A DNA stretch of 64,000 nt, taken from the NCBI RefSeq assembly GCF_004777465.1, contig NZ_CP038462.1:868001-932000 (forward strand). The letters run 5' to 3'. The notes beneath the pieces were generated by a model. That model was not told where the DNA came from, searched no databases, and saw only the letters and a program-made list of their open reading frames with translations. Below are positions 1 to 64,000 of the stretch, piece by piece (positions within the stretch are counted from its first letter, which is position 1; each line of letters opens with the position of its first letter). Both the position numbers and the translations under genes were made by a program. The DNA comes from Nocardioides daphniae. GTDB taxonomy: Bacteria; Actinomycetota; Actinomycetes; Propionibacteriales; Nocardioidaceae.

Positions 1-390
1 CGACGCGTTGACGTGGTCGTTGGGATGGACCTCGGTGCCGGCGGCGGTGGCGAGCGAGGCGATGACCTCGTTGGTGTTCATGTTGGAGCTGGTGCCCGAC
101 CCGGTCTGGAAGACGTCGAGCGGGAAGTGGTCGACGTGCTCGCCGGCGGCGATGGCGCCCGCGGCGGCCTCGATCGCGGAGGCGCGCTCGGCGGAGATGA
201 CGTCGAGCTCGCCGTTGACGCGGGCGGCGGCCTGCTTGACCAGGCCGAGGGCGCGCACGTGGCGCGGCTCGAGCGTGGTGCCGGAGATCGGGAAGTTGTC
301 GATCGCGCGCTGGGTCTGTGCGCGCCAGAGGGCGTCGGCGGGGACCTGGACCTCGCCCATGGAGTCGTGCTCGGTGCGGAATCGGGTCAT
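1..390 (-). CDS. fumC: Class II fumarate hydratase, N-terminal part (runs off the window)
   Basis: This is the first 130 codons of a class II fumarase, the oxygen-stable, iron-free enzyme that interconverts fumarate and L-malate in the TCA cycle. The ATG at 390 opens with [11 protein letters not shown] (residues 4-14), typical of the FumC N-terminus, and residues 97-109 ([13 protein letters not shown]) form the conserved substrate-binding stretch of the fumarase/aspartase superfamily. Aspartase and argininosuccinate lyase are relatives, but the N-terminus and the NFPI element at 32-35 favour fumarase. The gene continues beyond base 1. A class I fumarase lies about 4 kb away on the same strand. 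Confidence 0.93.
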
Positions 391-463
391 GCCACGACCG
401 TACTCGGATTGGGCCAACCGTCGAGGGGGCAAGAGGCAGGGGTCCCCCACGACAGGAGTCCCC

Positions 464-1000
464 GTGAAGATCGCAGTCATCGTCGGAAGCACCCGCCCGA
501 AGCGTCTCGGCAGCGCCGTCGGCGCCTGGGTGCTGGAGCAGGCCGAGCAGCACGGCGGGGCGGAGTTCACCCTGCTGGAGGTCGCCGACTTCGACCTCGG
601 CACCAACTACGAGCAGAGCACCGACAAGAGCTACGAGGAGCCCTCCACCCAGCGGTGGAGCGACGTCGTCGACGAGTTCGACGGCTACGTCTTCGTCACC
701 CCGGAGTACAACCACGGCCTGCCGGCGCCGATGAAGAGCGCCGTCGACCTGCTCTACACCGAGTGGGCCGGCAAGGCGGTCGCCTTCGTCGGCTACGGCG
801 GTGTCGGGGCGGCGCGTGCCGTGGAGCAGTGGCGCATGGTGGTCGCCAACCTGGGCCTGCTCGGTGTGCGTCAGGCGCTGCACCTGCAGATGGCCGACGA
901 CTTCGAGGACGACCGTGTCGCGCCGCTGCCGAAGCGGACCGGGGAGATGAAGTCGGTGCTCGACCAGCTGGTCGAGCTGACCGCCACGCTGCGCGGCTGA
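464..1000 (+). CDS. NADPH-dependent FMN reductase family protein
   Basis: This is a 178-residue flavodoxin-fold NAD(P)H:FMN oxidoreductase that probably reduces quinones, azo compounds or free flavin in the cytoplasm. The GTG start at 464 follows an AGGAG-type ribosome-binding site at 454-458. The phosphate-binding loop GSTRPKRLG is at residues 8-16, and the family signature [16 protein letters not shown] at 80-95 contacts the flavin ring. Length and domain layout are normal. It is divergent from fumC, and its physiological substrate cannot be read from the sequence. The open frame extends upstream to base 8, but that part is antisense to fumC and is not protein-like. Confidence 0.9.
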
Positions 1001-1083
1001 GCCTGCGCGGGCGTTTCCCTCGTACGAGGCTGGGTACTGCTCCGAGTGGACGTCTATGAACCCGAACCACGAAGGAGCACACC

Positions 1084-1623
1084 ATGGCTGACGCACGCAA
1101 GGTCGCATTCCTGACTGCCTCCGAGGGGGTGGAGCGGGTCGAGCTGACCGAGCCGTGGGCCGCGGTCGAGGGCGCCGGCCACACCGCCGAGCTGCTCTCG
1201 GTCGACGGTGGCACGGTCAAGCTCTTCAACCACCTCGACGCCGCGGAGGAGAAGTCGGCCGACGGCAAGGTCGCCGAGGCCTCCGTCGACGACTACGACG
1301 CCCTGGTGCTGCCGGGTGGTGTCGCCAACCCCGACGCACTCCGCATGGACTCCGACGCGGTCGCCTTCGTCCGTGACTTCGTGGCGAGCGGCAAGCCGGT
1401 CGCCGCGATCTGCCACGCGGCGTGGACGCTGATCGAGGCTGACCAGGTGCGCGGCAAGCGCGTCGCGTCGTGGCCGAGCCTGCAGACGGACATCCGCAAC
1501 GCCGGCGGCGAGTGGGTCGACGAGGAGGTCGTCGTTGACGGCAACCTGATCAGCAGCCGCAACCCCGACGACCTGCCGGCCTTCAACCGCGAGCTGCTCT
1601 CAGCCCTCGGGAGTACGTCGTGA
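1084..1623 (+). CDS. PfpI/DJ-1 family protein (type 1 glutamine amidotransferase-like)
   Basis: This 179-residue protein belongs to the PfpI branch of the DJ-1 superfamily, whose members act as glyoxalases or deglycases, or were earlier described as intracellular proteases. The nucleophile elbow AICHAAW places Cys110 next to His111, and Glu14 in SEGVE corresponds to the conserved acidic residue that tunes the cysteine. The segment LVLPGGVANPDALR (residues 75-88) is typical of the family. An AAGGAG ribosome-binding site precedes the ATG. Its stop overlaps the GTG of the following hydrolase by four bases, so the two genes are probably co-transcribed as a small stress or detoxification unit. Confidence 0.88.
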   Translation: MADARKVAFLTASEGVERVELTEPWAAVEGAGHTAELLSVDGGTVKLFNHLDAAEEKSADGKVAEASVDDYDALVLPGGVANPDALRMDSDAVAFVRDFVASGKPVAAICHAAWTLIEADQVRGKRVASWPSLQTDIRNAGGEWVDEEVVVDGNLISSRNPDDLPAFNRELLSALGSTS

Positions 1624-2450
1624 CCATGGTCAAGGTGACGTCGCACGGCGCCGAGCTGCACGTCGACGACCTGTACGGAGACCGGCGACCGATCGTGCTG
1701 GTCCACGGCTGGCCGCTGTCGGGCGAGGCCTGGAAGCACCAGGTCGAGGCGTTCAGCGACGCCGGGCACCGCGTGGTGACCTACGACCGGCGCGGCTTCG
1801 GCCGCAGCGGGGTGGCGGCCGACGGCGCGTACGACTACGACGCGCTCACCGACGACCTCGAGGAGGTCGTGCGGGCCCTGGACCTGAGCGACGCGGTGGT
1901 GGTCGGCTTCTCGATGGGCGGTGGGGAAGCCGTACGCCTGGCCACCCGCGCGTCGGGACGCCTCGCCGGCATCGTGCTCGCGGCGGCCGTGCCGCCCTAC
2001 CTGCTGAAGACCGAGGACAACCCCGACGGCCCGCTCCCACCCGAGGGCGCTGACGGGATGAAGGCAGGGTTGGCGGAGGACCGCGAGGGCTTCCTGCCCG
2101 GGTTCGTACGCGACTTCTTCCGCGCCGGTGACGACGTCGCGGTGAGCGAGGCCGAGGTGGAGGCGGCACTGGGGCTGGCGCTGCAGTCGGACCAGGACGC
2201 CGCGCTCGCCTGCATCGACTCGTTCTCGCGGACCGACTTCCGTGACGACGTCGCGGCCGTACGCCTGCCCACCCTCGTCGTGCACGGCGACGCCGACGGC
2301 ATCGTCCCGCTGGAGGGGTCGGGCCAGCGGGCCCATGACGCCATCGAGGGCAGCAAGCTCGTGGTCATCAAGGGCGGGCCGCACGGGGTGAACGTGTCGC
2401 ACGCCGACGAGTTCAACCGGGCGGTGCTGGAGTTCGTGAACTCGCTGTAG
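1620..2450 (+). CDS. Alpha/beta hydrolase, chloroperoxidase-like
   Basis: This 276-residue alpha/beta hydrolase resembles the cofactor-free haloperoxidase/esterase group. It shows the oxyanion motif HGWPLSG (from residue 29), nucleophile Ser98 in GFSMGG, acid Asp226 in HGDADGIVP and His255 in GPHGVNVSH, so the triad is complete. The GTG at 1620 gives a GTGA overlap with the PfpI stop; an internal ATG at 1626 is an alternative. Natural members are esterases or perhydrolases and haloperoxidation is often a side activity, so the substrate remains unknown. Confidence 0.88.
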   Translation: MTMVKVTSHGAELHVDDLYGDRRPIVLVHGWPLSGEAWKHQVEAFSDAGHRVVTYDRRGFGRSGVAADGAYDYDALTDDLEEVVRALDLSDAVVVGFSMGGGEAVRLATRASGRLAGIVLAAAVPPYLLKTEDNPDGPLPPEGADGMKAGLAEDREGFLPGFVRDFFRAGDDVAVSEAEVEAALGLALQSDQDAALACIDSFSRTDFRDDVAAVRLPTLVVHGDADGIVPLEGSGQRAHDAIEGSKLVVIKGGPHGVNVSHADEFNRAVLEFVNSL

Positions 2451-2464
2451 GGCGCGCGCCGACG

Positions 2465-2496
2465 CCCCCGCCCTCTGATCAGTGGGGGAGCGGGGG
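2465..2496. terminator. Possible hairpin between convergent genes
   Basis: The arms CCCCCGC (2465-2471) and GCGGGGG (2490-2496) can form a 7-bp GC stem with an 18-base loop in the junction between the hydrolase and the convergent HNH gene. There is no T-tract and the right arm lies inside the 3' end of the HNH gene, so a terminator role is only suggestive. Confidence 0.3.
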
Positions 2497-3828
2497 TGCG
2501 GCGAGATCCGTGGTGCCGTGGCGGTCGCGCCGGAAGCGTTGGCCGTGGGGTGAGGTCCACTCGAAGACCCCGTTGACGGGGGACTCGAGGTGCCAGGCGG
2601 TGTGGGTCTTCAACCGATGGTGACCGCGACACAGGGTGGCGAGATTCTGGGTGGTCGTCGGCCCTGGCTGTGGTCTGCCTTCGCCCGCGGCGTCGTGGTC
2701 GAACGGGATCACGTGGTCGACGTCGCAGCGTCGGCTGGGTCGGGTGCAGTGCGGGAAGATGCAGGTCTCGTCGCGCAGCTGAACTTGGCGGCGGAGCCGG
2801 TCGGTGGGTTCGTAGCGCTCAGTCGCCAGTGAGGCGTTGAGGTCGACCACCGGGAGGATCCGGATCTCGGTGTGGGAAGCGGCGACCCAGCGGCGGACCT
2901 GCTCGAGCAGGATGAGGCGTTGGCGGTTCTCCAGCTGGCCGGTGGCACCAAAGGAGATCGACTCGTCGGGCTCCACGTTGGCGGTGAAGTGGAGGTGGAG
3001 GTCGACGCGGCGGGCGGTGGTCCGCTCCACGGTCTCGTCCGAGGCGCCTTCGCTGGGTGATCCGACGCCGGCGAGGTCCAGTGCGGTCTGGTGCCGGGCC
3101 AGCTCGCCGAGGGCGAGGCAGCGGCGTACGTCCAACGACTCGTCGCACCCGGCCGCCTTCAAGCCCGCGGCACCAGCGGCGACGGCCTGCTCCAGGTCGA
3201 GCGCGTCGGCGATGTCGAGCTCGGCGTGGACCTGCATCGTCGTCGCGAACGGGTCGCGCTCACTCACGAGCGTCACGTGCCGGTTGTCGGAGGGCGCGTC
3301 GTCGTCCTCAGCGGTGGTGAGGCCGTAGAGCTTCATGGCCCGCTCGATCAGCCGGTCGATCGCAGCGCGACCCATCTTCTCGATGAAAGGCGCGACCTGC
3401 CCGTCGATCCACGCGACGCCTTCCGCAGGAAGCGCCGGGTAGGCGTGGATGGTGGCCTCAGCGACCAGCCTCGCTCGCCACACCGGCACCTCGCCAGCGG
3501 TGACCCGTGCCCACAACCGCGGGAGCCGGTGCGCGAGCTCGAGCGCGTGCCCGATCAGCTTCTTCGCCGCGTCGGTCGACAACCCGAGCGCACCGCCGAG
3601 CTCAGCGACCGCGTACTCGTTGACCTCCGGCGTCCCGTCCCCCGAGATCGGCTCGATCCCCAGCGCGCAGTGGAACGCGGCGGCGTCGCGCCCGTCCTCA
3701 GCGGCGGGGTGCGCGATCGCCCATTCGTAGGCGATGAGCAGCGTGTCCGCCTCCGCGCGCCGCACCAGCGCCGCGTTGGCACGCGCCAGCGCGACGAGGT
3801 CGCTGGGCGAGGTCACGGATTCGAACAT
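2479..3828 (-). CDS. DUF222 / HNH endonuclease (13E12-type)
   Basis: This 449-residue protein has an N-terminal DUF222 region (about residues 30-300) and a C-terminal HNH nuclease domain. The HNH core shows CDVDHVIPFDH followed by NLATLCRGHHRLKTH, giving the His-Asn-His metal site with cysteines. This architecture is the 13E12 repeat family of actinobacteria, usually present in many copies per genome, and several mycobacterial members belong to the LexA regulon. The ATG at 3828 lies inside a perfect LexA-type box and 7 bases after a TAGAAT -10, so the gene is predicted to be leaderless and DNA-damage inducible. The biological role of the family is unknown. Confidence 0.92.
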   Translation of the reverse strand: MFESVTSPSDLVALARANAALVRRAEADTLLIAYEWAIAHPAAEDGRDAAAFHCALGIEPISGDGTPEVNEYAVAELGGALGLSTDAAKKLIGHALELAHRLPRLWARVTAGEVPVWRARLVAEATIHAYPALPAEGVAWIDGQVAPFIEKMGRAAIDRLIERAMKLYGLTTAEDDDAPSDNRHVTLVSERDPFATTMQVHAELDIADALDLEQAVAAGAAGLKAAGCDESLDVRRCLALGELARHQTALDLAGVGSPSEGASDETVERTTARRVDLHLHFTANVEPDESISFGATGQLENRQRLILLEQVRRWVAASHTEIRILPVVDLNASLATERYEPTDRLRRQVQLRDETCIFPHCTRPSRRCDVDHVIPFDHDAAGEGRPQPGPTTTQNLATLCRGHHRLKTHTAWHLESPVNGVFEWTSPHGQRFRRDRHGTTDLAAPPLPH

Positions 3829-3836
3829 GTGTTCGA
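3821..3836 (-). promoter_or_regulatory. LexA (SOS) box over the start codon of the DUF222/HNH gene
   Basis: The 16-base sequence TCGAACATGTGTTCGA has perfect outer arms TCGAAC and GTTCGA, matching the actinobacterial SOS consensus TCGAAC-N4-GTTCGA. On the minus strand it starts at the last base of the -10 box (TAGAAT, 3836-3841) and runs through the ATG at 3826-3828. Bound LexA would sit directly on the transcription start site. Confidence 0.88.
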
Positions 3837-3841
3837 TTCTA
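3836..3841 (-). promoter_or_regulatory. -10 box of the DUF222/HNH gene (leaderless)
   Basis: TAGAAT on the minus strand is followed by 7 bases and then the ATG. There is no room for a ribosome-binding site, so a leaderless transcript is expected. The box abuts the LexA site. Confidence 0.65.
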
Positions 3842-3891
3842 GACTTGCGGGAGTTGGGTGACCATCCCCCAAACTGGGGGTTCCGAACGCC

Positions 3892-4556
3892 TCAGCAGTC
3901 AGTCAGCCGCCGAAGCTGGCGCCCCTCGCCGTCGAAGTTCGCCGGGGCCAACCACCGCTCGTTGCGCGCCTTGACCGCCGGCCACTCACCGTCGAGCATC
4001 GCGAACCAGTCGGTGTCGCGGTTGCGGCCCTTCGTCACCATGTGCTGACGGAAGTGCCCCTCGAAGGTGAAGCCGTAGCGCACCGCCGCCTGCCGCGACG
4101 GCTCGTTGAGGCTGTCGCACTTCCACTCCACGCGGCGGTGGCCCAGGTCCTCGAAGAGGTGCTCCAGGAGCAGGTGCACCGCCTCGGTGGCGGCGGTCGA
4201 GCGTGCCAGCGTCGCACCCCACAGCACGCTGGAGAGCTCCACGGCGCCGTGCTCGGGTACGCAGGGCCAGCAGGTCAGCATCCCCGAGGGGCCGGCGTCG
4301 GGCACCACGACGTACGTCGCCCCCGGTGGGTGGTCGAGGAACGGCTCGACGACGCGCGCGAACTCGTCGAGCGTGCTCGGCATCTCGGTGGCCCGGTAGG
4401 TCCAGCGCTCCTCGTCGCCCTCGCCGCACAGGGCGGGGAAGAGCGCCTCGGTGTGGTCAGCGCGGAGGGGCTCCAGCCGCACGGTCCGTCCGGTCAGGGT
4501 CGAGCGCCCCGGACGACCACTGGGGGTCCATCCGGGCACGGGCGCCCCGACCGGCT

Positions 4557-4560
<4 letters not shown>
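3892..4560 (-). CDS. GNAT family N-acetyltransferase (RimJ/RimL-like)
   Basis: This 222-residue acyl-CoA N-acetyltransferase resembles the RimJ/RimL (acetyltransf_3) group that acetylates protein N-termini or small amines. The region [14 protein letters not shown] marks the domain start. The C-terminal half shows [27 protein letters not shown], the usual late-domain segment in which conserved Asn and Arg residues precede the YGF element. The GTG start at 4560 overlaps the stop of the class I fumarase by four bases (GTGA), so the two share a transcript. The substrate is unknown. Confidence 0.85.
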
Positions 4561-6262
<1,702 letters not shown>

Positions 6263-6269
6263 GAGGGTC

Positions 6270-6275
6270 ATCCTA
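6270..6275 (-). promoter_or_regulatory. -10 box of fumA (leaderless)
   Basis: TAGGAT on the minus strand ends 7 bases before the GTG at 6262. This spacing is the leaderless pattern seen at many genes in the window. Confidence 0.55.
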
Positions 6276-6339
6276 CGACGCGCACGGCCTGTGACGAGTC
6301 CCGGTGCGGGAGACCCTGGACATCCCTGCGGGCCCTCGC

Positions 6340-6345
6340 TAGTGT
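6340..6345 (+). promoter_or_regulatory. -10 box upstream of the thiC riboswitch
   Basis: TAGTGT lies about 8 bases before the first conserved stem of the TPP riboswitch, a suitable place for the start of the riboswitch leader RNA. Confidence 0.5.
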
Positions 6346-6353
6346 CTCCGGCG

Positions 6354-8012
<1,659 letters not shown>

Positions 8013-8039
8013 GGCGCGGCGGGTCGAGGTGGCCGTCGA

Positions 8040-8045
8040 TAGGGT
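8040..8045 (+). promoter_or_regulatory. -10 box of the aldo/keto reductase gene (leaderless)
   Basis: TAGGGT ends 6 bases before the ATG at 8052, with no ribosome-binding site between them. Confidence 0.5.
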
Positions 8046-8051
8046 GCGCCC

Positions 8052-9037
8052 ATGCGCTACTCACGACTCGGCACCACCTGACTCGAGGTCTCGGCGATCA
8101 CGCTCGGCTGCATGAGCTGGGGCGACAGGTCGCGCGGCTGGCACCCGTGGATCCTCGACGAGGAGCAGGCGCGCCCGCTGATCATTGCGGCCTGGGAGGC
8201 CGGGGTCAACGCCTTCGACACGGCCAACGTGTATGCCGCCGGCTCCAGCGAGGAGGTCACCGGGCGGATCCTCAAGGAGATCGCGCCGCGCGAGGAGGTC
8301 GTCATCGCGACCAAGGTGCACGGCCGGATGCGCCCCGGCGCCAACGGAGCCGGGCTGTCGCGCCGCGCCATCATGACCGAGATCGACGCCTCGTTGACCT
8401 GGCTCGGCACCGATCACGTCGACCTCTACCAGATCCACCGGTGGGACGACGAGACGCCGATCGAGGAGACGGTGGAGGCGCTGCACGACGTGGTGAAGGC
8501 CGGCAAGGCCCGCTACATCGGTGCCTCGTCGATGTTCGCCTGGCAGTTCGCCAAGGCCCAGCACGTCGCCGAGCGCAACGGCTGGACGAAGTTCGTCTCC
8601 ATGCAGAACTACTACAACCTGCTCTACCGCGAGGAGGAGCGCGAGATGCTCCCGCTCTGCGCCGACCAGGAGGTGGGGGTGCTGCCCTGGAGCCCGCTGG
8701 CACGGGGCCGCCTGACCCGCCCGTGGGGCGAGGAGACGACGCGCTCCGAGGGTGACGCGTGGGGCCGCGACCTCTACCCGGACTCCGACCGGGTGATCGT
8801 GGAGAAGGTGGCCGAGCGCCGCGGCGTCTCCCGCGCCCAGGTGGCGCTGGCGTGGCTGATGGCGCAGCCGCAGGTGACCTCGCCGATCGTGGGCGTCACC
8901 AAGCGCACCACCTCACCGACGCCGTCGCGGCGGTCGAGCTCGAGTTCACCGCCGACGAGCTCGAGGAGCTGGGGGCTGCGTACGAGCCGCACCGGATCGC
9001 CGGCCACGGCCCGGCGACGGTGCACGCCTCGCGCTGA
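8052..9037 (+). CDS. Aldo/keto reductase with in-frame stop and frame break
   Basis: This is an NADPH-dependent aldo/keto reductase of about 327 residues (AKR11/YajO-like). It shows LGCMSWG, FDTANVYAAGSSEE with the catalytic Asp and Tyr, VIATKVHGRM with Lys, and DLYQIHRWD with His, so the tetrad is complete. From the ATG at 8052 the tenth codon is TGA (8079-8081) where the family has Gly (MRYSRLGTTG-LEVS), one base away from GGA. Near 8908 a G is missing, and the C-terminus TDAVAAVELEFTADELEELG continues in another frame to 9037. Both lesions could be sequencing errors; otherwise the gene is dead. It sits between the two thiamin units with no obvious link to them. Confidence 0.82.
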
Positions 9038-9056
9038 CCAGGGTGGCCGCCGGAGG

Positions 9057-9512
9057 TCAGGCGGACTCCGCCTCGCTGCCGGACTCGTCGCCCGGCTCCT
9101 GACCGGCCTCCTTGGCCTCCTTGCGACGGCGACGCTCCTCGCGGGCCGCCTCCTCGGCGGCCTGCTCGGCGCGACGCTTCGCCTCGTAGTCGCGGCGCTG
9201 CTGCTCGGCGCGCTCACGCACCTGGCGCAGGAAGGCGTCGTCGTTGCCTTCGTCGACTGCCGCGGCGCGGCCGGGGCGGTCGTACTCGGGGAAGTGCGGC
9301 GTCGACCGCTCACCCGAGCGCGGGCGCGCGGCCTGCGGCTGCCCGGCCACCAACCAGGCGATCGAGCCGACGACCGGGAAGAAGAGGATCAGCAGGATCC
9401 ACGCCACCTTCGGCAGGTTGCGGATGTCGCCGTCGCGGCTGGTGATCGCCTGCACCAGGCAGAAGATGCACAGCACGATCGGCAGCACGTAGAAGACGAT
9501 GATCCGCAGCAT
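9057..9512 (-). CDS. PLD nuclease N-terminal (PLDc_N) domain membrane protein
   Basis: This 151-residue protein starts with two membrane helices (residues 1-20 and about 33-53, WILLILFFPVVGSIAWLVAGQ), which is the PLDc_N domain. That domain is a membrane anchor found at the N-terminus of phospholipase-D-like proteins but also alone, as here. The remainder is cytoplasmic, with a strongly charged Ala/Glu/Arg-rich helix (about residues 88-150) that may form a coiled coil. No catalytic HKD motif is present. Its function is unknown. Confidence 0.75.
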   Translation of the reverse strand: MLRIIVFYVLPIVLCIFCLVQAITSRDGDIRNLPKVAWILLILFFPVVGSIAWLVAGQPQAARPRSGERSTPHFPEYDRPGRAAAVDEGNDDAFLRQVRERAEQQRRDYEAKRRAEQAAEEAAREERRRRKEAKEAGQEPGDESGSEAESA

Positions 9513-9620
9513 GGCCCCTCCGACCTCGCCCCGGGTCGTACGCCCGGAGGACGCGCTCATCGTAGGGGCGCGGCGACCGCTGGGCGAGAGGATTCCAGAA
9601 GCCCGTCGAGGGGGTTCTGC

Positions 9621-9626
9621 TACGGT
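9621..9626 (+). promoter_or_regulatory. -10 box upstream of the thiE riboswitch
   Basis: TACGGT lies shortly before the 5' stem of the second TPP riboswitch, at nearly the same distance as TAGTGT in front of the thiC copy. Confidence 0.45.
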
Positions 9627-9633
9627 CCGAGGT

Positions 9634-9728
9634 GTCCACACGGGAGTCCGCGGTAGCGGGCTGAGAGGGAGCTGGGACCGCTCCGACCGTCGTACCTGAT
9701 CCGGGTCATGCCGGCGAAGGAAGTGAGT
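9634..9728 (+). ncRNA. TPP riboswitch (THI element) controlling the thiE operon
   Basis: This second TPP aptamer has the same ordered blocks as the thiC leader, including GGGCTGAGAGG at 9658-9668 and ACCTGATCCGGGT near 9693-9705. It ends 12 bases before the GTG of thiE. Its position makes it the control element for the overlapping genes thiE-thiO-thiS-thiG-tenI/thiD. Confidence 0.96.
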
Positions 9729-9735
9729 TCCCACT

Positions 9736-10349
9736 GTGTTGTCACCTGCGTCGTCACCTGCGTTGTCACGCCTGTTCTGCCTCGTCAGCTGCCGCGACGA
9801 CCTGGCCCTGCTGCCCGACCTGGCCCTGGCCGGCGTCGACGGCTTCCAGGTGCGCGACCCCGACGCCACCACCGCCGAGCTGCTCACCCTGGCCCGGGTG
9901 ACGATCAGCGCCGTCCGCCCCCACGGTGCCCGTGTCGTCGTCAACGACCGCCTCGACGTGGCGCTCGCCGCCGGCGCCGACGGGGTGCACCTCGGCGCCG
10001 AGGACCTGCCGGTCGCCGACGCCGTCCGCCTGGCGCCGCACCTGTGGGTCGGCGCGACCTGCCGCAGCCTGCGGGCCGTCGAGCGGGCCGCGGCAGCCGG
10101 GGCGACGTACGCCGGCTTCGGACCGCTCTTCGCGACCGCGAGCAAGCCGGGGCTCCCCGCGCCCCTCGGACTCGAGGCGCTCACCCGCGCGACCGGCCCG
10201 CTGCCCCTGGTCGGGATCGGCGGCCTCGACGCCGAGCGGGCAGCCGCTGCCCGCGCCGCCGGGGCGCACGGGGTCGCCGTCATCGGAGGGATCTGGCGGG
10301 CCCCCGACCCACTCTCCGCCGCGAAGGAGCTGGTGAAGGCGGTCGGCTG

Positions 10350-10350
<1 letters not shown>
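9736..10350 (+). CDS. thiE: Thiamin-phosphate synthase ThiE
   Basis: ThiE joins hydroxymethylpyrimidine diphosphate and thiazole phosphate to give thiamin phosphate. The 204-residue TIM barrel shows FQVRDPDA, the pyrophosphate site VVVNDRLDVALAAGADGVHLG (about residues 66-86), VGATCRS and the late loop PLVGIGGLDAERAAAARAAGAHGVAVI, all expected positions for ThiE. The GTG at 9736 is chosen because it lies just after the riboswitch. The next gene, thiO, starts on the last base of its stop codon (TGATG). Confidence 0.9.
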
Positions 10351-13742
<3,392 letters not shown>

Positions 13743-13752
13743 GCTGCCGGGC

Positions 13753-14403
13753 ATGGACCACCAGCACGGCGACCCCTCCCGGCTGCGCATCTCCGACGCC
13801 GACCGGCACAAGGTCGCCGACGTGCTGCGTGACGCGGCCGCCGACGGCCGCATCGACCTCGACGAGCTCGAGGAACGCCTCGAGGCGACCTACGCGGCGA
13901 AGGTGTACGCCGACCTGGTCCCGATCACCCTCGACCTGCCGGGCCCGCACCTGCCCGCGCCCCAGACGTTCGGCGGGATCCCGGCGACGGCGGCCCCGGG
14001 CGGCGTGCCGCTGCCGGTGCACACCTCGAGCTTCGCGTTGATGTCGAGCGTGGACCGCAAGGGCGTCTGGCGGGTCCCCGACCAGCTGACCGCCTTCGCG
14101 GTCATGGGGGCGGTGACGCTCGACCTGCGTCAGGCCGTCTTCACGGCGCAGGAGACCGTGATCTACGCCCACACCCTGATGGGGTCGGTCGACATCCACG
14201 TCAACGCCGGCACCCAGGTCATCGTGGAGGGTCACGGCGTGATGGGTGCCTACGAGCAGGGGCGCGACCGGGTGCAGCCCGAGATCGGCCTGCAGTCACC
14301 GACGATCCGGGTGAAGGGCCTGGCCCTGATGGGTGCGGTGACCGTGACCCGCAAGCGCATGCCGGGGGAGCCGCGGAACCTCCGCAAGAAGCCGGGCCGC
14401 TGA
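13753..14403 (+). CDS. DUF1707 (SHOCT-like) domain protein
   Basis: This 216-residue protein starts with a DUF1707 domain (residues about 8-60), recognised by LRISDADRHKVADVLRDAAADGRIDLDELEERL split over its two helices. The C-terminal half (about residues 105-200) has repeated VMGAVTLDL, LMGSVDIHV and LMGAVTVTR strands, the beta-solenoid pattern of the DUF2154/LiaF-like C-terminal region. Such proteins are common in actinobacteria and are linked by family resemblance to envelope stress sensing, without direct evidence here. No signal peptide is seen. Confidence 0.85.
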   Translation: MDHQHGDPSRLRISDADRHKVADVLRDAAADGRIDLDELEERLEATYAAKVYADLVPITLDLPGPHLPAPQTFGGIPATAAPGGVPLPVHTSSFALMSSVDRKGVWRVPDQLTAFAVMGAVTLDLRQAVFTAQETVIYAHTLMGSVDIHVNAGTQVIVEGHGVMGAYEQGRDRVQPEIGLQSPTIRVKGLALMGAVTVTRKRMPGEPRNLRKKPGR

Positions 14404-14453
14404 CGTCACGTCAACGGCCCAGCACTCCCAGGTTCTGCGTTCGTCGGTGACCC

Positions 14454-15701
14454 TCAGCCGACCTGGTCGGCCTCGTCCGCCATCTTCTCGGCGTGCGCCT
14501 GCTCCTTCGGGTCCTCCAGGCCGGGGATGCGTCCGGCGTGCTCGACGTCGACGGTGAGGTTCTCGCCGGTCGCCGGGTCGAAGAGGTGCATCTTGGAGGA
14601 GTTGACCCAGATCTGCGCCTCGTCGCCGTCGGAGATGCGGCTCGCGCCGTCGAGTGAGACGACCATCTGCGTACGCAGCGACTCGCCGTCGAGGTCCTTC
14701 TCGAGCTGCTCCAGCTGCTCACGGACCTCCGGCGGCGCCTCGAAGGGCACGTAGGCGTAGGCCTGGTTGCCCAGCCACTCCACCACGTCGACGGTCGCCG
14801 AGAAGGTGGAGCCCTCGCTGGCCTTGTCGCCGACCACGCTGGCGTCCTCGAAGTGCTCGGGCCGGATGCCAGCGATCAGCAGGCCCTTGCCCTGCGCCTT
14901 GTCGGCCTTGGCCTGCGGGATCTGCACCTCGCCGAACGGCAGCTTGACGGTCGTGCCGTCGACCTCGGCCGGCAGGAAGTTCATCGGCGGGGAGCCGATG
15001 AAGCCGGCGACGAAGAGGTTGCCGGGGTTCTCGTACAGCTCGCGCGGCGAGGCGAGCTGCTGCAGCACGCCGCGCTTGAGCACCGCGACCCGGTCGCCCA
15101 GCGTCATGGCCTCGGTCTGGTCATGGGTGACGTAGATGGTGGTGATGCCGAGCCGCTTCTGCAGCCGGGCGATCTCGGTGCGCATCTGCCCGCGCAGCTT
15201 GGCGTCGAGGTTCGACAGCGGCTCGTCGAAGAGGAAGGCGTCGGCGTCGCGGACGATCGCGCGGCCCATGGCGACGCGCTGGCGCTGGCCACCGGACAGG
15301 TTGCCGGGCTTGCGCTCCAGGTGCTCGTCGAGCTCGAGGGTCTTCGACGCCTCGCGCACCTTCTTGTCGACCTCCTTGTCGTCCGCACCGGCCAGGCGCA
15401 GCGGGAAGGCGATGTTCTCGTAGACGGTCAGGTGCGGGTAGAGCGCATAGTTCTGGAAGACCATCGCCAGGTTGCGGTCGCGGGGTGCGAGGTCGTTGAC
15501 CCGACGGTCGCCGATCATCATGTCGCCGTCGGTGATGTCCTCGAGGCCGACGACCATGCGCAGCAGGGTCGACTTCCCGCAGCCCGAGGGGCCGACGAGG
15601 ATCATGAACTCGCCGTCGGCGACGTCGATGCTGACGTCGTTGACGGCGGGGAAGCCGTCGCCGTAGCGCTTGACGATGTGGTTCATTGTGATGGCAGCCA
15701 T
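14454..15701 (-). CDS. ugpC: ABC transporter ATP-binding subunit, MalK/UgpC type
   Basis: This 415-residue ATPase energises carbohydrate import. It shows Walker A GPSGCGKST (residues 37-45), the signature LSGGQRQRVAMGRA, Walker B FLFDEPLSNLDAKLR and the C-terminal regulatory TOBE region that defines the MalK/MsmK/UgpC group. It is the last gene of a four-gene minus-strand operon of binding protein, two permeases and ATPase, five bases after the upstream permease. The substrate (maltodextrin, glycerol-phosphate or another sugar) cannot be decided. No regulator or glycosidase lies beside it. Confidence 0.92.
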   Translation of the reverse strand: MAAITMNHIVKRYGDGFPAVNDVSIDVADGEFMILVGPSGCGKSTLLRMVVGLEDITDGDMMIGDRRVNDLAPRDRNLAMVFQNYALYPHLTVYENIAFPLRLAGADDKEVDKKVREASKTLELDEHLERKPGNLSGGQRQRVAMGRAIVRDADAFLFDEPLSNLDAKLRGQMRTEIARLQKRLGITTIYVTHDQTEAMTLGDRVAVLKRGVLQQLASPRELYENPGNLFVAGFIGSPPMNFLPAEVDGTTVKLPFGEVQIPQAKADKAQGKGLLIAGIRPEHFEDASVVGDKASEGSTFSATVDVVEWLGNQAYAYVPFEAPPEVREQLEQLEKDLDGESLRTQMVVSLDGASRISDGDEAQIWVNSSKMHLFDPATGENLTVDVEHAGRIPGLEDPKEQAHAEKMADEADQVG

Positions 15702-15705
15702 CGGA

Positions 15706-16542
15706 TCAACCCTTCACTGCGCCGGAGGTCAGTCCGGCGACGATCTTGCGCTGGAACAGCAGGACGATGATGACGATCGGGATCGTCGAGAGCACGGCGC
15801 CCGCGGCGAGCAGGGAAGCCGGTCGGTTGAACGGGTCGGCCCCGACGAAGAACGAGAGCGCGGCGGGGATCGGGCGGGCCGTCTCGGTGGAGGTCAGCGA
15901 GATCCCGAAGACGAAGTCGTTCCAGGCGAAGAAGAACGTCAGGATCGCGGCGGTGAAGACACCCGGGGCCGCGAGCGGGACGATCACCTTGCGGAAGGCC
16001 TGCCACGCGGTGGCGCCGTCGACCTGCGCCGCCTGCTCCATCTCCCACGGGATCTCCCGGAAGAATGCCGAGAGCGTCCAGATCGCCAGCGGGAGCGTGA
16101 ACGACATGTAGGGGATGATCAGGCCGGGCCAGGTGTCGTACAGCCCGACCGTGCGCCACATGTCGAAGAGCGGGCCCACGAGCGAGACCACCGGGAACAT
16201 CGCGATCACCAGCGCCATCGTGAGCACGAACTTCTTGCCCTTGAACTCCAGGCGCGCGATCGCGTACGCAGCCAGCGTCGCGATGATCACCGAGAGCAGC
16301 GTGGCGATCAGCGAGATGCCGATGGAGTTGAGGATGGCCCGCCGGAACTGGTCGTTGTCCCAGACGAGCTCGTAGTTGTCGAAGCCGACGTAGGCGTCCC
16401 CGGGCAGGAAGCCCGGCGACCCGGCGGCGACGGCGTTGGGGTCCTTGAGGCTGAGCGACAGGATCCAGGCGACCGGGAGCAGGCACCAGGCGAGGATCAG
16501 CAGGGCGCCGAGCACGACGCCGACCTTCTGCAGTGGCTTCAT
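15706..16542 (-). CDS. Carbohydrate ABC transporter permease (MalG type)
   Basis: This 278-residue inner-membrane permease has about six transmembrane segments. The cytoplasmic EAA loop reads EMEQAAQVDGATAWQAFRKVI and contacts the ATPase. The first helix (residues about 8-28) and the sequence order match MalG-type permeases of the CUT1 family. It ends five bases before the ATPase start and follows the other permease by four bases, so all are co-transcribed. Confidence 0.92.
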   Translation of the reverse strand: MKPLQKVGVVLGALLILAWCLLPVAWILSLSLKDPNAVAAGSPGFLPGDAYVGFDNYELVWDNDQFRRAILNSIGISLIATLLSVIIATLAAYAIARLEFKGKKFVLTMALVIAMFPVVSLVGPLFDMWRTVGLYDTWPGLIIPYMSFTLPLAIWTLSAFFREIPWEMEQAAQVDGATAWQAFRKVIVPLAAPGVFTAAILTFFFAWNDFVFGISLTSTETARPIPAALSFFVGADPFNRPASLLAAGAVLSTIPIVIIVLLFQRKIVAGLTSGAVKG

Positions 16543-16546
16543 CTCT

Positions 16547-17481
16547 TCACTCCTGCCTGGCTGCGGCCAGGTCGACGCGGAAGACCTTCACGATCACGAA
16601 GGCCACGATGAGGACGGACAGGAAGAGCAGCACCGAGAGCGCGGACCCGATGCCCAGCTGGAACTGCTCGATCACCTGCCGGTAGGTGAGGAACGAGACC
16701 GACTCGGTGCCCTGGGCACCTGCCGTCATCACGAAGATGTTGTCGAAGATGCGGTAGGCGTCCAGCGCGCGGAAGAGGACAGCGACCATGATCGCCGAGC
16801 GCATGTTGGGAAGGATCACCTTCCACAGCCGCTGCCACCAGGTGGCGCCGTCGACCTTGGCGGCCTCCAGCATGTCCTCCGAGACCTGGGCCAGGCCGGC
16901 CAGCAGGAGCAGCGACATGAAGGGCGTGGTCTTCCAGATCTCCGAGACCATGATCGCGGCCATCGCCGAGCCGTACTCGCCGAACCAGTTGAAGTCGGAG
17001 CCGACGAAGGGCAGCCAGTCGTTGACGAAGCCGTTGGTGTTGGAGAAGGCGAACTGCCACGCGAAGCCCGAGACCACGGTGATGATGCCGTAGGGGATCA
17101 GGATCGAGGTGCGGATGATGCCGCGGGCGAAGATCACCCGGTGCATCACCATGGCGAAGGCGAAGCCGATGACCAGCTCGACCGCCACCGTCACCACCAT
17201 GATGAAGACGGTGTTGAGGGTGGTGGACCAGAAGAGTGAGTCGGTGAGGGCCGTGACGTAGTTGCGGGCCCCCACGAAGCTCTTGTCGTCAGGTGCGGTG
17301 AGGCTGTAGTCGTACACGCTCAGCCAGATGGCGCGGACCATCGGGAAGGCCGTGACCAGCAGCATCAGGGCGATGGCGGGGCGACCAGCTTCTGGCCCAG
17401 CTTGTTCTCGGCGACGGCCCGGTCGGAGGCGTCGACGCGCTCCTTGCGAGCCTTGACGCGAGGAGCTGTCACTGTGCTCAC
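16547..17481 (-). CDS. Carbohydrate ABC transporter permease (MalF type), frame break
   Basis: This is the partner permease, about 310 residues, with an EAA loop DMLEAAKVDGATWWQRLWKVI and roughly six membrane helices. The N-terminal 37 codons (GTG at 17481, STVTAPRVKARKERVDAS) are in a different frame from the rest. One base is missing near 17376-17381, where LVAP should run straight into AIALMLLVTAFP. The GTG overlaps the binding-protein stop as GTGA, which supports this start and operon membership. Confidence 0.86.
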
Positions 17482-18819
17482 AGGAGTCTCCTTCCGTCCA
17501 GGACGTCGGAGAGGAACGAGGCCGACTCCTTCGGGGTGGTGTCGGGGCTGACCGACGTCGGGGGGTGCCAGACCGACTGGAGCGCACCGGAGATCTGGCT
17601 GTAGAAGGCGCTCTGCGGGCGGGGACCGGCCGAGTCGACCGACTCGCGGAAGAGCGCCAGCAGGTCCTCGGGGTAGGCCTCCTTGAGGGCTTCGGCCTCG
17701 TAGACCGAGCCACGGGACGGGAAGAGCCCGGCCTCGACGGCCAACGCCTCCTGCGCGTCGGGGTTGGTCACGCAGAGCGCGGCCTCCTGGGCCATCTCCT
17801 TGTGGTCGCTGTAGGCGCCGACGCCGACCTGGATGCCGCCGATCGGCGGGCGGGACTCCTCGCCCTCGACGGTGGCCGGGTAGCGGGCCCAGCCGAGGTC
17901 CTTCATCGCGCCCTTGACCAGGGTGCCGTTGGCCTCGCCGTCCTCCATGTTCTTGTAGACGAAGGTCCAGTTGACCATGAAGGAGCCGTTGTCCTCGGTC
18001 GACGGACCCTCGAGCAGGCGGCCGAGGCTGGTGCCCTCGTTGGAGACCGAGAGGTCGTTCTGTGCGGCGCCGGAGTCGGCGAGCTGCTGGATCACCTCGG
18101 CAGCGGCGCGGCCGGCGTCGGAGTCGACGTCGACCTTCGCGTCGCGGCCCTGCTCGGTGTCGCTGACCAGGTCGCCGCCCGCGCCCGTCACGAGTGCGTT
18201 GAGCCAGACCACGTAGCCCTCGTACTTGTTGGCCTGGACGCCGACGGTGCCGTCGTTCTGGTCGGCCGCCTCGATGATCTGCTTCCAGGTGACGGGCTGC
18301 GTCATGTCGAGCCCGGCCTTCTCGGCGAGCGACTTGCGGTACCAGAGCACCTGGGTGTTGGCCCACTGCGGGACCACCACGACCTCGTCCTCCCAGGTGG
18401 CGGTGGCGGCGGCGCCTCGAGCACGTCGTCGTCGATGGCCCGGTCGGCCAGCTCGCCGGTGAAGGGCTCGAGCCACCCGGCGCTGGCGAACTCCGGCACG
18501 AAGATCGGGTCGAGGTTCATCAGGTCGGTGGACGAGTCCTTGGCCGCCAGGCGGCGGGCGAGCTGCGTACGCTGCTCCGTCGCGTTGTTGGGCAGCAGCT
18601 GCACCGAGATGTCGTAGTCGTCGGTCGAGCAGTTCTCGGCGATCGTGGCGACCGTCTCCTGCGCGTCCGGGTTGATGTACCAGTTCAGTGAGACCTTGCC
18701 GTCGTCCCCGAGCCGCAGGCCGCCAGGACGGACGACCCGAGCAGGACTGCGGCCACGGCCAGGCCCGCGCGACGCAGGCGTGGTGTTCCTTGACGTGGGC
18801 GGAAGCGTTGCGTTCGCAT
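17478..18819 (-). CDS. Sugar ABC transporter substrate-binding lipoprotein, two frame breaks
   Basis: This is the extracellular solute-binding protein (family 1) of the importer, about 446 residues. The ATG at 18819 starts a signal peptide with two arginines, a hydrophobic stretch and the lipobox LAAC, so the mature protein is a lipoprotein. The body shows ATEQRTQLARRLAAKDSS, DLMNLDPIFVPEFASAGWLEP and QWANTQVLWYRKSL, typical of the family. The frame breaks near 18706-18709 and 18413, each consistent with loss of one G or C. Sugar specificity is not readable. Confidence 0.88.
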
Positions 18820-18957
18820 GACCCTCCTCGATGTGGTCTCCATCACATGTAGTCCTTGTGGGTCACTTGCCGCAACCCCCTCAGGCCTTGCGTTGTGCCT
18901 GACAACGTGTCTCCTGATGGGTTGTGGGGTGGATGGGACCGTGCTTGTGTCGACGCC

Positions 18958-19823
18958 ATGAACTCTTCTCGGGAATCCCTGCGTCGTGCCGGGGCGGGGC
19001 TGTCCGCCCTCGCCTGCGCGTCCGTGCTCGCAGGCCAGTCACCTGCCCACGCGTCACCCGGCGCAAACGCGCGCAGCGCGACGTCAACCTCGGTTGCGGG
19101 GCAGGTGGCGGCCGCAGGCCGCGTGGAGGGGCCGACGCCCACCGGCGTACCGGCCTTCCAGACCGCCCGCAACCGGCAGGTCAAGACGCGCGTCATCGAC
19201 TACGTACGCGTGTGCCCGGACTGCGTCTCCGGCAAGGAGGTGCCGCCGTCCTACCGGTCGAAGCAGGCGTCGGCGCGGATCCGGGTGACCGCCTCGACCT
19301 ACAAGATCCTCGACCAGAACAACCGGTACGACTTCTACGCGGTCGACGTGACCTCGGAGATGCGCAAGCGCAAGGGTGACCAGGACTGGGGCTGGTACGA
19401 CGTGGTCATCACCAGCGTCGGACGGACGAAGCTGCGCGGGACGTCGTACTCGGCGGGGCGGAACTTCGAGAACGTCGACCGCTGCAAGTCGTTCCCGGTG
19501 GACCTGGGTGTCAGCTTCTACGGCGTGAGCGCCGGGACGACGGTCGGCAACGTGTCGTTCTGCAACAAGGGCTCACGGATGCTGCACTCGAAGGTCGCCA
19601 AGGGGCGCAAGTACCACGCCACGGGGGTCTCGGGGATCCGCTCGGTGCAGGGGCAGCGCTACGTACGCGTGCCGCAGGGCAAGCTGCCGAAGTTCCGGGT
19701 ACAGCTGGTCACAACAAGGACCGCTTCTTCTGCTACACGGTCTCCGACGGCACCCACTGCCGCGTCGACCACCTCATGCAGTCGAAGGGGCTGACGATCG
19801 GGACGACGCGGCAGAAGAAGTGA
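18958..19823 (+). CDS. Secreted protein of unknown function, frame break near the C-terminus
   Basis: I do not recognise this family. From the ATG at 18958 the protein has a signal peptide (RRAGAGLSALACASVLAG, cleavage probably after AHA near residue 33) and a mature domain of about 250 residues. That domain is rich in basic residues and strands and has cysteine pairs at CPDC, RCKSF, FCNKG and, after the frame break near 19708, FCYTV and HCRV. The C-terminal segment HNKDRFFCYTVSDGTHC to GTTRQKK continues in another frame to 19823. It is divergent from the sugar importer. A structural or inhibitor-like exported protein is possible, but nothing proves it. Confidence 0.7.
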
Positions 19824-19838
19824 GCCCGACCGGGCTCA
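19821..19838. terminator. Hairpin between convergent genes
   Basis: TGAGCCC (19821-19827) and GGGCTCA (19832-19838) form a perfect 7-bp stem with a GACC loop, starting at the stop codon of the secreted-protein gene and facing the glpX 3' end. There is no T-tract, as is common in GC-rich actinobacteria. Confidence 0.5.
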
Positions 19839-19857
19839 CGTGATCACTGGGAGGTGG

Positions 19858-20878
19858 TCACTGGGAGAAGTTGATCGCGGAGAACTTCTTCATCTTGCTG
19901 AGCTGGTGCTCGGAGATGACCTGGCGGATCGTGCCGCTGCGCGAGCGCATCACCAGCGAGTGGGTGGTCGCGGCGCCGTTTGCTTTGTAGCGGACGCCCT
20001 TCATCAGCTCGCCGTCACTGATGCCGGTGGCGACGAAGAAGCAGTCGTCACCGGTGACCAGGTCGTCGGTGGAGAGGACGAAGTTGGGGTCGAGGTTGTG
20101 GCCGGCGTCGATGGCGCGCTGGCGCTCCTCGTCGTCGGTGGGCCACAGGCGACCCTGGATCACGCCGCCGATCGCCTTCATGGCGCAGGCCGCGATGATG
20201 CCCTCGGGGGTGCCGCCGATGCCGAGCATGAGGTCGACGCCGGTGTCGGGGCGGGCCGCCATGATCGCGCCGGCGACGTCGCCGTCGCTGATGAACTTGA
20301 TCCGCGCGCCGGTGGAGCGGATCTGCTCGACCATCTCTCGTGGCGCGGGCGGTCGAGGATGACGACGGTGACGTCCTCGGGGCGGGTGCCCTTGGCGCGG
20401 GCCACGGCGCGGATGTTCTCCGGGACGGGGTTGCGGATGTCGACGACGTGGGCGGCCTCGGGGCCGGTGACCAGTTCTCCATGTAGAAGACGGCCGACGG
20501 GTCGTACATCGCGCCGCGCGGGGCGACCGCCATCACGGCGATCGCGTTGTTCATGCCCTTGGCGGTCAGCGTGGTGCCGTCGATCGGGTCGACGGCGACG
20601 TCGACCTCGGGGCCGGTGCCGTCGCCGACCTGCTCGCCGTTGAAGAGCATCGGGGCGTCGTCCTTCTCGCCCTCGCCGATGACGACGGTGCCGTTCATGG
20701 CGACCGAGGAGATCATCACGCGCATCGCGTTGACGGCGACGCCGTCGGCACCGTTCTTGTCGCCGCGTCCGACCCAGCGACCCGCTGCCAGTGCGGCGGC
20801 CTCGGTGACGCGCACCAGCTCCATGGCCAGGTTGCGGTCGGGCGGGGTGGGCGAGACGGAGGCGTCGACGTTCGTCAT
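19858..20878 (-). CDS. glpX: Fructose-1,6-bisphosphatase class II GlpX, two frame breaks
   Basis: GlpX removes the 1-phosphate of fructose-1,6-bisphosphate and is the main gluconeogenic phosphatase in actinobacteria. The N-terminus shows [21 protein letters not shown] split before [13 protein letters not shown], then [13 protein letters not shown] and the metal site [13 protein letters not shown]. The middle part and the C-terminus ([16 protein letters not shown]) are in other frames. Breaks near 20477 (missing G after MEK) and 20338 (missing G in RHEEMVEQ) explain this. The ATG at 20878 is preferred; one three codons upstream is possible. Confidence 0.9.
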
Positions 20879-21012
20879 GGGGCGCATCGTATCGGGCGCG
20901 GGACGCCCCGCCGCGCCCGGCCGCGGGGCGTGAACGAGGTCCCGCTCACAGGGCCCGCCCACGGCGGGGAGGGGGCGGCGGTCGGGTGGGCGCCACCTGC
21001 GAGGATGGGCGC

Positions 21013-21623
21013 GTGAGTGAGAGTCCCGGTCGCTACCAGACCTCGATGGCAGGCATGGTCGGCGCGATGATCGTCCTGGTCGGATGCGTGCTGGCCTTCG
21101 TCGCCTTCCGCGAGACCAGCCGCGAGGTGCCGCAGGTCGAGCCCGAGGCCGTCGAGTGGCAGGCCGCCGTGACGGCGCTCGTCGACGAGGGGCGCGAGGT
21201 GGTGGCACCCGAGGTGCTCCCCGAGGAGTGGATCGCCACGAACGTCCGGATCGCGCCCAGCGACCCGCCCGTGCTCGAGCTCAGCATGCTCACCGACCAG
21301 GAGAAGTTCGTCGGGTTCCGCCAGGACGACGAGGACCTCGAGGACCTGCTCAAGACCTACGTCGACGAGAAGGCCCGGCCCGGCGACCCGTCGCGGTGAC
21401 CGGCGACTTCGCCGGCGAGTGGCGCAGCTGGTCCGACGAGGGCGGCGACCACGCGCTGGTGCTCGACCACGGTGAGACCCAGCTGATGGTCTACGGCTCC
21501 GCCCCGCTCGAGGACCTGGTCGAGCTCGCCTCGATGCTGGTCGTGGCCGACCCGTCGGTGACCGAGCCGCGGGAGATGGGCACGCCGGTCCCGACCCCGT
21601 CGGGCTCCCCGACGCCGAGCTGA
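21013..21623 (+). CDS. DUF4245 domain membrane protein, one frame break
   Basis: This is a DUF4245 protein of about 203 residues with one N-terminal membrane helix (residues about 12-33, [18 protein letters not shown]) and an exported or cytoplasmic-face domain. The first part ends at 21399 in frame, but the conserved remainder ([17 protein letters not shown] and [11 protein letters not shown]) continues in the next frame to 21623. One base is missing around 21385-21392, before GTCGCGGTGACC. DUF4245 genes next to glpX and exonuclease VII are a conserved actinobacterial arrangement; the function is unknown. Confidence 0.8.
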
Positions 21624-21651
21624 CCTCAGTCGTCGGGTCGAGGCGTCGGGC

Positions 21652-21870
21652 TCAGTCGTCGGAGGGTGCGTCCTTGGCGATCGCGTCGTCGAGCCGCTGG
21701 CGCGCCCCGTTGAGCCACGCCTGGCAGGCCGTCGCCAACGCCTCGCCGCGCTCCCACAGCGCCAAGGACTCCTCGAGCGTGGTGCCGCCCTGCTCGAGCG
21801 TGCGCACCACCTCGATCAGCTCCTCCCGGGCCTCCTCGTAGGAGAGGTCCTGCGGGGCGGTCTCACTCAT
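21652..21870 (-). CDS. xseB: Exodeoxyribonuclease VII small subunit
   Basis: This 72-residue XseB subunit forms a complex with XseA that degrades single-stranded DNA from both ends during mismatch and recombination repair. The sequence [20 protein letters not shown], followed by [15 protein letters not shown], is the classic two-helix XseB pattern. Its start overlaps the 3' end of xseA by eight bases, as is usual for this pair. Confidence 0.95.
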
Positions 21871-23133
21871 CGTCGGCTCCTGCGGTCTGAGGCTGGCTGG
21901 GGTGGGGCTGGCTGTGGTCGGGCTCGGTGTCGGTGGAGGTCGCGTGCACGCGGCCGTCGGCCAGCCGCACGGTCAGCGCGCTGCCCGCGGGCAGCGCCGT
22001 GACCGAGGTGACCACGTGGCCGTCGCCGTCCTGCACCACGGCGTAGCCGCGCTGCAACGTGGCCAGGGGGGACAGGGCACGCGCGCGGGCGCGGTGGTGG
22101 TCGACGTCGTCGGCGGCGCGGTCGAGCCGGTGCGAGAGCGTACGCCTGGCGCGGTCGCGCAGGGCGGCGACCTCGTCGGCCCGGGCGTCGAGCAGCGTAC
22201 GAGGGTCGGCCAGCGCGGGGCGGGAGCGCAGGGCGTCGAGGGTGTGCTGCTCGCGCTCCACGTAGGCGCGGACCAGTGACCGGACGCGTCCGTGGGCCCA
22301 GACCACGCCGGCCAGCTCCTCGGCCATGTCGGGCACGACCTGCTTGGCGGCGTCGTGGGGGTGGAGGCGCGGACGTCGGCGACCAGGTCGAGCAGCGGCT
22401 GGTCGGGCTCGTGGCCGATGGCGGAGACCACCGGCGTACGCATCGAGTGGACCTGCCGGACCAGGCTCTCGTCGCTGAAGGGCAGCAGGTCCTCGACCGA
22501 GCCGCCGCCGCGGGCCACGACGATGACGTCGACGGCCGGGTTGGCCTCGAGGCGCTGGAGCGCGGCGATCACGGTGGCGGCGGAGTTCTGGCCCTGCATG
22601 GTGGCGTGGGCGACCTCGAAGCGGACCGCCGGCCAGCGGCGCCGCGCGTTGTCGAGGACGTCGCGCTCGGCGGCCGACTTGGGGGCGGTGACCAGGCCCA
22701 CGCAGTCGGGCAGGAAGGGGAGCTGGCGCTTGAGCTCGGGGGCGAAAAGTCCTTCGGCGGCCAGCAGCTGGCGGCGGCGCTCGAGGCGGGCGAGCAGCTC
22801 GCCGAGGCCGACCATCCGGATGTCGCGGGCGACCAGCGAGAGGGTGCCGCGGTTGGCGTAGTAGCTGGGCTTGGCGTGCAAGACGACGCTGGCCCCCTCG
22901 ACCAGCGGCGGGTTGAGGGAGTCGAAGAGGCTGCGCGCACAGGTGACGTTGACCGAGATGTCGGCGTGCGAGTCGCGCAGCGTCATGAAGACGGTCTGCA
23001 GGCCCGGTCGCCGCGAGACCTGGGTGACCTGGCCCTCGACCCAGACCGCGCCGAGACGGTCGATCCATCCCGAGAGCGCGTTGGCGATCGACCGGACCGG
23101 TGCCGGTTGCTCCAGGGAGGTCTCGAGTGCCAC
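21863..23133 (-). CDS. xseA: Exodeoxyribonuclease VII large subunit, one frame break
   Basis: XseA is the catalytic subunit of exonuclease VII, about 424 residues. It has an N-terminal OB-fold (residues 10-110, [20 protein letters not shown]) and the catalytic region with [20 protein letters not shown] and VSAIGHEPD. After VRASTPT the frame shifts near 22361 (one C missing), and the coiled-coil C-terminal part [16 protein letters not shown] continues to 21863. The GTG at 23133 sits 6 bases after a TAGGCT -10, so translation is likely leaderless. Confidence 0.92.
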
Positions 23134-23139
23134 GCGGTG

Positions 23140-23145
23140 AGCCTA
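23140..23145 (-). promoter_or_regulatory. -10 box of xseA-xseB (leaderless)
   Basis: TAGGCT on the minus strand ends 6 bases before the GTG of xseA at 23133. The divergent methyltransferase starts only 49 bases away. Confidence 0.55.
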
Positions 23146-23181
23146 GTGGCGCGCTCCGACAGGACCGGACAGGCTCGGCAC

Positions 23182-24045
23182 GTGACGGAGACGGGGAGGA
23201 CCGTGGCGGACGGACTGGTGGCGCCGTTGCGCGCTGCGGGCTGCGTCTTCGCCGAGGACGAGGCACGGTTGCTGGTCGAGGCCGCTGGCGACGCCGGCGA
23301 TGCTGCCGACCCCGACGCGCTGGAGGCCATGGTGGGCCGGCGGGTGGCGGGGGAGCCGTTGGAGCTTGTGCTGGGGTGGGTGGAGTTCGACGGGCTGCGG
23401 CTGCAGGTGGCGCCGGGCGTCTTCGTGCCGCGCCAGGGGACGGTGGCGATGGTCGACGAGGCCGTCGCGTTGCTGGCCGGGATCGAGCGGCCGCGGGTGG
23501 TCGACCTCTGCTGCGGCGTGGGCGCGGTGGGGTGCGCCGTCGTACGCCGCGTGCCCGACGCCGACGTGGCGTTGAGCGACGTCGACGCCACGGCCGTACG
23601 TCTGGCGCGCGCGAACCTTGACGCGCACGGTGGGGCCGGTGCGGACGAGCGTGAGCGTGTCGCCGTGGCCGGCGACCTCTTCTCCGGGCTGCCCGAGGGC
23701 TGGCGCGGACAGGTCGACGTGTGCACGGCCAACGCGCCGTACGTCCCCTCCCGCGCCGTCGCGTTCATGCCGCGGGAGTCGCGTGACCACGAGCCGTTGG
23801 CGACCGTGGACGGTGGGGAGGACGGGCTCGCCGTGCACCGTCGGCTCGCGGCCGTGGCGGGGGAGTGGCTGCGGCCCGGCGGGCACCTGCTGGTGGAGGT
23901 GTCTCCCGACCAGGTGGACGGTGCGCTGACGCTCCTCGCGGAGCGTGGCCTGGCCGTCCGGGCCGTGGCGTCGACGGACGACGGGCCGGTCGTGGTGGTC
24001 GCGACCACGCCGTTCGACCCGGCGCCTCCTAGACTCGGACCATGA
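23182..24045 (+). CDS. HemK/PrmC-like N5-glutamine methyltransferase family protein
   Basis: This 287-residue SAM-dependent methyltransferase resembles PrmC, which methylates the GGQ glutamine of release factors. The SAM-binding motif is [12 protein letters not shown] and the catalytic loop is NAPYVPS, a variant of NPPY that is common in actinobacterial paralogues annotated as putative N5-glutamine methyltransferases. The GTG at 23182 is chosen because it lies just outside the xseA promoter. The stop overlaps the ispH start (ATGA). Since the canonical prmC is usually beside prfA, this is likely a paralogue with another target. Confidence 0.82.
24030..24035 (+). promoter_or_regulatory. -10 box of ispH (leaderless)
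   Basis: TAGACT ends 6 bases before the ispH ATG at 24042, inside the 3' end of the methyltransferase gene. ispH may therefore have its own leaderless transcript. Confidence 0.55.
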
Positions 24046-25073
24046 CCACCGACCTCGGCATTCCCCCGGTCCTCGACCCCGACGCCGCCAGGAGCGTCCT
24101 GCTGGCTGCTCCGCGCGGCTACTGCGCTGGCGTCGACCGGGCTGTGATCACAGTCGAGAAGGCGCTCGACCTCTACGGCGCACCGGTCTACGTGCGCAAG
24201 GAGATCGTGCACAACAAGCACGTCGTCGCGACCCTGCAGGACCGCGGCGCGATCTTCGTCGAGGAGCTTGACGAGGTGCCGGCCGGCTCGACCGTCGTCT
24301 TCTCGGCGCACGGTGTCTCCCCGGCCGTGCACGCCGAGGCCGCCGAGCGCAGCCTCAAGACGATCGACGCCACCTGCCCGCTGGTGACGAAGGTGCACCA
24401 CGAGGCCAAGCGCTTCGCCGCCGACGACTACGACATCCTGCTGATCGGCCACGCCGGTCACGAGGAGGTCGAGGGCACCGCCGGTGAGGCGCCCGACCAC
24501 ATCCAGCTCGTGGAGTCGCCCGACGTCGCCGGCATCGAGGTGCGCGACCCGGCCAAGGTGGCCTGGCTGTCGCAGACCACGTTGTCGGTCGACGAGACGA
24601 TGGCGACGGTGCGGGCGATCCGGGAGAAGTTCCCGCTGCTGCTCGACCCGCCGAGCGACGACATCTGCTACGCCACCCAGAACCGCCAGCTCGCGGTGAA
24701 GGAGATCGCCCAGGGCGCCGACCTGGTGATCGTGGTGGGCTCGCGCAACTCGTCCAACTCGGTCCGCCTGGTCGAGGTCGCCCTGGAGGCCGGAGCGAAG
24801 GCCTCCTACCTGGTCGACTACGCCCACGAGATCGACGAGGCGTGGCTCGAGGGCGTGGAGAACGTGGCCGTCACCTCCGGCGCCTCGGTCCCCGAGGAGC
24901 TCGTGCAGGGGGTGCTGTCGTTCCTGGCCGACCGTGGCTACCCCGACGCCCGCGCGGTGCAGTCGGCGGAGGAGTCGCTGATCTTCGCGCTGCCGCCAGA
25001 GCTGCGACGCGACATCCGCGCGGCCCAGCAGGCCGCCCAGGCCGCCGCGCAGCCCGACCAGGCGAGCTCCTGA
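24042..25073 (+). CDS. ispH: 4-hydroxy-3-methylbut-2-enyl diphosphate reductase
   Basis: IspH (LytB) is the [4Fe-4S] enzyme of the last step of the MEP isoprenoid pathway, producing IPP and DMAPP. The 343-residue protein has the three cluster cysteines in GYCAGVDRA (Cys28), ATCPLV and [11 protein letters not shown], plus the substrate motifs [10 protein letters not shown] and [11 protein letters not shown]. Length is slightly above the usual 310-320 because of short extensions at both ends. It shares an overlapping start with the methyltransferase and is followed at once by a YrdC-domain gene. Confidence 0.96.
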
Positions 25074-25692
25074 TGGCCCGCTACCTCGACGTCCACCCGG
25101 ACAACCCGCAGGCCCGCACCATCGGCCAGGTCGTGCAGGCGCTGCGTGACGACGCGCTGATCGCCTACCCGACCGACTCCGGCTACGCGCTGGGCTGCCA
25201 GCTCGGCAACCGCGAGGGCCGCGACCGCATCCTGAAGATCCGTGACCTCGACGAGCGTCACCACTTCACCCTGATGTGCTCGGACTTCGCCCAGCTGGGC
25301 CAGTTCGTGCACCTCGACAACTCGGCCTTCCGGGCGATAAGGCGGCGACCCCGGGGCCGTACACGTTCATCCTGCCGGCGACCTCGGAGGTGCCCAAGCG
25401 CCTCATGCACCCCAAGAAGCGGACCGTCGGCGTGCGCATCACCGACCACCCGGTGGTCTGCGCGCTGCTCGGCGAGCTGGGGGAGCCGCTGCTCACCAGC
25501 ACGCTGATCCTCCCGGGCGAGACCGAGGCCCGCACGATGGGCTGGGAGATCAAGGAGGAGCTCGACCACCAGGTCGACATCGTGATCGACTCGGGTGACG
25601 TCAGCGCCCAGCCGACCACCGTCGTGGACTGGTCGGAGGGTTACCCCGAGGTGCTGCGCGAGGGCGCAGGCGACACGTCGCGCTTCGAGTGA
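25073..25692 (+). CDS. YrdC/Sua5-type L-threonylcarbamoyladenylate synthase, one frame break
   Basis: This is a YrdC-fold protein of about 206 residues that would make threonylcarbamoyl-AMP for the t6A tRNA modification. It shows LIAYPTDSGYALGCQLGN, RILKIRDLDERHHFTLMC and TPGPYTFILPATSEVPKRL. The first and last parts lie in different frames because one base (C of AFRAIKAATPG) is missing near 25339. This short YciO-like form is often a second copy beside the longer Sua5 of the genome, so YciO is an alternative name. The ATG overlaps the ispH stop by one base. Confidence 0.85.
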
Positions 25693-25712
25693 GGCGCGTC
25701 CCGGCGTGACGC

Positions 25713-26147
25713 TCAGCGGTCGTCGGAGCTGAGGACGCCGCGGCGGCGTCCCTCGAGGGCGATCAGGGCCAACGCCCAGCCGGCCACCAGCGCCACGCTG
25801 TGGTTGGTGAGCCCGGTGACGACCGCCTGGACCACCGCGTCGTCAGCGCGGGCGACGACCTGCGGCGCGGCGAGGCCGAGCAGCACGAGGACCGCGAGCA
25901 TCAGCGCAGGCGGCAGCATCGCACCCAGCGAGAGCGCCGACTGCTCGACCCGGATGGCCAGGTAGAGGCAGAGGGTGATGAAGCAGAGGTCGAAGAAGAG
26001 GCTGAGGTGACCGCTCATCAGGTAGTCCAGCGCCACGGCGCTGAGCACCAGCGCGAACCCGAGGGCCACGACCTGGCGCCTGGGTTCGGTTCCGTACAGC
26101 CACGACGGCTGGTCTGGGGTCACGGGCCAAAAATAGGCCACGGTCAC
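25713..26147 (-). CDS. DUF6542-like membrane protein
   Basis: This 144-residue protein has four predicted membrane segments, near residues 27-46, 49-66, 72-94 and 112-132, and short charged ends. The pattern fits the actinobacterial DUF6542 domain, which typically occurs between ispH and ychF. The ATG overlaps the rmuC stop by four bases, so it is translated with rmuC. No function is known for the family. Confidence 0.65.
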   Translation of the reverse strand: MTVAYFWPVTPDQPSWLYGTEPRRQVVALGFALVLSAVALDYLMSGHLSLFFDLCFITLCLYLAIRVEQSALSLGAMLPPALMLAVLVLLGLAAPQVVARADDAVVQAVVTGLTNHSVALVAGWALALIALEGRRRGVLSSDDR

Positions 26148-27279
26148 TCCCCGGCGACACGGCGCGCCGCAATCTGGCCCTCCGAGTGGGTTGGGAGACC
26201 CCGCGGCGCGGGGTTGTCGTCGAACTCGGGGGCAGCCAGCAGGCGGGGTGTGGTCTCGACCTGGGACGGCTCGACGAGGTCGCTTCGGACCACCCCGAGG
26301 TCGTTGAACTTGCGGGCGGTGACGAGGACGCGCCCCTCCAGCGAGCCGACCGCGCTGTTGTAGGACTGCACTGCGCTGGACAGGCTGCGGCCGACCTTGG
26401 AGAAGTGGGCGCCCATGGTGCCCAGCCGCTCGTGGAGCTCGCGGCCGAGCTGCTGCACCTCCGCGACCTGGGCGGCCACCGCCTCGTGGCGCCAGCCGTG
26501 GGCGACGGTGCGCAGGAGGGCGATCAGCGTGGTCGGGGTGGCGAGCACGACGTCGCGCGCGGCTGCGTACTCGAGGAGGTCGCGCTGGCTCTCCAGCGCG
26601 ACGGAGAGGAAGGCCTCGGCGGGGAGACGAAGAGGACCACGAACTCGGGGCTCTCTGGCAGCGAGCGCCAGTAGGCCTTGGCGCCGAGCTGGTCGACGTG
26701 CGTACGCAGCTGGCGCGCGTGCCGGGTGAGGTGCTCGGCGCGGCGGGCGTCGTCCTCGGCGGCCGAGGCGTCGAGGAACGCGTCGAGCGGGACCTTGGAG
26801 TCGACGACGACCTGTCGTCCGCCGGCGAGGTGGACCACCAGGTCGGGGCGCAGGACGCCGTCGTCGAGGCGGACCTGCTCGGAGAAGTCGACGTGGTCGA
26901 CCATCCCGGCCAGCTCGACTGCGCGGCGCAGGTGCATCTCGCCCCACTGGCCGCGGACCTGCGGCTTGCGCAGGGCGGTGGCCAGGGAGGCGGTCTCGCG
27001 ACGGAGGGTCTCGGTGGTGCTGCGCATCGACTGGACCTGAGCGTTGAACTCGCCCTGCCAGGTGGCGCGGTCGTGGTCGATGAGGCGCAGGTGCTCGGCG
27101 AGCCGGTCGAGGCCCTCCTTGACCACGGCCTGGTCGCCGGCGCGTGCCTCGAGGAGCTCGGGCAGGAGGTCGTCGGCGGCGGGGGTGTGGGCGCGCGCCC
27201 ACAGCCACCCGATCAGACCACCCAGGCCGAGGCCCAGGAGGAGTCCGACCAGCAGCGTCACCAGCGTCGAGATGTCCAT
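26144..27279 (-). CDS. rmuC: DNA recombination protein RmuC, one frame break
   Basis: RmuC proteins restrain DNA rearrangements at inverted repeats and have a restriction-like nuclease fold. This one has about 378 residues, starting with a membrane helix (VTLLVGLLLGLGLGGLIGWL, residues 7-26), a coiled-coil region, and the core KPQVRGQWGEMHLRRAVELAGM with DLVVHLAGGRQVVVDSKVPLDAF. A frame break near 26625 separates VVLFV from PAEAFLSVALESQRDLLEYA, and the rest runs to 26144. The catalytic Asp-X-Lys of the fold is visible in VDSKVP. Confidence 0.9.
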
Positions 27280-27315
27280 GCGTCGATCATGGAGGAGGGC
27301 GCCGACATTTCTGGC

Positions 27316-27816
27316 TCACCACCTCCATTCGTCGTCCGGGTTGAGGTCCTCCAGCACCCACGACCCTCGGTCGACCCAGAAGAGGTGCGGGCGGGGCGCC
27401 GCCTCGTGGTGGACGTGGCCCACGAGGACGGGGCGCTGGAACCAGTGGGTGGAGACGAAGGGCGCCAACCACGACAACGCCTCGCTCACCTCCTCCGGAC
27501 CGGTCTTCCAGGCGACCCGGCAGTCCAGGTTCCAGGCATCCATCTCGCCCCACGTCAGCACGGCGTGAGCGGTGGTGGTGCCGCCCATCGAGAGGGCGAG
27601 GTGCGGTGCCCAGTTGTGGCGCCACGGCTCGTCGCGGAACGGGTCGGCCTCAGGGTCGCCGTAGGCCGCACGCCAGTCCGGGATGAACTCGTACCACGGC
27701 TCGACGGTGGGTGTCGGCAGCGTGGGCGCTTGATCCGGAAGCACGGGAGGGGCCAGGGCGGAGAACCCGGCGATCACCTCGGCGGGGGTGTCGTCGCGGA
27801 AGTCGAACGACAGCAC
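27316..27816 (-). CDS. Protein of unknown function
   Basis: This 166-residue, tryptophan-rich acidic protein is not in a family I recognise. It starts MLSFDFRDDTPAEVIAGF, has no signal peptide or membrane helix, and ends NPDDEWRW. The middle (GHVHHEAAPRPHLFWVDRG) has a cluster of histidines without a clear metal motif. Composition and codon use match the neighbours, so it is probably a real gene. It lies between rmuC and xthA on the same strand. Confidence 0.65.
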   Translation of the reverse strand: MLSFDFRDDTPAEVIAGFSALAPPVLPDQAPTLPTPTVEPWYEFIPDWRAAYGDPEADPFRDEPWRHNWAPHLALSMGGTTTAHAVLTWGEMDAWNLDCRVAWKTGPEEVSEALSWLAPFVSTHWFQRPVLVGHVHHEAAPRPHLFWVDRGSWVLEDLNPDDEWRW

Positions 27817-27865
27817 GATCTCGCTGAAGGAACCCGTGGCAGCACCCTAGGGTCAGCCGGGTCTG

Positions 27866-27916
27866 CCCGGGGCGCTGTGTCACCCGGCGCGCTGTGTCAC
27901 CCGGCGCGCTGTGTCA
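27866..27916. repeat. Three tandem 17-bp repeats at the xthA stop codon
   Basis: The unit CCCGGCGCGCTGTGTCA occurs three times head to tail (27866-27882, 27883-27899, 27900-27916), the first with one mismatch (GG for GC). The last three bases of the third copy are the xthA stop codon, so two extra copies of the xthA end lie downstream of the gene. This looks like slippage expansion of the 3' end. Confidence 0.9.
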
Positions 27917-28706
27917 GAGGTCGATGTCGGCGATCACGGGGGCGTGGTCGCTCGGCGTGCCCTCGCCGAGGGCGGGGTTGCGCTCGTCGACGTCGATGAA
28001 GGCGTGGGTCACCTTCGCGGCGACCGAGGGGGAGCCGAGGATGAAGTCGATGCGCAGGCCGCGGTTCCGCTCGAAGCGCTGCCTGTAGTAGTCCCAGTAC
28101 GTGTACACGTCCGGGCCGGGGGCGTGCGGACGTACGACGTCCACGTAGCCATCCTCCAGGAACGCGCCGAAGGCAGCGCGCTCGGGCGGCGTGACGTGGG
28201 TGGAGTTGCGGAAACTGCTTGGGGTCGAAGACGTCCTCGTCGGTGGGGCAGACGTTCCAGTCGCCGACCAGGACGGTGTCCTCGGCAAGCCACGGCTGGG
28301 CCTGCTCACGCAGGCGACCGAGCCAGTCGAGCTTGTAGACGTAGTGCGGGTCCTCGGGCTTGCGGCCGTTGGGCACGTAGAGCGACCAGATCCGCAGTCC
28401 ACCGCAGACGGCACCGATGGCCCGGGCCTCCTGGGTCTCGGGGTCACCGAAGCCGGGCATGGTGTCGAAGCCGACCTGGACGTCCTCGAGCCCGACGCGG
28501 CTGATCAGTGCCACGCCGTTCCACTGGCTGAAGCCGGCCGCGGCCACCTCGTAGCCGCGCGACTCCAGGCCCATCAGCGGCAGCTGCTCGACCTTCGCCT
28601 TCGTCTCCTGGACGGCCAGGACGTCGATGTCGTGGCGGTCGAGGAAGGATTCGACGCGGTCGATACGGGTCCGGATGGAGTTGACGTTCCAGGTAGCGAT
28701 TCGCAC
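27914..28706 (-). CDS. xthA: Exodeoxyribonuclease III, one frame break
   Basis: XthA is an AP endonuclease and 3'-repair exonuclease of base excision repair, about 264 residues. It shows RIATWNVNSIRTR, VLAVQETKAK with the metal-binding Glu, WSLYVPNGRK, VLVGDWNV and the C-terminal SDHAPVIADIDL with the catalytic Asp-His. The frame breaks near 28207, within FRNSTHVTPPE. The GTG at 28706 lies 6 bases after TAGGCT, so it is probably leaderless. The stop codon is embedded in a 17-bp tandem repeat. Confidence 0.92.
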
Positions 28707-28712
28707 CGGGCG

Positions 28713-28718
28713 AGCCTA
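28713..28718 (-). promoter_or_regulatory. -10 box of xthA (leaderless)
   Basis: TAGGCT on the minus strand ends 6 bases before the GTG at 28706, without a ribosome-binding site. Confidence 0.55.
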
Positions 28719-28729
28719 GTCGTCGGCGG

Positions 28730-30371
28730 TCAACGCACGAGGAACGGCCGGACCGACTCCCGTGTGGCCTGGGCGGCCAGGCGTACGGCCCTCTCCTCGG
28801 GCACGTCGGTCAGCGTCACGTGCTCGTCGCCCGCCGCGGTGGTCGCGACCAGGGTGACCAGCCCGAGGCGGCGCTGGAAGATGTTCTGCTGGACGGCCCA
28901 GCCGATGATCCCGTCGATCTCCAGGACCGTACGTTTGCGGGCCGTCACGCCGTGCCCGGCGACCAGGTGGTCGTCGCTGAGCGCGTGGCCGAGGTGGGCG
29001 TAGGAGAGCTCGGCCAGCACGACGGCGATCGGCAGCCAGACGGCTGCGGGGAGCAGCAGCCACCACAGCGGCGCCTCGGTCTCGTTGAGCGGCAGGACGA
29101 CCTGGTGGATGGCGACACCGGCCGCAGCCAGGAAGAGGGTGACCCACTGCTGCGCGACGTGCCGGCGGCGCCGGGCGGCCGGGCCGTGCGGGGTCAGCAG
29201 GACGCGCATCGGGTGGTGGTCGCCGAGGACCTGCCCGGCGACGTCCGCGGCGACGGGGGTCGGGCACTGCGGGAGGATCTTGGTGGTGCCGCCCTCACCG
29301 ACGCCGGTGGCGAGGGTGGCGAGCTCGGCGCCCTTCACCGGACGCATCAGCAGCGGCTCGACGATCTCGATGCCACGCACGCGCTTCTCCTCGACGCTGA
29401 TCGAGCGGGTGGAGAGCAGGCCCGCCGACATGTGCAGCGAGCCCTGGCCGCGGGTGAGCGTGAGGCCGAACCACTGCACGACGTAGCCGATGATCGAGAT
29501 GAGCAGCCAGGCCACGACCGCGCCCAGCACGATGGCGACGACGAGGGCGGCGATGCCGACCTCCATCAGCGAGTCCCTGGTGCGCTCGACGTCGCTGGCG
29601 TCGACGGAGATCTCGAAGTCGTTGAAGAACTGCCCGAGGAAACCGATGGCGGCGGCGACGACGGCAGGCGGGCGACGTTGAAGGGCGCGAAGCGGACCCA
29701 GCTCCACTGGAAGCGGGCCAGCTCCTCTGCCGGCTCCTCGGCGGGCTCCACGGCCGGCACGGTTGGCGTCGACGCCCCATCGGGGGTGTCACCGGAGACG
29801 TCGTACGAAGGGCTCGGCTCCACCGGTGCCGTGGAAGGTGTCGACCGCTGGGTGAGGAGCAGGCGGCGCAGCTCCTCGGCCCGCTCGGTGGTCACGGCGT
29901 CGAGCTCGATGCGCTCGTTGTCGACCCCGGTGCCGATCTGCACCTTGCGCATCCCGAGGATGCGGTGCAGCACGGTGGCCTCGAGGTCCACGCTGCGTAC
30001 GCGGTCGAGCGGCGCCGTCTGGGTGCTCCGGTTGAGCAGCCCGTGGCGGAGCTGCAGCTGCGACTCAGTGATCCGGTAGGAGGTGGTGAACCACGGGATC
30101 AGGCCGAAGACGGCCGCGAGGGCCGCGACCACGGGGATGCCGAGCGCCATCCACCAGCCGCCGAAACTCGACGCACCGACCGCGACGGCGGCGATCGGGA
30201 CGATCGACTGGCGCAGGGCCGTGATCGGGTCGAGCAGCAGCTTGCGCTTGTCCAGGCGCAGCCAGCCGTCGTCCTCGGAGACCGTGACCCACGGTGAGCG
30301 TGCCGGCGTGGGCGGCGGGGTGGGGAACGGGTCGGGGGAGGGGGGGGAGCCGCGGTGAAGTCGTCGCTCAC
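28730..30371 (-). CDS. Large bacterial PH-domain membrane protein (YdbT-like), two frame breaks
   Basis: This is a protein of about 547 residues with repeated bacterial PH (DUF304/bPH2) domains between membrane helices. After a Pro-rich start come WMALGIPVVAALAAVFGLIPWF, then the first PH domain (YRITESQLQLRHGLLNR with DRVRSVDLEATVLHRILGM), a central PH domain (RGIEIVEPLLMRP) and a last one (HLVAGHGVTARKRTVLEID). Frame breaks fall in the 8-G run at 30340-30347 and near 29670. The GTG start at 30371 overlaps the stop of the small PH gene (GTGA). Such YdbS/YdbT pairs are envelope proteins of unknown function. Confidence 0.82.
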
Positions 30372-30904
30372 GTCGCGTCGCCCTCGGTGGCTGCGGTGAT
30401 GGTGGTCAGGGTGGCGACCAGCTCGCGGGCCTCGTCGGCGTCGAGCCCGACGATGTCGACGCTGCCGGCCGAGGAGGCGGTGGTGACGGTGATCGAGGCC
30501 AGGTTGAAGAGGCGCATGATCGCGCCCTGCTGGGAGTCGACGGTCTGCACGCGGTTGAGCGGGGCGATGCGCGACTCGAGGTTGATCCACCCGTCGCGGG
30601 TGTGGATCGCGATGTCGTTGACCTCCCACCGGTGGACCCGGTAGCGGACGGTCGGCATCGCGGCCACCTCGACGAGGCTGCCGATGACGATGACCGCCAC
30701 GATCGCCGTGGCCCACCACGGGCGCGAGGGCACCAGGAAGTAGACGGTGAAGGTGATCGCCAGGACGATGACGGAGCCGATCGCGGCATTGGTGCGCCAG
30801 TAGGCCACGGCGCGGGGGCTGACCCGGTTGGCAGGCTCGCGCAGGGCGTCGTGCACCGTGCGCGAGGCGTCGTGGTCAGCGTGGATCGGGGCGTCGTTCG
30901 TCAC
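30368..30904 (-). CDS. Small bacterial PH-domain membrane protein (YdbS-like)
   Basis: This 178-residue protein has two membrane helices (about residues 44-84) and one bPH2 domain with TVRYRVHRWEVNDIAIHTRDG and LNRVQTVDSQQGAIMRLFNL, the usual DUF304 signature. The GTG at 30904 is the first start giving a normal N-terminus (VTNDAPIHAD). It overlaps the larger PH-domain gene by four bases and the two probably form a complex. Confidence 0.85.
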   Translation of the reverse strand: MTNDAPIHADHDASRTVHDALREPANRVSPRAVAYWRTNAAIGSVIVLAITFTVYFLVPSRPWWATAIVAVIVIGSLVEVAAMPTVRYRVHRWEVNDIAIHTRDGWINLESRIAPLNRVQTVDSQQGAIMRLFNLASITVTTASSAGSVDIVGLDADEARELVATLTTITAATEGDAT

Positions 30905-31106
30905 GGCGCAGAGCCTGCCACACCCCGCCGACAGCAGGGTGGGGGTGAGCGGGGACGTACGCGATGGGGCGCGGTTCCCGGCACATCCTGCGCCCCAAGA
31001 TGCGAGTCGTTGCATCGCACGAACGCGCAGGCGAGAAGATCTGGCGCGGGGCATGGGCCGGTGGTTTGACTCGTATTCCCATCGTCGCTCCGCAGAGGAA
31101 GAACTC

Positions 31107-31988
31107 ATGCACTTCCGCAGGATCACCGCAGTCGTCGCGGCCACCGCCGCAGCTGGCGCCGTGGCGCTGGCCGGCACCCCGGCCCTCTCCGCCGCGAAGG
31201 ACTCCGTCGCCAAGGACAAGACGCCCTCCTTCAAGCAGTACGTCAAGCAGGCCCACCGCGACACCGACGGCCAGTTCATCGTCAACGGCGACGAGCCGGT
31301 CGCCAACCGTCGCGCCCTTCAGCAGTACTACTTCTCGATGACGGCCAAGAAGCTCAAGGCGCAGCGTACGAACGCCAGGTCGACCCAGCGCGCGCTGAAG
31401 GGCAGCGCCGGCAACCAGGGCCTCATCATCAACCGCTACGGCGGCCGCGACGACAAGTGGTCGGCCACGACCGCGCGCAACCTGACCTACTGCGTCAGCA
31501 CGCGCTTCGGCACGCGGCAGTCGACGATCATCAACGCGATGGCCAACGGTGCGGCGATCTGGGAGGGCGCGAGCTCGGGCGTCAACTTCGTCTACGTCTC
31601 GTCGCAGAACGCCAGCTGCAACACCAGCAACCCCAACGTGGTCTTCTCGGTGGAGCCGACGAGCACCACGTCGTACATCGCGCGTGCGTTCTTCCCGAGC
31701 AGCTCGAAGAGCTCGCGCAACATCCTGGTCAACGCCTCGTCGCTGGTGAACTCCGGCTCCTGGACGCCGGCCAACATCATGGCGCACGAGCTCGGCCACG
31801 TGCTGGGCTTCCGCCACGAGCACACCCGTCCCGAGGCCGGCACCTGCTTCGAGGACAACAACTGGCGCGCGCTGACGCCGTACGACAACCGCTCGATCAT
31901 GCACTACCCGCAGTGCAACGGCGGGTCGAGCAACCTGACCTTCTCGTCGTACGACCGGACCGGGGTGCGTGCCGTCTACGGCAGCTGA
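31107..31988 (+). CDS. Secreted metzincin zinc metalloprotease (astacin/M57-like)
   Basis: This 293-residue exported protease has a signal peptide (RRITAVVAATAAAGAVALAG, cleavage near residue 25), a propeptide-like region to about residue 110, and a catalytic domain. The zinc motif HELGHVLGFRHEH (with TRPE after it) supplies three His ligands and the general-base Glu. SIMHYP downstream is the Met-turn that defines metzincins. Four cysteines (YC, SC, TC, QC) could form disulfides. Astacin (M12A) and M57 proteases share this layout, and I cannot choose between them. The ATG at 31107 follows a GAGGAAG site. Confidence 0.85.
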   Translation: MHFRRITAVVAATAAAGAVALAGTPALSAAKDSVAKDKTPSFKQYVKQAHRDTDGQFIVNGDEPVANRRALQQYYFSMTAKKLKAQRTNARSTQRALKGSAGNQGLIINRYGGRDDKWSATTARNLTYCVSTRFGTRQSTIINAMANGAAIWEGASSGVNFVYVSSQNASCNTSNPNVVFSVEPTSTTSYIARAFFPSSSKSSRNILVNASSLVNSGSWTPANIMAHELGHVLGFRHEHTRPEAGTCFEDNNWRALTPYDNRSIMHYPQCNGGSSNLTFSSYDRTGVRAVYGS

Positions 31989-31999
31989 TCCCGCTCGCC

Positions 32000-32016
32000 G
32001 GGCCCGTCGCGGGCCC
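32000..32016 (+). terminator. Hairpin after the metalloprotease gene
   Basis: GGGCCCG (32000-32006) and CGGGCCC (32010-32016) form a 7-bp GC stem with a TCG loop, 12 bases after the metalloprotease stop. No T-tract follows. Confidence 0.5.
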
Positions 32017-32039
32017 GTGAGCCAGAGCCTGTGATTTAG

Positions 32040-32081
32040 AGGGCCACGGTCGCCGGACCTAGACTCGGCGACCGTGGCCCT
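32040..32081. repeat. 16-bp perfect inverted repeat around the ychF promoter and start
   Basis: The arm at 32040-32055 (AGGGCCACGGTCGCCG) is the exact reverse complement of 32066-32081. The 10-base spacer (32056-32065) ends with the -10 box TAGACT. The right arm contains the ychF start codon (32074-32076). It could be an operator for a dimeric regulator or a cruciform; it is too symmetrical for chance. Confidence 0.9.
32060..32065 (+). promoter_or_regulatory. -10 box of ychF (leaderless)
   Basis: TAGACT ends 8 bases before the GTG of ychF and lies in the spacer of the inverted repeat. Confidence 0.55.
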
Positions 32082-33147
32082 CACCATCGGAATCGTCGGA
32101 CTTCCCAACGCTGGCAAGTCGACCCTCTTCAACGCCCTGACCAAGAACGACGTGCTCGCGGCGAACTACCCGTTCGCGACGATCGAGCCCAACGTCGGCG
32201 TCGTCGGCGTGCCGGACGAGCGGCTCGCGAAGCTCGCCGAGATCTTCGGCTCGGAGAAGATCCTTCCCGCGACCGTCGAGTTCGTCGACATCGCCGGCAT
32301 CGTGCGCGGCGCCTCGCAGGGTGAGGGCCTGGGCAACAAGTTCCTCTCCCACATCCGCGAGTCGGCCGCGATCTGCCAGGTCACCCGCGTCTTCCGCGAT
32401 GAGGACGTCACCCACGTCGACGGTGAGGTCAACCCCGGCAACGACATCTCCACCATCCAGACCGAGTTGATCCTGGCCGACCTGGAGACCGTCGAGAAGT
32501 CGGTCATGCGGCTCGAGAAGGAGTCGCGCAAGAACAAGGAGCTCGTCGCGAACCTCGAGGCCGCGAAGGCTGCCCAGGCGGCGCTCGAGGCCGGTACGCC
32601 GATCATCGCGACCGACATCGACCGTACGCTGCTGCGCGAGCTGTCGCTGCTGACCGCGAAGCCCTTCATCTACGTCTTCAACTGCGACGCCGAGGAGCTC
32701 CAGGACGAGGAGCTCAAGGCGAAGATGCGCGAGCTCGTCGCGCCCGCCGAGGCGATCTTCCTGGACGCCAAGTTCGAGTCCGAGCTGATCGAGCTCGACG
32801 ACGAGGAGGCCGCTGACTTCCTCGCCGACGCCGGTGTGGAGGAGCCGGGCCTCGAGGTCCTGGCCCGCGTCGGCTTCGACACCCTCGGCCTGCAGACCTA
32901 CCTGACGGCTGGCCCCAAGGAGACCCGCGCCTGGACGATCCGCAAGGGCGACACCGCCCCTGAGGCGGCCGGCGTGATCCACACGGACTTCCAGAAGGGC
33001 TTCATCAAGGCCGAGATCGTCTCCTTCGACGACCTCGTCGCCGCGGGCACCATGGCCAAGGCCAAGGAGGCCGGCAAGGTGCGCATGGAGGGCAAGGACT
33101 ACGTCATGGCTGACGGCGACGTGGTGGAGTTCCGCTTCAACGTCTGA
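32074..33147 (+). CDS. ychF: Redox-regulated ATPase YchF (Obg-like, OLA1 family)
   Basis: YchF is a universally conserved Obg-family P-loop protein that prefers ATP and associates with ribosomes. The 357-residue sequence has G1 GLPNAGKST (residues 9-17), switch II DIAGIVRGASQGEGLGNKFL, a coiled-coil insertion (about residues 125-175), and the C-terminal TGS-like domain ending FQKGFIKAEIVSFDD and YVMADGDVVEFRFNV. The GTG start is set by the -10 at 32060-32065 and the MALTIGIVG N-terminus. A strong hairpin follows the gene. Confidence 0.97.
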   Translation: MALTIGIVGLPNAGKSTLFNALTKNDVLAANYPFATIEPNVGVVGVPDERLAKLAEIFGSEKILPATVEFVDIAGIVRGASQGEGLGNKFLSHIRESAAICQVTRVFRDEDVTHVDGEVNPGNDISTIQTELILADLETVEKSVMRLEKESRKNKELVANLEAAKAAQAALEAGTPIIATDIDRTLLRELSLLTAKPFIYVFNCDAEELQDEELKAKMRELVAPAEAIFLDAKFESELIELDDEEAADFLADAGVEEPGLEVLARVGFDTLGLQTYLTAGPKETRAWTIRKGDTAPEAAGVIHTDFQKGFIKAEIVSFDDLVAAGTMAKAKEAGKVRMEGKDYVMADGDVVEFRFNV

Positions 33148-33164
33148 GCCGCACGCTCGTGTGG

Positions 33165-33195
33165 AAGCTCCCGGTCGCCGGGCGGCCGGGAGCTT
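33165..33195 (+). terminator. Intrinsic-type terminator after ychF
   Basis: AAGCTCCCGG (33165-33174) and CCGGGAGCTT (33186-33195) form a perfect 10-bp stem with an 11-base loop, 17 bases after the ychF stop and followed by TCGCGTTGT. Confidence 0.75.
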
Positions 33196-33340
33196 TCGCG
33201 TTGTGTGGGGACTGTCGGCCAGCCGTGGTCAGCCAACCGCTGTGTCGTGCGATTTGATCACCTCACGCGATTGACCCCCGGCGCGAGCGGGTGTGTATTG
33301 GACGCTGGGGCTGGTCCGGCGGCCCACGCCAGGGGCAGAC

Positions 33341-34268
33341 ATGGGTGGAGCGACGTACCTGACCGGCAATTACGCGCCGGTGGCCACGGAGGTGACCGCC
33401 ACGGACCTCGAGGTCACGGGCGCGGTGCCGCCGGACCTCGCGGGCCGCTACCTCCGCACCGGGCCGAACCCGTTCGCGGCGCAGGCCGACACGTACCGCT
33501 GGTTCGCGGGCGACGGGATGGTGCACGGCGTCGACCTGCACGGCGGCCGACCGCGCTGGTACCGCAACCGGTGGGTGCGCAGCCCCGAGGCCAGTGCACA
33601 CCTCAGTGCGGCCGACGTGCCCCACGAGGAGGGCGGCTGGTACCCGGGGTCGGGCAACACCAACGTGTTCGCCCATGGCGGTCGGATCCTGGCGGTGACC
33701 GAGGGGTCGTTGCCGTACGAGCTGACGGGCGAGCTGGACACCGTCGCGACGCGCAACTTCGGCGGCCCCCTCCCGGCCGGCATCAACGCGCACCCCAAGT
33801 TTGACCCGAGCACCGGCGAGATGCACGTGATGAGCTACGGCTTCGCCAACCCCGCGGTGCGCTACCACGTGATTGACCCGGCGGGGGCGCTCCTCAGCAC
33901 CGTCGACATCGACCTCCCCGCCCCGGTCATGCTTCACGACATGGGCCTGACGGCCTCCCGAGTCGTGCTCTTCGACCTGCCGGTTCGACCCGGAGCTCGC
34001 ACTGGAAGGCGTACGCCTGCCCTTCCGCTGGCGCCCCGACAACGGGGCCCGCGTCGGGCTCCTGCCCAGGGCTGGCACCGCGGCCGACGTCGTGTGGATC
34101 GACGTCGAACCGTGCTTCGTCTACCACCCGCTCAACGCGTACGACGACCGTGACCGTGTGGTCATCGACCTGGTGGTGCACGACCACGCCTTTGCCGACG
34201 ACGACGAGCCCGTGGCCGACTGACCCCGCCTGGAGCGCTGGACGATCGACCCGGCCCGGGCGACGTGA
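33341..34268 (+). pseudogene. Carotenoid oxygenase (RPE65 family), truncated and broken
   Basis: This is the remnant of a non-heme iron carotenoid cleavage dioxygenase. Recognisable blocks are GRYLRTGPNPFA, RWFAGDGMVHGV, the first iron histidine in GINAHPKFDP, the second in MLHDMGLT and the third in CFVYHPLNAYDD. The frame breaks near 33985, and a TGA at 34221 interrupts ...VAD-PRLERWTIDPARAT. Only about 305 codons remain of a normal 450-490, so the C-terminal part with the fourth histidine is gone. Unlike other broken genes here, real sequence is missing, so this is a true pseudogene. A long imperfect hairpin follows at 34286. Confidence 0.82.
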
Positions 34269-34285
34269 CGTCCGCCTCGGCCTAG

Positions 34286-34324
34286 CTGGAGGATTCCAGC
34301 CATCTGCTGGCTGAAATCCTCCAG
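34286..34324. repeat. 17-bp near-perfect inverted repeat after the oxygenase remnant
   Basis: The arms 34286-34302 and 34308-34324 match at 16 of 17 positions with a 5-base loop (TCTGC). The hairpin may act as a terminator, but it also marks the place where the truncated oxygenase gene ends, so it could be a scar of the deletion. Confidence 0.75.
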
Positions 34325-34385
34325 TCAAGGGCGCTCAGGACCCTCCTCCTACGCTGACGGAAACGCGCACCCCAGGAGGATCCAC

Positions 34386-34670
34386 ATGAAGTGCCCCAAT
34401 GATTCAGCGACTCTCGTGATGAGCGAGCGCCTCGGCGTGGAGATCGACTACTGCCCGGAGTGCCGGGGCGTGTGGCTCGACCGTGGTGAGCTCGACAAGA
34501 TCCTCGAGCGTGCGGAGGCGGACGTGTCCCGTTCGACCCCCGCCCCGCCTGCGCCGCCGCAGAACGCGCAGTACGGCAACCGACCGGCGTACGACGACCG
34601 TCGCTATGACAACAGCGGCTACCAGCGCAAGAAGAAGAAGGAGCACTGGCTGATGGAGCTGTTCGACTGA
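34386..34670 (+). CDS. zf-TFIIB (zinc-ribbon) domain protein
   Basis: This 94-residue protein has an N-terminal zinc ribbon: MKCPNDSATLV, then DYCPECRGVWLDRGELDKIL, with the Cys pairs of the zf-TFIIB domain (the first is C-P-N-D, so one ligand is replaced). The tail (residues about 47-94) is Pro/Tyr/Arg-rich and ends in a basic patch RKKKKEHWLMELFD, which also occurs at the C-terminus of other actinobacterial members. An AGGAGG site precedes the ATG. The role is unknown; nucleic-acid or membrane-adapter binding is only guessed from the ribbon. Confidence 0.85.
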   Translation: MKCPNDSATLVMSERLGVEIDYCPECRGVWLDRGELDKILERAEADVSRSTPAPPAPPQNAQYGNRPAYDDRRYDNSGYQRKKKKEHWLMELFD

Positions 34671-34676
34671 GCCCTC

Positions 34677-35447
34677 TCAGCCTGCCGACTCCGCTGCCGA
34701 GATCGAGTCGGCGATCACCCGCGCGCACAGCTGCGGATCGTCGATCATCGGGACGTGGCCGGTGCCGGACAGCACCACGTGCCGAGCGCCCGGCACGACG
34801 CGGCGTGCTGTCTCACCGTTGACCCGCTGCGGGAAGATGCGGTCGTGCTCGGGCCACACCAGGTGATCGGGCACGGGGTCGGGTCGAGCGGGGCGATCGA
34901 CTCCGTCGTCGACAGGATGTCGAGGCCGGCGGTGCACCGCAGCAGGTCGGTGGCAGCCACGGTCGCTGCCTCGGGGGTGAGCCGGTCGCCGCGTACGGCG
35001 ATGTCGCGCATGCTGAGGCGTCGTACGAGGGCAGAGCGCATCACCGTCGACGTCACGGGCGCGCTCGCTCGGGTGAGCTGGCGTACGAATCGCAGCCTGC
35101 GCGCCGACCCCGTCTGGTCGCGGCCGCCCGGCATCCAGAAACCGGCCGGCGACAGCGCGCAGACCGACCGGGCCCGGCCGCGGCGGGCCAGCTCGATCCC
35201 CATCCAGCCGCCCAGGCTGTTGCCCGCGACGTGCACGGTGTCGAGCCCAGGTCGTCGAGGTGAAGTTCGGTGTCGTCGACCAGGGCGGCGACCGTGGCCC
35301 GTCCCTCCAACGCAGACCCACCGTGGTGGCCGGCCGCCGTCGGGGTCAGCACCTCGAACGGTCCTCGAGCAGCGGGACGACCTCCGACCAGGCGTTGGCG
35401 GACATCATCACGCCGTGGAGGAGCAGGAGCGGGGGCCGTTCGGGCAT
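34677..35447 (-). CDS. Alpha/beta hydrolase, three frame breaks
   Basis: The fragments form one alpha/beta hydrolase of about 258 residues: PPLLLLHGVMMSANAWSEVVP (oxyanion HG), HVAGNSLGGWMGIELARRGR (nucleophile Ser in GNSLGG), and PDHLVWPEHDRIFPQRVNGE (acid Asp) followed by GTGHVPMIDDP (His). The frame changes near 35360, 35245 and 34890. All catalytic residues survive, so the breaks are probably base-call errors. It is convergent with the zinc-ribbon gene, seven bases away. The substrate is unknown. Confidence 0.75.
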
Positions 35448-35758
35448 GGCAGTCCTTCGCAACGGGTCGGGGGAGCGCACACCTTGCCGCACTTGGCTGG
35501 GGCGCGCCAGCCCGTCTAGCGCCGGGAGGTCTGCTGGGCGGTGTTGTTGCCATCCATGCCGGGGCGCTCGCCACCGCCGCTGACGCTGCCGGTGGATGTG
35601 GCCCCGAGGCCTGGAGGGCGGAGCGTCGCCCCTTTGCGGTGCATTGTGTCTCGACGACGCGTAGGGAACAAACCGGGGGAGCGCGACGTACGAGGTCTTC
35701 GCCCTGAGTCGCTGACCCCGCCTGCACTCCGCGGCCTCACGTCCACGAGAATCGACCC
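35448..35758. other. Intergenic stretch; only a doubtful 42-codon frame
   Basis: This 311-base interval between divergent genes has no gene I can support. A 42-codon ATG frame on the minus strand (35516-35644), rich in Gly/Ser/Thr and ending TSRR, has no ribosome-binding site and no recognisable domain. The right end should hold the promoter of the TOPRIM gene; GAGAAT at 35745-35750 is a weak -10 candidate. Confidence 0.4.
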
Positions 35759-36301
35759 GTGCCTCGACCCATCACGCTTCTCGTCGAAGGCGAGTCCGAC
35801 CGGGCCGCCGTCGTCTCCCTGGCTCCCCGGTTCGGCGTCGACCTCGACGCCGAGCAGATCGCCGTCACCGTCATCGGTGGCGCCGGCAACTTCGGCCGCG
35901 CCATCGCCGAGGCGGCCGCCCAGGGCCACCGTGTCGGCGGCCTCTACGACGAGGCCGAGGAGCGCTTCGTGGCCGGCGCGCTCAACCGCCAGGAGGGCGA
36001 GGACCTGACGCGTCAGGGCTTCTTCGCGTGCCGCCCCGACCTCGAGCTGGAGCTGGTCCGGGCGATCGGCGCCGTCGAGCTGGCCCCGCTGCTGGAAGCC
36101 AACGGCGACCTCAAGACCTTCCGCAACTTCCAGGACCAGCCGAAGTACCGCGACGCCGACGCGCTCGAGCAGGCGCGCCGCTTCATCGGCGCCAACGGCT
36201 CGCGCAAGGCCAAGTACGCCGCGCTGATGGCCGAAGCCGTCGACTTCGGCTCGGTGCCCGAGCCGCTCGAGGGCCTCGTCAACTGGATCTGGAGCGCCTG
36301 A
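35759..36301 (+). CDS. Standalone TOPRIM-domain (OLD nuclease-like) protein
   Basis: This 180-residue protein consists almost only of a TOPRIM fold like the C-terminal domain of OLD-family nucleases. The first strand carries the metal-binding Glu in LLVEGESDRAAV (residues 7-18), VTVIGGAGNFGRAI follows, and the second acidic site is in GLYDEAEERF. The ATPase domain of OLD proteins is absent. The C-terminal helices (LEQARRFIGANGSRKAKYAALMAEAV) probably complete the fold. It could be a small nuclease, or a partner of an unlinked ATPase. Confidence 0.72.
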   Translation: MPRPITLLVEGESDRAAVVSLAPRFGVDLDAEQIAVTVIGGAGNFGRAIAEAAAQGHRVGGLYDEAEERFVAGALNRQEGEDLTRQGFFACRPDLELELVRAIGAVELAPLLEANGDLKTFRNFQDQPKYRDADALEQARRFIGANGSRKAKYAALMAEAVDFGSVPEPLEGLVNWIWSA

Positions 36302-36326
36302 CTCCGCCCGGTCGGGGTGCCGAAGG

Positions 36327-36776
36327 TCAGGAAGTGACCACGCTCGGCGGCAGGTCCAGGTCGGGCACGAGCTCGCGCAGCAGCTCTCGTACGCGGCCGT
36401 CGAGGTCGGCAAGCACGCGGCGTACGGTCGCCTCGTCCTGGCCACCCGGGTCGTCGACCGGCCAGTCGCGGTAGGTCACCCCGGGGACGTAGGGGCAGGT
36501 CTCCCCGCAGCCCAGGGTGATCGCCAGGTCGCTGGCCGCGATCATCTCGCGGGTCAGGTGCTTGGGGTGCTCGCGCGAGGTGTCGAGGCCCAGCGCCTCC
36601 AGCTCGACGGCGACCTCGGGGTGGATGTGCTCGCCGGGCTGGGTGCCTGCCGAGAGCGCCACGACCCGGCCCCGGGCGTAGTGCTCGGTGAGCAAACGCG
36701 CGGCGACGGAGCGGCCTCCGTTGCGTACGCACGCGAAGACGACCTGCGGGACGTGCGGCGTGGTCTGTGTGGTCAT
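36327..36776 (-). CDS. arsC: Arsenate reductase ArsC (LMW-phosphatase type)
   Basis: ArsC reduces arsenate to arsenite for export. The 149-residue protein has the low-molecular-weight phosphatase loop CVRNGGR (Cys16 to Arg22) and the second redox cysteines in GCGETCPY. WPVDDPGG holds the general-acid Asp. The pattern fits the thioredoxin- or mycothiol-coupled family. Its ATG overlaps the acr3 stop by four bases; the order on the minus strand is arsM, acr3, arsC. Confidence 0.93.
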   Translation of the reverse strand: MTTQTTPHVPQVVFACVRNGGRSVAARLLTEHYARGRVVALSAGTQPGEHIHPEVAVELEALGLDTSREHPKHLTREMIAASDLAITLGCGETCPYVPGVTYRDWPVDDPGGQDEATVRRVLADLDGRVRELLRELVPDLDLPPSVVTS

Positions 36777-37860
36777 GCGGAGGCTCCTCGGGTGTCGGGG
36801 AAGAAGCGTCGGGCCCAGAGGCTGACGTGGACCAGCCCGACCAGGACGGGCACCTCGATCAGGGGGCCGACGACGCCGGCGAGCGCCTGCCCGCTGGTGA
36901 CGCCGAAGACGGCGATCGCGACGGCGATGGCGAGCTCGAAGTTGTTGCCGGCGGCGGTGAAGGCGACCGTCGTGGCGCGCGGGTAGGTCAACCGCATCCG
37001 GTGTGCCACCACCATCGAGCCGGCCCACATCACCGCGAAGTAGATGACCAGCGGCACCGCGATGCGGGCGACGTCGAGCGGCTGGTTGGTGATCGTGTCG
37101 CCCTGGAGGGCGAAGAGGACGACGATCGTGAAGAGCAGGCCGTAGAGCGCCCACGGTCCGATGCGCGGCAGGAACGTGTCCTCGTACCACTCGCGGCCGC
37201 GGCGGGCCTCGCCCACGCGGCGCGTCAGGAAGCCCGCCGCCAACGGGATGCCGAGGAAGACCACGACGCTCCAGGCGATCAGCCACGGGGAGACGTCGAG
37301 GCCGGTCGTGGAGAGGCCGAGCCAGCCGGGCAGCAGGTCGAGGTAGAACCAGCCGAGCAGGGCGAAGGCCAGCACCTGGAAGACGGAGTTGACAGCCACG
37401 AGCACGGCCGCGGCCTCACGGTCGCCGCAGGCCAGGTCGTTCCAGATGATCACCATCGCGATGCAGCGGGCGAGGCCGACCACGATCAGGCCGGTGCGGT
37501 ACTCCGGCAGGTCGGGCAGGAAGAGAGCCACGCCAGCGCGAACATGAGCGCTGGCCCCACCACCCAGTTGAGCACCAGCGACAGCGTCATCAGCCGTCGG
37601 TCGCGGGCCACGTGGCCGACCTCGTCGTAGCGGACCTTGGCCAGCACCGGATACATCATCACCAGCAGGCCGAGCGCGATCGGCAGCGAGATCGACCCGA
37701 TCGTGATGCTGTCGAGGGCCTCGGCGATGCCCGGTACCCACCGCCCCGCGAGCAGGCCGGCGACCATGGCGAGCCCGATCCACGCCGGGAGGTAGCGGTC
37801 CAGCGTGGAGAGCCGGGTGGGTACGGCCCGTGCGGCGGTGCGGTTGGCGACGCTGCTCAT
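36773..37860 (-). CDS. acr3: Arsenite efflux transporter ACR3, one frame break
   Basis: ACR3 exports arsenite across the membrane through ten helices. The roughly 362-residue sequence shows [36 protein letters not shown], the family motif [19 protein letters not shown] with the essential cysteine, and [21 protein letters not shown] missing base near 37529 separates the N-terminal 110 codons (ending MFALAW) from the rest. The ATG at 37860 overlaps the arsM stop (ATGA), confirming the operon. Confidence 0.92.
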
Positions 37861-38702
37861 GCGGCCGGCTTGGTGGCGCGGATGATGGCGCCGTGCATGC
37901 CCGGGGCGGCCTCGTGGGTGAACTCGACCTCGGCGTCGACGAAGCCTGCGGCGGCGAGCCCGTCGAGGTACTCCGAGCGCGAGAGGGCGCCGGCGATGCA
38001 CCCGACGTACGACCCGCGCTCGGCGCGCTCGGCCGGGCTGAGGTGGTCCTCGGCGACGACGTCGGAGATGCCGATCCGACCGCCGGGGGTGAGCACGCGG
38101 TGCATCTCGGCGATGACCTGCGGCTTGTCGACCGACAGGTTGATCACGCAGTTGGAGATGACCACGTCGACCGAGGCGTCGGGCAGCGGGACGTCCTCGA
38201 TGGTGGCCTTGAGGAACTCCACGTTCTCCGCGCCGGCCTTCGCGGCGTTGGCGCGGGCCAGGTCGAGCATCTCGTCGGTCATGTCGACCCCGTAGGCGAA
38301 CCCCGTCTCGCCGACGCGGCGCGCGGAGAGCAGCACGTCGATGCCGCCGCCGGAGCCGAGGTCGAGCACGCGCTCGCCGGCGCGCAGGTCGGCCACGGCC
38401 GTCGGGTTGCCGCAGCCCAGGCTGGCGGCGACCGCCTCGACGGGGAGGGCGTCCTGGTCGTCGGCGCCGTAGAGCGCTGCGCCGAAGGAGTCGTCGACGG
38501 CGACGTCGTCGCTGCAGCACGAGGAGGTGCCGCAGGAGTCGTCGACGACCGTGAGGGAGTCGCCGGACTGGAGGTCGGCGTTGAGCTCGGCGTTGGTGGT
38601 CCCGCGGGTGACGGCGGTCGCGGCCTGCGCGTAGCGGTCGCGCACCTGCTCGCGGAGCTGGTCAGGGGTCGGGGCGCCCGCGGGGGAGTCGGTGGTGGTC
38701 AT
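37857..38702 (-). CDS. arsM: Arsenite methyltransferase ArsM
   Basis: ArsM uses SAM to methylate arsenite, finally giving volatile arsines. The 281-residue protein has the SAM motif [16 protein letters not shown] and the catalytic cysteines Cys185 in SNCVINLS and Cys235 in YVGCIAGAL. An N-terminal cysteine cluster (Cys57, Cys62, Cys63) could bind arsenic. The ATG at 38702 is preferred because GAGAGG lies upstream; a start at 38732 would place the N-terminus in the ArsR operator. It is the first gene of the ars operon. Confidence 0.92.
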
Positions 38703-38724
38703 GGTGCCGGTCCTCTCGTCTCGC

Positions 38725-38776
38725 ATCGACAAACGTCAATGTATCGAGGTTGGTCGATGCATCGACGTTTGTCAAT
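38725..38776. promoter_or_regulatory. Paired ArsR operator sites between arsM and arsR
   Basis: Two 16-base sites, 38725-38740 (ATCGACAAACGTCAAT) and 38761-38776 (ATCGACGTTTGTCAAT), are inverted copies of each other with 14 of 16 matches. Both contain the core GACAAACGTC on one strand or the other. They lie between the divergent arsM and arsR starts, the expected place for ArsR repression of both directions. Confidence 0.78.
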
Positions 38777-38797
38777 GCGTCTGTCACACTGGCTGGC

Positions 38798-39145
38798 ATG
38801 GCCACACGCACCGCCCTCCCTGTCGCCGACGAGACAGCCTGCTGCGCCGCCGTCACCGACGGCGCGCTCGAGGTCGACGAGGCCCAGCGGCTCGCGCGGC
38901 AGTTCAAGGCGCTGGGTGACCCGACCCGCGTACGCCTGTTGTCGCTGATCGCCGCCCAGCCCGAGCGCGAGGCCTGCGTCTGCGACCTCACCGATCCCGT
39001 CGGGTTGTCGCAGTCGACCGTCTCGCACCACATGAAGCAGCTCGTCGACGCCGGGCTGGTGCTGCGTGAGCAGCGCGGGCGGTGGGCGTTCTACCGCGTG
39101 GTCGACGAGACGCTGAGCCAGCTGAGCCGGGCGCTCGCGCCCTGA
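38798..39145 (+). CDS. arsR: ArsR-family arsenic-responsive repressor
   Basis: This 115-residue winged-helix repressor shows FKALGDPTRVRLLSLIA and the recognition helix SQSTVSHHMKQLVDAGLV. Cysteines sit at the N-terminus (Cys15, Cys16) and in ACVCDL (Cys60, Cys62). A Cys-Val-Cys before helix alpha-4 is typical of As(III)/Cd sensors, and the N-terminal pair may complete the site. It is divergent from arsM-acr3-arsC, with two inverted operator copies between them. The ATG at 38798 is chosen over upstream frames that would include the operator. Confidence 0.93.
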   Translation: MATRTALPVADETACCAAVTDGALEVDEAQRLARQFKALGDPTRVRLLSLIAAQPEREACVCDLTDPVGLSQSTVSHHMKQLVDAGLVLREQRGRWAFYRVVDETLSQLSRALAP

Positions 39146-39146
39146 G

Positions 39147-39161
39147 CCCCGCTGAGCGGGG
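39147..39161. terminator. Hairpin between arsR and the convergent GTPase-like gene
   Basis: CCCCGC (39147-39152) and GCGGGG (39156-39161) form a 6-bp stem with a TGA loop just after the arsR stop. Confidence 0.45.
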
Positions 39162-39181
39162 GCCCGGAACCTCCGCTCGGC

Positions 39182-39988
39182 TCACACGTGACCGCTGAGC
39201 TGCGCCAACCGGTCCGCGAGGGCGTCGACCATGGCGCTGGCCCGCTTCCCGGAGATCGCCGCCGTGCGGTCGCCGCCCTGGCTGGAGACCGGGAGCACGT
39301 CGACGGAGAGCTTCGCGCCCCCGGCCAACGCCCGCAGCTCGTCGACCTTGTCGCCGAAGGGGCTGCCGCTGCCGGGGGAGTAGTACCGCACGACCTCGTC
39401 CAGGTCGTCGGCGAAGAGGTCGGCCTTGGTCACGGCGATGACCAGCCAGACCGGCTTGTCACGGCGCACGGCCATCGAGGCGATCCGGTGTGCCGTGATC
39501 GCCCAGTCCTCGAGCTCGGCGGCGAGCTGCTCCTCGCGTGACGCGGTCGCTGCGCCGCTGGTCCCGGCGGTACGACGCGGGGTGGCGTAGCCGTTGGCCA
39601 CCACGTGGATGACGCCGTCGACGGGCTCGTCGTGGAAGACCTCGTCCAGGGCGCCGAGCCGGGTGGCCGCATTGTCGCCCGGCACCACCAGGAAGCGGAA
39701 CCCCTGCAACCGCGCCGAGCGTCGCGTACGCCGCTCCATCACCGCCGAACCGACCTCGCCGACCCCGGCCCCGGACGTACGCCGTGCGAGCCGGTCGGCC
39801 AGCTGCGTCTTGCCGACACCCGTCATGCCGGTCACGGCGACCGTGGGAAAGCGCCGCCGGAAGAGCCGGTGGACGCGCTCGGGGGCGGCTGACAGGCCAG
39901 CCAGCACGCCGCCCGCGATCGTGGCGCCGATCGCGGTGCGGCCGGAGCTGGGCAGGATCGTCCGGAAGGTGCTGGTGGTGCGGGACAC
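39182..39988 (-). CDS. P-loop GTPase-like protein of unknown function
   Basis: This 268-residue protein has a short N-terminal hydrophobic stretch (AIGATIAGGVLAGLSAAP) and then a P-loop GMTGVGKTQLADRL (about residues 53-66). VVANGYATP lies at the switch II position and VIAVTKADLF resembles the G4 motif (TKAD for NKXD), so a GTPase of the TRAFAC class is likely. The C-terminus ends in a helix. No neighbour explains its role, and the specific family is not one I can name. Confidence 0.7.
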   Translation of the reverse strand: MSRTTSTFRTILPSSGRTAIGATIAGGVLAGLSAAPERVHRLFRRRFPTVAVTGMTGVGKTQLADRLARRTSGAGVGEVGSAVMERRTRRSARLQGFRFLVVPGDNAATRLGALDEVFHDEPVDGVIHVVANGYATPRRTAGTSGAATASREEQLAAELEDWAITAHRIASMAVRRDKPVWLVIAVTKADLFADDLDEVVRYYSPGSGSPFGDKVDELRALAGGAKLSVDVLPVSSQGGDRTAAISGKRASAMVDALADRLAQLSGHV

Positions 39989-40064
39989 AGGGCCTCCATG
40001 CCCGGTGGGGCGAGGTCGGTGCGGATGGTTCCTGGGAGGCAGAGCCTACGACCCGGTGTCGAGG

Positions 40065-40700
40065 TCAGGCGGTCGCCTTCGGGCGACGGCGTACGGCACG
40101 ACGGATCGTCGAGCCGGGCTTGGAGGCCAGCAGCGGGTCCCAGACGTCGGTGATCTCGGTCAGCCGGGACTCGTCGACGAAGACCGCGCCGTCCTTGACC
40201 TCCTGCTCGAGGTCGCGCCCGAGGATCGTGCCGGCCGTCTTCATGCCGCCCCAGATCGTGGCGTTGATGCCGACCATGTGCTCGGTGCTCGCGCCACCCA
40301 GGAAGAGGCCGGGGATGTGGGTGGTGACCTTCGGCCGGAACGGGCCGAGGTTCTTGAGCAGCGGGGCGATGCCGTAGCAGGAGCCGTCCGAGGTCAGGGT
40401 GAAGCGCTCCTGGGTCATCGGCGTCGACGCCTCGCAGAAGACCATCCGCTCGCGCAGGTCGGGGATCATCAGCGAGGCCGTGTCGAGCACGCGCTCGGTG
40501 ACGGCGGCGAGCAGGCCGTCCTTGGTGCCGAAGTGCACGTAGACCGACGCGGCGGAGATGCCGGCTCGGGCGGCGACGTCCTCGACCCGGATCTCTTCGG
40601 CGGCCCGTTCGGAGAGGAGCTGCTCGCAGGCGTCGAGGACCTGCGTACGCGTGCGCTCACGGCGCCGGGAGCCGCGCGCCGCGGGGTCGGTGTCAGGCAT
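40065..40700 (-). CDS. Chimera: TetR DNA-binding domain fused to a desaturase C-terminus
   Basis: One open frame of 211 residues joins two unrelated parts. Residues 15-72 are a TetR helix-turn-helix (TQVLDACEQLL, then VAARAGISAASVYVHFGTKDGLL). Residues about 75-164 look like the C-terminus of phytoene desaturase/dehydrogenase-type FAD oxidoreductases: ATP-type ASTPMTQERFTLTSDGSCYG, then IPGLFLGGASTEHMVGINATIWGGM. The TetR ligand domain is absent. The junction falls near nucleotides 40470-40490. A deletion that fused tetR to a downstream desaturase gene on the same strand would give this; an assembly error is the alternative. Whether it is a functional regulator is unclear. Its start overlaps the next upstream gene. 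Confidence 0.68.
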   Translation of the reverse strand: MPDTDPAARGSRRRERTRTQVLDACEQLLSERAAEEIRVEDVAARAGISAASVYVHFGTKDGLLAAVTERVLDTASLMIPDLRERMVFCEASTPMTQERFTLTSDGSCYGIAPLLKNLGPFRPKVTTHIPGLFLGGASTEHMVGINATIWGGMKTAGTILGRDLEQEVKDGAVFVDESRLTEITDVWDPLLASKPGSTIRRAVRRRPKATA

Positions 40701-41205
40701 CGGTGCTGCCTCCGTCGGGCTCCTTGCGGCGGGCGCGCTTGCCGCCGGGGACCCGGTCGGAGCGCTTCACCCTCGGGGTCGGGACGGCGACCATCGCCTG
40801 GGCCGGGTGCTCCCCGCGGCGCAGGTGCTCGCCCTGCGCGGCGATCGCCACGCGGCTGTCGGACCAGGTGCCGGCCTCGGCCTCCCAGACGCGCTCGAAG
40901 CCGTGGCGCACCTCCACGTGCCAGCGGCGCCCGAACGCCACCCGGGCGAGCACGGCGAAGGGAAGCAGGACGGCGAGCAGGAGGAGCTCGACCAGGGAGA
41001 AGGCCAGCGCGGCGAGGGTCAGGACGACCAGGGGGAGGGTGATCACCAGGCCGACGAGCCAGACGGCGCACCCGATCGGGTCGTCGGCGTCGCCGTCGAG
41101 GAGCGAGGGAAGCTCGCCGTGGTCGGAGAGCTCGCCGCGGCGACGCCACGGGACCCACCGGCGCGAGACGCGCCAGACCCTCCCGTGCGGGTCGGTGACC
41201 TTCAC
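40693..41205 (-). CDS. Small membrane protein of unknown function
   Basis: This 170-residue protein has two adjacent membrane helices (about residues 44-66 and 66-90, WLVGLVITLPLVVLTLAALAF onward), an N-terminal segment with WRVSRRWVPWRRR, and a basic C-terminus. I do not recognise the family; similar proteins are common next to transcription regulators in actinobacteria. It starts with GTG at 41205 and its 3' end overlaps the start of the TetR chimera, so they are probably co-transcribed. Confidence 0.65.
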   Translation of the reverse strand: MKVTDPHGRVWRVSRRWVPWRRRGELSDHGELPSLLDGDADDPIGCAVWLVGLVITLPLVVLTLAALAFSLVELLLLAVLLPFAVLARVAFGRRWHVEVRHGFERVWEAEAGTWSDSRVAIAAQGEHLRRGEHPAQAMVAVPTPRVKRSDRVPGGKRARRKEPDGGSTDA

Positions 41206-41217
41206 CCGGCCACGCCC

Positions 41218-41793
41218 TCAGAAGGCACGGCTCTCCTCGGAGAGCCGCGGCTCCACGCGCTTGTCGGGGTGGTAGCCGGCCTTGTCGGCGTAGAAGGCCC
41301 GGATCCGGTCCATGTCGGCGGCCACGTCGCCGGTGAGCTCGATCGTGATGCCCAGCCCCGAGGTCTTCGTGGTGCGGTCGACGTAGCCGAGGGTGACGGG
41401 CATGCCGGTCTCGCGGGCGATCCGGTAGAAGCCCGACTTCCAGTGCGTGTGCGGGCCGCGGGTGCCGTCGGGGGTGACGACGAGGCCGAAGACCTCGCCC
41501 TCGTTGATGCGACGCACGACACCGCTGACCACGTCCCCGGGGTTGGCGCGGTCGACGGGGATGCCGCCCAGGGCGCGCATGACCGGTCCGGCCGGGCCCT
41601 TGAAGAGGCTCTTCTTGCCCATCCAGCGGATGTCCATGTCGAGACTCCAGGCGATGCCGAGCATCAGCAGGAAGTCCCAGTTGGAGGTGTGCGGGGCCCC
41701 GATCAACACGGTCGGGCGGGTGGGGCCGGGCTCGGTGACGAGCGTCCAGCCGCTCAACTTCCAGCCGGCACGGGCGACGAGGCGTCGGATCAT
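41218..41793 (-). CDS. 1-acyl-glycerol-3-phosphate acyltransferase (PlsC family)
   Basis: This 191-residue lysophospholipid acyltransferase shows the catalytic H-X4-D motif APHTSNWD, the second block MRALGGIPVDRANP and VTPDGTRG corresponding to the PEGTRS motif. Length is short but usual for this stand-alone actinobacterial group. It probably acylates lysophosphatidate or a related lipid at the membrane. The ATG at 41793 lies 6 bases after TAGCGT, so it is likely leaderless. Confidence 0.87.
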   Translation of the reverse strand: MIRRLVARAGWKLSGWTLVTEPGPTRPTVLIGAPHTSNWDFLLMLGIAWSLDMDIRWMGKKSLFKGPAGPVMRALGGIPVDRANPGDVVSGVVRRINEGEVFGLVVTPDGTRGPHTHWKSGFYRIARETGMPVTLGYVDRTTKTSGLGITIELTGDVAADMDRIRAFYADKAGYHPDKRVEPRLSEESRAF

Positions 41794-41799
41794 GGGGTC

Positions 41800-41805
41800 A
41801 CGCTA
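41800..41805 (-). promoter_or_regulatory. -10 box of the plsC-like gene (leaderless)
   Basis: TAGCGT on the minus strand ends 6 bases before the ATG at 41793. Confidence 0.5.
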
Positions 41806-41855
41806 GGCCATCGCGGCGGGTCGCCTGCGCAGGCGTTCACGGCCGGGTGGGGCGC

Positions 41856-42362
41856 TCACGGTGAGACGGCACGCTCCTCGGCGTCGTGGCCGGGCTCGAA
41901 GTGGGCGGCGTCGGAGAGCCGCAGGGGCGTGAAGGGGCCGCTCGAGGCCGCCGAGCGCACCCGGGTCGTCACGCAGACGTGGTCGCCGCCGTCGTCGAGC
42001 ACCGCGACCCGGTCGACCAGCATCCGGTTCGGGCAGGCGCGGATCACCGGGACCCCGTGCTCGTCGAGCTCGACGTCGAGCCCGGAGAACTTGTCGGTCT
42101 CCTCGCCGGTCTGGGTGCCGAAGCGCTCCGCCAGGTCGAGGTCCTCGGTGGTGAGGAAGTGCACCGCGAAGTGCGCGGAGCGCAGGCTGGTGCGGTAGGT
42201 GTGGTTGGCCTTCGACAGCCAGAACGAGTAGCCCTCGGCGTCGATGCTCGACTGGGCGTGGAAGCCGACCACGCAGCCGGCGAGGGTGCCCTCGGCTGCC
42301 GTGGTCACCACGACGAGGGGCGTGTCGACGGATTCCATCAAGGTGTCGAAGGGCGTGTCCAC
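41856..42362 (-). CDS. Flavin reductase-like (split-barrel FMN-binding) protein
   Basis: This 168-residue protein has the flavin reductase fold: DTPLVVVTTAAEGTLAGCVVGFH, SFWLSKANHTYRTSLRSAHFAVHFL and DKFSGLDVELDEHGVPVI are the usual FMN-binding blocks. Such proteins either provide reduced FMN to a monooxygenase or act alone. No monooxygenase is adjacent. The GTG at 42362 follows a TACCGT -10 by 6 bases. Confidence 0.85.
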   Translation of the reverse strand: MDTPFDTLMESVDTPLVVVTTAAEGTLAGCVVGFHAQSSIDAEGYSFWLSKANHTYRTSLRSAHFAVHFLTTEDLDLAERFGTQTGEETDKFSGLDVELDEHGVPVIRACPNRMLVDRVAVLDDGGDHVCVTTRVRSAASSGPFTPLRLSDAAHFEPGHDAEERAVSP

Positions 42363-42368
42363 GCCTCC

Positions 42369-42374
42369 ACGGTA
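42369..42374 (-). promoter_or_regulatory. -10 box of the flavin reductase gene (leaderless)
   Basis: TACCGT on the minus strand ends 6 bases before the GTG at 42362. Confidence 0.45.
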
Positions 42375-42476
42375 GCCCTCGGACCCACCTCCCAAACCTG
42401 TCTCCTCGGCCGTCCCCACCGGTGAACGGGCGCGCCTGCTCTGGACGCGCCCGAGGCGCTTTGCTTGGCTGGGGCC

Positions 42477-43058
42477 ATGGCTGACGAACCGGCGTGGGAG
42501 ACCCAACCCGTCACCCCTGAGCGCTTCGACGACCTGGCCGACGTGATCAACCCGAACCGCCGTGACAACCACTGCTGGTGCCTGTCGCACCGGTGCACGG
42601 CGGGCGAGATCGCCGAGCTGGGGGAGACGCGTGAGGCGGCGATGCGCGCGCTCACCGAGGGCGAGCCCCAGGGCGTGGTGACCTACCGCGACGGGCTGCC
42701 GGTCGGCTGGTGCAGCATCGGGCCGCGCTCGCACATCACCCGGTTGACCCGGTCGAAGCTGATCCGGCCCCTCGACGACCTCGACGTCTGGAGCATCATC
42801 TGCGTCGTCGTCCGCGGCGGCCACCGACGCCAGGGCGTCACCGCTGCGATGCTCGAGGGAGCGGTCGCGTACGCCGCCGCCCACGGTGCGCCGGGCGTGG
42901 AGGCGTACCCCGTCGACCCCGAGGGGCGGATGGACCTGACCATGGCCTTCGTCGGCACCCGATCGATGTTCGAGCGGGCCGGCTTCGAGGTGATGGGCAC
43001 GACCGACGCGGTGGCGAGCCGGATGCCGCGCCTGGTGATGCGGCGGATGCTGGGTTAG
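42477..43058 (+). CDS. GNAT family N-acetyltransferase
   Basis: This 193-residue acetyltransferase shows the acetyl-CoA pyrophosphate loop in VVVRGGHRRQGVTAAMLEGAV (R/Q-X-X-G-X-G/A variant) and MFERAGFEVMG at the end of the domain. The N-terminus has a cysteine-rich DNHCWCLSHRC segment (about residues 31-41), seen in a subgroup of actinobacterial GNATs. The ATG at 42477 gives MADEPAW; an earlier TTG is possible. The 3' end overlaps the convergent HNH gene by four bases. Confidence 0.83.
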   Translation: MADEPAWETQPVTPERFDDLADVINPNRRDNHCWCLSHRCTAGEIAELGETREAAMRALTEGEPQGVVTYRDGLPVGWCSIGPRSHITRLTRSKLIRPLDDLDVWSIICVVVRGGHRRQGVTAAMLEGAVAYAAAHGAPGVEAYPVDPEGRMDLTMAFVGTRSMFERAGFEVMGTTDAVASRMPRLVMRRMLG

Positions 43059-43441
43059 GGCTGCTCGAGGTCGTCGTCGGGGGTGACGCCGGCGACCTCC
43101 AGGGCACGCAGCACCTCGTACTGCCGCACCAGGAAGACCTTCTCGTCGAGCTTCTTGCGGCGCATCCACGTGGTCAGCTCGAGGTTGCCCTTCGAGGCGT
43201 TGCAGGAGCGGCAGGCCGGCACCACGTTGTCGAGGGTGTAGCGCCCGCCGCGGCTGATCGGGAGCATGGTGTCGCGCTGGAGCGCCAGCTCCTCGGCCCC
43301 GCAGTAGGCACACCCGGCCCACGCCTCCATGAGCGCGAGCCACTGGACGTCGGTGAGGTCGTTGACGCGGCTCGCGACCCGGCGGCGGCGACGACGGGCG
43401 TACGTCGCGGAGCGGCTGCGGGACGGGCTGCGGGTCGGCAC
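43055..43441 (-). CDS. HNH endonuclease
   Basis: This 128-residue protein has a basic N-terminus (RSPSRSRSATYARRRRRR) and a zinc-binding HNH domain: CAYCG and CRSCN are the two zinc knuckles, and RDTMLPISRGGRYTLDNVVPACRSC carries the catalytic region with Asp replacing the first His. The Asn of the motif is in LDNVVPAC. It belongs to the small stand-alone HNH nucleases common in actinobacteria. The GTG at 43441 lies 6 bases after TAGGCT. Confidence 0.85.
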   Translation of the reverse strand: MPTRSPSRSRSATYARRRRRRVASRVNDLTDVQWLALMEAWAGCAYCGAEELALQRDTMLPISRGGRYTLDNVVPACRSCNASKGNLELTTWMRRKKLDEKVFLVRQYEVLRALEVAGVTPDDDLEQP

Positions 43442-43447
43442 GACGTG

Positions 43448-43453
43448 AGCCTA
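43448..43453 (-). promoter_or_regulatory. -10 box of the HNH gene (leaderless)
   Basis: TAGGCT on the minus strand ends 6 bases before the GTG at 43441. Confidence 0.5.
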
Positions 43454-43467
43454 TGCCGGGGCGCAGC

Positions 43468-43922
43468 TCAGCCCATGCCCTGGCCGATGATCCGCCACGG
43501 CGCGTCGGCGCTCGGGCGGGCGAGGCGGTAGCTCCAGGCCTCGACCCCGTCGAGGGAACCGTCGCCGAAGGGGCGTCGCTCCAGGTCGAGGTCGACCCCC
43601 ACGCTGACGACCTCGACCCCGGCCGGCTGGCCCGACCACTCCGGCTGCTCGATGCGGGCCGGCTCGAGGCTCACGAGGGCGAGGGAGACGACGTGTCGCA
43701 CCAGCTCGAGTCGCGGCTCGCCGGGTCGTGAAGGGCCAGAGCGGTGTCGCAGTCACCGGCATCGAGGGCGTCGACGTAGACCTCGACCACCCTCTCCGGT
43801 GCGGCGTCATCGGCCGGCATCGCGACGGACCGGTCCTGGTGGGGCGTCAGGACCCACCACCCCGCCAGTGCCACCCCGACGAGCACCACCACGACCGCGC
43901 CGGCCAGCCCCCACCTCTTCAT
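43468..43922 (-). CDS. Membrane-anchored protein of unknown function, one frame break
   Basis: This is a protein of about 151 residues with an N-terminal membrane anchor (WGLAGAVVVVLVGVALAGWWV, residues 4-24) and an exported domain with ERVVEVYVDALDAGDCDTALAL, typical of NTF2/SnoaL-like lipoprotein-type domains. After SSWCD the frame changes near 43690 and VVSLALVSLEPARIEQPEW runs on to 43468. The pair of cysteines (DCDTA, WCD) could form a disulfide. Function is unknown. Confidence 0.65.
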
Positions 43923-43967
43923 GGCGACACCTTGGCAGAGCCGGCCGACATCGCGCCGCGACTCGCC

Positions 43968-45026
43968 TCAGGCGCTCAGCGGACGCACTCGAGGTGCGGG
44001 GCGCCGGGTCAGCCACCCGAGGGCGACGCCGACCACCACGCCGAGCAGGGTCTCCACCGCACGGTCGACCAGCAGCTCCCGTGGCGAGGTGGGGGCGACC
44101 AGGTGGACCATCAGCAGCGCCAGCGGGGTCACCACGACCAGCGCCAACGCGTAGTTGCGCCCGATCAGCAGCTCCGCCAGGCCCTGCAGCGCGATCACCA
44201 CGGCGACCAGCGCCGGGGTCGGCAGCTCGACCGCCAGCAGCCCGGCGGCGAGCAGCAGCCCGCCGAAGGTGCCGAGCAGCCGTTGCACGCCTCGGGCCAC
44301 CTGCTGCGACCAGTCCCGGGCCACCAGCGGGACGACCGCAGCGACCATCGCCCAGTAGGGGTGACCGATCCCCAGCGGACCGCTCAGCGCGGTGGCGGCC
44401 GTGCCGGCGAGCAGGCAGCCGAGGGCGCAGCGTACGACGTGCCGACGCGCCACCGACGCCCAGTCGGAGGGGCGCGGCGTGGCCGCCCACGGTGAGCTCG
44501 CGCGACGTCCACGCCACCAGGCACCGGAGGCTCCGACCAGCACCGAGAAGGCGGCTGACGCCGACGAGACCAGCAGCGCCGGCAGCAGGTCGCCGACCTC
44601 GGAAGGGGTCGAGGCGCAGGCGGTGAAGGCGAAGACCAGGAAGAGCGGGCCGGGAGGGTGCCAGCGCTGCGCGTCGGAGACGTACGACCCCACGGCCGCG
44701 ACCAGTGCGGCGCCCGGCACGACCCACCACGCGCGGTGCTCGGAGATGCCCACGGCCGTGCCGGCCACCACCGCGCCGACGAACATCGCCATCAGGGTCA
44801 CCTGGAGCCGCAGCCGGTGCGGAGCGACCTCGTTGCGGCCGTAGAGGGCGACGAAGGCGCCGAACGCGGCGAAGATCGACCACTCCATCCGCTCGGTCGC
44901 CAGGAGGAGCGCCAGCGGCACGGCGAGCGAGACCGACGCGCGCAGCGCCACCCGGTGGGCTCCCGCGTGCGGCCCCAGACCCAGGACCTGCTCGCGCAGC
45001 GAGGGGCGCGGAGCAGGATCGGTCAC
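43968..45026 (-). CDS. FUSC-family membrane transporter
   Basis: This 352-residue integral membrane protein has two sets of helices and the FUSC pattern: SLAVPLALLLATERMEWSIFAAFGAF in the first half and MVAAVVPLVARDWSQQVARGVQRLLGTFGG in the second. FUSC proteins are fusaric-acid or aromatic-acid efflux proteins, and many actinobacterial members have unknown substrates. The GTG at 45026 (VTDPAPRPSLREQVLG) is preferred to an earlier ATG at 45104 whose extension is not protein-like. Confidence 0.82.
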   Translation of the reverse strand: MTDPAPRPSLREQVLGLGPHAGAHRVALRASVSLAVPLALLLATERMEWSIFAAFGAFVALYGRNEVAPHRLRLQVTLMAMFVGAVVAGTAVGISEHRAWWVVPGAALVAAVGSYVSDAQRWHPPGPLFLVFAFTACASTPSEVGDLLPALLVSSASAAFSVLVGASGAWWRGRRASSPWAATPRPSDWASVARRHVVRCALGCLLAGTAATALSGPLGIGHPYWAMVAAVVPLVARDWSQQVARGVQRLLGTFGGLLLAAGLLAVELPTPALVAVVIALQGLAELLIGRNYALALVVVTPLALLMVHLVAPTSPRELLVDRAVETLLGVVVGVALGWLTRRPAPRVRPLSA

Positions 45027-45121
45027 CCCACCATCATCGCTGCCCGGCGGGCCGCGTCGGCCAGCGGCCGCCGACGTGACGGGGCGGATGTGACCTGGAC
45101 CCACCTGCCATGCTGCAGGGC

Positions 45122-45979
45122 ATGCTCCGTGGACTCCTCTCGCTGCTGCTCATCCTGGCCGGGCTGGCCCTGACCTTCGTGTCGATCCCGTCGGTCTGGG
45201 TCGACCGCGACCTGCTCGACACCGAGCAACACACCGCTGCGGTGGCGCCGCTGATCGAGGAGCCGACGGTGCGCGACCAGGTCGCCGACGCGATCGCGAC
45301 ACCGATCAGCCAGCGCCTCGGGCTGGGGTCGCTGCTCGACCGGGCACTGCGCGAGGCGACCGTGCGGGCCGTGGAGACGGACGCCTTCGCCCGGGCCTGG
45401 ACCGACGCCGTACGCCTGTCGCACCAGCACGCCGTCGAGGGCCTGCGCGACGAGGGCACCGGAGTCAACTTCGCCGAGGACGGCGTCGTGGTCGACCGGG
45501 CTGCCCTGGTGGAGGCGCTGCGTCCGCGGCTGGCCGAGGCCGGGCTGCCCTTCGCCGACCGCATCCCGCCCGGCGAGGGCAGCATCGTCCTGGCTCGTGG
45601 GCCCGAGGTGGCCCGGGCCGCCACGGTGGCCCGGTTGGCCGACGAGTGGGCCACGCCGATCGCCGTCGCAGCCGGGCTCCTGCTGCTGCTCGGGGTGGTC
45701 GTCGCCCGCCGCCGCGGACTCGCGCTGGTCGTCGCGGGCCTGGGTGTGCTCGCCGTCGCCGGCGTGTGGTGGTGGGGGATCAGCTCCGACGCCAACGGCG
45801 TGCTCTCGGTCGTCGACGACCAGCCCGCCTCCACCACGGTCCTGCTCTGGGACGCGCTGTCGGATCCCCTGCACGACCTGGTCCGGAGCGTCGCCCTGGG
45901 TGGCGGGGTGATGGCTGCCGCGGGCGTCGTGCTGGCCGTGGTCGGGGGCGTACGAGGTCAGCGCACCGCCGACAGGTGA
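45122..45979 (+). CDS. Membrane protein of unknown function
   Basis: This protein of about 285 residues has one N-terminal helix (LSLLLILAGLALTFVSI), an extracytoplasmic domain of about 150 residues and three helices near the C-terminus (residues about 180-200, 202-220 and 255-280). I do not recognise a named family; the plan resembles other actinobacterial integral membrane proteins with a DRDLLDTEQHTAAVAPLIEEP segment. The ATG at 45122 lies 7 bases after CATGCT, a weak -10; an ATG four codons upstream (45110) is the alternative. It is divergent from the FUSC gene. Confidence 0.65.
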   Translation: MLRGLLSLLLILAGLALTFVSIPSVWVDRDLLDTEQHTAAVAPLIEEPTVRDQVADAIATPISQRLGLGSLLDRALREATVRAVETDAFARAWTDAVRLSHQHAVEGLRDEGTGVNFAEDGVVVDRAALVEALRPRLAEAGLPFADRIPPGEGSIVLARGPEVARAATVARLADEWATPIAVAAGLLLLLGVVVARRRGLALVVAGLGVLAVAGVWWWGISSDANGVLSVVDDQPASTTVLLWDALSDPLHDLVRSVALGGGVMAAAGVVLAVVGGVRGQRTADR

Positions 45980-46047
45980 TTTCGTCGGTGCCGCGGGGCA
46001 TGCTGGCGTGAGGCCGGGGCGTCCGTCCCCTGCGCAGGAGGCGTCGC

Positions 46048-47325
46048 ATGTCAGATGGCTGGGTGGAGTCCGGTGGTCAGGTCGCAGGTGCCGGTGAGCT
46101 GGGGGTCCACTCGGAGGTCGGGCGCCTGCGGACCGTCATGGTCTGCGCCCCCGGGCGAGCCCACGCGCGGCTGACCCCGTCGAACTGCGACGACCTGCTC
46201 TTCGACGACGTGCTGTGGGTCGAGAAGGCCCGCGCCGACCACGCCGACTTCGTGGCCAGCATGACCTCGCGCGGCATCGAGGTGCTGGAGCTGCTCGACC
46301 TGCTGACCGAGACGGTGGCGATGCCGGCGGCCCGTGACTGGGTGCTCGACCAGCAGGTGCACCCGCACCGCGTCGGCGTCGAGCTGGTCGACGACGTACG
46401 TGCGTACCTCGAGCAGCTCGACCCACGCGAGCTCGCCCAGACCCTGATGGGCGGGCTGAGCACGCACGAGTTCCCCGGGGCCGGCAGCGCCGACCTGATG
46501 CGCCTCGTCCGGGACTCCTCGGGCGTCGCGGAATACCTGCTGCCCCCGCTGCCCAACCTGCTCTACACCCGCGACACCACCTGCTGGGTCTACGGCGGCG
46601 TCACCCTCAACCCGCTCTTCTGGGCCGCGCGCACCGAGGAGACGGTGCTGACCGCGGCCGTCTACCGCCACCACCCGCGCTTCGCCGGGCAGGTCACGGA
46701 GTGGTGGGGCGACCCGACGGAGAACTGGGAGCTCGCCACCGTCGAGGGTGGCGACGTGATGCCGATCGGCAACCGGACCGTGCTCGTCGGGCTCTCCGAG
46801 CGGACCTCGCGCCAGGGGATCAGCTCGCTGGCCACCGCGCTCTTCGCGCGCGGTGCCGCCGACCGCGTGATCGTGGCTGCGCTGCCGCGGATGCGCGCCA
46901 CCATGCACCTCGACACGGTGCTCACCTTCGCCGACCGCGACTGCGTGCTGCTGCACCCCGACACCATGGACGACGTACGCACCTTCTCGCTGCGGCCCGG
47001 GCGCGGAGGCGGGCTCGACGTGCGCGCGGAGGAGAAGCCGCTGACCGAGGTGATCGCCGAGGCGCTCGGGCTGCCGCGGATGCGGGTCGTGGAAACCGGC
47101 GGCAACGACTACGTGCGCGAGCGCACCCAGTGGGACTCCGGCGCCAACATCGTCGCCCTGGAGCCGGGCGTCGTGATGGCCTACGACCGCAACACCCACA
47201 CCAACGCGCTGCTGCGCGCCGAGGGCATCGAGGTGATCGAGATCGTCGGCTCCGAGCTGGGGCGTGGGCGCGGTGGCGGCCACTGCATGACGTGCCCGAT
47301 CAGCCGGGACGCCGTCGAGCTGTGA
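46048..47325 (+). CDS. arcA: Arginine deiminase
   Basis: ArcA hydrolyses arginine to citrulline and ammonia, the first step of the arginine deiminase energy pathway. The 425-residue protein shows the N-terminal [22 protein letters not shown]-type [11 protein letters not shown], the metal/substrate block [22 protein letters not shown], and the catalytic Cys413 in [13 protein letters not shown]. ArcB, ArcC and an antiporter are not adjacent, so the enzyme may serve arginine catabolism or pH defence alone. An AGGAGG site precedes the ATG. Confidence 0.96.
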
Positions 47326-47332
47326 ACGCAGC

Positions 47333-47362
47333 GGCGCGGACACCCCGGAGGGTGCCCGCGCC
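47333..47362. terminator. Bidirectional hairpin between arcA and the helicase gene
   Basis: GGCGCGGACACC (47333-47344) pairs with GGTGCCCGCGCC (47351-47362) over 12 positions with one mismatch and a 6-base loop. It lies 8 bases after the arcA stop and faces the convergent helicase gene. Confidence 0.65.
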
Positions 47363-47394
47363 GTCGACGTGCGTACGCCGGTGCCAGACCTGCG

Positions 47395-49500
47395 TCAGCG
47401 ACCTCGCTGCACGAGCGCCTGGGTGAGCAGGGCCACCATCGCCTCGACCTGGATGTCGGCCGACGTGGTGACCTCCTCCTCCGAGCCGTCGAGGGCGCGG
47501 GCGGCCAGCCCGGCCTTGGAGTCGATGAGCTCGGCGATCCGGGTGTCGATCGTCTGCGCGGCGATGATGCGCCACGCGGTGACCGGCATCTCCTGGCCGA
47601 TCCGGTGGACCCGGTCGATGGCCTGGGTCTGCTCGGCGTCGGTCCACGAGAGCTCGGCGAGCACCACGTTGGAGGAGACCTGCAGGTTGAGGCCGACGCC
47701 CGCCGCGGTGAGCGAGCAGACGACGATCTCGACGTCGGGGTCGTTGACGAAGGAGTCGATGGCCTTCTCGCGGGCCGCCGGGGTCTGGTTGCCGCGGATC
47801 GAGGCGTAGCCGATGCCACGGTCGGCGAAGACCTTCTCGCACATGTCCATCACGTCGACGTGCTTGGCGAAGACCACGACCTTGCCGACGCTGCGCGCCA
47901 GCTGGGCGGCGTAGTCGGCGGCCAGCGGGGCCTTGGCGGTGCCGATGCGGCGGATCATCGAGAAGACGTTCTCGCCGGAGTTGTCGTCGCTCGCCTCGTC
48001 GCGCTCCCACTCGGCGACCCGGCGCACCAGCTCCTCGTCGATCCCGGACGCCTGGTTCTCCGGGGCGCGGGCCGACATGACGCGGTCGTAGCGCTCCACC
48101 AGCCGGCGGGCCAGCTCGCGCTCGGCCGCCCGGATCGAGCGACCCGCCTCGTCGTCGAGCTCGACGGGGATGTCGGCGATGCGGCGCGCAGGGATGTCAG
48201 CGGCCACGTCGACCTTGCGGCGACGCACGATGCCCATGTCGATGACGGCCCGGCGCGCGGCCGGGTAGAAGGCCTTGTCCTCGGGCGTGAAGCCGGTCTC
48301 CTCGAGACGGGCCATCAGCTCGGAGAGCGGCTTCTTCTCGTCGGTCCAGCCGAGGAACTGCCAGATCGAGGTGAAGTCCTCGATGTCGTTGATCAGCGGG
48401 GTGCCGGTGAGCGCCATCATCAGCGGGCGCACGGTGCGGTTGCGGATCCGGTCGGCGATCTCCAGGACGTGCTGGGAGCGCTGCGACTTGCGGTTCTTGA
48501 TGAAGTGGGCCTCGTCGACGACCATGCCCTTGAAGCCGATGTCACCCAGCCAGCCGACGTGGCGGTCGAGGACCTCGTAGTTGACGATCACGATGTCGGC
48601 GAAGCCGTCGATGTCGTGGCCGTCGCCGTGGATCACGGTGGTCGTCCGACGCGGCACCCAGCGCTGGGCCTCGCGGGCCCAGTTGGTCTTGACGACGTTG
48701 GGCACGACGCAGAGCAGCGGGAAGGCGTCGGCGGCCTGCGCGGCGAGCAGCGCCTGGGCGGTCTTGCCCAGGCCGGGCTCGTCGGCGAGCAGGAAGGTGC
48801 GGTGGCCGGCCTGCACGGAGGCGACCAGCCGGGCCTGGTGGAGCATCATCTCCTGGCCGTCGCGGGTGGTGAGCCCGGTGGGCTCGGGCATGTCGAGCAC
48901 GGCGGGGGAGCCGTTGCCGATCTCGAAGGCCCGCAGCAGGGGGCCGATCAGCTCCCACGTGGAGAGGCGGTGCGTCTTCGGCTCGATGCGCTTGGCGGCG
49001 GCCTCGAAGTCGGGCCGCTGGAACGGGTTGGCCAGCTGGCGCGAGATGACCGACTGGGGCACCACGCGACGCTCACGGCCGGGCACGTCCGCGGCCGCGG
49101 TCTCGGGCTCCGCGTCGTCGACGAACTCGAGGCCGGCAGCCTCGACCATCTTCCGCTTCATCGTGCGGGCGGCCTCGCTGACCTCGGCGCCCTCGTCGAG
49201 GAGCATCAGCAGCGTGGTGTCCCGGGCAGCCGTCTTGGCCAGGATCGTCGCGACGCCGTCGAGACGCTTGAACTGCTCGGCCTTCGACGCGTCGCTGGAC
49301 TCGGCGTCCTCCTTGATCCGCGCCCGCTCCTCACGCACGAGGAGCGCCACCACCTGGAATCGGGTGCGGGCGTGCGGGGAGACCTTGCCGCGCTGGGCCT
49401 CGTTCTCGATCTCGCGCACGGCGCGGGCGAGGACCGGGATGATCCCCTCGTTGTCGAGATGACGGGTCTTGCGGGGCGCGACGGCCGCCGCGGTTGCCAC
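47395..49500 (-). CDS. SNF2-family DEAD/DEAH helicase
   Basis: This 701-residue superfamily 2 ATPase has an N-terminal helical region (about residues 1-200) that I do not recognise, followed by a SNF2 core. Motif I is ADEPGLGKTAQALLAAQAA, motif II VVDEAHFIKN, motif III LTGTPLIND, motif V VCSLTAAGVGLNLQ and motif VI QAIDRVHRIGQ. Such proteins remodel protein-DNA complexes or anneal DNA strands (SMARCAL1-like). The annotated GTG at 49500 has no clear upstream signal. An in-phase alternative beginning MEELLGRLEQDGITR near 49543 would need a one-base correction around 49502. Confidence 0.87.
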   Translation of the reverse strand: MATAAAVAPRKTRHLDNEGIIPVLARAVREIENEAQRGKVSPHARTRFQVVALLVREERARIKEDAESSDASKAEQFKRLDGVATILAKTAARDTTLLMLLDEGAEVSEAARTMKRKMVEAAGLEFVDDAEPETAAADVPGRERRVVPQSVISRQLANPFQRPDFEAAAKRIEPKTHRLSTWELIGPLLRAFEIGNGSPAVLDMPEPTGLTTRDGQEMMLHQARLVASVQAGHRTFLLADEPGLGKTAQALLAAQAADAFPLLCVVPNVVKTNWAREAQRWVPRRTTTVIHGDGHDIDGFADIVIVNYEVLDRHVGWLGDIGFKGMVVDEAHFIKNRKSQRSQHVLEIADRIRNRTVRPLMMALTGTPLINDIEDFTSIWQFLGWTDEKKPLSELMARLEETGFTPEDKAFYPAARRAVIDMGIVRRRKVDVAADIPARRIADIPVELDDEAGRSIRAAERELARRLVERYDRVMSARAPENQASGIDEELVRRVAEWERDEASDDNSGENVFSMIRRIGTAKAPLAADYAAQLARSVGKVVVFAKHVDVMDMCEKVFADRGIGYASIRGNQTPAAREKAIDSFVNDPDVEIVVCSLTAAGVGLNLQVSSNVVLAELSWTDAEQTQAIDRVHRIGQEMPVTAWRIIAAQTIDTRIAELIDSKAGLAARALDGSEEEVTTSADIQVEAMVALLTQALVQRGR

Positions 49501-49719
49501 CGCGTGATGCCGTCTTGTTCGAGCCGGCCAAGCAGTTCCTCCATGAGAGTGCCGTGACGGGGAGTCGTGGGGACCCCTCGCCAGGACGTGGTAGGCAGGG
49601 CCGACGCAGGCGTCGAGGCGGGCTCGTGAACCTCGCTCGAGGGTCCGCCTCGGTCGAGGCCCACCTCGGGAGAGCAGCGCGAGCGACGATCCCTCGGCGC
49701 CGCTGACTCCTTGCGGACG
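49501..49719. other. Short intergenic stretch
   Basis: Apart from the possible extra 15 codons of the helicase gene near its right-hand start, I see no gene, repeat or hairpin in this stretch. It should hold the helicase promoter and the end of the nucleotidyltransferase unit. Confidence 0.4.
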
Positions 49720-50805
49720 TCAGGTGGGGCGCCAGCCGCGGCTGTGCTGCGTACAGCGTATCGCTTCAGCCCCAACCCGGAGGCATCGCCCACATGCTCG
49801 TCGACGTGTGTCGGCTGGGGAAGCCCCGCGGCTGCCCGCGCGCCCGGGGAGGGGTCGCCTCAAGCGCGTACGCCGTCGCGTGAGCTCGCGGCGCACCATG
49901 GCGGGCAGCGCCTCGACGATGCGCCGCCAACGCCGCACCCGCAGCAGCCACAACGGTGTGGTCGTCGTCTGGTCGCCGTGGTAGGCGCGCAGCTCGTCGT
50001 CGTTGAGCATCAGGGCGTGCCACAGGAGCCCGGCCACTGGTGCGGGCGCAGGGAGCGGAAGCGGTAGACCCAGGCCATCCGCGGGTCGCTCGTGGTGGCC
50101 AGCCGCCAGTCGTCGATCTGCTCGGCCTCGGCGGGGTGGGTGGGGGCCGGGGAGTGGCCCAGCCGCTCGAGGAACGGGTCAGCGTCAGCACCGAGCCGGT
50201 CGCCGGGCGCAGTCGAGCAGGTCCTGCCCCGCCTCGCCGGTGAGCTGGGGGGCAGCCAGCCCGGTCAGGGCGTCGAGCGCAGCCATGTTGGTGGGCTGCC
50301 ACGGGGCGCGGAGGTGGTGCAGCGCGGCGATGGAGGCGCTGGAGGCCAGGCGGTGGCCCAGACCTCGCGGCCTGCCTGGACGATCGGGACCCGGCGACGC
50401 CACAGCTCCTCGAAGACCTCGTCGCTGGCGGCCAGGAAGCCGGGGAAGTAGACGTGGGCGTCGATCCCCATCGGCCAGTGGTCGTTGAGCAGGTTGACCG
50501 AGTGGAACCGCATCATCTTGGGGCCGGTCATCTCCGCGTCTGCGCCAACCGGCGGCCTCCATCCCGGCGACGAAGGTGTCGACGTCGTCGGGGTGCATCA
50601 GCACGTCGATGTCGGCGGAGACCCGGGGCGCCCGCAGCCCGTGGTGGGAGAGCGTGGCGCCCTTGATCGCCAGCACCCGGGTGCCCGTACGCCGGGCGAC
50701 GTCGGCGGTGAGGGCGTACAGCAGCTGCATCGCCTCGGCGCCGGTGACGCGCTCTGCGTCGAGCGAGCCGTCTGGGTGCTGGACCTCGGTGGCCGGCCCG
50801 GTCAC
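49720..50805 (-). CDS. Nucleotidyltransferase family protein (PF14907-like), several frame breaks
   Basis: The fragments add up to a protein of about 360 residues in the uncharacterised nucleotidyltransferase group of exopolysaccharide and lasso-peptide loci. The intact N-terminus (GTG at 50805) has VLAIKGATLSHHGLR and RVSADIDVLMHPDDVD (residues about 45-76), the KG and S-X-D-I-D metal motif. The body continues with MRFHSVNLLNDHWPMGIDAHVYFPGF, then SIAALHHLRAPWQPTNMAALDAL and the C-terminus LLWHALMLNDDELRAYHGD. At least four frame changes occur, near 50540, 50365, 50215 and 50035. The GTGA overlap with the PqqD gene shows coupling. Confidence 0.75.
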
Positions 50806-51077
50806 CGGGCGACCTCCTCGACCAGACGCGCCTCGAGGAGCGAGGCGACGAAGGCGGAGACGTCTCCGGCGACGGTGTCGACCGGGGCGTCGAAGGCCTC
50901 GGCGACCACGCCGGTCACCTCCGCCAACGTGCGGCGGCCGTCGACCGCCGTCCAGATCTCGGCCGCCGGGCCGGTGAGGATGCGCGGCGGGTGGGCAGGG
51001 TCGTCCAGGTCGAGCAGCACCACGCGGTCGGCGTCGCCGACCTGGACCACCGTGTCACGGTGTGCCAGCGCCCCCAC
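50802..51077 (-). CDS. PqqD-family protein (copy 1)
   Basis: This small protein of about 91 residues has the PqqD fold, which serves as a peptide-binding recognition element in RiPP systems. It shows VVLLDLDDPAHPPRILTGPAAEIW, then DGRRTLAEVTGVVAEAF and a C-terminal helix FVASLLEARLVEEV. The GTG at 51077 (VGALAHRDTVVQVG) fits the family start; an earlier GTG at 51122 would overlap the kinase gene by 38 bases. Its stop overlaps the nucleotidyltransferase start (GTGA), so the two are translated together. Confidence 0.78.
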   Translation of the reverse strand: MGALAHRDTVVQVGDADRVVLLDLDDPAHPPRILTGPAAEIWTAVDGRRTLAEVTGVVAEAFDAPVDTVAGDVSAFVASLLEARLVEEVAR

Positions 51078-51084
51078 GGCCTCG

Positions 51085-52585
51085 TCACTTCCGGGTGAGG
51101 CGACGCTTGGGCTGCTGGTCACGTCGGGCCGCCTTGGTGACCGCCTTCGACTCCTTCTTCTCGGTCCGGGAGGCGTAGCCGCCGTAGGACCCGTAGGAGC
51201 CGTAGCCGCCGTAGGAGCCGTACGTGCCGTAGCCGAGGACCTTGCGCTTCTGCGGGACCCGGTTGACGATCACGCCGAGGGTCTTGGCGTCCACCCGGTT
51301 GAGGTGCTCCAGCGCGCTCTCGAGGTGGTGGTCCTTGGTCTTGCCCGAGGAGATCACGATCAGGGCGCCGTCGGTGCGGGCCGCGAGGATCGCGCCGTCG
51401 GTGACGGGCAGCAGCGGCGGGGCGTCGATCACGACGATCGAGTCCTGCGACAGGCGGGCGAGCAGGTTGCGCATGGCCTGCGAGCCGAGCAGCTCGCTCG
51501 GGTTCGGGGGCACGGGGCCAGCCGCCAGGACCCGGAGGCCGTCGTGGCCGGGGATGCGCTGGAGCGCGTCCTCGATACCGATCTTGCCGGTGAGCACGTC
51601 GGTGAGGCCGACGCCTTCGACCAGGCCGAGGCTGGCTGCGACCATCGGGCGGCGCAGGTCGCCGTCGACGAGGATGACCGGACTGGCCGGAGCGCTCGAT
51701 CGCAGCCACGAGGTTGGCCGACACGGTCGACTTGCCGTCACCGGGCATGGGGCTGGAGACGACGATGATGCGCGGCGGGTTGTCGACGTCCATGTAGGTC
51801 AGGTTGGTGCGCAGCTTGCGGAAGGCCTCCGAGGCCGGGCCCTGGCCGATGATCCGGGTGTCGGCGTCGACGGCGAGCTGGGCGTTGCCGGAGTTGCCAC
51901 GGTTGAGCAGGTCGGTCGCAGGGATCTGGCCGACCACGCTGACCGAGAACTTCTCCTCGATCTCGCGCTTGTTCATCAGGCGGCGGTCGAAGGTGCCGCG
52001 CAGGACGGCGTAGCCGAAGCCGAGCAGGAGGCCCACCAGGAGCGAGAGCGCCAGGTTGCGGACCGGGTCGGGCGAGACCGGCGAGCTGGGCAGGTCGGCC
52101 GCCTCGACGGGCATGATCCGCAGCGGCGCGGTGCCGCGGCCCTGCGGGTTCTGGATCTCCTCGACCGTCTCGGCGAGCGAGCTCACCCAGGCGTCGGCCA
52201 GCTCGACCGCACGCTCGGGGGTGCTGGCGCGGGCGGTGATCTGCAGCAGGACCGTGTCCGGGGGCTGGATGGCCTCGATGCTGTTGACCAGCGAGGCGGG
52301 CGACTCGGTGAGGCCGAGGTCGTCGATGACCCGCTCGGCGACCGCGCGGCTGCGCGCGATCTGGAGGAACGAGGTGGCCTTCGACTTCGCGAGGCTGTCG
52401 TTGACCGAGGCCAGCGACGTGTTCTCGTCGGTCGTCGACGTCGTCACGAAGCCGTTCGCGTTGGCGGCGTAGATCGGCGACCGGGTCGCCGTCCACAGCG
52501 CGCCCAGTGCCACGCACAGCACCACGATCGTCAGCACGCCGCGCCAGTGGTTGCGCAACAGCCGTACGTAGTCCTTCAGCTCCAC
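51085..52585 (-). CDS. Wzz/BY-kinase (polysaccharide tyrosine autokinase), one frame break
   Basis: This is a fused chain-length regulator and bacterial tyrosine kinase of about 500 residues that controls exopolysaccharide export. The Wzz part has two membrane helices (residues about 18-38 and 178-200) around an extracytoplasmic domain. The kinase part has Walker A GDGKSTVSANLV, Walker A' VILVDGDLRRP and Walker B IVVIDAPPLLPV. The tail GYGTYGSYGGYGSYGSYGGY is a tyrosine cluster for autophosphorylation. A missing base near 51680 separates ERSGQ from PVILVDGD. The GTG at 52585 follows GAGGGG. Confidence 0.9.
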
Positions 52586-52671
52586 GAATTGCCCCTCGGT
52601 CGAGAACGGGTCCCTCGCAGTCTACGGGGACGAAGGCGGGAGACGGGCCTCAGTGCACGGGCTGCCACCCC

Positions 52672-52677
52672 TACACT
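52672..52677 (+). promoter_or_regulatory. -10 box of the HprK-like gene (leaderless)
   Basis: TACACT ends 7 bases before the ATG at 52685, in the 99-base gap to the divergent BY-kinase gene. Confidence 0.5.
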
Positions 52678-52684
52678 GCCCGGC

Positions 52685-53543
52685 ATGGTGGAAATGAACG
52701 GCGCGTCCGACCTCGCGCCCGTGGTCCTGAGGGTGATGGGCGTGGTGGTCCACCTCCGGGCCACCGGTGGCCGCGCCGCGGAGCTCCGTGCTGACCTCGT
52801 ACGCGCCTGGGAGCGCTGCCTGGAGGAGACGTCGGAGGCCCCGGCCGCCACCGTCGAGATCTGCCTGGACGACGACCCCGACCTGGTGGTGCGGGCGCGT
52901 GCCCGCGGCGCCGTCGCCGGCACCGACCTCTTCCTCGTGATGGACGAGGTCAGCAGCAGCCTCACCCAGACCACCCTCGAGCAGGTCGTGGGCACCCGGT
53001 GGCTGCTGCACGCCTGCGCCCTGGCCGACACCACGACCGGTCGCACGGTCGTCCTGGTCGCCCCCTCGGGCACCGGCAAGACCACGGCGTCGCGCACCCT
53101 GGGCCAGTCGCTGGGCTACCTCACCGACGAGACCGCGGTGATTGCGCTCGACGGGTCGATCGTCCCCTTCGCCAAGCCCCTCTCGCTGCTGGTCGACGGC
53201 AAGCGCCCCAAGCGCCAGGTGTCGCCGGCCGAGGCCGGCCTCGTGGTGGCCCCGCCCGACTGCACGGTGGTCGCGGTCGCGCTGCTGCAGCGCGAGTCGG
53301 AGCCGACCGAGGTGCGCGTCGAGGACGTGCCGATGGTCGAGGGCCTCTCGATCCTGGCCGAGCAGACCTCCTCGCTCCACCTGCTGGACCGACCCCTGCA
53401 CACCGTCGCCAACCTCCTGAACGCGCGGCGGGCTGCGCCGTCTCGTCTACTCCGAGGCCGTCGACCTGGTGCCCGTCGTCAGCTCCTGGCTGCGCGGGCC
53501 CGACCCGGTCGCCGCCCCCGCCCTCGAGGAGGTCCACCGGTGA
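52685..53543 (+). CDS. HPr kinase-like (HprK-related) protein, one frame break
   Basis: This protein of about 286 residues resembles the HprK-related kinases of lasso-peptide and exopolysaccharide loci rather than true HPr kinase. His109 in LLHACAL precedes the P-loop VAPSGTGKTTASRTLG (from residue 125), and YLTDETAVI holds the acidic metal pair. PKRQVSPAEAGLVVAPPDCT corresponds to the late kinase region. Near 53430 a base is missing, and VYSEAVDLVPVVSSWLRGPDP continues in the next frame to the stop at 53541-53543. The PqqD gene starts inside this stop (GTGA). A phosphotransferase on a peptide or sugar target is inferred from relatives. Confidence 0.8.
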
Positions 53544-53839
53544 GCAGCTCCCTGGTCAACGTCCGCCGACTCCCGGTGATCGACGAGTACGTCGAGGACG
53601 GCCGCAGTGCGGTCCTGGTCGAGGGTCGCGCCCTGACGCTGTCGGAGATCGCCACCTACGTCCTCTCCCGGATCGACGAGGAGTGGACGGCGTACGACGC
53701 GCTCGTCGCGACCGTCGAGGAGGAGGTCGGCGCGCCGCCCGAGGGCAGCACCGGCGAGGCGCTCGAGCAGCTGCTGCGCGACCTGGCGGGCCACCACCTG
53801 GTCGAGCTCGACGAAGTCGGGTCGGACGCACCCGCCTGA
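53540..53839 (+). CDS. PqqD-family protein (copy 2)
   Basis: This 99-residue PqqD-like protein follows the HprK-like kinase with a GTGA overlap. It shows VRRLPVIDEYVEDGRSAVLVEG, the beta hairpin and helix LTLSEIATYVLSRID, and the C-terminal helices EQLLRDLAGHHLVELDEV. It differs strongly from copy 1, so the two are not a recent duplication. Pairing with a kinase suggests that it presents a substrate peptide to that kinase, which is inference. Confidence 0.77.
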   Translation: MSSSLVNVRRLPVIDEYVEDGRSAVLVEGRALTLSEIATYVLSRIDEEWTAYDALVATVEEEVGAPPEGSTGEALEQLLRDLAGHHLVELDEVGSDAPA

Positions 53840-53848
53840 GCGGCGGCC

Positions 53849-54952
53849 TCAGTCGAACCAGGACCGCCGCATCGAGTAGATCCATCGACGCCGCGGCCAC
53901 TCCGAGACCGACCAGAGGGTGTCCGTCGCGGGCCAGTAGGTGAGGTCCTCGGGGCCCATCGGGGTGGCGAAGCGGTGCCGGCGCAGCCGTCCGGGCTGCC
54001 CGGTGAAGATCGCGCCGGGGGAGACCGGCCCCTGCGAGACGCTGATGTGGTGGCGCCCGCGGGCGACCACGTCGCCCTGCATCTGCACCCGCCCGGTCTC
54101 GTGGACGACGGGGCGTGACAGCCCGGACTCGTCGGTCTGCGGCAGCCACGTCTCCAGGTCGAGCTCGAACTGCGCGAGCCGGGTGCTCTGGCCGCCACGG
54201 CCGTACTCCCCGGCGAGCAGGCCGGGCGGGTTGGCCGCCCGGTCCAGCGAGAGGAACGAGTAGCGCAGCGGCACGTGGCCTTCGTCGGTGAAGGCCCGGT
54301 GAGCGACCCGGACCGGGAGCACGTAGTGGTGCCCGAAGGAGGAGACCCGGCTGCTGCCGTCCTCGTCGAAGACCCCGATCTCGTCGGGGCGGGCGTTGTC
54401 GTCGGCCACCCGCATCAGGTCGCCGACGTGGCAGGAGACGAAGCCACGTGCGGTCGCGGCGACGTGGAGCCACGGCCCGGCCCAGACGAGGCCGCCGGCG
54501 TGGATCTTCACCGGGCTCAGGGTCAGGCGCCCCTGGTCGTCGACGACCGGGTCGACCAGCAGCACGTGCCGGTAGCGCAGGGTGTCGAGGTCGAGGAAGG
54601 TCAGGCGCGACCCGCGCTTGATGCCGTCGACGGGCTTGGCGTACCAGGTCGTCACGACCACACGGCGCCCGGCCACGGTGCCCGTGACGTCGGCGTCGGC
54701 CGACGTGGTGATCCCCTGGGGCCACCAGACCGGGTCGGCCTGGTCGTGGGCGTCGAACGCGATGGCGCGCTGCACGGCGCGGCCCATCATCCGTCCGCGC
54801 CACGAGTCGGAGGCGGTGAACTTGAGGTCTCCCAGCAGCTCGGCCACGGTGGTCCGCCCGCCGAGGCGGTCGGCGAGCTGGTCGATCCGGTCGCCGTGCT
54901 CCTCGGAGCGCTCGAGGTGGACGCCCACCACGGGCCCGCCCTGGTCTCCCAC
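53849..54952 (-). CDS. Protein of unknown function (possible beta-propeller)
   Basis: This protein of about 367 residues is not in a family I can name. It has repeated strand-rich segments with aromatic and Asp/Gly turns, for example RLTFLDLDTLRYRHVLLV, IHAGGLVWAGPWLHVAATARG and YRHV-type motifs, suggesting a beta-propeller-like cytoplasmic protein. The GTG at 54952 is preferred because AGGAGGAC lies just upstream. The longer start at 54988 lies only two bases after a TAGCGT -10 at 54991-54996. The 3' end lies nine bases from the convergent PqqD gene. Confidence 0.6.
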   Translation of the reverse strand: MGDQGGPVVGVHLERSEEHGDRIDQLADRLGGRTTVAELLGDLKFTASDSWRGRMMGRAVQRAIAFDAHDQADPVWWPQGITTSADADVTGTVAGRRVVVTTWYAKPVDGIKRGSRLTFLDLDTLRYRHVLLVDPVVDDQGRLTLSPVKIHAGGLVWAGPWLHVAATARGFVSCHVGDLMRVADDNARPDEIGVFDEDGSSRVSSFGHHYVLPVRVAHRAFTDEGHVPLRYSFLSLDRAANPPGLLAGEYGRGGQSTRLAQFELDLETWLPQTDESGLSRPVVHETGRVQMQGDVVARGRHHISVSQGPVSPGAIFTGQPGRLRRHRFATPMGPEDLTYWPATDTLWSVSEWPRRRWIYSMRRSWFD

Positions 54953-54990
54953 CCGTCCTCCTCGCGCGTCAGGTGCGTCGGTCGCCACCC

Positions 54991-54996
54991 ACGCTA
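54991..54996 (-). promoter_or_regulatory. -10 box for the unknown gene at 53849-54952
   Basis: TAGCGT on the minus strand would start transcription near 54984, giving a leader of about 30 bases with a Shine-Dalgarno site before the GTG at 54952. The surrounding CGCTAGCG (54992-54999) is palindromic and could serve both directions. Confidence 0.4.
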
Positions 54997-55029
54997 GCGA
55001 CCGGCCGCCGGCCGGGGGAGGATGGAGGC

Positions 55030-55326
55030 GTGAGGGCGATCTTCTTCGACGAGGACGACGCGCGTGCCGTGACGGCCCGGCTGCAGCGCGACGGCTACAC
55101 CGCAGACCTGGTCCGCGAGCGGCTCCAGGGCGAGGACGACGACGAGGACCACCCGTGGGCGGTGGTGAGCGACGCCCCCGAGCTCGTGCTCGACCTGCTC
55201 GCCGACGAGTACGACGGCTGGCTCGACGTCGAGGAGCCCGAGGCCGCCCCGCCCGTCGTCCTGCCCCCGCTGCAGCTGCCGACGGCGCCCAAGCGGGTGA
55301 AGCGGCCGGACCTCCTCGGCGAGTAG
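55030..55326 (+). CDS. Small acidic protein of unknown function
   Basis: This 98-residue protein starts VRAIFFDEDDARAVTARLQRDG and continues with WAVVSDAPELVLDLLADEYDGWLD, a two-part alpha/beta pattern. It is followed by a Pro-rich linker and a basic tail KRVKRPDLLGE. It is a compact cytoplasmic protein found upstream of mshB in related actinobacteria, with no known function. GGGAGG lies upstream of the GTG. Confidence 0.65.
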   Translation: MRAIFFDEDDARAVTARLQRDGYTADLVRERLQGEDDDEDHPWAVVSDAPELVLDLLADEYDGWLDVEEPEAAPPVVLPPLQLPTAPKRVKRPDLLGE

Positions 55327-55334
55327 AGCCGGAC

Positions 55335-55340
55335 TAGGCT
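55335..55340 (+). promoter_or_regulatory. -10 box of mshB (leaderless)
   Basis: TAGGCT ends 7 bases before the ATG of mshB at 55348, nine bases after the stop codon of the upstream gene. Confidence 0.55.
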
Positions 55341-55347
55341 CGCGTCC

Positions 55348-56271
55348 ATGACCTCCCAGCCGTCCGCGCTGCCCGCGCAGCGCCTCCTGCTCGTGCACGC
55401 CCACCCCGACGACGAGGCGATCGGCAACGGCGCCACGATGGCCAAGTACGTCGCCGAGGGCCGCCACGTCACGCTGGTCACCTGCACGGCGGGCGAGCAG
55501 GGCGAGATCCTGGTGCCCGAGATGGAGCACCTGGCCGCCGACCGCGAGGACGGCCTGGGGCCCGTGCGCCGCGAGGAGCTGGCCGCGGCCATGGCCGAGC
55601 TCGGCGTCACCGACCACCGCTTCCTCGGCGGCTTCGGCGCCTACCGTGACTCCGGCATGAAGTGGCACGCCGACGGCCACGCCGTGGCGGCCGACGAGAT
55701 CCACGACAACGCGTTCTGGCGGGCCGACCTCACCGAGGCCGCCGACCACCTCGTCGCGATCATCCGTGAGGTGCGTCCGCAGGTGCTGGTGACCTACGAC
55801 CAGTTCGGCGGGTACGGCCACCCCGACCACATCCAGGCGCACCGGGTCGCGACGTACGCCGCGTCCCTGGCCGCCGTCCCGTCGTACCGCCGCGACCTGG
55901 GCGAGGCCCACGACATCGCGAAGGTCTACTGGACCGCGATGTCGGAGTCGAAGATGCGCGAGGGCCTGCGGGCGCTGCGCGCCGCCGGTGACCACACCAC
56001 CTTCGAGGGGATGGACCCCGAGGGCCCGATGCCGATGGCCGCGCCCGACGAGGACCTCGCCGCGGCGGTCGACGTCACCGCGTACATCGACCAGAAGATG
56101 GCCTCCATGAAGGCGCACGCCACGCAGATCACCGTGGACGGCCCGTTCTTCGCGCTCTCCAACAACGTCGGCTCCACGGCCTTCGGCATCGAGTACTACC
56201 GCCTCGCCAAGGGCACCCTCGGGCCGGTGGGCCCGGACGGCCTGGAGACCGACCTCTTCGCAGGTCTGTGA
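55348..56271 (+). CDS. mshB: GlcNAc-inositol deacetylase MshB (mycothiol synthesis)
   Basis: MshB removes the acetyl group from GlcNAc-Ins in the mycothiol pathway, the thiol buffer of actinobacteria. The 307-residue PIG-L family protein has the zinc motif HAHPDDEAIGNG (His19, Asp22) and the second histidine in GGYGHPDHIQAHR. VTCTAGEQGEIL at residues 51-62 is the MshB-type substrate loop that separates it from the mycothiol-conjugate amidase Mca. It is followed by a DUF6113 gene with a GTGA overlap. Confidence 0.92.
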   Translation: MTSQPSALPAQRLLLVHAHPDDEAIGNGATMAKYVAEGRHVTLVTCTAGEQGEILVPEMEHLAADREDGLGPVRREELAAAMAELGVTDHRFLGGFGAYRDSGMKWHADGHAVAADEIHDNAFWRADLTEAADHLVAIIREVRPQVLVTYDQFGGYGHPDHIQAHRVATYAASLAAVPSYRRDLGEAHDIAKVYWTAMSESKMREGLRALRAAGDHTTFEGMDPEGPMPMAAPDEDLAAAVDVTAYIDQKMASMKAHATQITVDGPFFALSNNVGSTAFGIEYYRLAKGTLGPVGPDGLETDLFAGL

Positions 56272-56643
56272 GCAGGGGAGCGGCGCTGCGCGGCGCCGCG
56301 GCCCTCGGGATGCTGGTGGCCGGCGCAGCGACGGCGCTCGCCGGGATGCTGCTGCAGGGGCGCTGGTGGGGGTTGGCCCTGACGGTCGTGGTCACCCTGG
56401 CGGCCACCTGGCTGCTGCCCGGCCGCTGGTGGGGCGCGACTCGCCTTCGTGGTCGGCTGGGTGGTGCTGGTGATGGTGGCGCTGCAGGGACGCCCCGAGG
56501 GCGACTTCCTGGTCGCCTCCACCGTGCAGGGCTACCTCTTCCTCGGCACCGGTGCGGTGCTGGCCTTTCTGGCGGCGCTGGGGCTGCGACACGCCGGCCC
56601 GGCGCGTGGCGACGAATCGGAGCGGCTGGACCCACCCTCCTAG
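56268..56643 (+). CDS. DUF6113-like membrane protein, one frame break
   Basis: This small membrane protein of about 125 residues shows three to four helices: LRGAAALGMLVAGAATALAG, WWGLALTVVVTLAATWLLPG, and after a frame change near 56440 LAFVVGWVVLVMVALQGRP and LFLGTGAVLAFLAALGLRHA. The GTG overlaps the mshB stop. Proteins of this size and topology follow mshB in many actinobacteria. Function is unknown. Confidence 0.7.
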
Positions 56644-56646
56644 ACT
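56641..56646 (+). promoter_or_regulatory. -10 box of the VanW-domain gene (leaderless)
   Basis: TAGACT starts at the stop codon of the DUF6113 gene and ends 7 bases before the GTG at 56654. Confidence 0.5.
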
Positions 56647-56653
56647 CGCCTTC

Positions 56654-58408
56654 GTGTTTGCTTCGAAGCCCGAGTCCAGCTCGGCGCCCACGTCCGCCGA
56701 GGACTCCGAGGAGAAGGCAGGCGGCCGGGTGGTCGTCGGGGTCCTCCTCGGGATCGTCCTCCTGATCGGTGGCGCCCTACGCGGTCGCCCACCTGGTCAC
56801 CGGCGGCAAGGTGCCCCGCGGTACGACCGTGGCCGGCGTCGCCATCGGGGCCACACCACCGAGGAGGCCGAGGAGCTGCTGCGCGACGGCCTGGCCGACC
56901 GGGTGGACCAGCCCCTCGAGCTGGTCGTCGGCGACGAGAAGCGCTCGGTCGTGCCGCGCGAGGCAGGCCTCACCGTCGACTACGCCGAGTCCGTCGAGGC
57001 GGCCGGGGGCGGCGACTCGTGGTCGCCGGAGCGGCTGTGGACGTACTTCACCGGCGGACACGACCTGGACGCGCGCGTCGACCTCGACGAGCCCACCTTC
57101 GACACGCTCCTCGACGAGCTCGGCGAGGAGTACGGCAACCCGCCGGTCGACGGCGAGGTGACCTTCGTCGACGGCAGGATCAGGACCACCGAGCCGAAGG
57201 CCGGGGAGGCGCTCGACCCCGAGGTCGCCCGCAAGGCCCTGCTGACCGCGTACCTCGGCCCGTCGCAGGTCGTCGAGCTCGAGCTCGACGAGCAGCAGCC
57301 CGAGATCGACGAGGCCGACGTGTCGGCCGCGCTCAACGACTTCGCCAACGCAGCGGTCTCCGAGCCGGTCGAGCTGGTCTTCGACGAGACCACGGTGCGG
57401 CTCTCGCCCAAGGAGTACACCAAGGCGATCGCCATGGAGCCCGTCGACGGCGCCCTCGAGCCGAAGCTGCGGCCCAAGCTGCTCAAGGCCGTCCTGGCCG
57501 ACGCGCTCGCCGGCGACGGTGGCCCGGTCGAGGCGACCGTCGCGATCCGCAACGGCGCGCCCGTGGTGGTCCCCGACAAGCCGGGCGTGGCCTTCAGCCA
57601 GAAGGAGGTCAACGACCTCTTCCTCGACCTGGTGACCGCCGAGTCCGGCCAGCGCCGCGCGACCGTGGAGGCCGAGGTCGCCCGCTCCGACTTCCGCACC
57701 CAGGACGCCGAGGCGCTGAACATCAAGGAGGTGGTCGCCGACGTGACCACCCAGTTCCCCTACGCCGAGTACCGCAACATCAACATCGGCCGCGCCGCCG
57801 AGCTGGTCGACGGCACCGTGCTCAAGCCCGGCGAGACCTTCTCGATGAACGACACCGTCGGTGAGCGCACCCGCGCCAACGGCTTCACCGAGGGCTTCAT
57901 GATCGCCGACGGCGTCTTCAAGGAGGACCTCGGCGGCGGTGTCTCCCAGATGGCGACCACCCTCTTCAACGGCGGCTTCTTCGCCGGCCTCGAGGACGTC
58001 GAGCACAAGCCGCACTCGTTCTACATCAGCCGCTACCCGGTCGGCCGGGAGGCCACCGTGGCCTGGGGCTCGGTCGACCTGAAGTTCCGGAACAACACCG
58101 ACCACGGGGTGCTCATCGAGGCCAAGGTGACGCCGGCGACGCCTTCGAGCCAGGGCGTCGTACGGGTCCGCATGTGGTCGACGAAAGTCTGGGACATCAA
58201 GGCCGTCACGGGCAACCGCTACAACTTCACCCAGCCCAAGACGCGCACCATGACCACGTCGAACTGCGTGCCGAACACGGGCTACGGCGGCTTCGACATC
58301 GACGTGAAGCGGGTCTTCCGCAAGCCCGGGTCGAGCAAGGTCGTGCGCACGGAGAACTTCCACACCACCTACACGCCCTCCGACACGGTGGTCTGCAAGA
58401 AGCCCTGA
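56654..58408 (+). CDS. VanW family / peptidoglycan-binding-like exported protein, two frame breaks
   Basis: This is an exported protein of about 585 residues with an N-terminal membrane anchor (VVVGVLLGIVLLIGG), two PG_binding_4-like domains (residues about 75-330, with KRSVVPREAGLTVDY and TVRLSPKEYTKAIAM) and a C-terminal VanW domain (FSMNDTVGERTRANGFTEGFM, GVSQMATTLFNGGFFAGL, PVGREATVAWGSVDLKF). Frame breaks near 56776 and 56850 remove one base each. VanW proteins are cell-wall-associated and of unknown function. The GTG at 56654 is set by the -10 box. Confidence 0.87.
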   Translation: MFASKPESSSAPTSAEDSEEKAGGRVVVGVLLGIVLLIGGALRGRPPGHRRQGAPRYDRGRRRHRGHTTEEAEELLRDGLADRVDQPLELVVGDEKRSVVPREAGLTVDYAESVEAAGGGDSWSPERLWTYFTGGHDLDARVDLDEPTFDTLLDELGEEYGNPPVDGEVTFVDGRIRTTEPKAGEALDPEVARKALLTAYLGPSQVVELELDEQQPEIDEADVSAALNDFANAAVSEPVELVFDETTVRLSPKEYTKAIAMEPVDGALEPKLRPKLLKAVLADALAGDGGPVEATVAIRNGAPVVVPDKPGVAFSQKEVNDLFLDLVTAESGQRRATVEAEVARSDFRTQDAEALNIKEVVADVTTQFPYAEYRNINIGRAAELVDGTVLKPGETFSMNDTVGERTRANGFTEGFMIADGVFKEDLGGGVSQMATTLFNGGFFAGLEDVEHKPHSFYISRYPVGREATVAWGSVDLKFRNNTDHGVLIEAKVTPATPSSQGVVRVRMWSTKVWDIKAVTGNRYNFTQPKTRTMTTSNCVPNTGYGGFDIDVKRVFRKPGSSKVVRTENFHTTYTPSDTVVCKKP

Positions 58409-58424
58409 CGCCCCCAGCCAGAGC

Positions 58425-59405
58425 TCAGTCGGCGACCCGGTAGCGGTAGGCGTGGTGGGTGCTGAAGCCCGCCGCGCCCCACAGCTGCACGGCCGGGGCG
58501 TTGCTGGCGGTGACCTGCACCTGCGCCGTCGTCGCGCCGCGTGAGGCAGCCCAGTCGAGGGCCTCGGCCACCACGGCTCGCGCCAGGCCGCGGCGTCGGT
58601 GCTCGGGTGCGACCAGCAGGTCGTGCAGCGTGACCACGTCGCCGTCGAGGTGCGCCCGCAGGCTCGCCTCCTCGCCGAGGCGCAGCGCCGCGCGCGCCAC
58701 CTCGGCCCCGAGCTCCTCCTCGTCGAGGGAGACGTCGTACGCCGTCGCCCGCCCGCGCAGCTGGCGCACGGCACGCGACACCGCCACGACCTGCACCAGC
58801 ACCTCACCGACCGGGTCGAGGCCCCAGCCCAGGTCGGCCAGCTCGCGGTCGACGACGTCGTCGACGACCGCGGTCGCGTACGCGGCCTGCCCGCGCTGCG
58901 CGTAGAAGTCGCGGACCCGCTCGGCCGCCTGCACGGTCGGCATCCCCGGGTCACCGATCGCCAGCGCGGAGTTGGCACGGCGTACGAGGCGTCCCTGCGG
59001 GTGCTGGGCGTCGGGGACGAGCCCGGTGGCCCGCAGCACCCACTCGCCGAGCTCCTCGTGCTCGGTGCTGGGCCAGGCGTCCGAGCGCAGGTGCAGCTCG
59101 CGCGGCGGCACCCGCAGGCGCACCGAGGGCCGCGGCGGCACCGGCTTGCCGGAGACGATGTCGGCCAGGTGGATCGTCACCACCGTGCCGTCGGCCGTGC
59201 GCACCTCGCAGAGCCCGCGGCCCCAGGAGAGGCACTCGCCGAGGGTGTCGGTCATCGCCGGACCACCGGTGGGACCGGTCTCGCCGGGCAGCAGACGCCT
59301 GACGACGACCCGCTGGCCCACGACGTGGGGTCCCAGCCCGTGTGCGCCGGTCGCGGGGCTGCCGACATTGGGGGAGACTTGGGGGGTGTCGGGGGATTCG
59401 GCCAC
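58425..59405 (-). CDS. GNAT acetyltransferase with N-terminal SH3-like domain (Rv0428c-like)
   Basis: This 326-residue protein has an N-terminal domain with GPHVVGQRVVVRRLLPG and a C-terminal GNAT domain with LHDLLVAPEHRRRGLARAVVAEALDWA (acetyl-CoA loop) and ASNAPAVQLWGAAGFSTHH. The same two-part layout occurs in mycobacterial Rv0428c-type proteins. The substrate is unknown. The GTG at 59405 lies 6 bases after TAGTAT, whose box overlaps the divergent fdxA promoter. Confidence 0.82.
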   Translation of the reverse strand: MAESPDTPQVSPNVGSPATGAHGLGPHVVGQRVVVRRLLPGETGPTGGPAMTDTLGECLSWGRGLCEVRTADGTVVTIHLADIVSGKPVPPRPSVRLRVPPRELHLRSDAWPSTEHEELGEWVLRATGLVPDAQHPQGRLVRRANSALAIGDPGMPTVQAAERVRDFYAQRGQAAYATAVVDDVVDRELADLGWGLDPVGEVLVQVVAVSRAVRQLRGRATAYDVSLDEEELGAEVARAALRLGEEASLRAHLDGDVVTLHDLLVAPEHRRRGLARAVVAEALDWAASRGATTAQVQVTASNAPAVQLWGAAGFSTHHAYRYRVAD

Positions 59406-59411
59406 GTCCGG

Positions 59412-59421
59412 ATACTAGGCT
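59412..59421. promoter_or_regulatory. Overlapping divergent -10 boxes of the GNAT gene and fdxA
   Basis: The ten bases ATACTAGGCT hold two -10 boxes back to back: TAGTAT (59412-59417, minus strand) for the GNAT gene and TAGGCT (59416-59421, plus strand) for fdxA. They share CTA/TAG, so only one polymerase can bind at a time. Confidence 0.6.
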
Positions 59422-59461
59422 TCCACCATCTGCTTGAGCATTGCGAACCCGAGGAGGAACG

Positions 59462-59785
59462 GTGACCTACGTCATCGCCCAGCCGTGTGTCGACGTCAAG
59501 GACCGTGCGTGCGTCGACGAGTGCCCCGTCGACTGCATCTACGAGGGCAAGCGCATGCTGTACATCCACCCCGACGAGTGCGTCGACTGCGGTGCCTGTG
59601 AGCCGGTCTGCCCGGTCGAGGCCATCTTCTACGAGGACGACACCCCGGAGGAGTGGAAGGACTACTACGACGCCAACGTCAACTTCTTCGACGACCTCGG
59701 CTCGCCCGGTGGCGCCGCGAAGATGGGTGAGATCGACAAGGACCACCCGATGATCGCCGCGTTGCCCCCGCAGAACCAGGAGTGA
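59462..59785 (+). CDS. fdxA: Seven-iron ferredoxin FdxA
   Basis: FdxA carries a [3Fe-4S] and a [4Fe-4S] cluster and donates electrons in the cytoplasm. The 107-residue protein shows Cys9, Cys17, Cys21 and Cys25 (QPCVDVKDRACVDECPVDC) and Cys40, Cys43, Cys46 and Cys50 (ECVDCGACEPVC), the pattern of 7Fe ferredoxins. The tail EEWKDYYDANVNFFDDLGSPGG is typical of actinobacterial FdxA. GAGGAGG precedes the GTG. The stop overlaps dapC (GTGA), an arrangement also known from mycobacteria. Confidence 0.96.
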   Translation: MTYVIAQPCVDVKDRACVDECPVDCIYEGKRMLYIHPDECVDCGACEPVCPVEAIFYEDDTPEEWKDYYDANVNFFDDLGSPGGAAKMGEIDKDHPMIAALPPQNQE

Positions 59786-60918
59786 CCCGCGTGGCGCACC
59801 ACGGGCGCGGAGCGGTCTCGGCCTCGTTGCCGGACTTCCCGTGGGACAAGCTGACCGAGCACGCCGCCCGGGCCCGTGGCCACGAGGGCGGCCTCGTCGA
59901 CCTCTCGGTCGGCACGCCGGTCGACCCGACCCCCGAGGTGGCGCAGCAGGCGCTGCGCGACGCCGCGGACTCCCCGGGTTACCCGGTCACGATCGGTCGG
60001 GTCGAGACCCGGCAGGCGATCGTCGACTGGCTGACGCGCACCTGCGGCGTGCAGGGGATCGGCCTCGACGGCGTGCTGCCGGTGATCGGCTCGAAGGAGC
60101 TGATCGGCGCGCTGCCGCTGCACCTCGGCCTCGGCCCCGGCGACCTGATCGTGCAGCCGGCGCTGGCCTACCCGACGTACGAGGTCGGCGCGGCGCTGGT
60201 GGGCGCGGAGATCATCGCCACCGACAGCCTCACCGCCATCGGCCCGCGCACGCCCGCACTGCTGTGGCTCAACAGCCCCTCCAACCCGACCGGCCGCGTG
60301 CTCGGCGTGCCGCACCTGAAGAAGGTCGTGGAGTGGTGCCGCGAGCGCGGCGTCCTGCTGGTCTCCGACGAGTGCTACCTCGAGTGTGCCTGGGACGAGG
60401 ACAACCTGCCCGTTTCGGTGCTGCACCCCGACGTCTGCGGCGACAGCCACGAGGGGATCCTCACCGTCCACTCGCTGTCGAAGCGATCCAACCTGGCCGG
60501 CTACCGCTGCGCCTTCGTCGCCGGGGACCCGAAGGTCGTGGGCGAGCTGCTGGCGGTCCGCAAGAACCTCGGCCTGCAGATGCCAGACCCGCAGCAGAAG
60601 GTGATGGCCGCCGTGCTGGCCGACGACGCCCACGTGGTCGAGCAGCACGCCCGCTACGCCGCGCGCCGCCGCGACCTGAAGGCGGCGCTCGAGGGCGCCG
60701 GATTCACCGTCGAGCACAGTGAGGCGAGCCTCTACCTGTGGACGACCCGCGAGGGTGACGAGACCTGCTGGGACCTCGTCGAGTGGTTCTCCGAGCGCGG
60801 CATCCTGGTCGCCCCGGGCGACTTCTACGGGGCTGCCGGGCGACGCCACGTGCGCATCGCCTTCACCGCGACCGACGAGCGCGTCGCCGCGGCCGTGGAG
60901 CGTCTGCGCGCCTCCTGA
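59782..60918 (+). CDS. dapC: Succinyldiaminopimelate transaminase DapC
   Basis: DapC is a PLP enzyme of the lysine and meso-diaminopimelate pathway. The 378-residue class I/II aminotransferase shows LVDLSVGTPVDPTPEV, PLP contacts in NSPSNPTGRV and VSDECYLECAWD, and the Schiff-base lysine in VHSLSKRSNLAGYR. The Gly-rich GVLPVIGSKELIGALPLHLGLG block matches the actinobacterial DapC group. The GTG at 59782 overlaps the fdxA stop; a GTG at 59791 is possible. Confidence 0.93.
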   Translation: MTRVAHHGRGAVSASLPDFPWDKLTEHAARARGHEGGLVDLSVGTPVDPTPEVAQQALRDAADSPGYPVTIGRVETRQAIVDWLTRTCGVQGIGLDGVLPVIGSKELIGALPLHLGLGPGDLIVQPALAYPTYEVGAALVGAEIIATDSLTAIGPRTPALLWLNSPSNPTGRVLGVPHLKKVVEWCRERGVLLVSDECYLECAWDEDNLPVSVLHPDVCGDSHEGILTVHSLSKRSNLAGYRCAFVAGDPKVVGELLAVRKNLGLQMPDPQQKVMAAVLADDAHVVEQHARYAARRRDLKAALEGAGFTVEHSEASLYLWTTREGDETCWDLVEWFSERGILVAPGDFYGAAGRRHVRIAFTATDERVAAAVERLRAS

Positions 60919-60961
60919 CGACCAGACCGGACCACTCGGCGCGACGCGTCAGGAGCAGGCG

Positions 60962-61785
<824 letters not shown>

Positions 61786-61789
<4 letters not shown>

Positions 61790-62816
61790 GCGAGGTTCCT
61801 CCGGGCTCGGTGGATGAGGAGTGCGATGAAGGTCAGGCCGCCGACGAGCTCGATCACCACCGACAGGGTGGTGGTCACCTCGAGCAGGCGCTCGAGCACG
61901 AACTGGCCGCCGACGAGGCAGACCACGGCGGACAGGCCGGCCATCGGCAGCACGACGGCGTGGCGGTGGGTGCCGGCGAGCTGGTAGGCGAGGTGGGCCA
62001 CGAGCAGCCCGAAGAAGGTGATCGGGCCGACCAGCGCGGTGGAGACCGAGACGAGCACGGCGACCAGAGCCAGCACCTTGGTTGTCTCGCGGCGGTGGTC
62101 GACGCCCAGGTTGGTGGCGGTCTCGGCGCCCAGGGCCAGCACGTCGAAGACGTGCAGCCGGCGCACCACGACCAAGGTCGCCACCGCCACGACGGCGGCG
62201 GTGATCCAGACGAGGTCCTCGTCGACGGTCGTGAACGAGGCGAACATCAGGTTCTGCAGCGTCTGGAACTCGCTGGGGTCGATGAGCCGCTGCAGGAAGG
62301 AGGCGATGCTGCGGAAGAGGGTGGCGAAGACCATCCCGACCAGGATCAGCACGTGCAGCGGGTAGCGGCCCGAGGCGAAGAGCCAGCGGAAGAGCGTGAG
62401 CGCGAAGGCCAGCATCAGCAGCGTCTCGGCGACGAACTGCAGGCGCGGGTCGAGGTCACGCAGCAGCTGGCTGGAGAAGGCGAAGACCACGACGGTCTGC
62501 AGGAGCACGTAGAGCGCGTCGAAGCCCATCAGTGCCGGGTCAGGATGCGGTTGCCGGTCACGGTCTGGAAGAGCACCGTCGAGAGCGCGACCGCCCACCC
62601 GACCACGACCAGCGCGGCCAGGCGACGCAGCCGCAGCGGCACGACGAACTCCGCGTAGCCGTGGGTGTCGGCGAGCAGGAAGCCGGCGACGACAGCCAGG
62701 GCCAGCGCGGCGGCGAGCGCCAGGCGCAGCCGCGGGGAGGGCGTACGACGCGTGCGTGCGCCCCGGCCCGTCGGCGCGGCGGCGAGCGGGGGAGCGGTGA
62801 GCTGGTCAGGCGTCAC
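61786..62816 (-). CDS. FecCD-type iron-siderophore permease, one frame break
   Basis: This is one of two permease subunits, about 343 residues with roughly nine to ten helices. It shows the FecCD features LRLRRLAALVVVGWAVALSTVLFQTVTGN, LVGMVFATLFRSIASFLQRL and VGPITFFGLLVAHLAYQLAG. Near 62533 one C is missing, so RILT should run into PALMGFDALY; the first 94 codons are thus in another frame. The GTG/ATG overlaps with both neighbours show an operon. Confidence 0.9.
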
Positions 62817-63774
62817 GGGCGGTCCTCCTCAGGAGCAGGACGAGGAAGAAGGCAGCGCCGAGGACACCCATCACGGTGCCCACCGGGATCTCGTAGGGGT
62901 GACGGACGAGCCGGCCGACGATGTCGCAGGCCAGCACGAGCCCGGAGCCGAGGATCGCGACCCAGGGCAGGCCGCGGCGGGCGTTGTCGCCAACCATCGT
63001 GCTGACGACGTTGGGCACGACCAGACCGATGAAGGGGATCATCCCCACGGTCACGACGACGACCGCACTGACCACGGAGATGATGCCGAGGCCCATGGCC
63101 ATCACCTTGCGGTGGTCGAGGCCGACGTTGGTGGAGAAGGTCTCGCCCATGCCGGCGACGGTGAAGCGGTCGGCGGCGACGAAGGCCACCGCGACCAGGA
63201 GCGCGGCCACCCAGAGCAGCTCGTAGCGCCCGCGCAGGATGCCCGAGAAGTCGCCGGTCATCCAGCTGTTGAGGGTCTGGAGGAGGTCGTTGTGGAAGGC
63301 CAGGAAGGTGGTGAGCGCGCCGACCACGCCGCCGAGCATCAGCCCGACCAGCGGCACCAGGATCGTCTCCTGCACCGGCATCATCCGCACCACCCGCAGG
63401 AAGAGCCAGGTGCCGGCCAGCGCGAAGAGCGCGGCGGTGCCCATCTTGGCCATCAGCGGGGCCCCGGGCGCCACCAGGGTGACCACGAGCAGCCCCAGGC
63501 CGGCGGCCTCGGTGGTGCCCACGGTCGACGGCTCGACGAAGCGGTTGCGCACGAGCAGCTGGAGCAGCAGGCCGCAGACGGCCAGGGCGGCCCCCGCGAG
63601 CACCAGCGCGAGCGTGCGCGGCAGGCGCGAGGTCAGGAAGATCTCGCGGTCGACGTCGGCCACGCCGATGGAGGCGCTGACGGCCGCCAGGACGAGCAGA
63701 CCGGCGACGCCGCACACCACCCCGACGGCACGGGTGGCCGGCGGGGTGGTGCGGGGGAGGACGGAGACCGTCAC
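62806..63774 (-). CDS. FecCD-type iron-siderophore permease
   Basis: This 322-residue permease pairs with the other FecCD subunit. It has the helices of the BtuC/FecCD fold and the conserved blocks SRLPRTLALVLAGAALAVCGLLLQLL, GEYE-like TGDFSGILRGRYELLW, and IPFIGLVVPNVVSTMVGDNARR, which contacts the ATPase. GTG start at 63774 follows the binding-protein stop by one base. Its 3' end overlaps the next gene by eleven bases. Confidence 0.93.
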   Translation of the reverse strand: MTVSVLPRTTPPATRAVGVVCGVAGLLVLAAVSASIGVADVDREIFLTSRLPRTLALVLAGAALAVCGLLLQLLVRNRFVEPSTVGTTEAAGLGLLVVTLVAPGAPLMAKMGTAALFALAGTWLFLRVVRMMPVQETILVPLVGLMLGGVVGALTTFLAFHNDLLQTLNSWMTGDFSGILRGRYELLWVAALLVAVAFVAADRFTVAGMGETFSTNVGLDHRKVMAMGLGIISVVSAVVVVTVGMIPFIGLVVPNVVSTMVGDNARRGLPWVAILGSGLVLACDIVGRLVRHPYEIPVGTVMGVLGAAFFLVLLLRRTARDA

Positions 63775-63775
63775 G

Positions 63776-64000
63776 TCAGGAGAGGCTCTGCTCGACCTCG
63801 TCGATGAGCGTGCCCATGGAGGTGAGCCCGCCGACGACGATGTACCAGGCTTCGCCGTCGACGTAGGTGACCTGCTTCTGCTTCCAGGCCTTGGTGGCGC
63901 GGACGAGGTCGTTGTCGAGGATCTCCTCGGCCGACTTGCCCTCCTCGCCGATGGCGGCGTCGCGGTCGACGACGTAGAGGCGGTCGGGGTCGGTCTTGCG
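63776..64000 (-). CDS. Siderophore-binding lipoprotein, C-terminal part (runs off the window)
   Basis: Only the last 74 codons of the substrate-binding protein are inside the window. They read DRLYVVDRDAAIGEEGKSAEEILDNDLV, then YVDGEAWYIVVGGLTSMGTLIDEVEQSL, which matches the C-terminal lobe of FepB/FatB-type siderophore-binding proteins (class III periplasmic-binding fold). Its position as first gene of the iron-importer operon agrees. Confidence 0.87.
   Translation of the reverse strand, partial: RKTDPDRLYVVDRDAAIGEEGKSAEEILDNDLVRATKAWKQKQVTYVDGEAWYIVVGGLTSMGTLIDEVEQSLS

Follow-up and report, generated by a model that had tools for sequence, protein, structure and literature searches.

Gene Content of the Locus

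The window analyzed in this study is a stretch of 64,000 nucleotides from the genome of Nocardioides daphniae. All five genes that the initial annotation had placed at positions 49720..53839 were present, and their families were matched by profile searches (Table 1). They form two pairs, each consisting of an enzyme and a PqqD protein, around one Wzz-BY kinase. The nucleotidyltransferase (NTase) is paired with PqqD1 on the minus strand and the HprK-like kinase with PqqD2 on the plus strand, and a GTGA overlap joins the genes of each pair, in agreement with the coupling proposed before. The NTase had been thought to extend to 49720, but homology with a relative's locus (L031:11876-12805) sets its lower end, approximately, near 49860. 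The first piece of the NTase alone scored 31.8 bits with NTP_transf_5 (cut-off, 31.2 bits), and PF14907 was also above its cut-off in the NTases of all four relatives scanned. Both PqqD proteins exceeded the Pfam PqqD cut-off of 23.4 bits, and the HprK-like kinase and the NTase matched the expected families rather than unrelated ones. An alternative start of PqqD1 lies at 51050.

Table 1. Features of the kinase/PqqD/NTase locus in the window.
Feature	Position	Strand	Remarks
NTase (PF14907, NTP_transf_5)	49860..50805	-	Several frames in this assembly
PqqD1, PqqD/RRE-type	50802..51122	-	Pfam PqqD 43.4 bits; GTGA overlap with NTase start
Wzz/GNVR chain-length determinant fused to BY-type tyrosine kinase, Tyr-rich tail	51085..52585	-	Two frames
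Divergent intergenic region, 99 bp, between BY kinase and HprK-like kinase	52586..52684	.	
HprK-like kinase	52685..53543	+	His, P-loop Lys and Asp conserved; C-terminal ~40 residues in another frame
PqqD2, PqqD/RRE-type	53540..53839	+	Pfam PqqD 26.0 bits; GTGA overlap with HprK end

As the initial annotation had claimed, no lasso cyclase or B2 protease was found by a profile scan of ten neighboring window proteins. Similarly, no archaeal-type signal peptidase or MsbA-like transporter was found among the window proteins scanned.

Homologous Loci in Related Bacteria

The 25 neighborhoods compared were drawn from 24 of 37 genomes. An NTase match with E ≤ 1e-40 was found in 22 genomes of the window's family, in 21 of which it lay within about 7 kb of the HprK-like kinase; in the 22nd the two genes were on different contigs. 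The linkage of NTase and kinase is far beyond chance, and the set stays together in relatives instead of being scattered. A Wzz-BY kinase homolog was found in 20 of the 25 loci. Glycosyltransferase and RmlA-type matches were found around some of the loci, near which more polysaccharide genes were recognized by eye. One relative encodes the NTase and a GT4 glycosyltransferase as a single fusion protein.

The kinase of several Nocardioides ends in a fused PqqD domain, and another PqqD is still coupled to the NTase. Thus, it is more likely that both enzymes recognize one and the same signal, each through a domain of its own, which speaks against the initial view that two PqqD proteins serve two clients. 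The S-x-D-x-D motif of the NTase is conserved among relatives, and the fold predicted for the N. zhouii relative is of the MenT1/ANT(2'')/LnuA type, with FKRP lower. The N. zhouii relative of the kinase is predicted to have an HprK/PEPCK-type fold, for which PEPCK entries ranked higher than HprK/P in the fold search. The alignments A6 and A7 hold 63 and 47, respectively, of 120 listed homologs each. Searching PDB sequences with the NTase alignment gave no match, and the matches shown for the kinase alignment were P-loop stretches of unrelated ATPases. One kinase copy of genome G067 has an altered P-loop. Finally, the NTase is not a core component, because it is missing at the threshold used from genome G044, although that genome has 14 clients (see below), and was matched, weakly, in only 1 of 13 Jiangella-type loci.

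A Common Signal in Tat-Type Proteins

Several candidate clients close to the locus were rejected. ORFs of 20–140 amino acid residues between called genes were compared across the window and the 25 loci of relatives; the most widespread group covers three loci and resembles the antisense strand of the kinase P-loop. The VanZ-like cluster (11 members in the 25 loci) and the LMW-phosphatase cluster (6 members) were the conserved neighbors considered, and neither is universal. Nothing was found for the tail of the BY kinase as a client.

Tat signals consist of a twin arginine, a hydrophobic stretch and AxA. Kinase-carrying genomes encode proteins with these features, whose export is thus predicted, that have the signal RR..AAWxxPx[V/I]..APxFAxS in common and differ in their mature parts. 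They are the likely clients, in place of a short peptide or of the BY kinase. In 89 distinct signals, W was present in 100%, P at +3 in 97% and V/I at +5 in 99%. These signals were taken from 112 rows including duplicates, none of which was dropped for want of W, after clients shorter than 60 residues or with E > 1e-6 had been left out; A4 contains 40 of the 89. When 62 full clients were aligned (A5; 62 of 90 client references), R-R was invariant, and mean column identity was 11%. Relative to the cleavage site, which is predicted from AxA, the motif residues are W-16, P-13 and V/I-11.

Ser or Thr was found at W+17 in 94% of the 89 signals, compared with 11–31% at +18 to +40, although the Ser frequency at W+17 was partly selected for because the signal models include the Ser column. 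Of 22 more distant clients, 15 had S/T at W+17, while S stood at +16 or +19 in others. When 127 further proteins with signal-like N-termini were compared, S was at +2 after AxA in 7%; the cleavage sites of this comparison are rough guesses, so W+17 was compared with later positions instead. Ten signal matches were found in the N. daphniae genome, and the maximum in any genome was 38. For some clients, sortase anchoring (LPDTG/LPNTG) is predicted as well.

At most 2 of the 62 clients were matched by any one Pfam or NCBIfam model, so this is a signal class without a model in those collections. TIGR01409, the model for generic Tat signals, had no match in the 62 clients at E ≤ 0.01; at E ≤ 0.1, it was found in 10/10 kinase-positive and 12/12 kinase-negative genomes, never at the position of a client. 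No description of a W-x-x-P Tat signal class was found in the literature, which was searched mostly at record level.

Co-occurrence and Linkage of the Kinase and the Signal

In a first look, the signal was found in 25/25 kinase-positive genomes and in 1/7 kinase-negative genomes, the latter at E 0.0092. In the window's family (149 genomes), it was found in 27 of 28 kinase-positive and 3 of 121 kinase-negative genomes, 118 genomes having neither (Fisher p 3e-25, kinship ignored). When the 10 seed genomes of the signal model were left out, the counts for both, kinase only, signal only and neither were 17, 1, 3, and 118, respectively (p 7e-18, kinship ignored). The kinase-only genome by model, G010, encodes RR..VWAAPTV 1.3 kb from PqqD when its locus is read. 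In a second family of 199 genomes, which contributed no genome to the models, the corresponding counts were 18, 0, 5, and 176, with the signal in 18/18 kinase-positive and 5/181 kinase-negative genomes. Kinase and signal thus co-occur almost one-to-one in the two families. Named genomes reached via the kinase also had signal matches: Rothia nasimurium 3 (two of them weak), Kocuria rhizophila 4 and Nocardioides zhouii 3 (scan with the P-loop as sole pattern; at least three loci).

In a sample of 296 genomes of the class, the kinase (E ≤ 1e-9) was found in 32, the signal in 27, both in 21 and the signal only in 6; here the two models on their own agree less well than in the families. In 11 kinase-positive genomes the model found no signal; reading their loci revealed a W-x-x-P signal in 9, the other 2 loci being on contigs shorter than 6 kb, but this gain is biased because kinase-negative genomes were not read likewise. 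Strong signals without a detected kinase occurred in G105 and G113 (90% complete) of the window's family and in G502 (4 matches) and G579 of the second family, and weak ones in G030, G527, G562, and G581. The flanks of the signal-only matches of G361, G287, G370, G271, G339, G105, G030, and G113 contained no convincing kinase. Two of these matches were rejected: that of G339 is a 519-residue frame with an ordinary Tat signal and no W, and that of G030 is without the usual AAWxVP core. Absences in general are soft because the genome searches scored only the best few candidates per genome.

Clients are also found physically close to the kinase. A client lay within 10 kb of it in 13 of 27 genomes of the window's family (expectation, 0.55; seed genomes account for 9 of the 13) and, among the non-seed genomes, in 4 of 17 (0.42 expected, p 5e-4). 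In the second family, this was so in at least 11 of 18 genomes. In a Jiangella-type family, a client adjoins PqqD-HprK in 13/13 loci with a kinase at E ≤ 1e-9. Kinase and signal share genomes almost exactly, both in Nocardioides and in a number of further actinobacterial groups, so that recruitment of the enzymes that would tag these proteins is likely a second role of the export signal. The expectation of an unlinked target with the phylogenetic distribution of the system fits the Tat-type proteins sharing one signal.

Comparison with Known Systems

The closest comparison is with the lpp cluster of Paenibacillus alginolyticus, as described in PMC13381572. Similar to the locus, this system for linear polyphosphorylated peptides (LPP) combines an HprK-like kinase, a discrete RRE of the PqqD fold and an NTP transferase, with polysaccharide genes nearby. 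Its leader LppA has Y-16, P-13, and V-11, the spacing of WxxPx[V/I] in the clients, and Ser3 is phosphorylated by the HprK-like kinase LppK. LPP precursors are 35–200 residues long with a conserved N-terminus and a variable C-terminus, and cleavage by an enzyme of the signal-peptidase-I type falls near that Ser; clients likewise have a conserved leader, a variable remainder and, at the start of the mature part, a Ser whose position is close to that of LppA Ser3. As a point against the parallel, no activity of LppN could be detected in the host used for testing. Discrete lasso RREs bind [Y/W]xxPx[L/V/I/F/A] (PMC13381572), which the client leader fits in its W-variant, with a Ser soon after the predicted cleavage site. 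The full LPP consensus YxxPxVLxHQxIxFETxxS is not matched, as clients have W and APAFAxS. Different from LPP, the leader of the clients is a Tat-type signal (RR, hydrophobic stretch, AxA) with W for Y, up to 38 clients are scattered over a genome, PqqD commonly forms one chain with the kinase or is coupled to the NTase, and the neighbors scanned include neither a dedicated signal peptidase nor an MsbA-type transporter.

In the lasso peptides paeninodin and pseudomycoidin (PadeK/ThcoK, PsmK/PsmN), an HprK-like kinase and an NTase also act on a precursor with an RRE-bound leader, which in the paeninodin-like pba cluster is also of the WxxP type; PsmK/PsmN add phosphate and hexose to a lasso peptide. 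The parallel with lasso kinases drawn initially is borne out. Different from the lasso systems, neither cyclase nor B2 was found among the neighbors scanned, and the predicted target Ser adjoins the leader, whereas the lasso target is at the C-terminus. Similar to PEP-CTERM/exosortase and LPXTG/sortase (PMC1569441), one enzyme locus goes with many unrelated proteins bearing a short sorting signal, discovery was by phylogenetic profile, and there is a link to exopolysaccharide, which for the present locus is putative. In the clients, however, the signal is N-terminal, within a Tat-type signal, and the locus supplies a kinase and a nucleotidyltransferase as its enzymes.

Alternative Explanations

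The kinase, PqqD proteins and NTase might have an exopolysaccharide or lipid-linked precursor, or else its regulator, as their substrate, with the W-x-x-P Tat surface proteins merely accompanying the same envelope. Co-occurrence alone is compatible with such a shared pathway, as are the frequent Wzz-BY kinase, the polysaccharide genes near some loci and the NTase-GT4 fusion. It is nevertheless unlikely, as it leaves unexplained why only the signal is common to 62 otherwise divergent clients, why this signal has an RRE-binding motif with LPP geometry and why the kinase is fused to PqqD, a peptide-binding fold.

It is less likely still that the locus has decayed, leaving this N. daphniae strain with a non-functional system. 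Three of the five genes are frame-broken: the NTase lies in at least three frames, the BY kinase occupies two, and the HprK-like kinase changes frame ~40 residues before its end, whereas most of the neighboring genes that were set against the closest relative align in a single frame. Unbroken copies of these genes are present in relatives (e.g., L031, L037, and L178). However, similar breaks occur elsewhere in the window, where an SBF-family transporter and RmuC are each represented by two ORFs and the ExoVII large subunit and GlpX are matched by a C-terminal piece only, which makes assembly indels likelier than decay. Moreover, the ten signal matches persist in the genome.

A conventional lasso or LPP-like pathway, with a short precursor still unseen and the Tat proteins as a side effect, is very unlikely: the enzyme families are shared with paeninodin, pseudomycoidin, and LPP clusters, but no small ORF was common to more than three of the 26 regions, the ten window neighbors include no cyclase or B2 protease, and the Tat clients themselves resemble LPP precursors. 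Finally, an HPr-rel-A type system (HprK-related kinase A, PqqD_rel_X) of undefined function, as also invoked initially, is hardly credible, since, despite the shared combination of an HprK-like kinase with PqqD, TIGR04352, which fits the kinase best among the NCBIfam models, scored 23.6 bits where 200 are required (query without the in-frame last ~40 residues), the only match of PqqD2, to TIGR04353, scored 14.1 bits against 35, and PqqD1 had no listed TIGR04353 match and matched PQQ_PqqD best.

Proposed Function

What stands of the initial interpretation is thus the gene families, the pairing, the lasso parallel and an unlinked target; two separate clients and HPr-rel-A found no support. We consider it probable that the two enzyme and PqqD pairs modify many Tat-type exported proteins encoded elsewhere in the genome, with the signal as a RiPP-type leader and the kinase and then the NTase acting before export. 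The Tat signal is likely to double as a RiPP-type leader for phosphorylation, and the tag of the clients perhaps includes glycosylation. PqqD1 and PqqD2 would each bind W-x-x-P-x-[V/I] inside the Tat signals, and the HprK-like kinase would phosphorylate Ser/Thr at W+17, the predicted mature residue 2. The NTase may next add a sugar or nucleotide onto the phosphate, still before export. The tagged proteins would be exported by the Tat pathway and afterwards cleaved by an ordinary signal peptidase. The tag may be linked to exopolysaccharide, as the Wzz-BY kinase and the glycosyltransferases around some relatives' loci suggest. Whether Actinomycetes practice proteome-wide RiPP-style tagging, in which dozens of unrelated secreted proteins would receive a phospho-glycan at mature Ser2 as the covalent anchor fixing Wzz-controlled exopolysaccharide to the surface, is a rather doubtful extension.

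A likely target is now given to a kinase/PqqD/nucleotidyltransferase set that previously had none, which brings together the fields of RiPP leader recognition and protein secretion. The modification is predicted to the exact residue, for as many as 38 exported proteins in one genome. Given that the tag would need cytoplasmic ATP and hence would be added before export, this may be a reason for the use of Tat.

Conservation of the locus

The initial annotation had described coupled gene pairs on either side of the Wzz-BY tyrosine kinase, and two enzyme/PqqD pairs were indeed found there (Table). The nucleotidyltransferase (NTase; PF14907), BY kinase and HprK-like kinase are frame-broken in the assembly of this 3.56-Mb genome; copies without breaks exist in relatives. 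The breaks are probably assembly indels, with decay of the locus a less likely source. The truncated or split open reading frames of four other genes in the window are expected of an indel-rich assembly.

Table. Coordinates of features in the window and in related loci (L-numbers)
Feature	Location	Observation
GlpX	window 19861-20334	truncated or split over ORFs
ExoVII large subunit	window 21866-22327	truncated or split over ORFs
RmuC	window 26147-27279	truncated or split over ORFs
SBF transporter	window 36776-37860	truncated or split over ORFs
Two enzyme/PqqD pairs	window 49.9-53.8 kb	GTGA overlap in each
379-aa protein	window 53849-54988	adjoins PqqD2; no Pfam match; closest relative 71% identical, same place
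NTase + GT4 glycosyltransferase	L038:11701-13806 (G131)	fused in one 702-aa protein
Second HprK copy of G067	L040:2-1015	P-loop altered (GSGRST), Arg at others' His; possibly inactive
Secreted-type peptide, 41 aa	L039:3709-3834	C-terminal NVWCC; near an HprK copy
VanZ-like gene	Nocardioides L047, L048, L050-L054 (about 9-11 kb); L178:5310-5708	between PqqD and HprK-PqqD fusion

A single-sequence search with the HprK-like kinase matched 37 genomes of the Nocardioidaceae sample (E ≤ 0.001), many weakly. Across 25 neighbourhoods from 24 of them, the five components of the locus (HprK-like kinase, NTase, two types of PqqD and Wzz-BY kinase) recurred in variable order. At E ≤ 1e-10 the kinase was present in 28 of the 149 sampled genomes, 22 of which contained the NTase (E ≤ 1e-40) vs. 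none of the 121 kinase-negative genomes. Gene neighbourhood is the sole basis for an exopolysaccharide connection. In L032 and L033, a low-molecular-weight tyrosine phosphatase gene is close to that of the BY kinase.

Co-occurrence of the kinase and a Tat-type signal

No small precursor gene was widely shared among the loci. Many of them contained short Tat-type proteins (putative clients, hereafter clients) with one common signal. Eleven of these signals were built into a profile (A1), which was run over the same 149 genomes. It matched in 30, including 27 of the 28 kinase-positive ones; the remaining kinase-positive genome encodes a W-x-x-P Tat-type protein near its own PqqD. The Fisher p values, 3e-25 and, without the 10 seed genomes, 7e-18, are overstated because genomes are not independent. 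With models built from the first family alone, the 199 genomes of a second family included 18 with both, none with the kinase only, 5 with the signal only and 176 with neither. In the class sample (296 genomes; models alone, kinase E ≤ 1e-9), these were 21 with both, 11 with the kinase only and 6 with the signal only. Strong signals without detected kinase occurred in genomes G105, G113, G502 and G579. Absences are soft, since no more than a few top-ranking candidates from each genome were scored in the profile searches. Generic Tat signals were found in 22/22 genomes tested, kinase-positive or kinase-negative.

Positive genomes encoded between 1 and 38 clients each, and that of the window 10; G123 (Nocardioides KLBMP 9356) and G141 (N. 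glacieisoli) belong to its genus. Of 27 family genomes, 13 had a client ≤10 kb from the kinase, where 0.55 would be expected; 9 of these 13 had seeded the signal profile. The same proximity was seen in the second family for at least 11 of 18 genomes, and in a third, Jiangella-type family (kinase E ≤ 1e-9) for every one of 13 loci. This third family includes Jiangella asiatica, J. alba and J. anatolica. The NTase is dispensable: it did not reach the threshold in G044, a genome with 14 clients, and had no match in 12 of the 13 Jiangella-type loci.

Features of the signals and clients

In 89 family signals, W was invariant and stood nine residues after RR in 74. Counted from this W, position +3 was P in 97% and position +5 was V or I in 99%; A-P-A-[FY]-A followed, ending at +15. 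Ser/Thr occupied +17 in 93–94%, and +18 to +40 in 11–31%. The second family, Rothia, Kocuria and N. zhouii together contributed 16 signals, all of which had P at +3, an aliphatic residue at +5 and Ser/Thr at +17. Among 22 signals from Jiangella and other families, the P and aliphatic residue were found in 22 and Ser/Thr at +17 in 15. The mature parts had little or nothing in common: mean column identity over 62 full clients, signal included, was 11%, and no Pfam or NCBIfam model matched more than two of them.

Jiangella-type clients are small and Pro-rich, with LPDTG or LPNTG in at least 9 of 13, and some of their homologues are named LPXTG proteins. In L157, L158, L160, L173 and L190, small Tat-type W-x-x-P proteins with a Pro-rich stalk and an LPDTG sorting motif are encoded divergently from PqqD-HprK; in L160 and L173, rhamnose-type genes, recognised by eye, lie nearby. 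The more distant kinase/PqqD loci L187 (G010), L194 and L195 encode Tat-type proteins with a different spacing, the W-to-AxA distance being 13–14; these are maybe signal sub-types.

Probable roles of the PqqD proteins

PqqD is the C-terminal domain of the kinase in several Nocardioides, and a second PqqD remains with the NTase. This suggests that each enzyme has a PqqD of its own as recognition domain. The predicted structure of the fusion had a mean pLDDT of 93. The PqqD domain on the L050 kinase scored 18.9 bits in Pfam, under the model's cut-off; among 120 listed kinase homologues, 2 carry a precomputed PF05402 match, and 2 are called "PqqD family peptide modification chaperone" in UniRef. 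The VanZ-like gene, checked against Pfam in L050 only, overlaps the PqqD end in Nocardioides loci.

The novelty lies in a merger, in which a Tat-type signal also bears the RiPP-type recognition motif, on many unrelated exported proteins.
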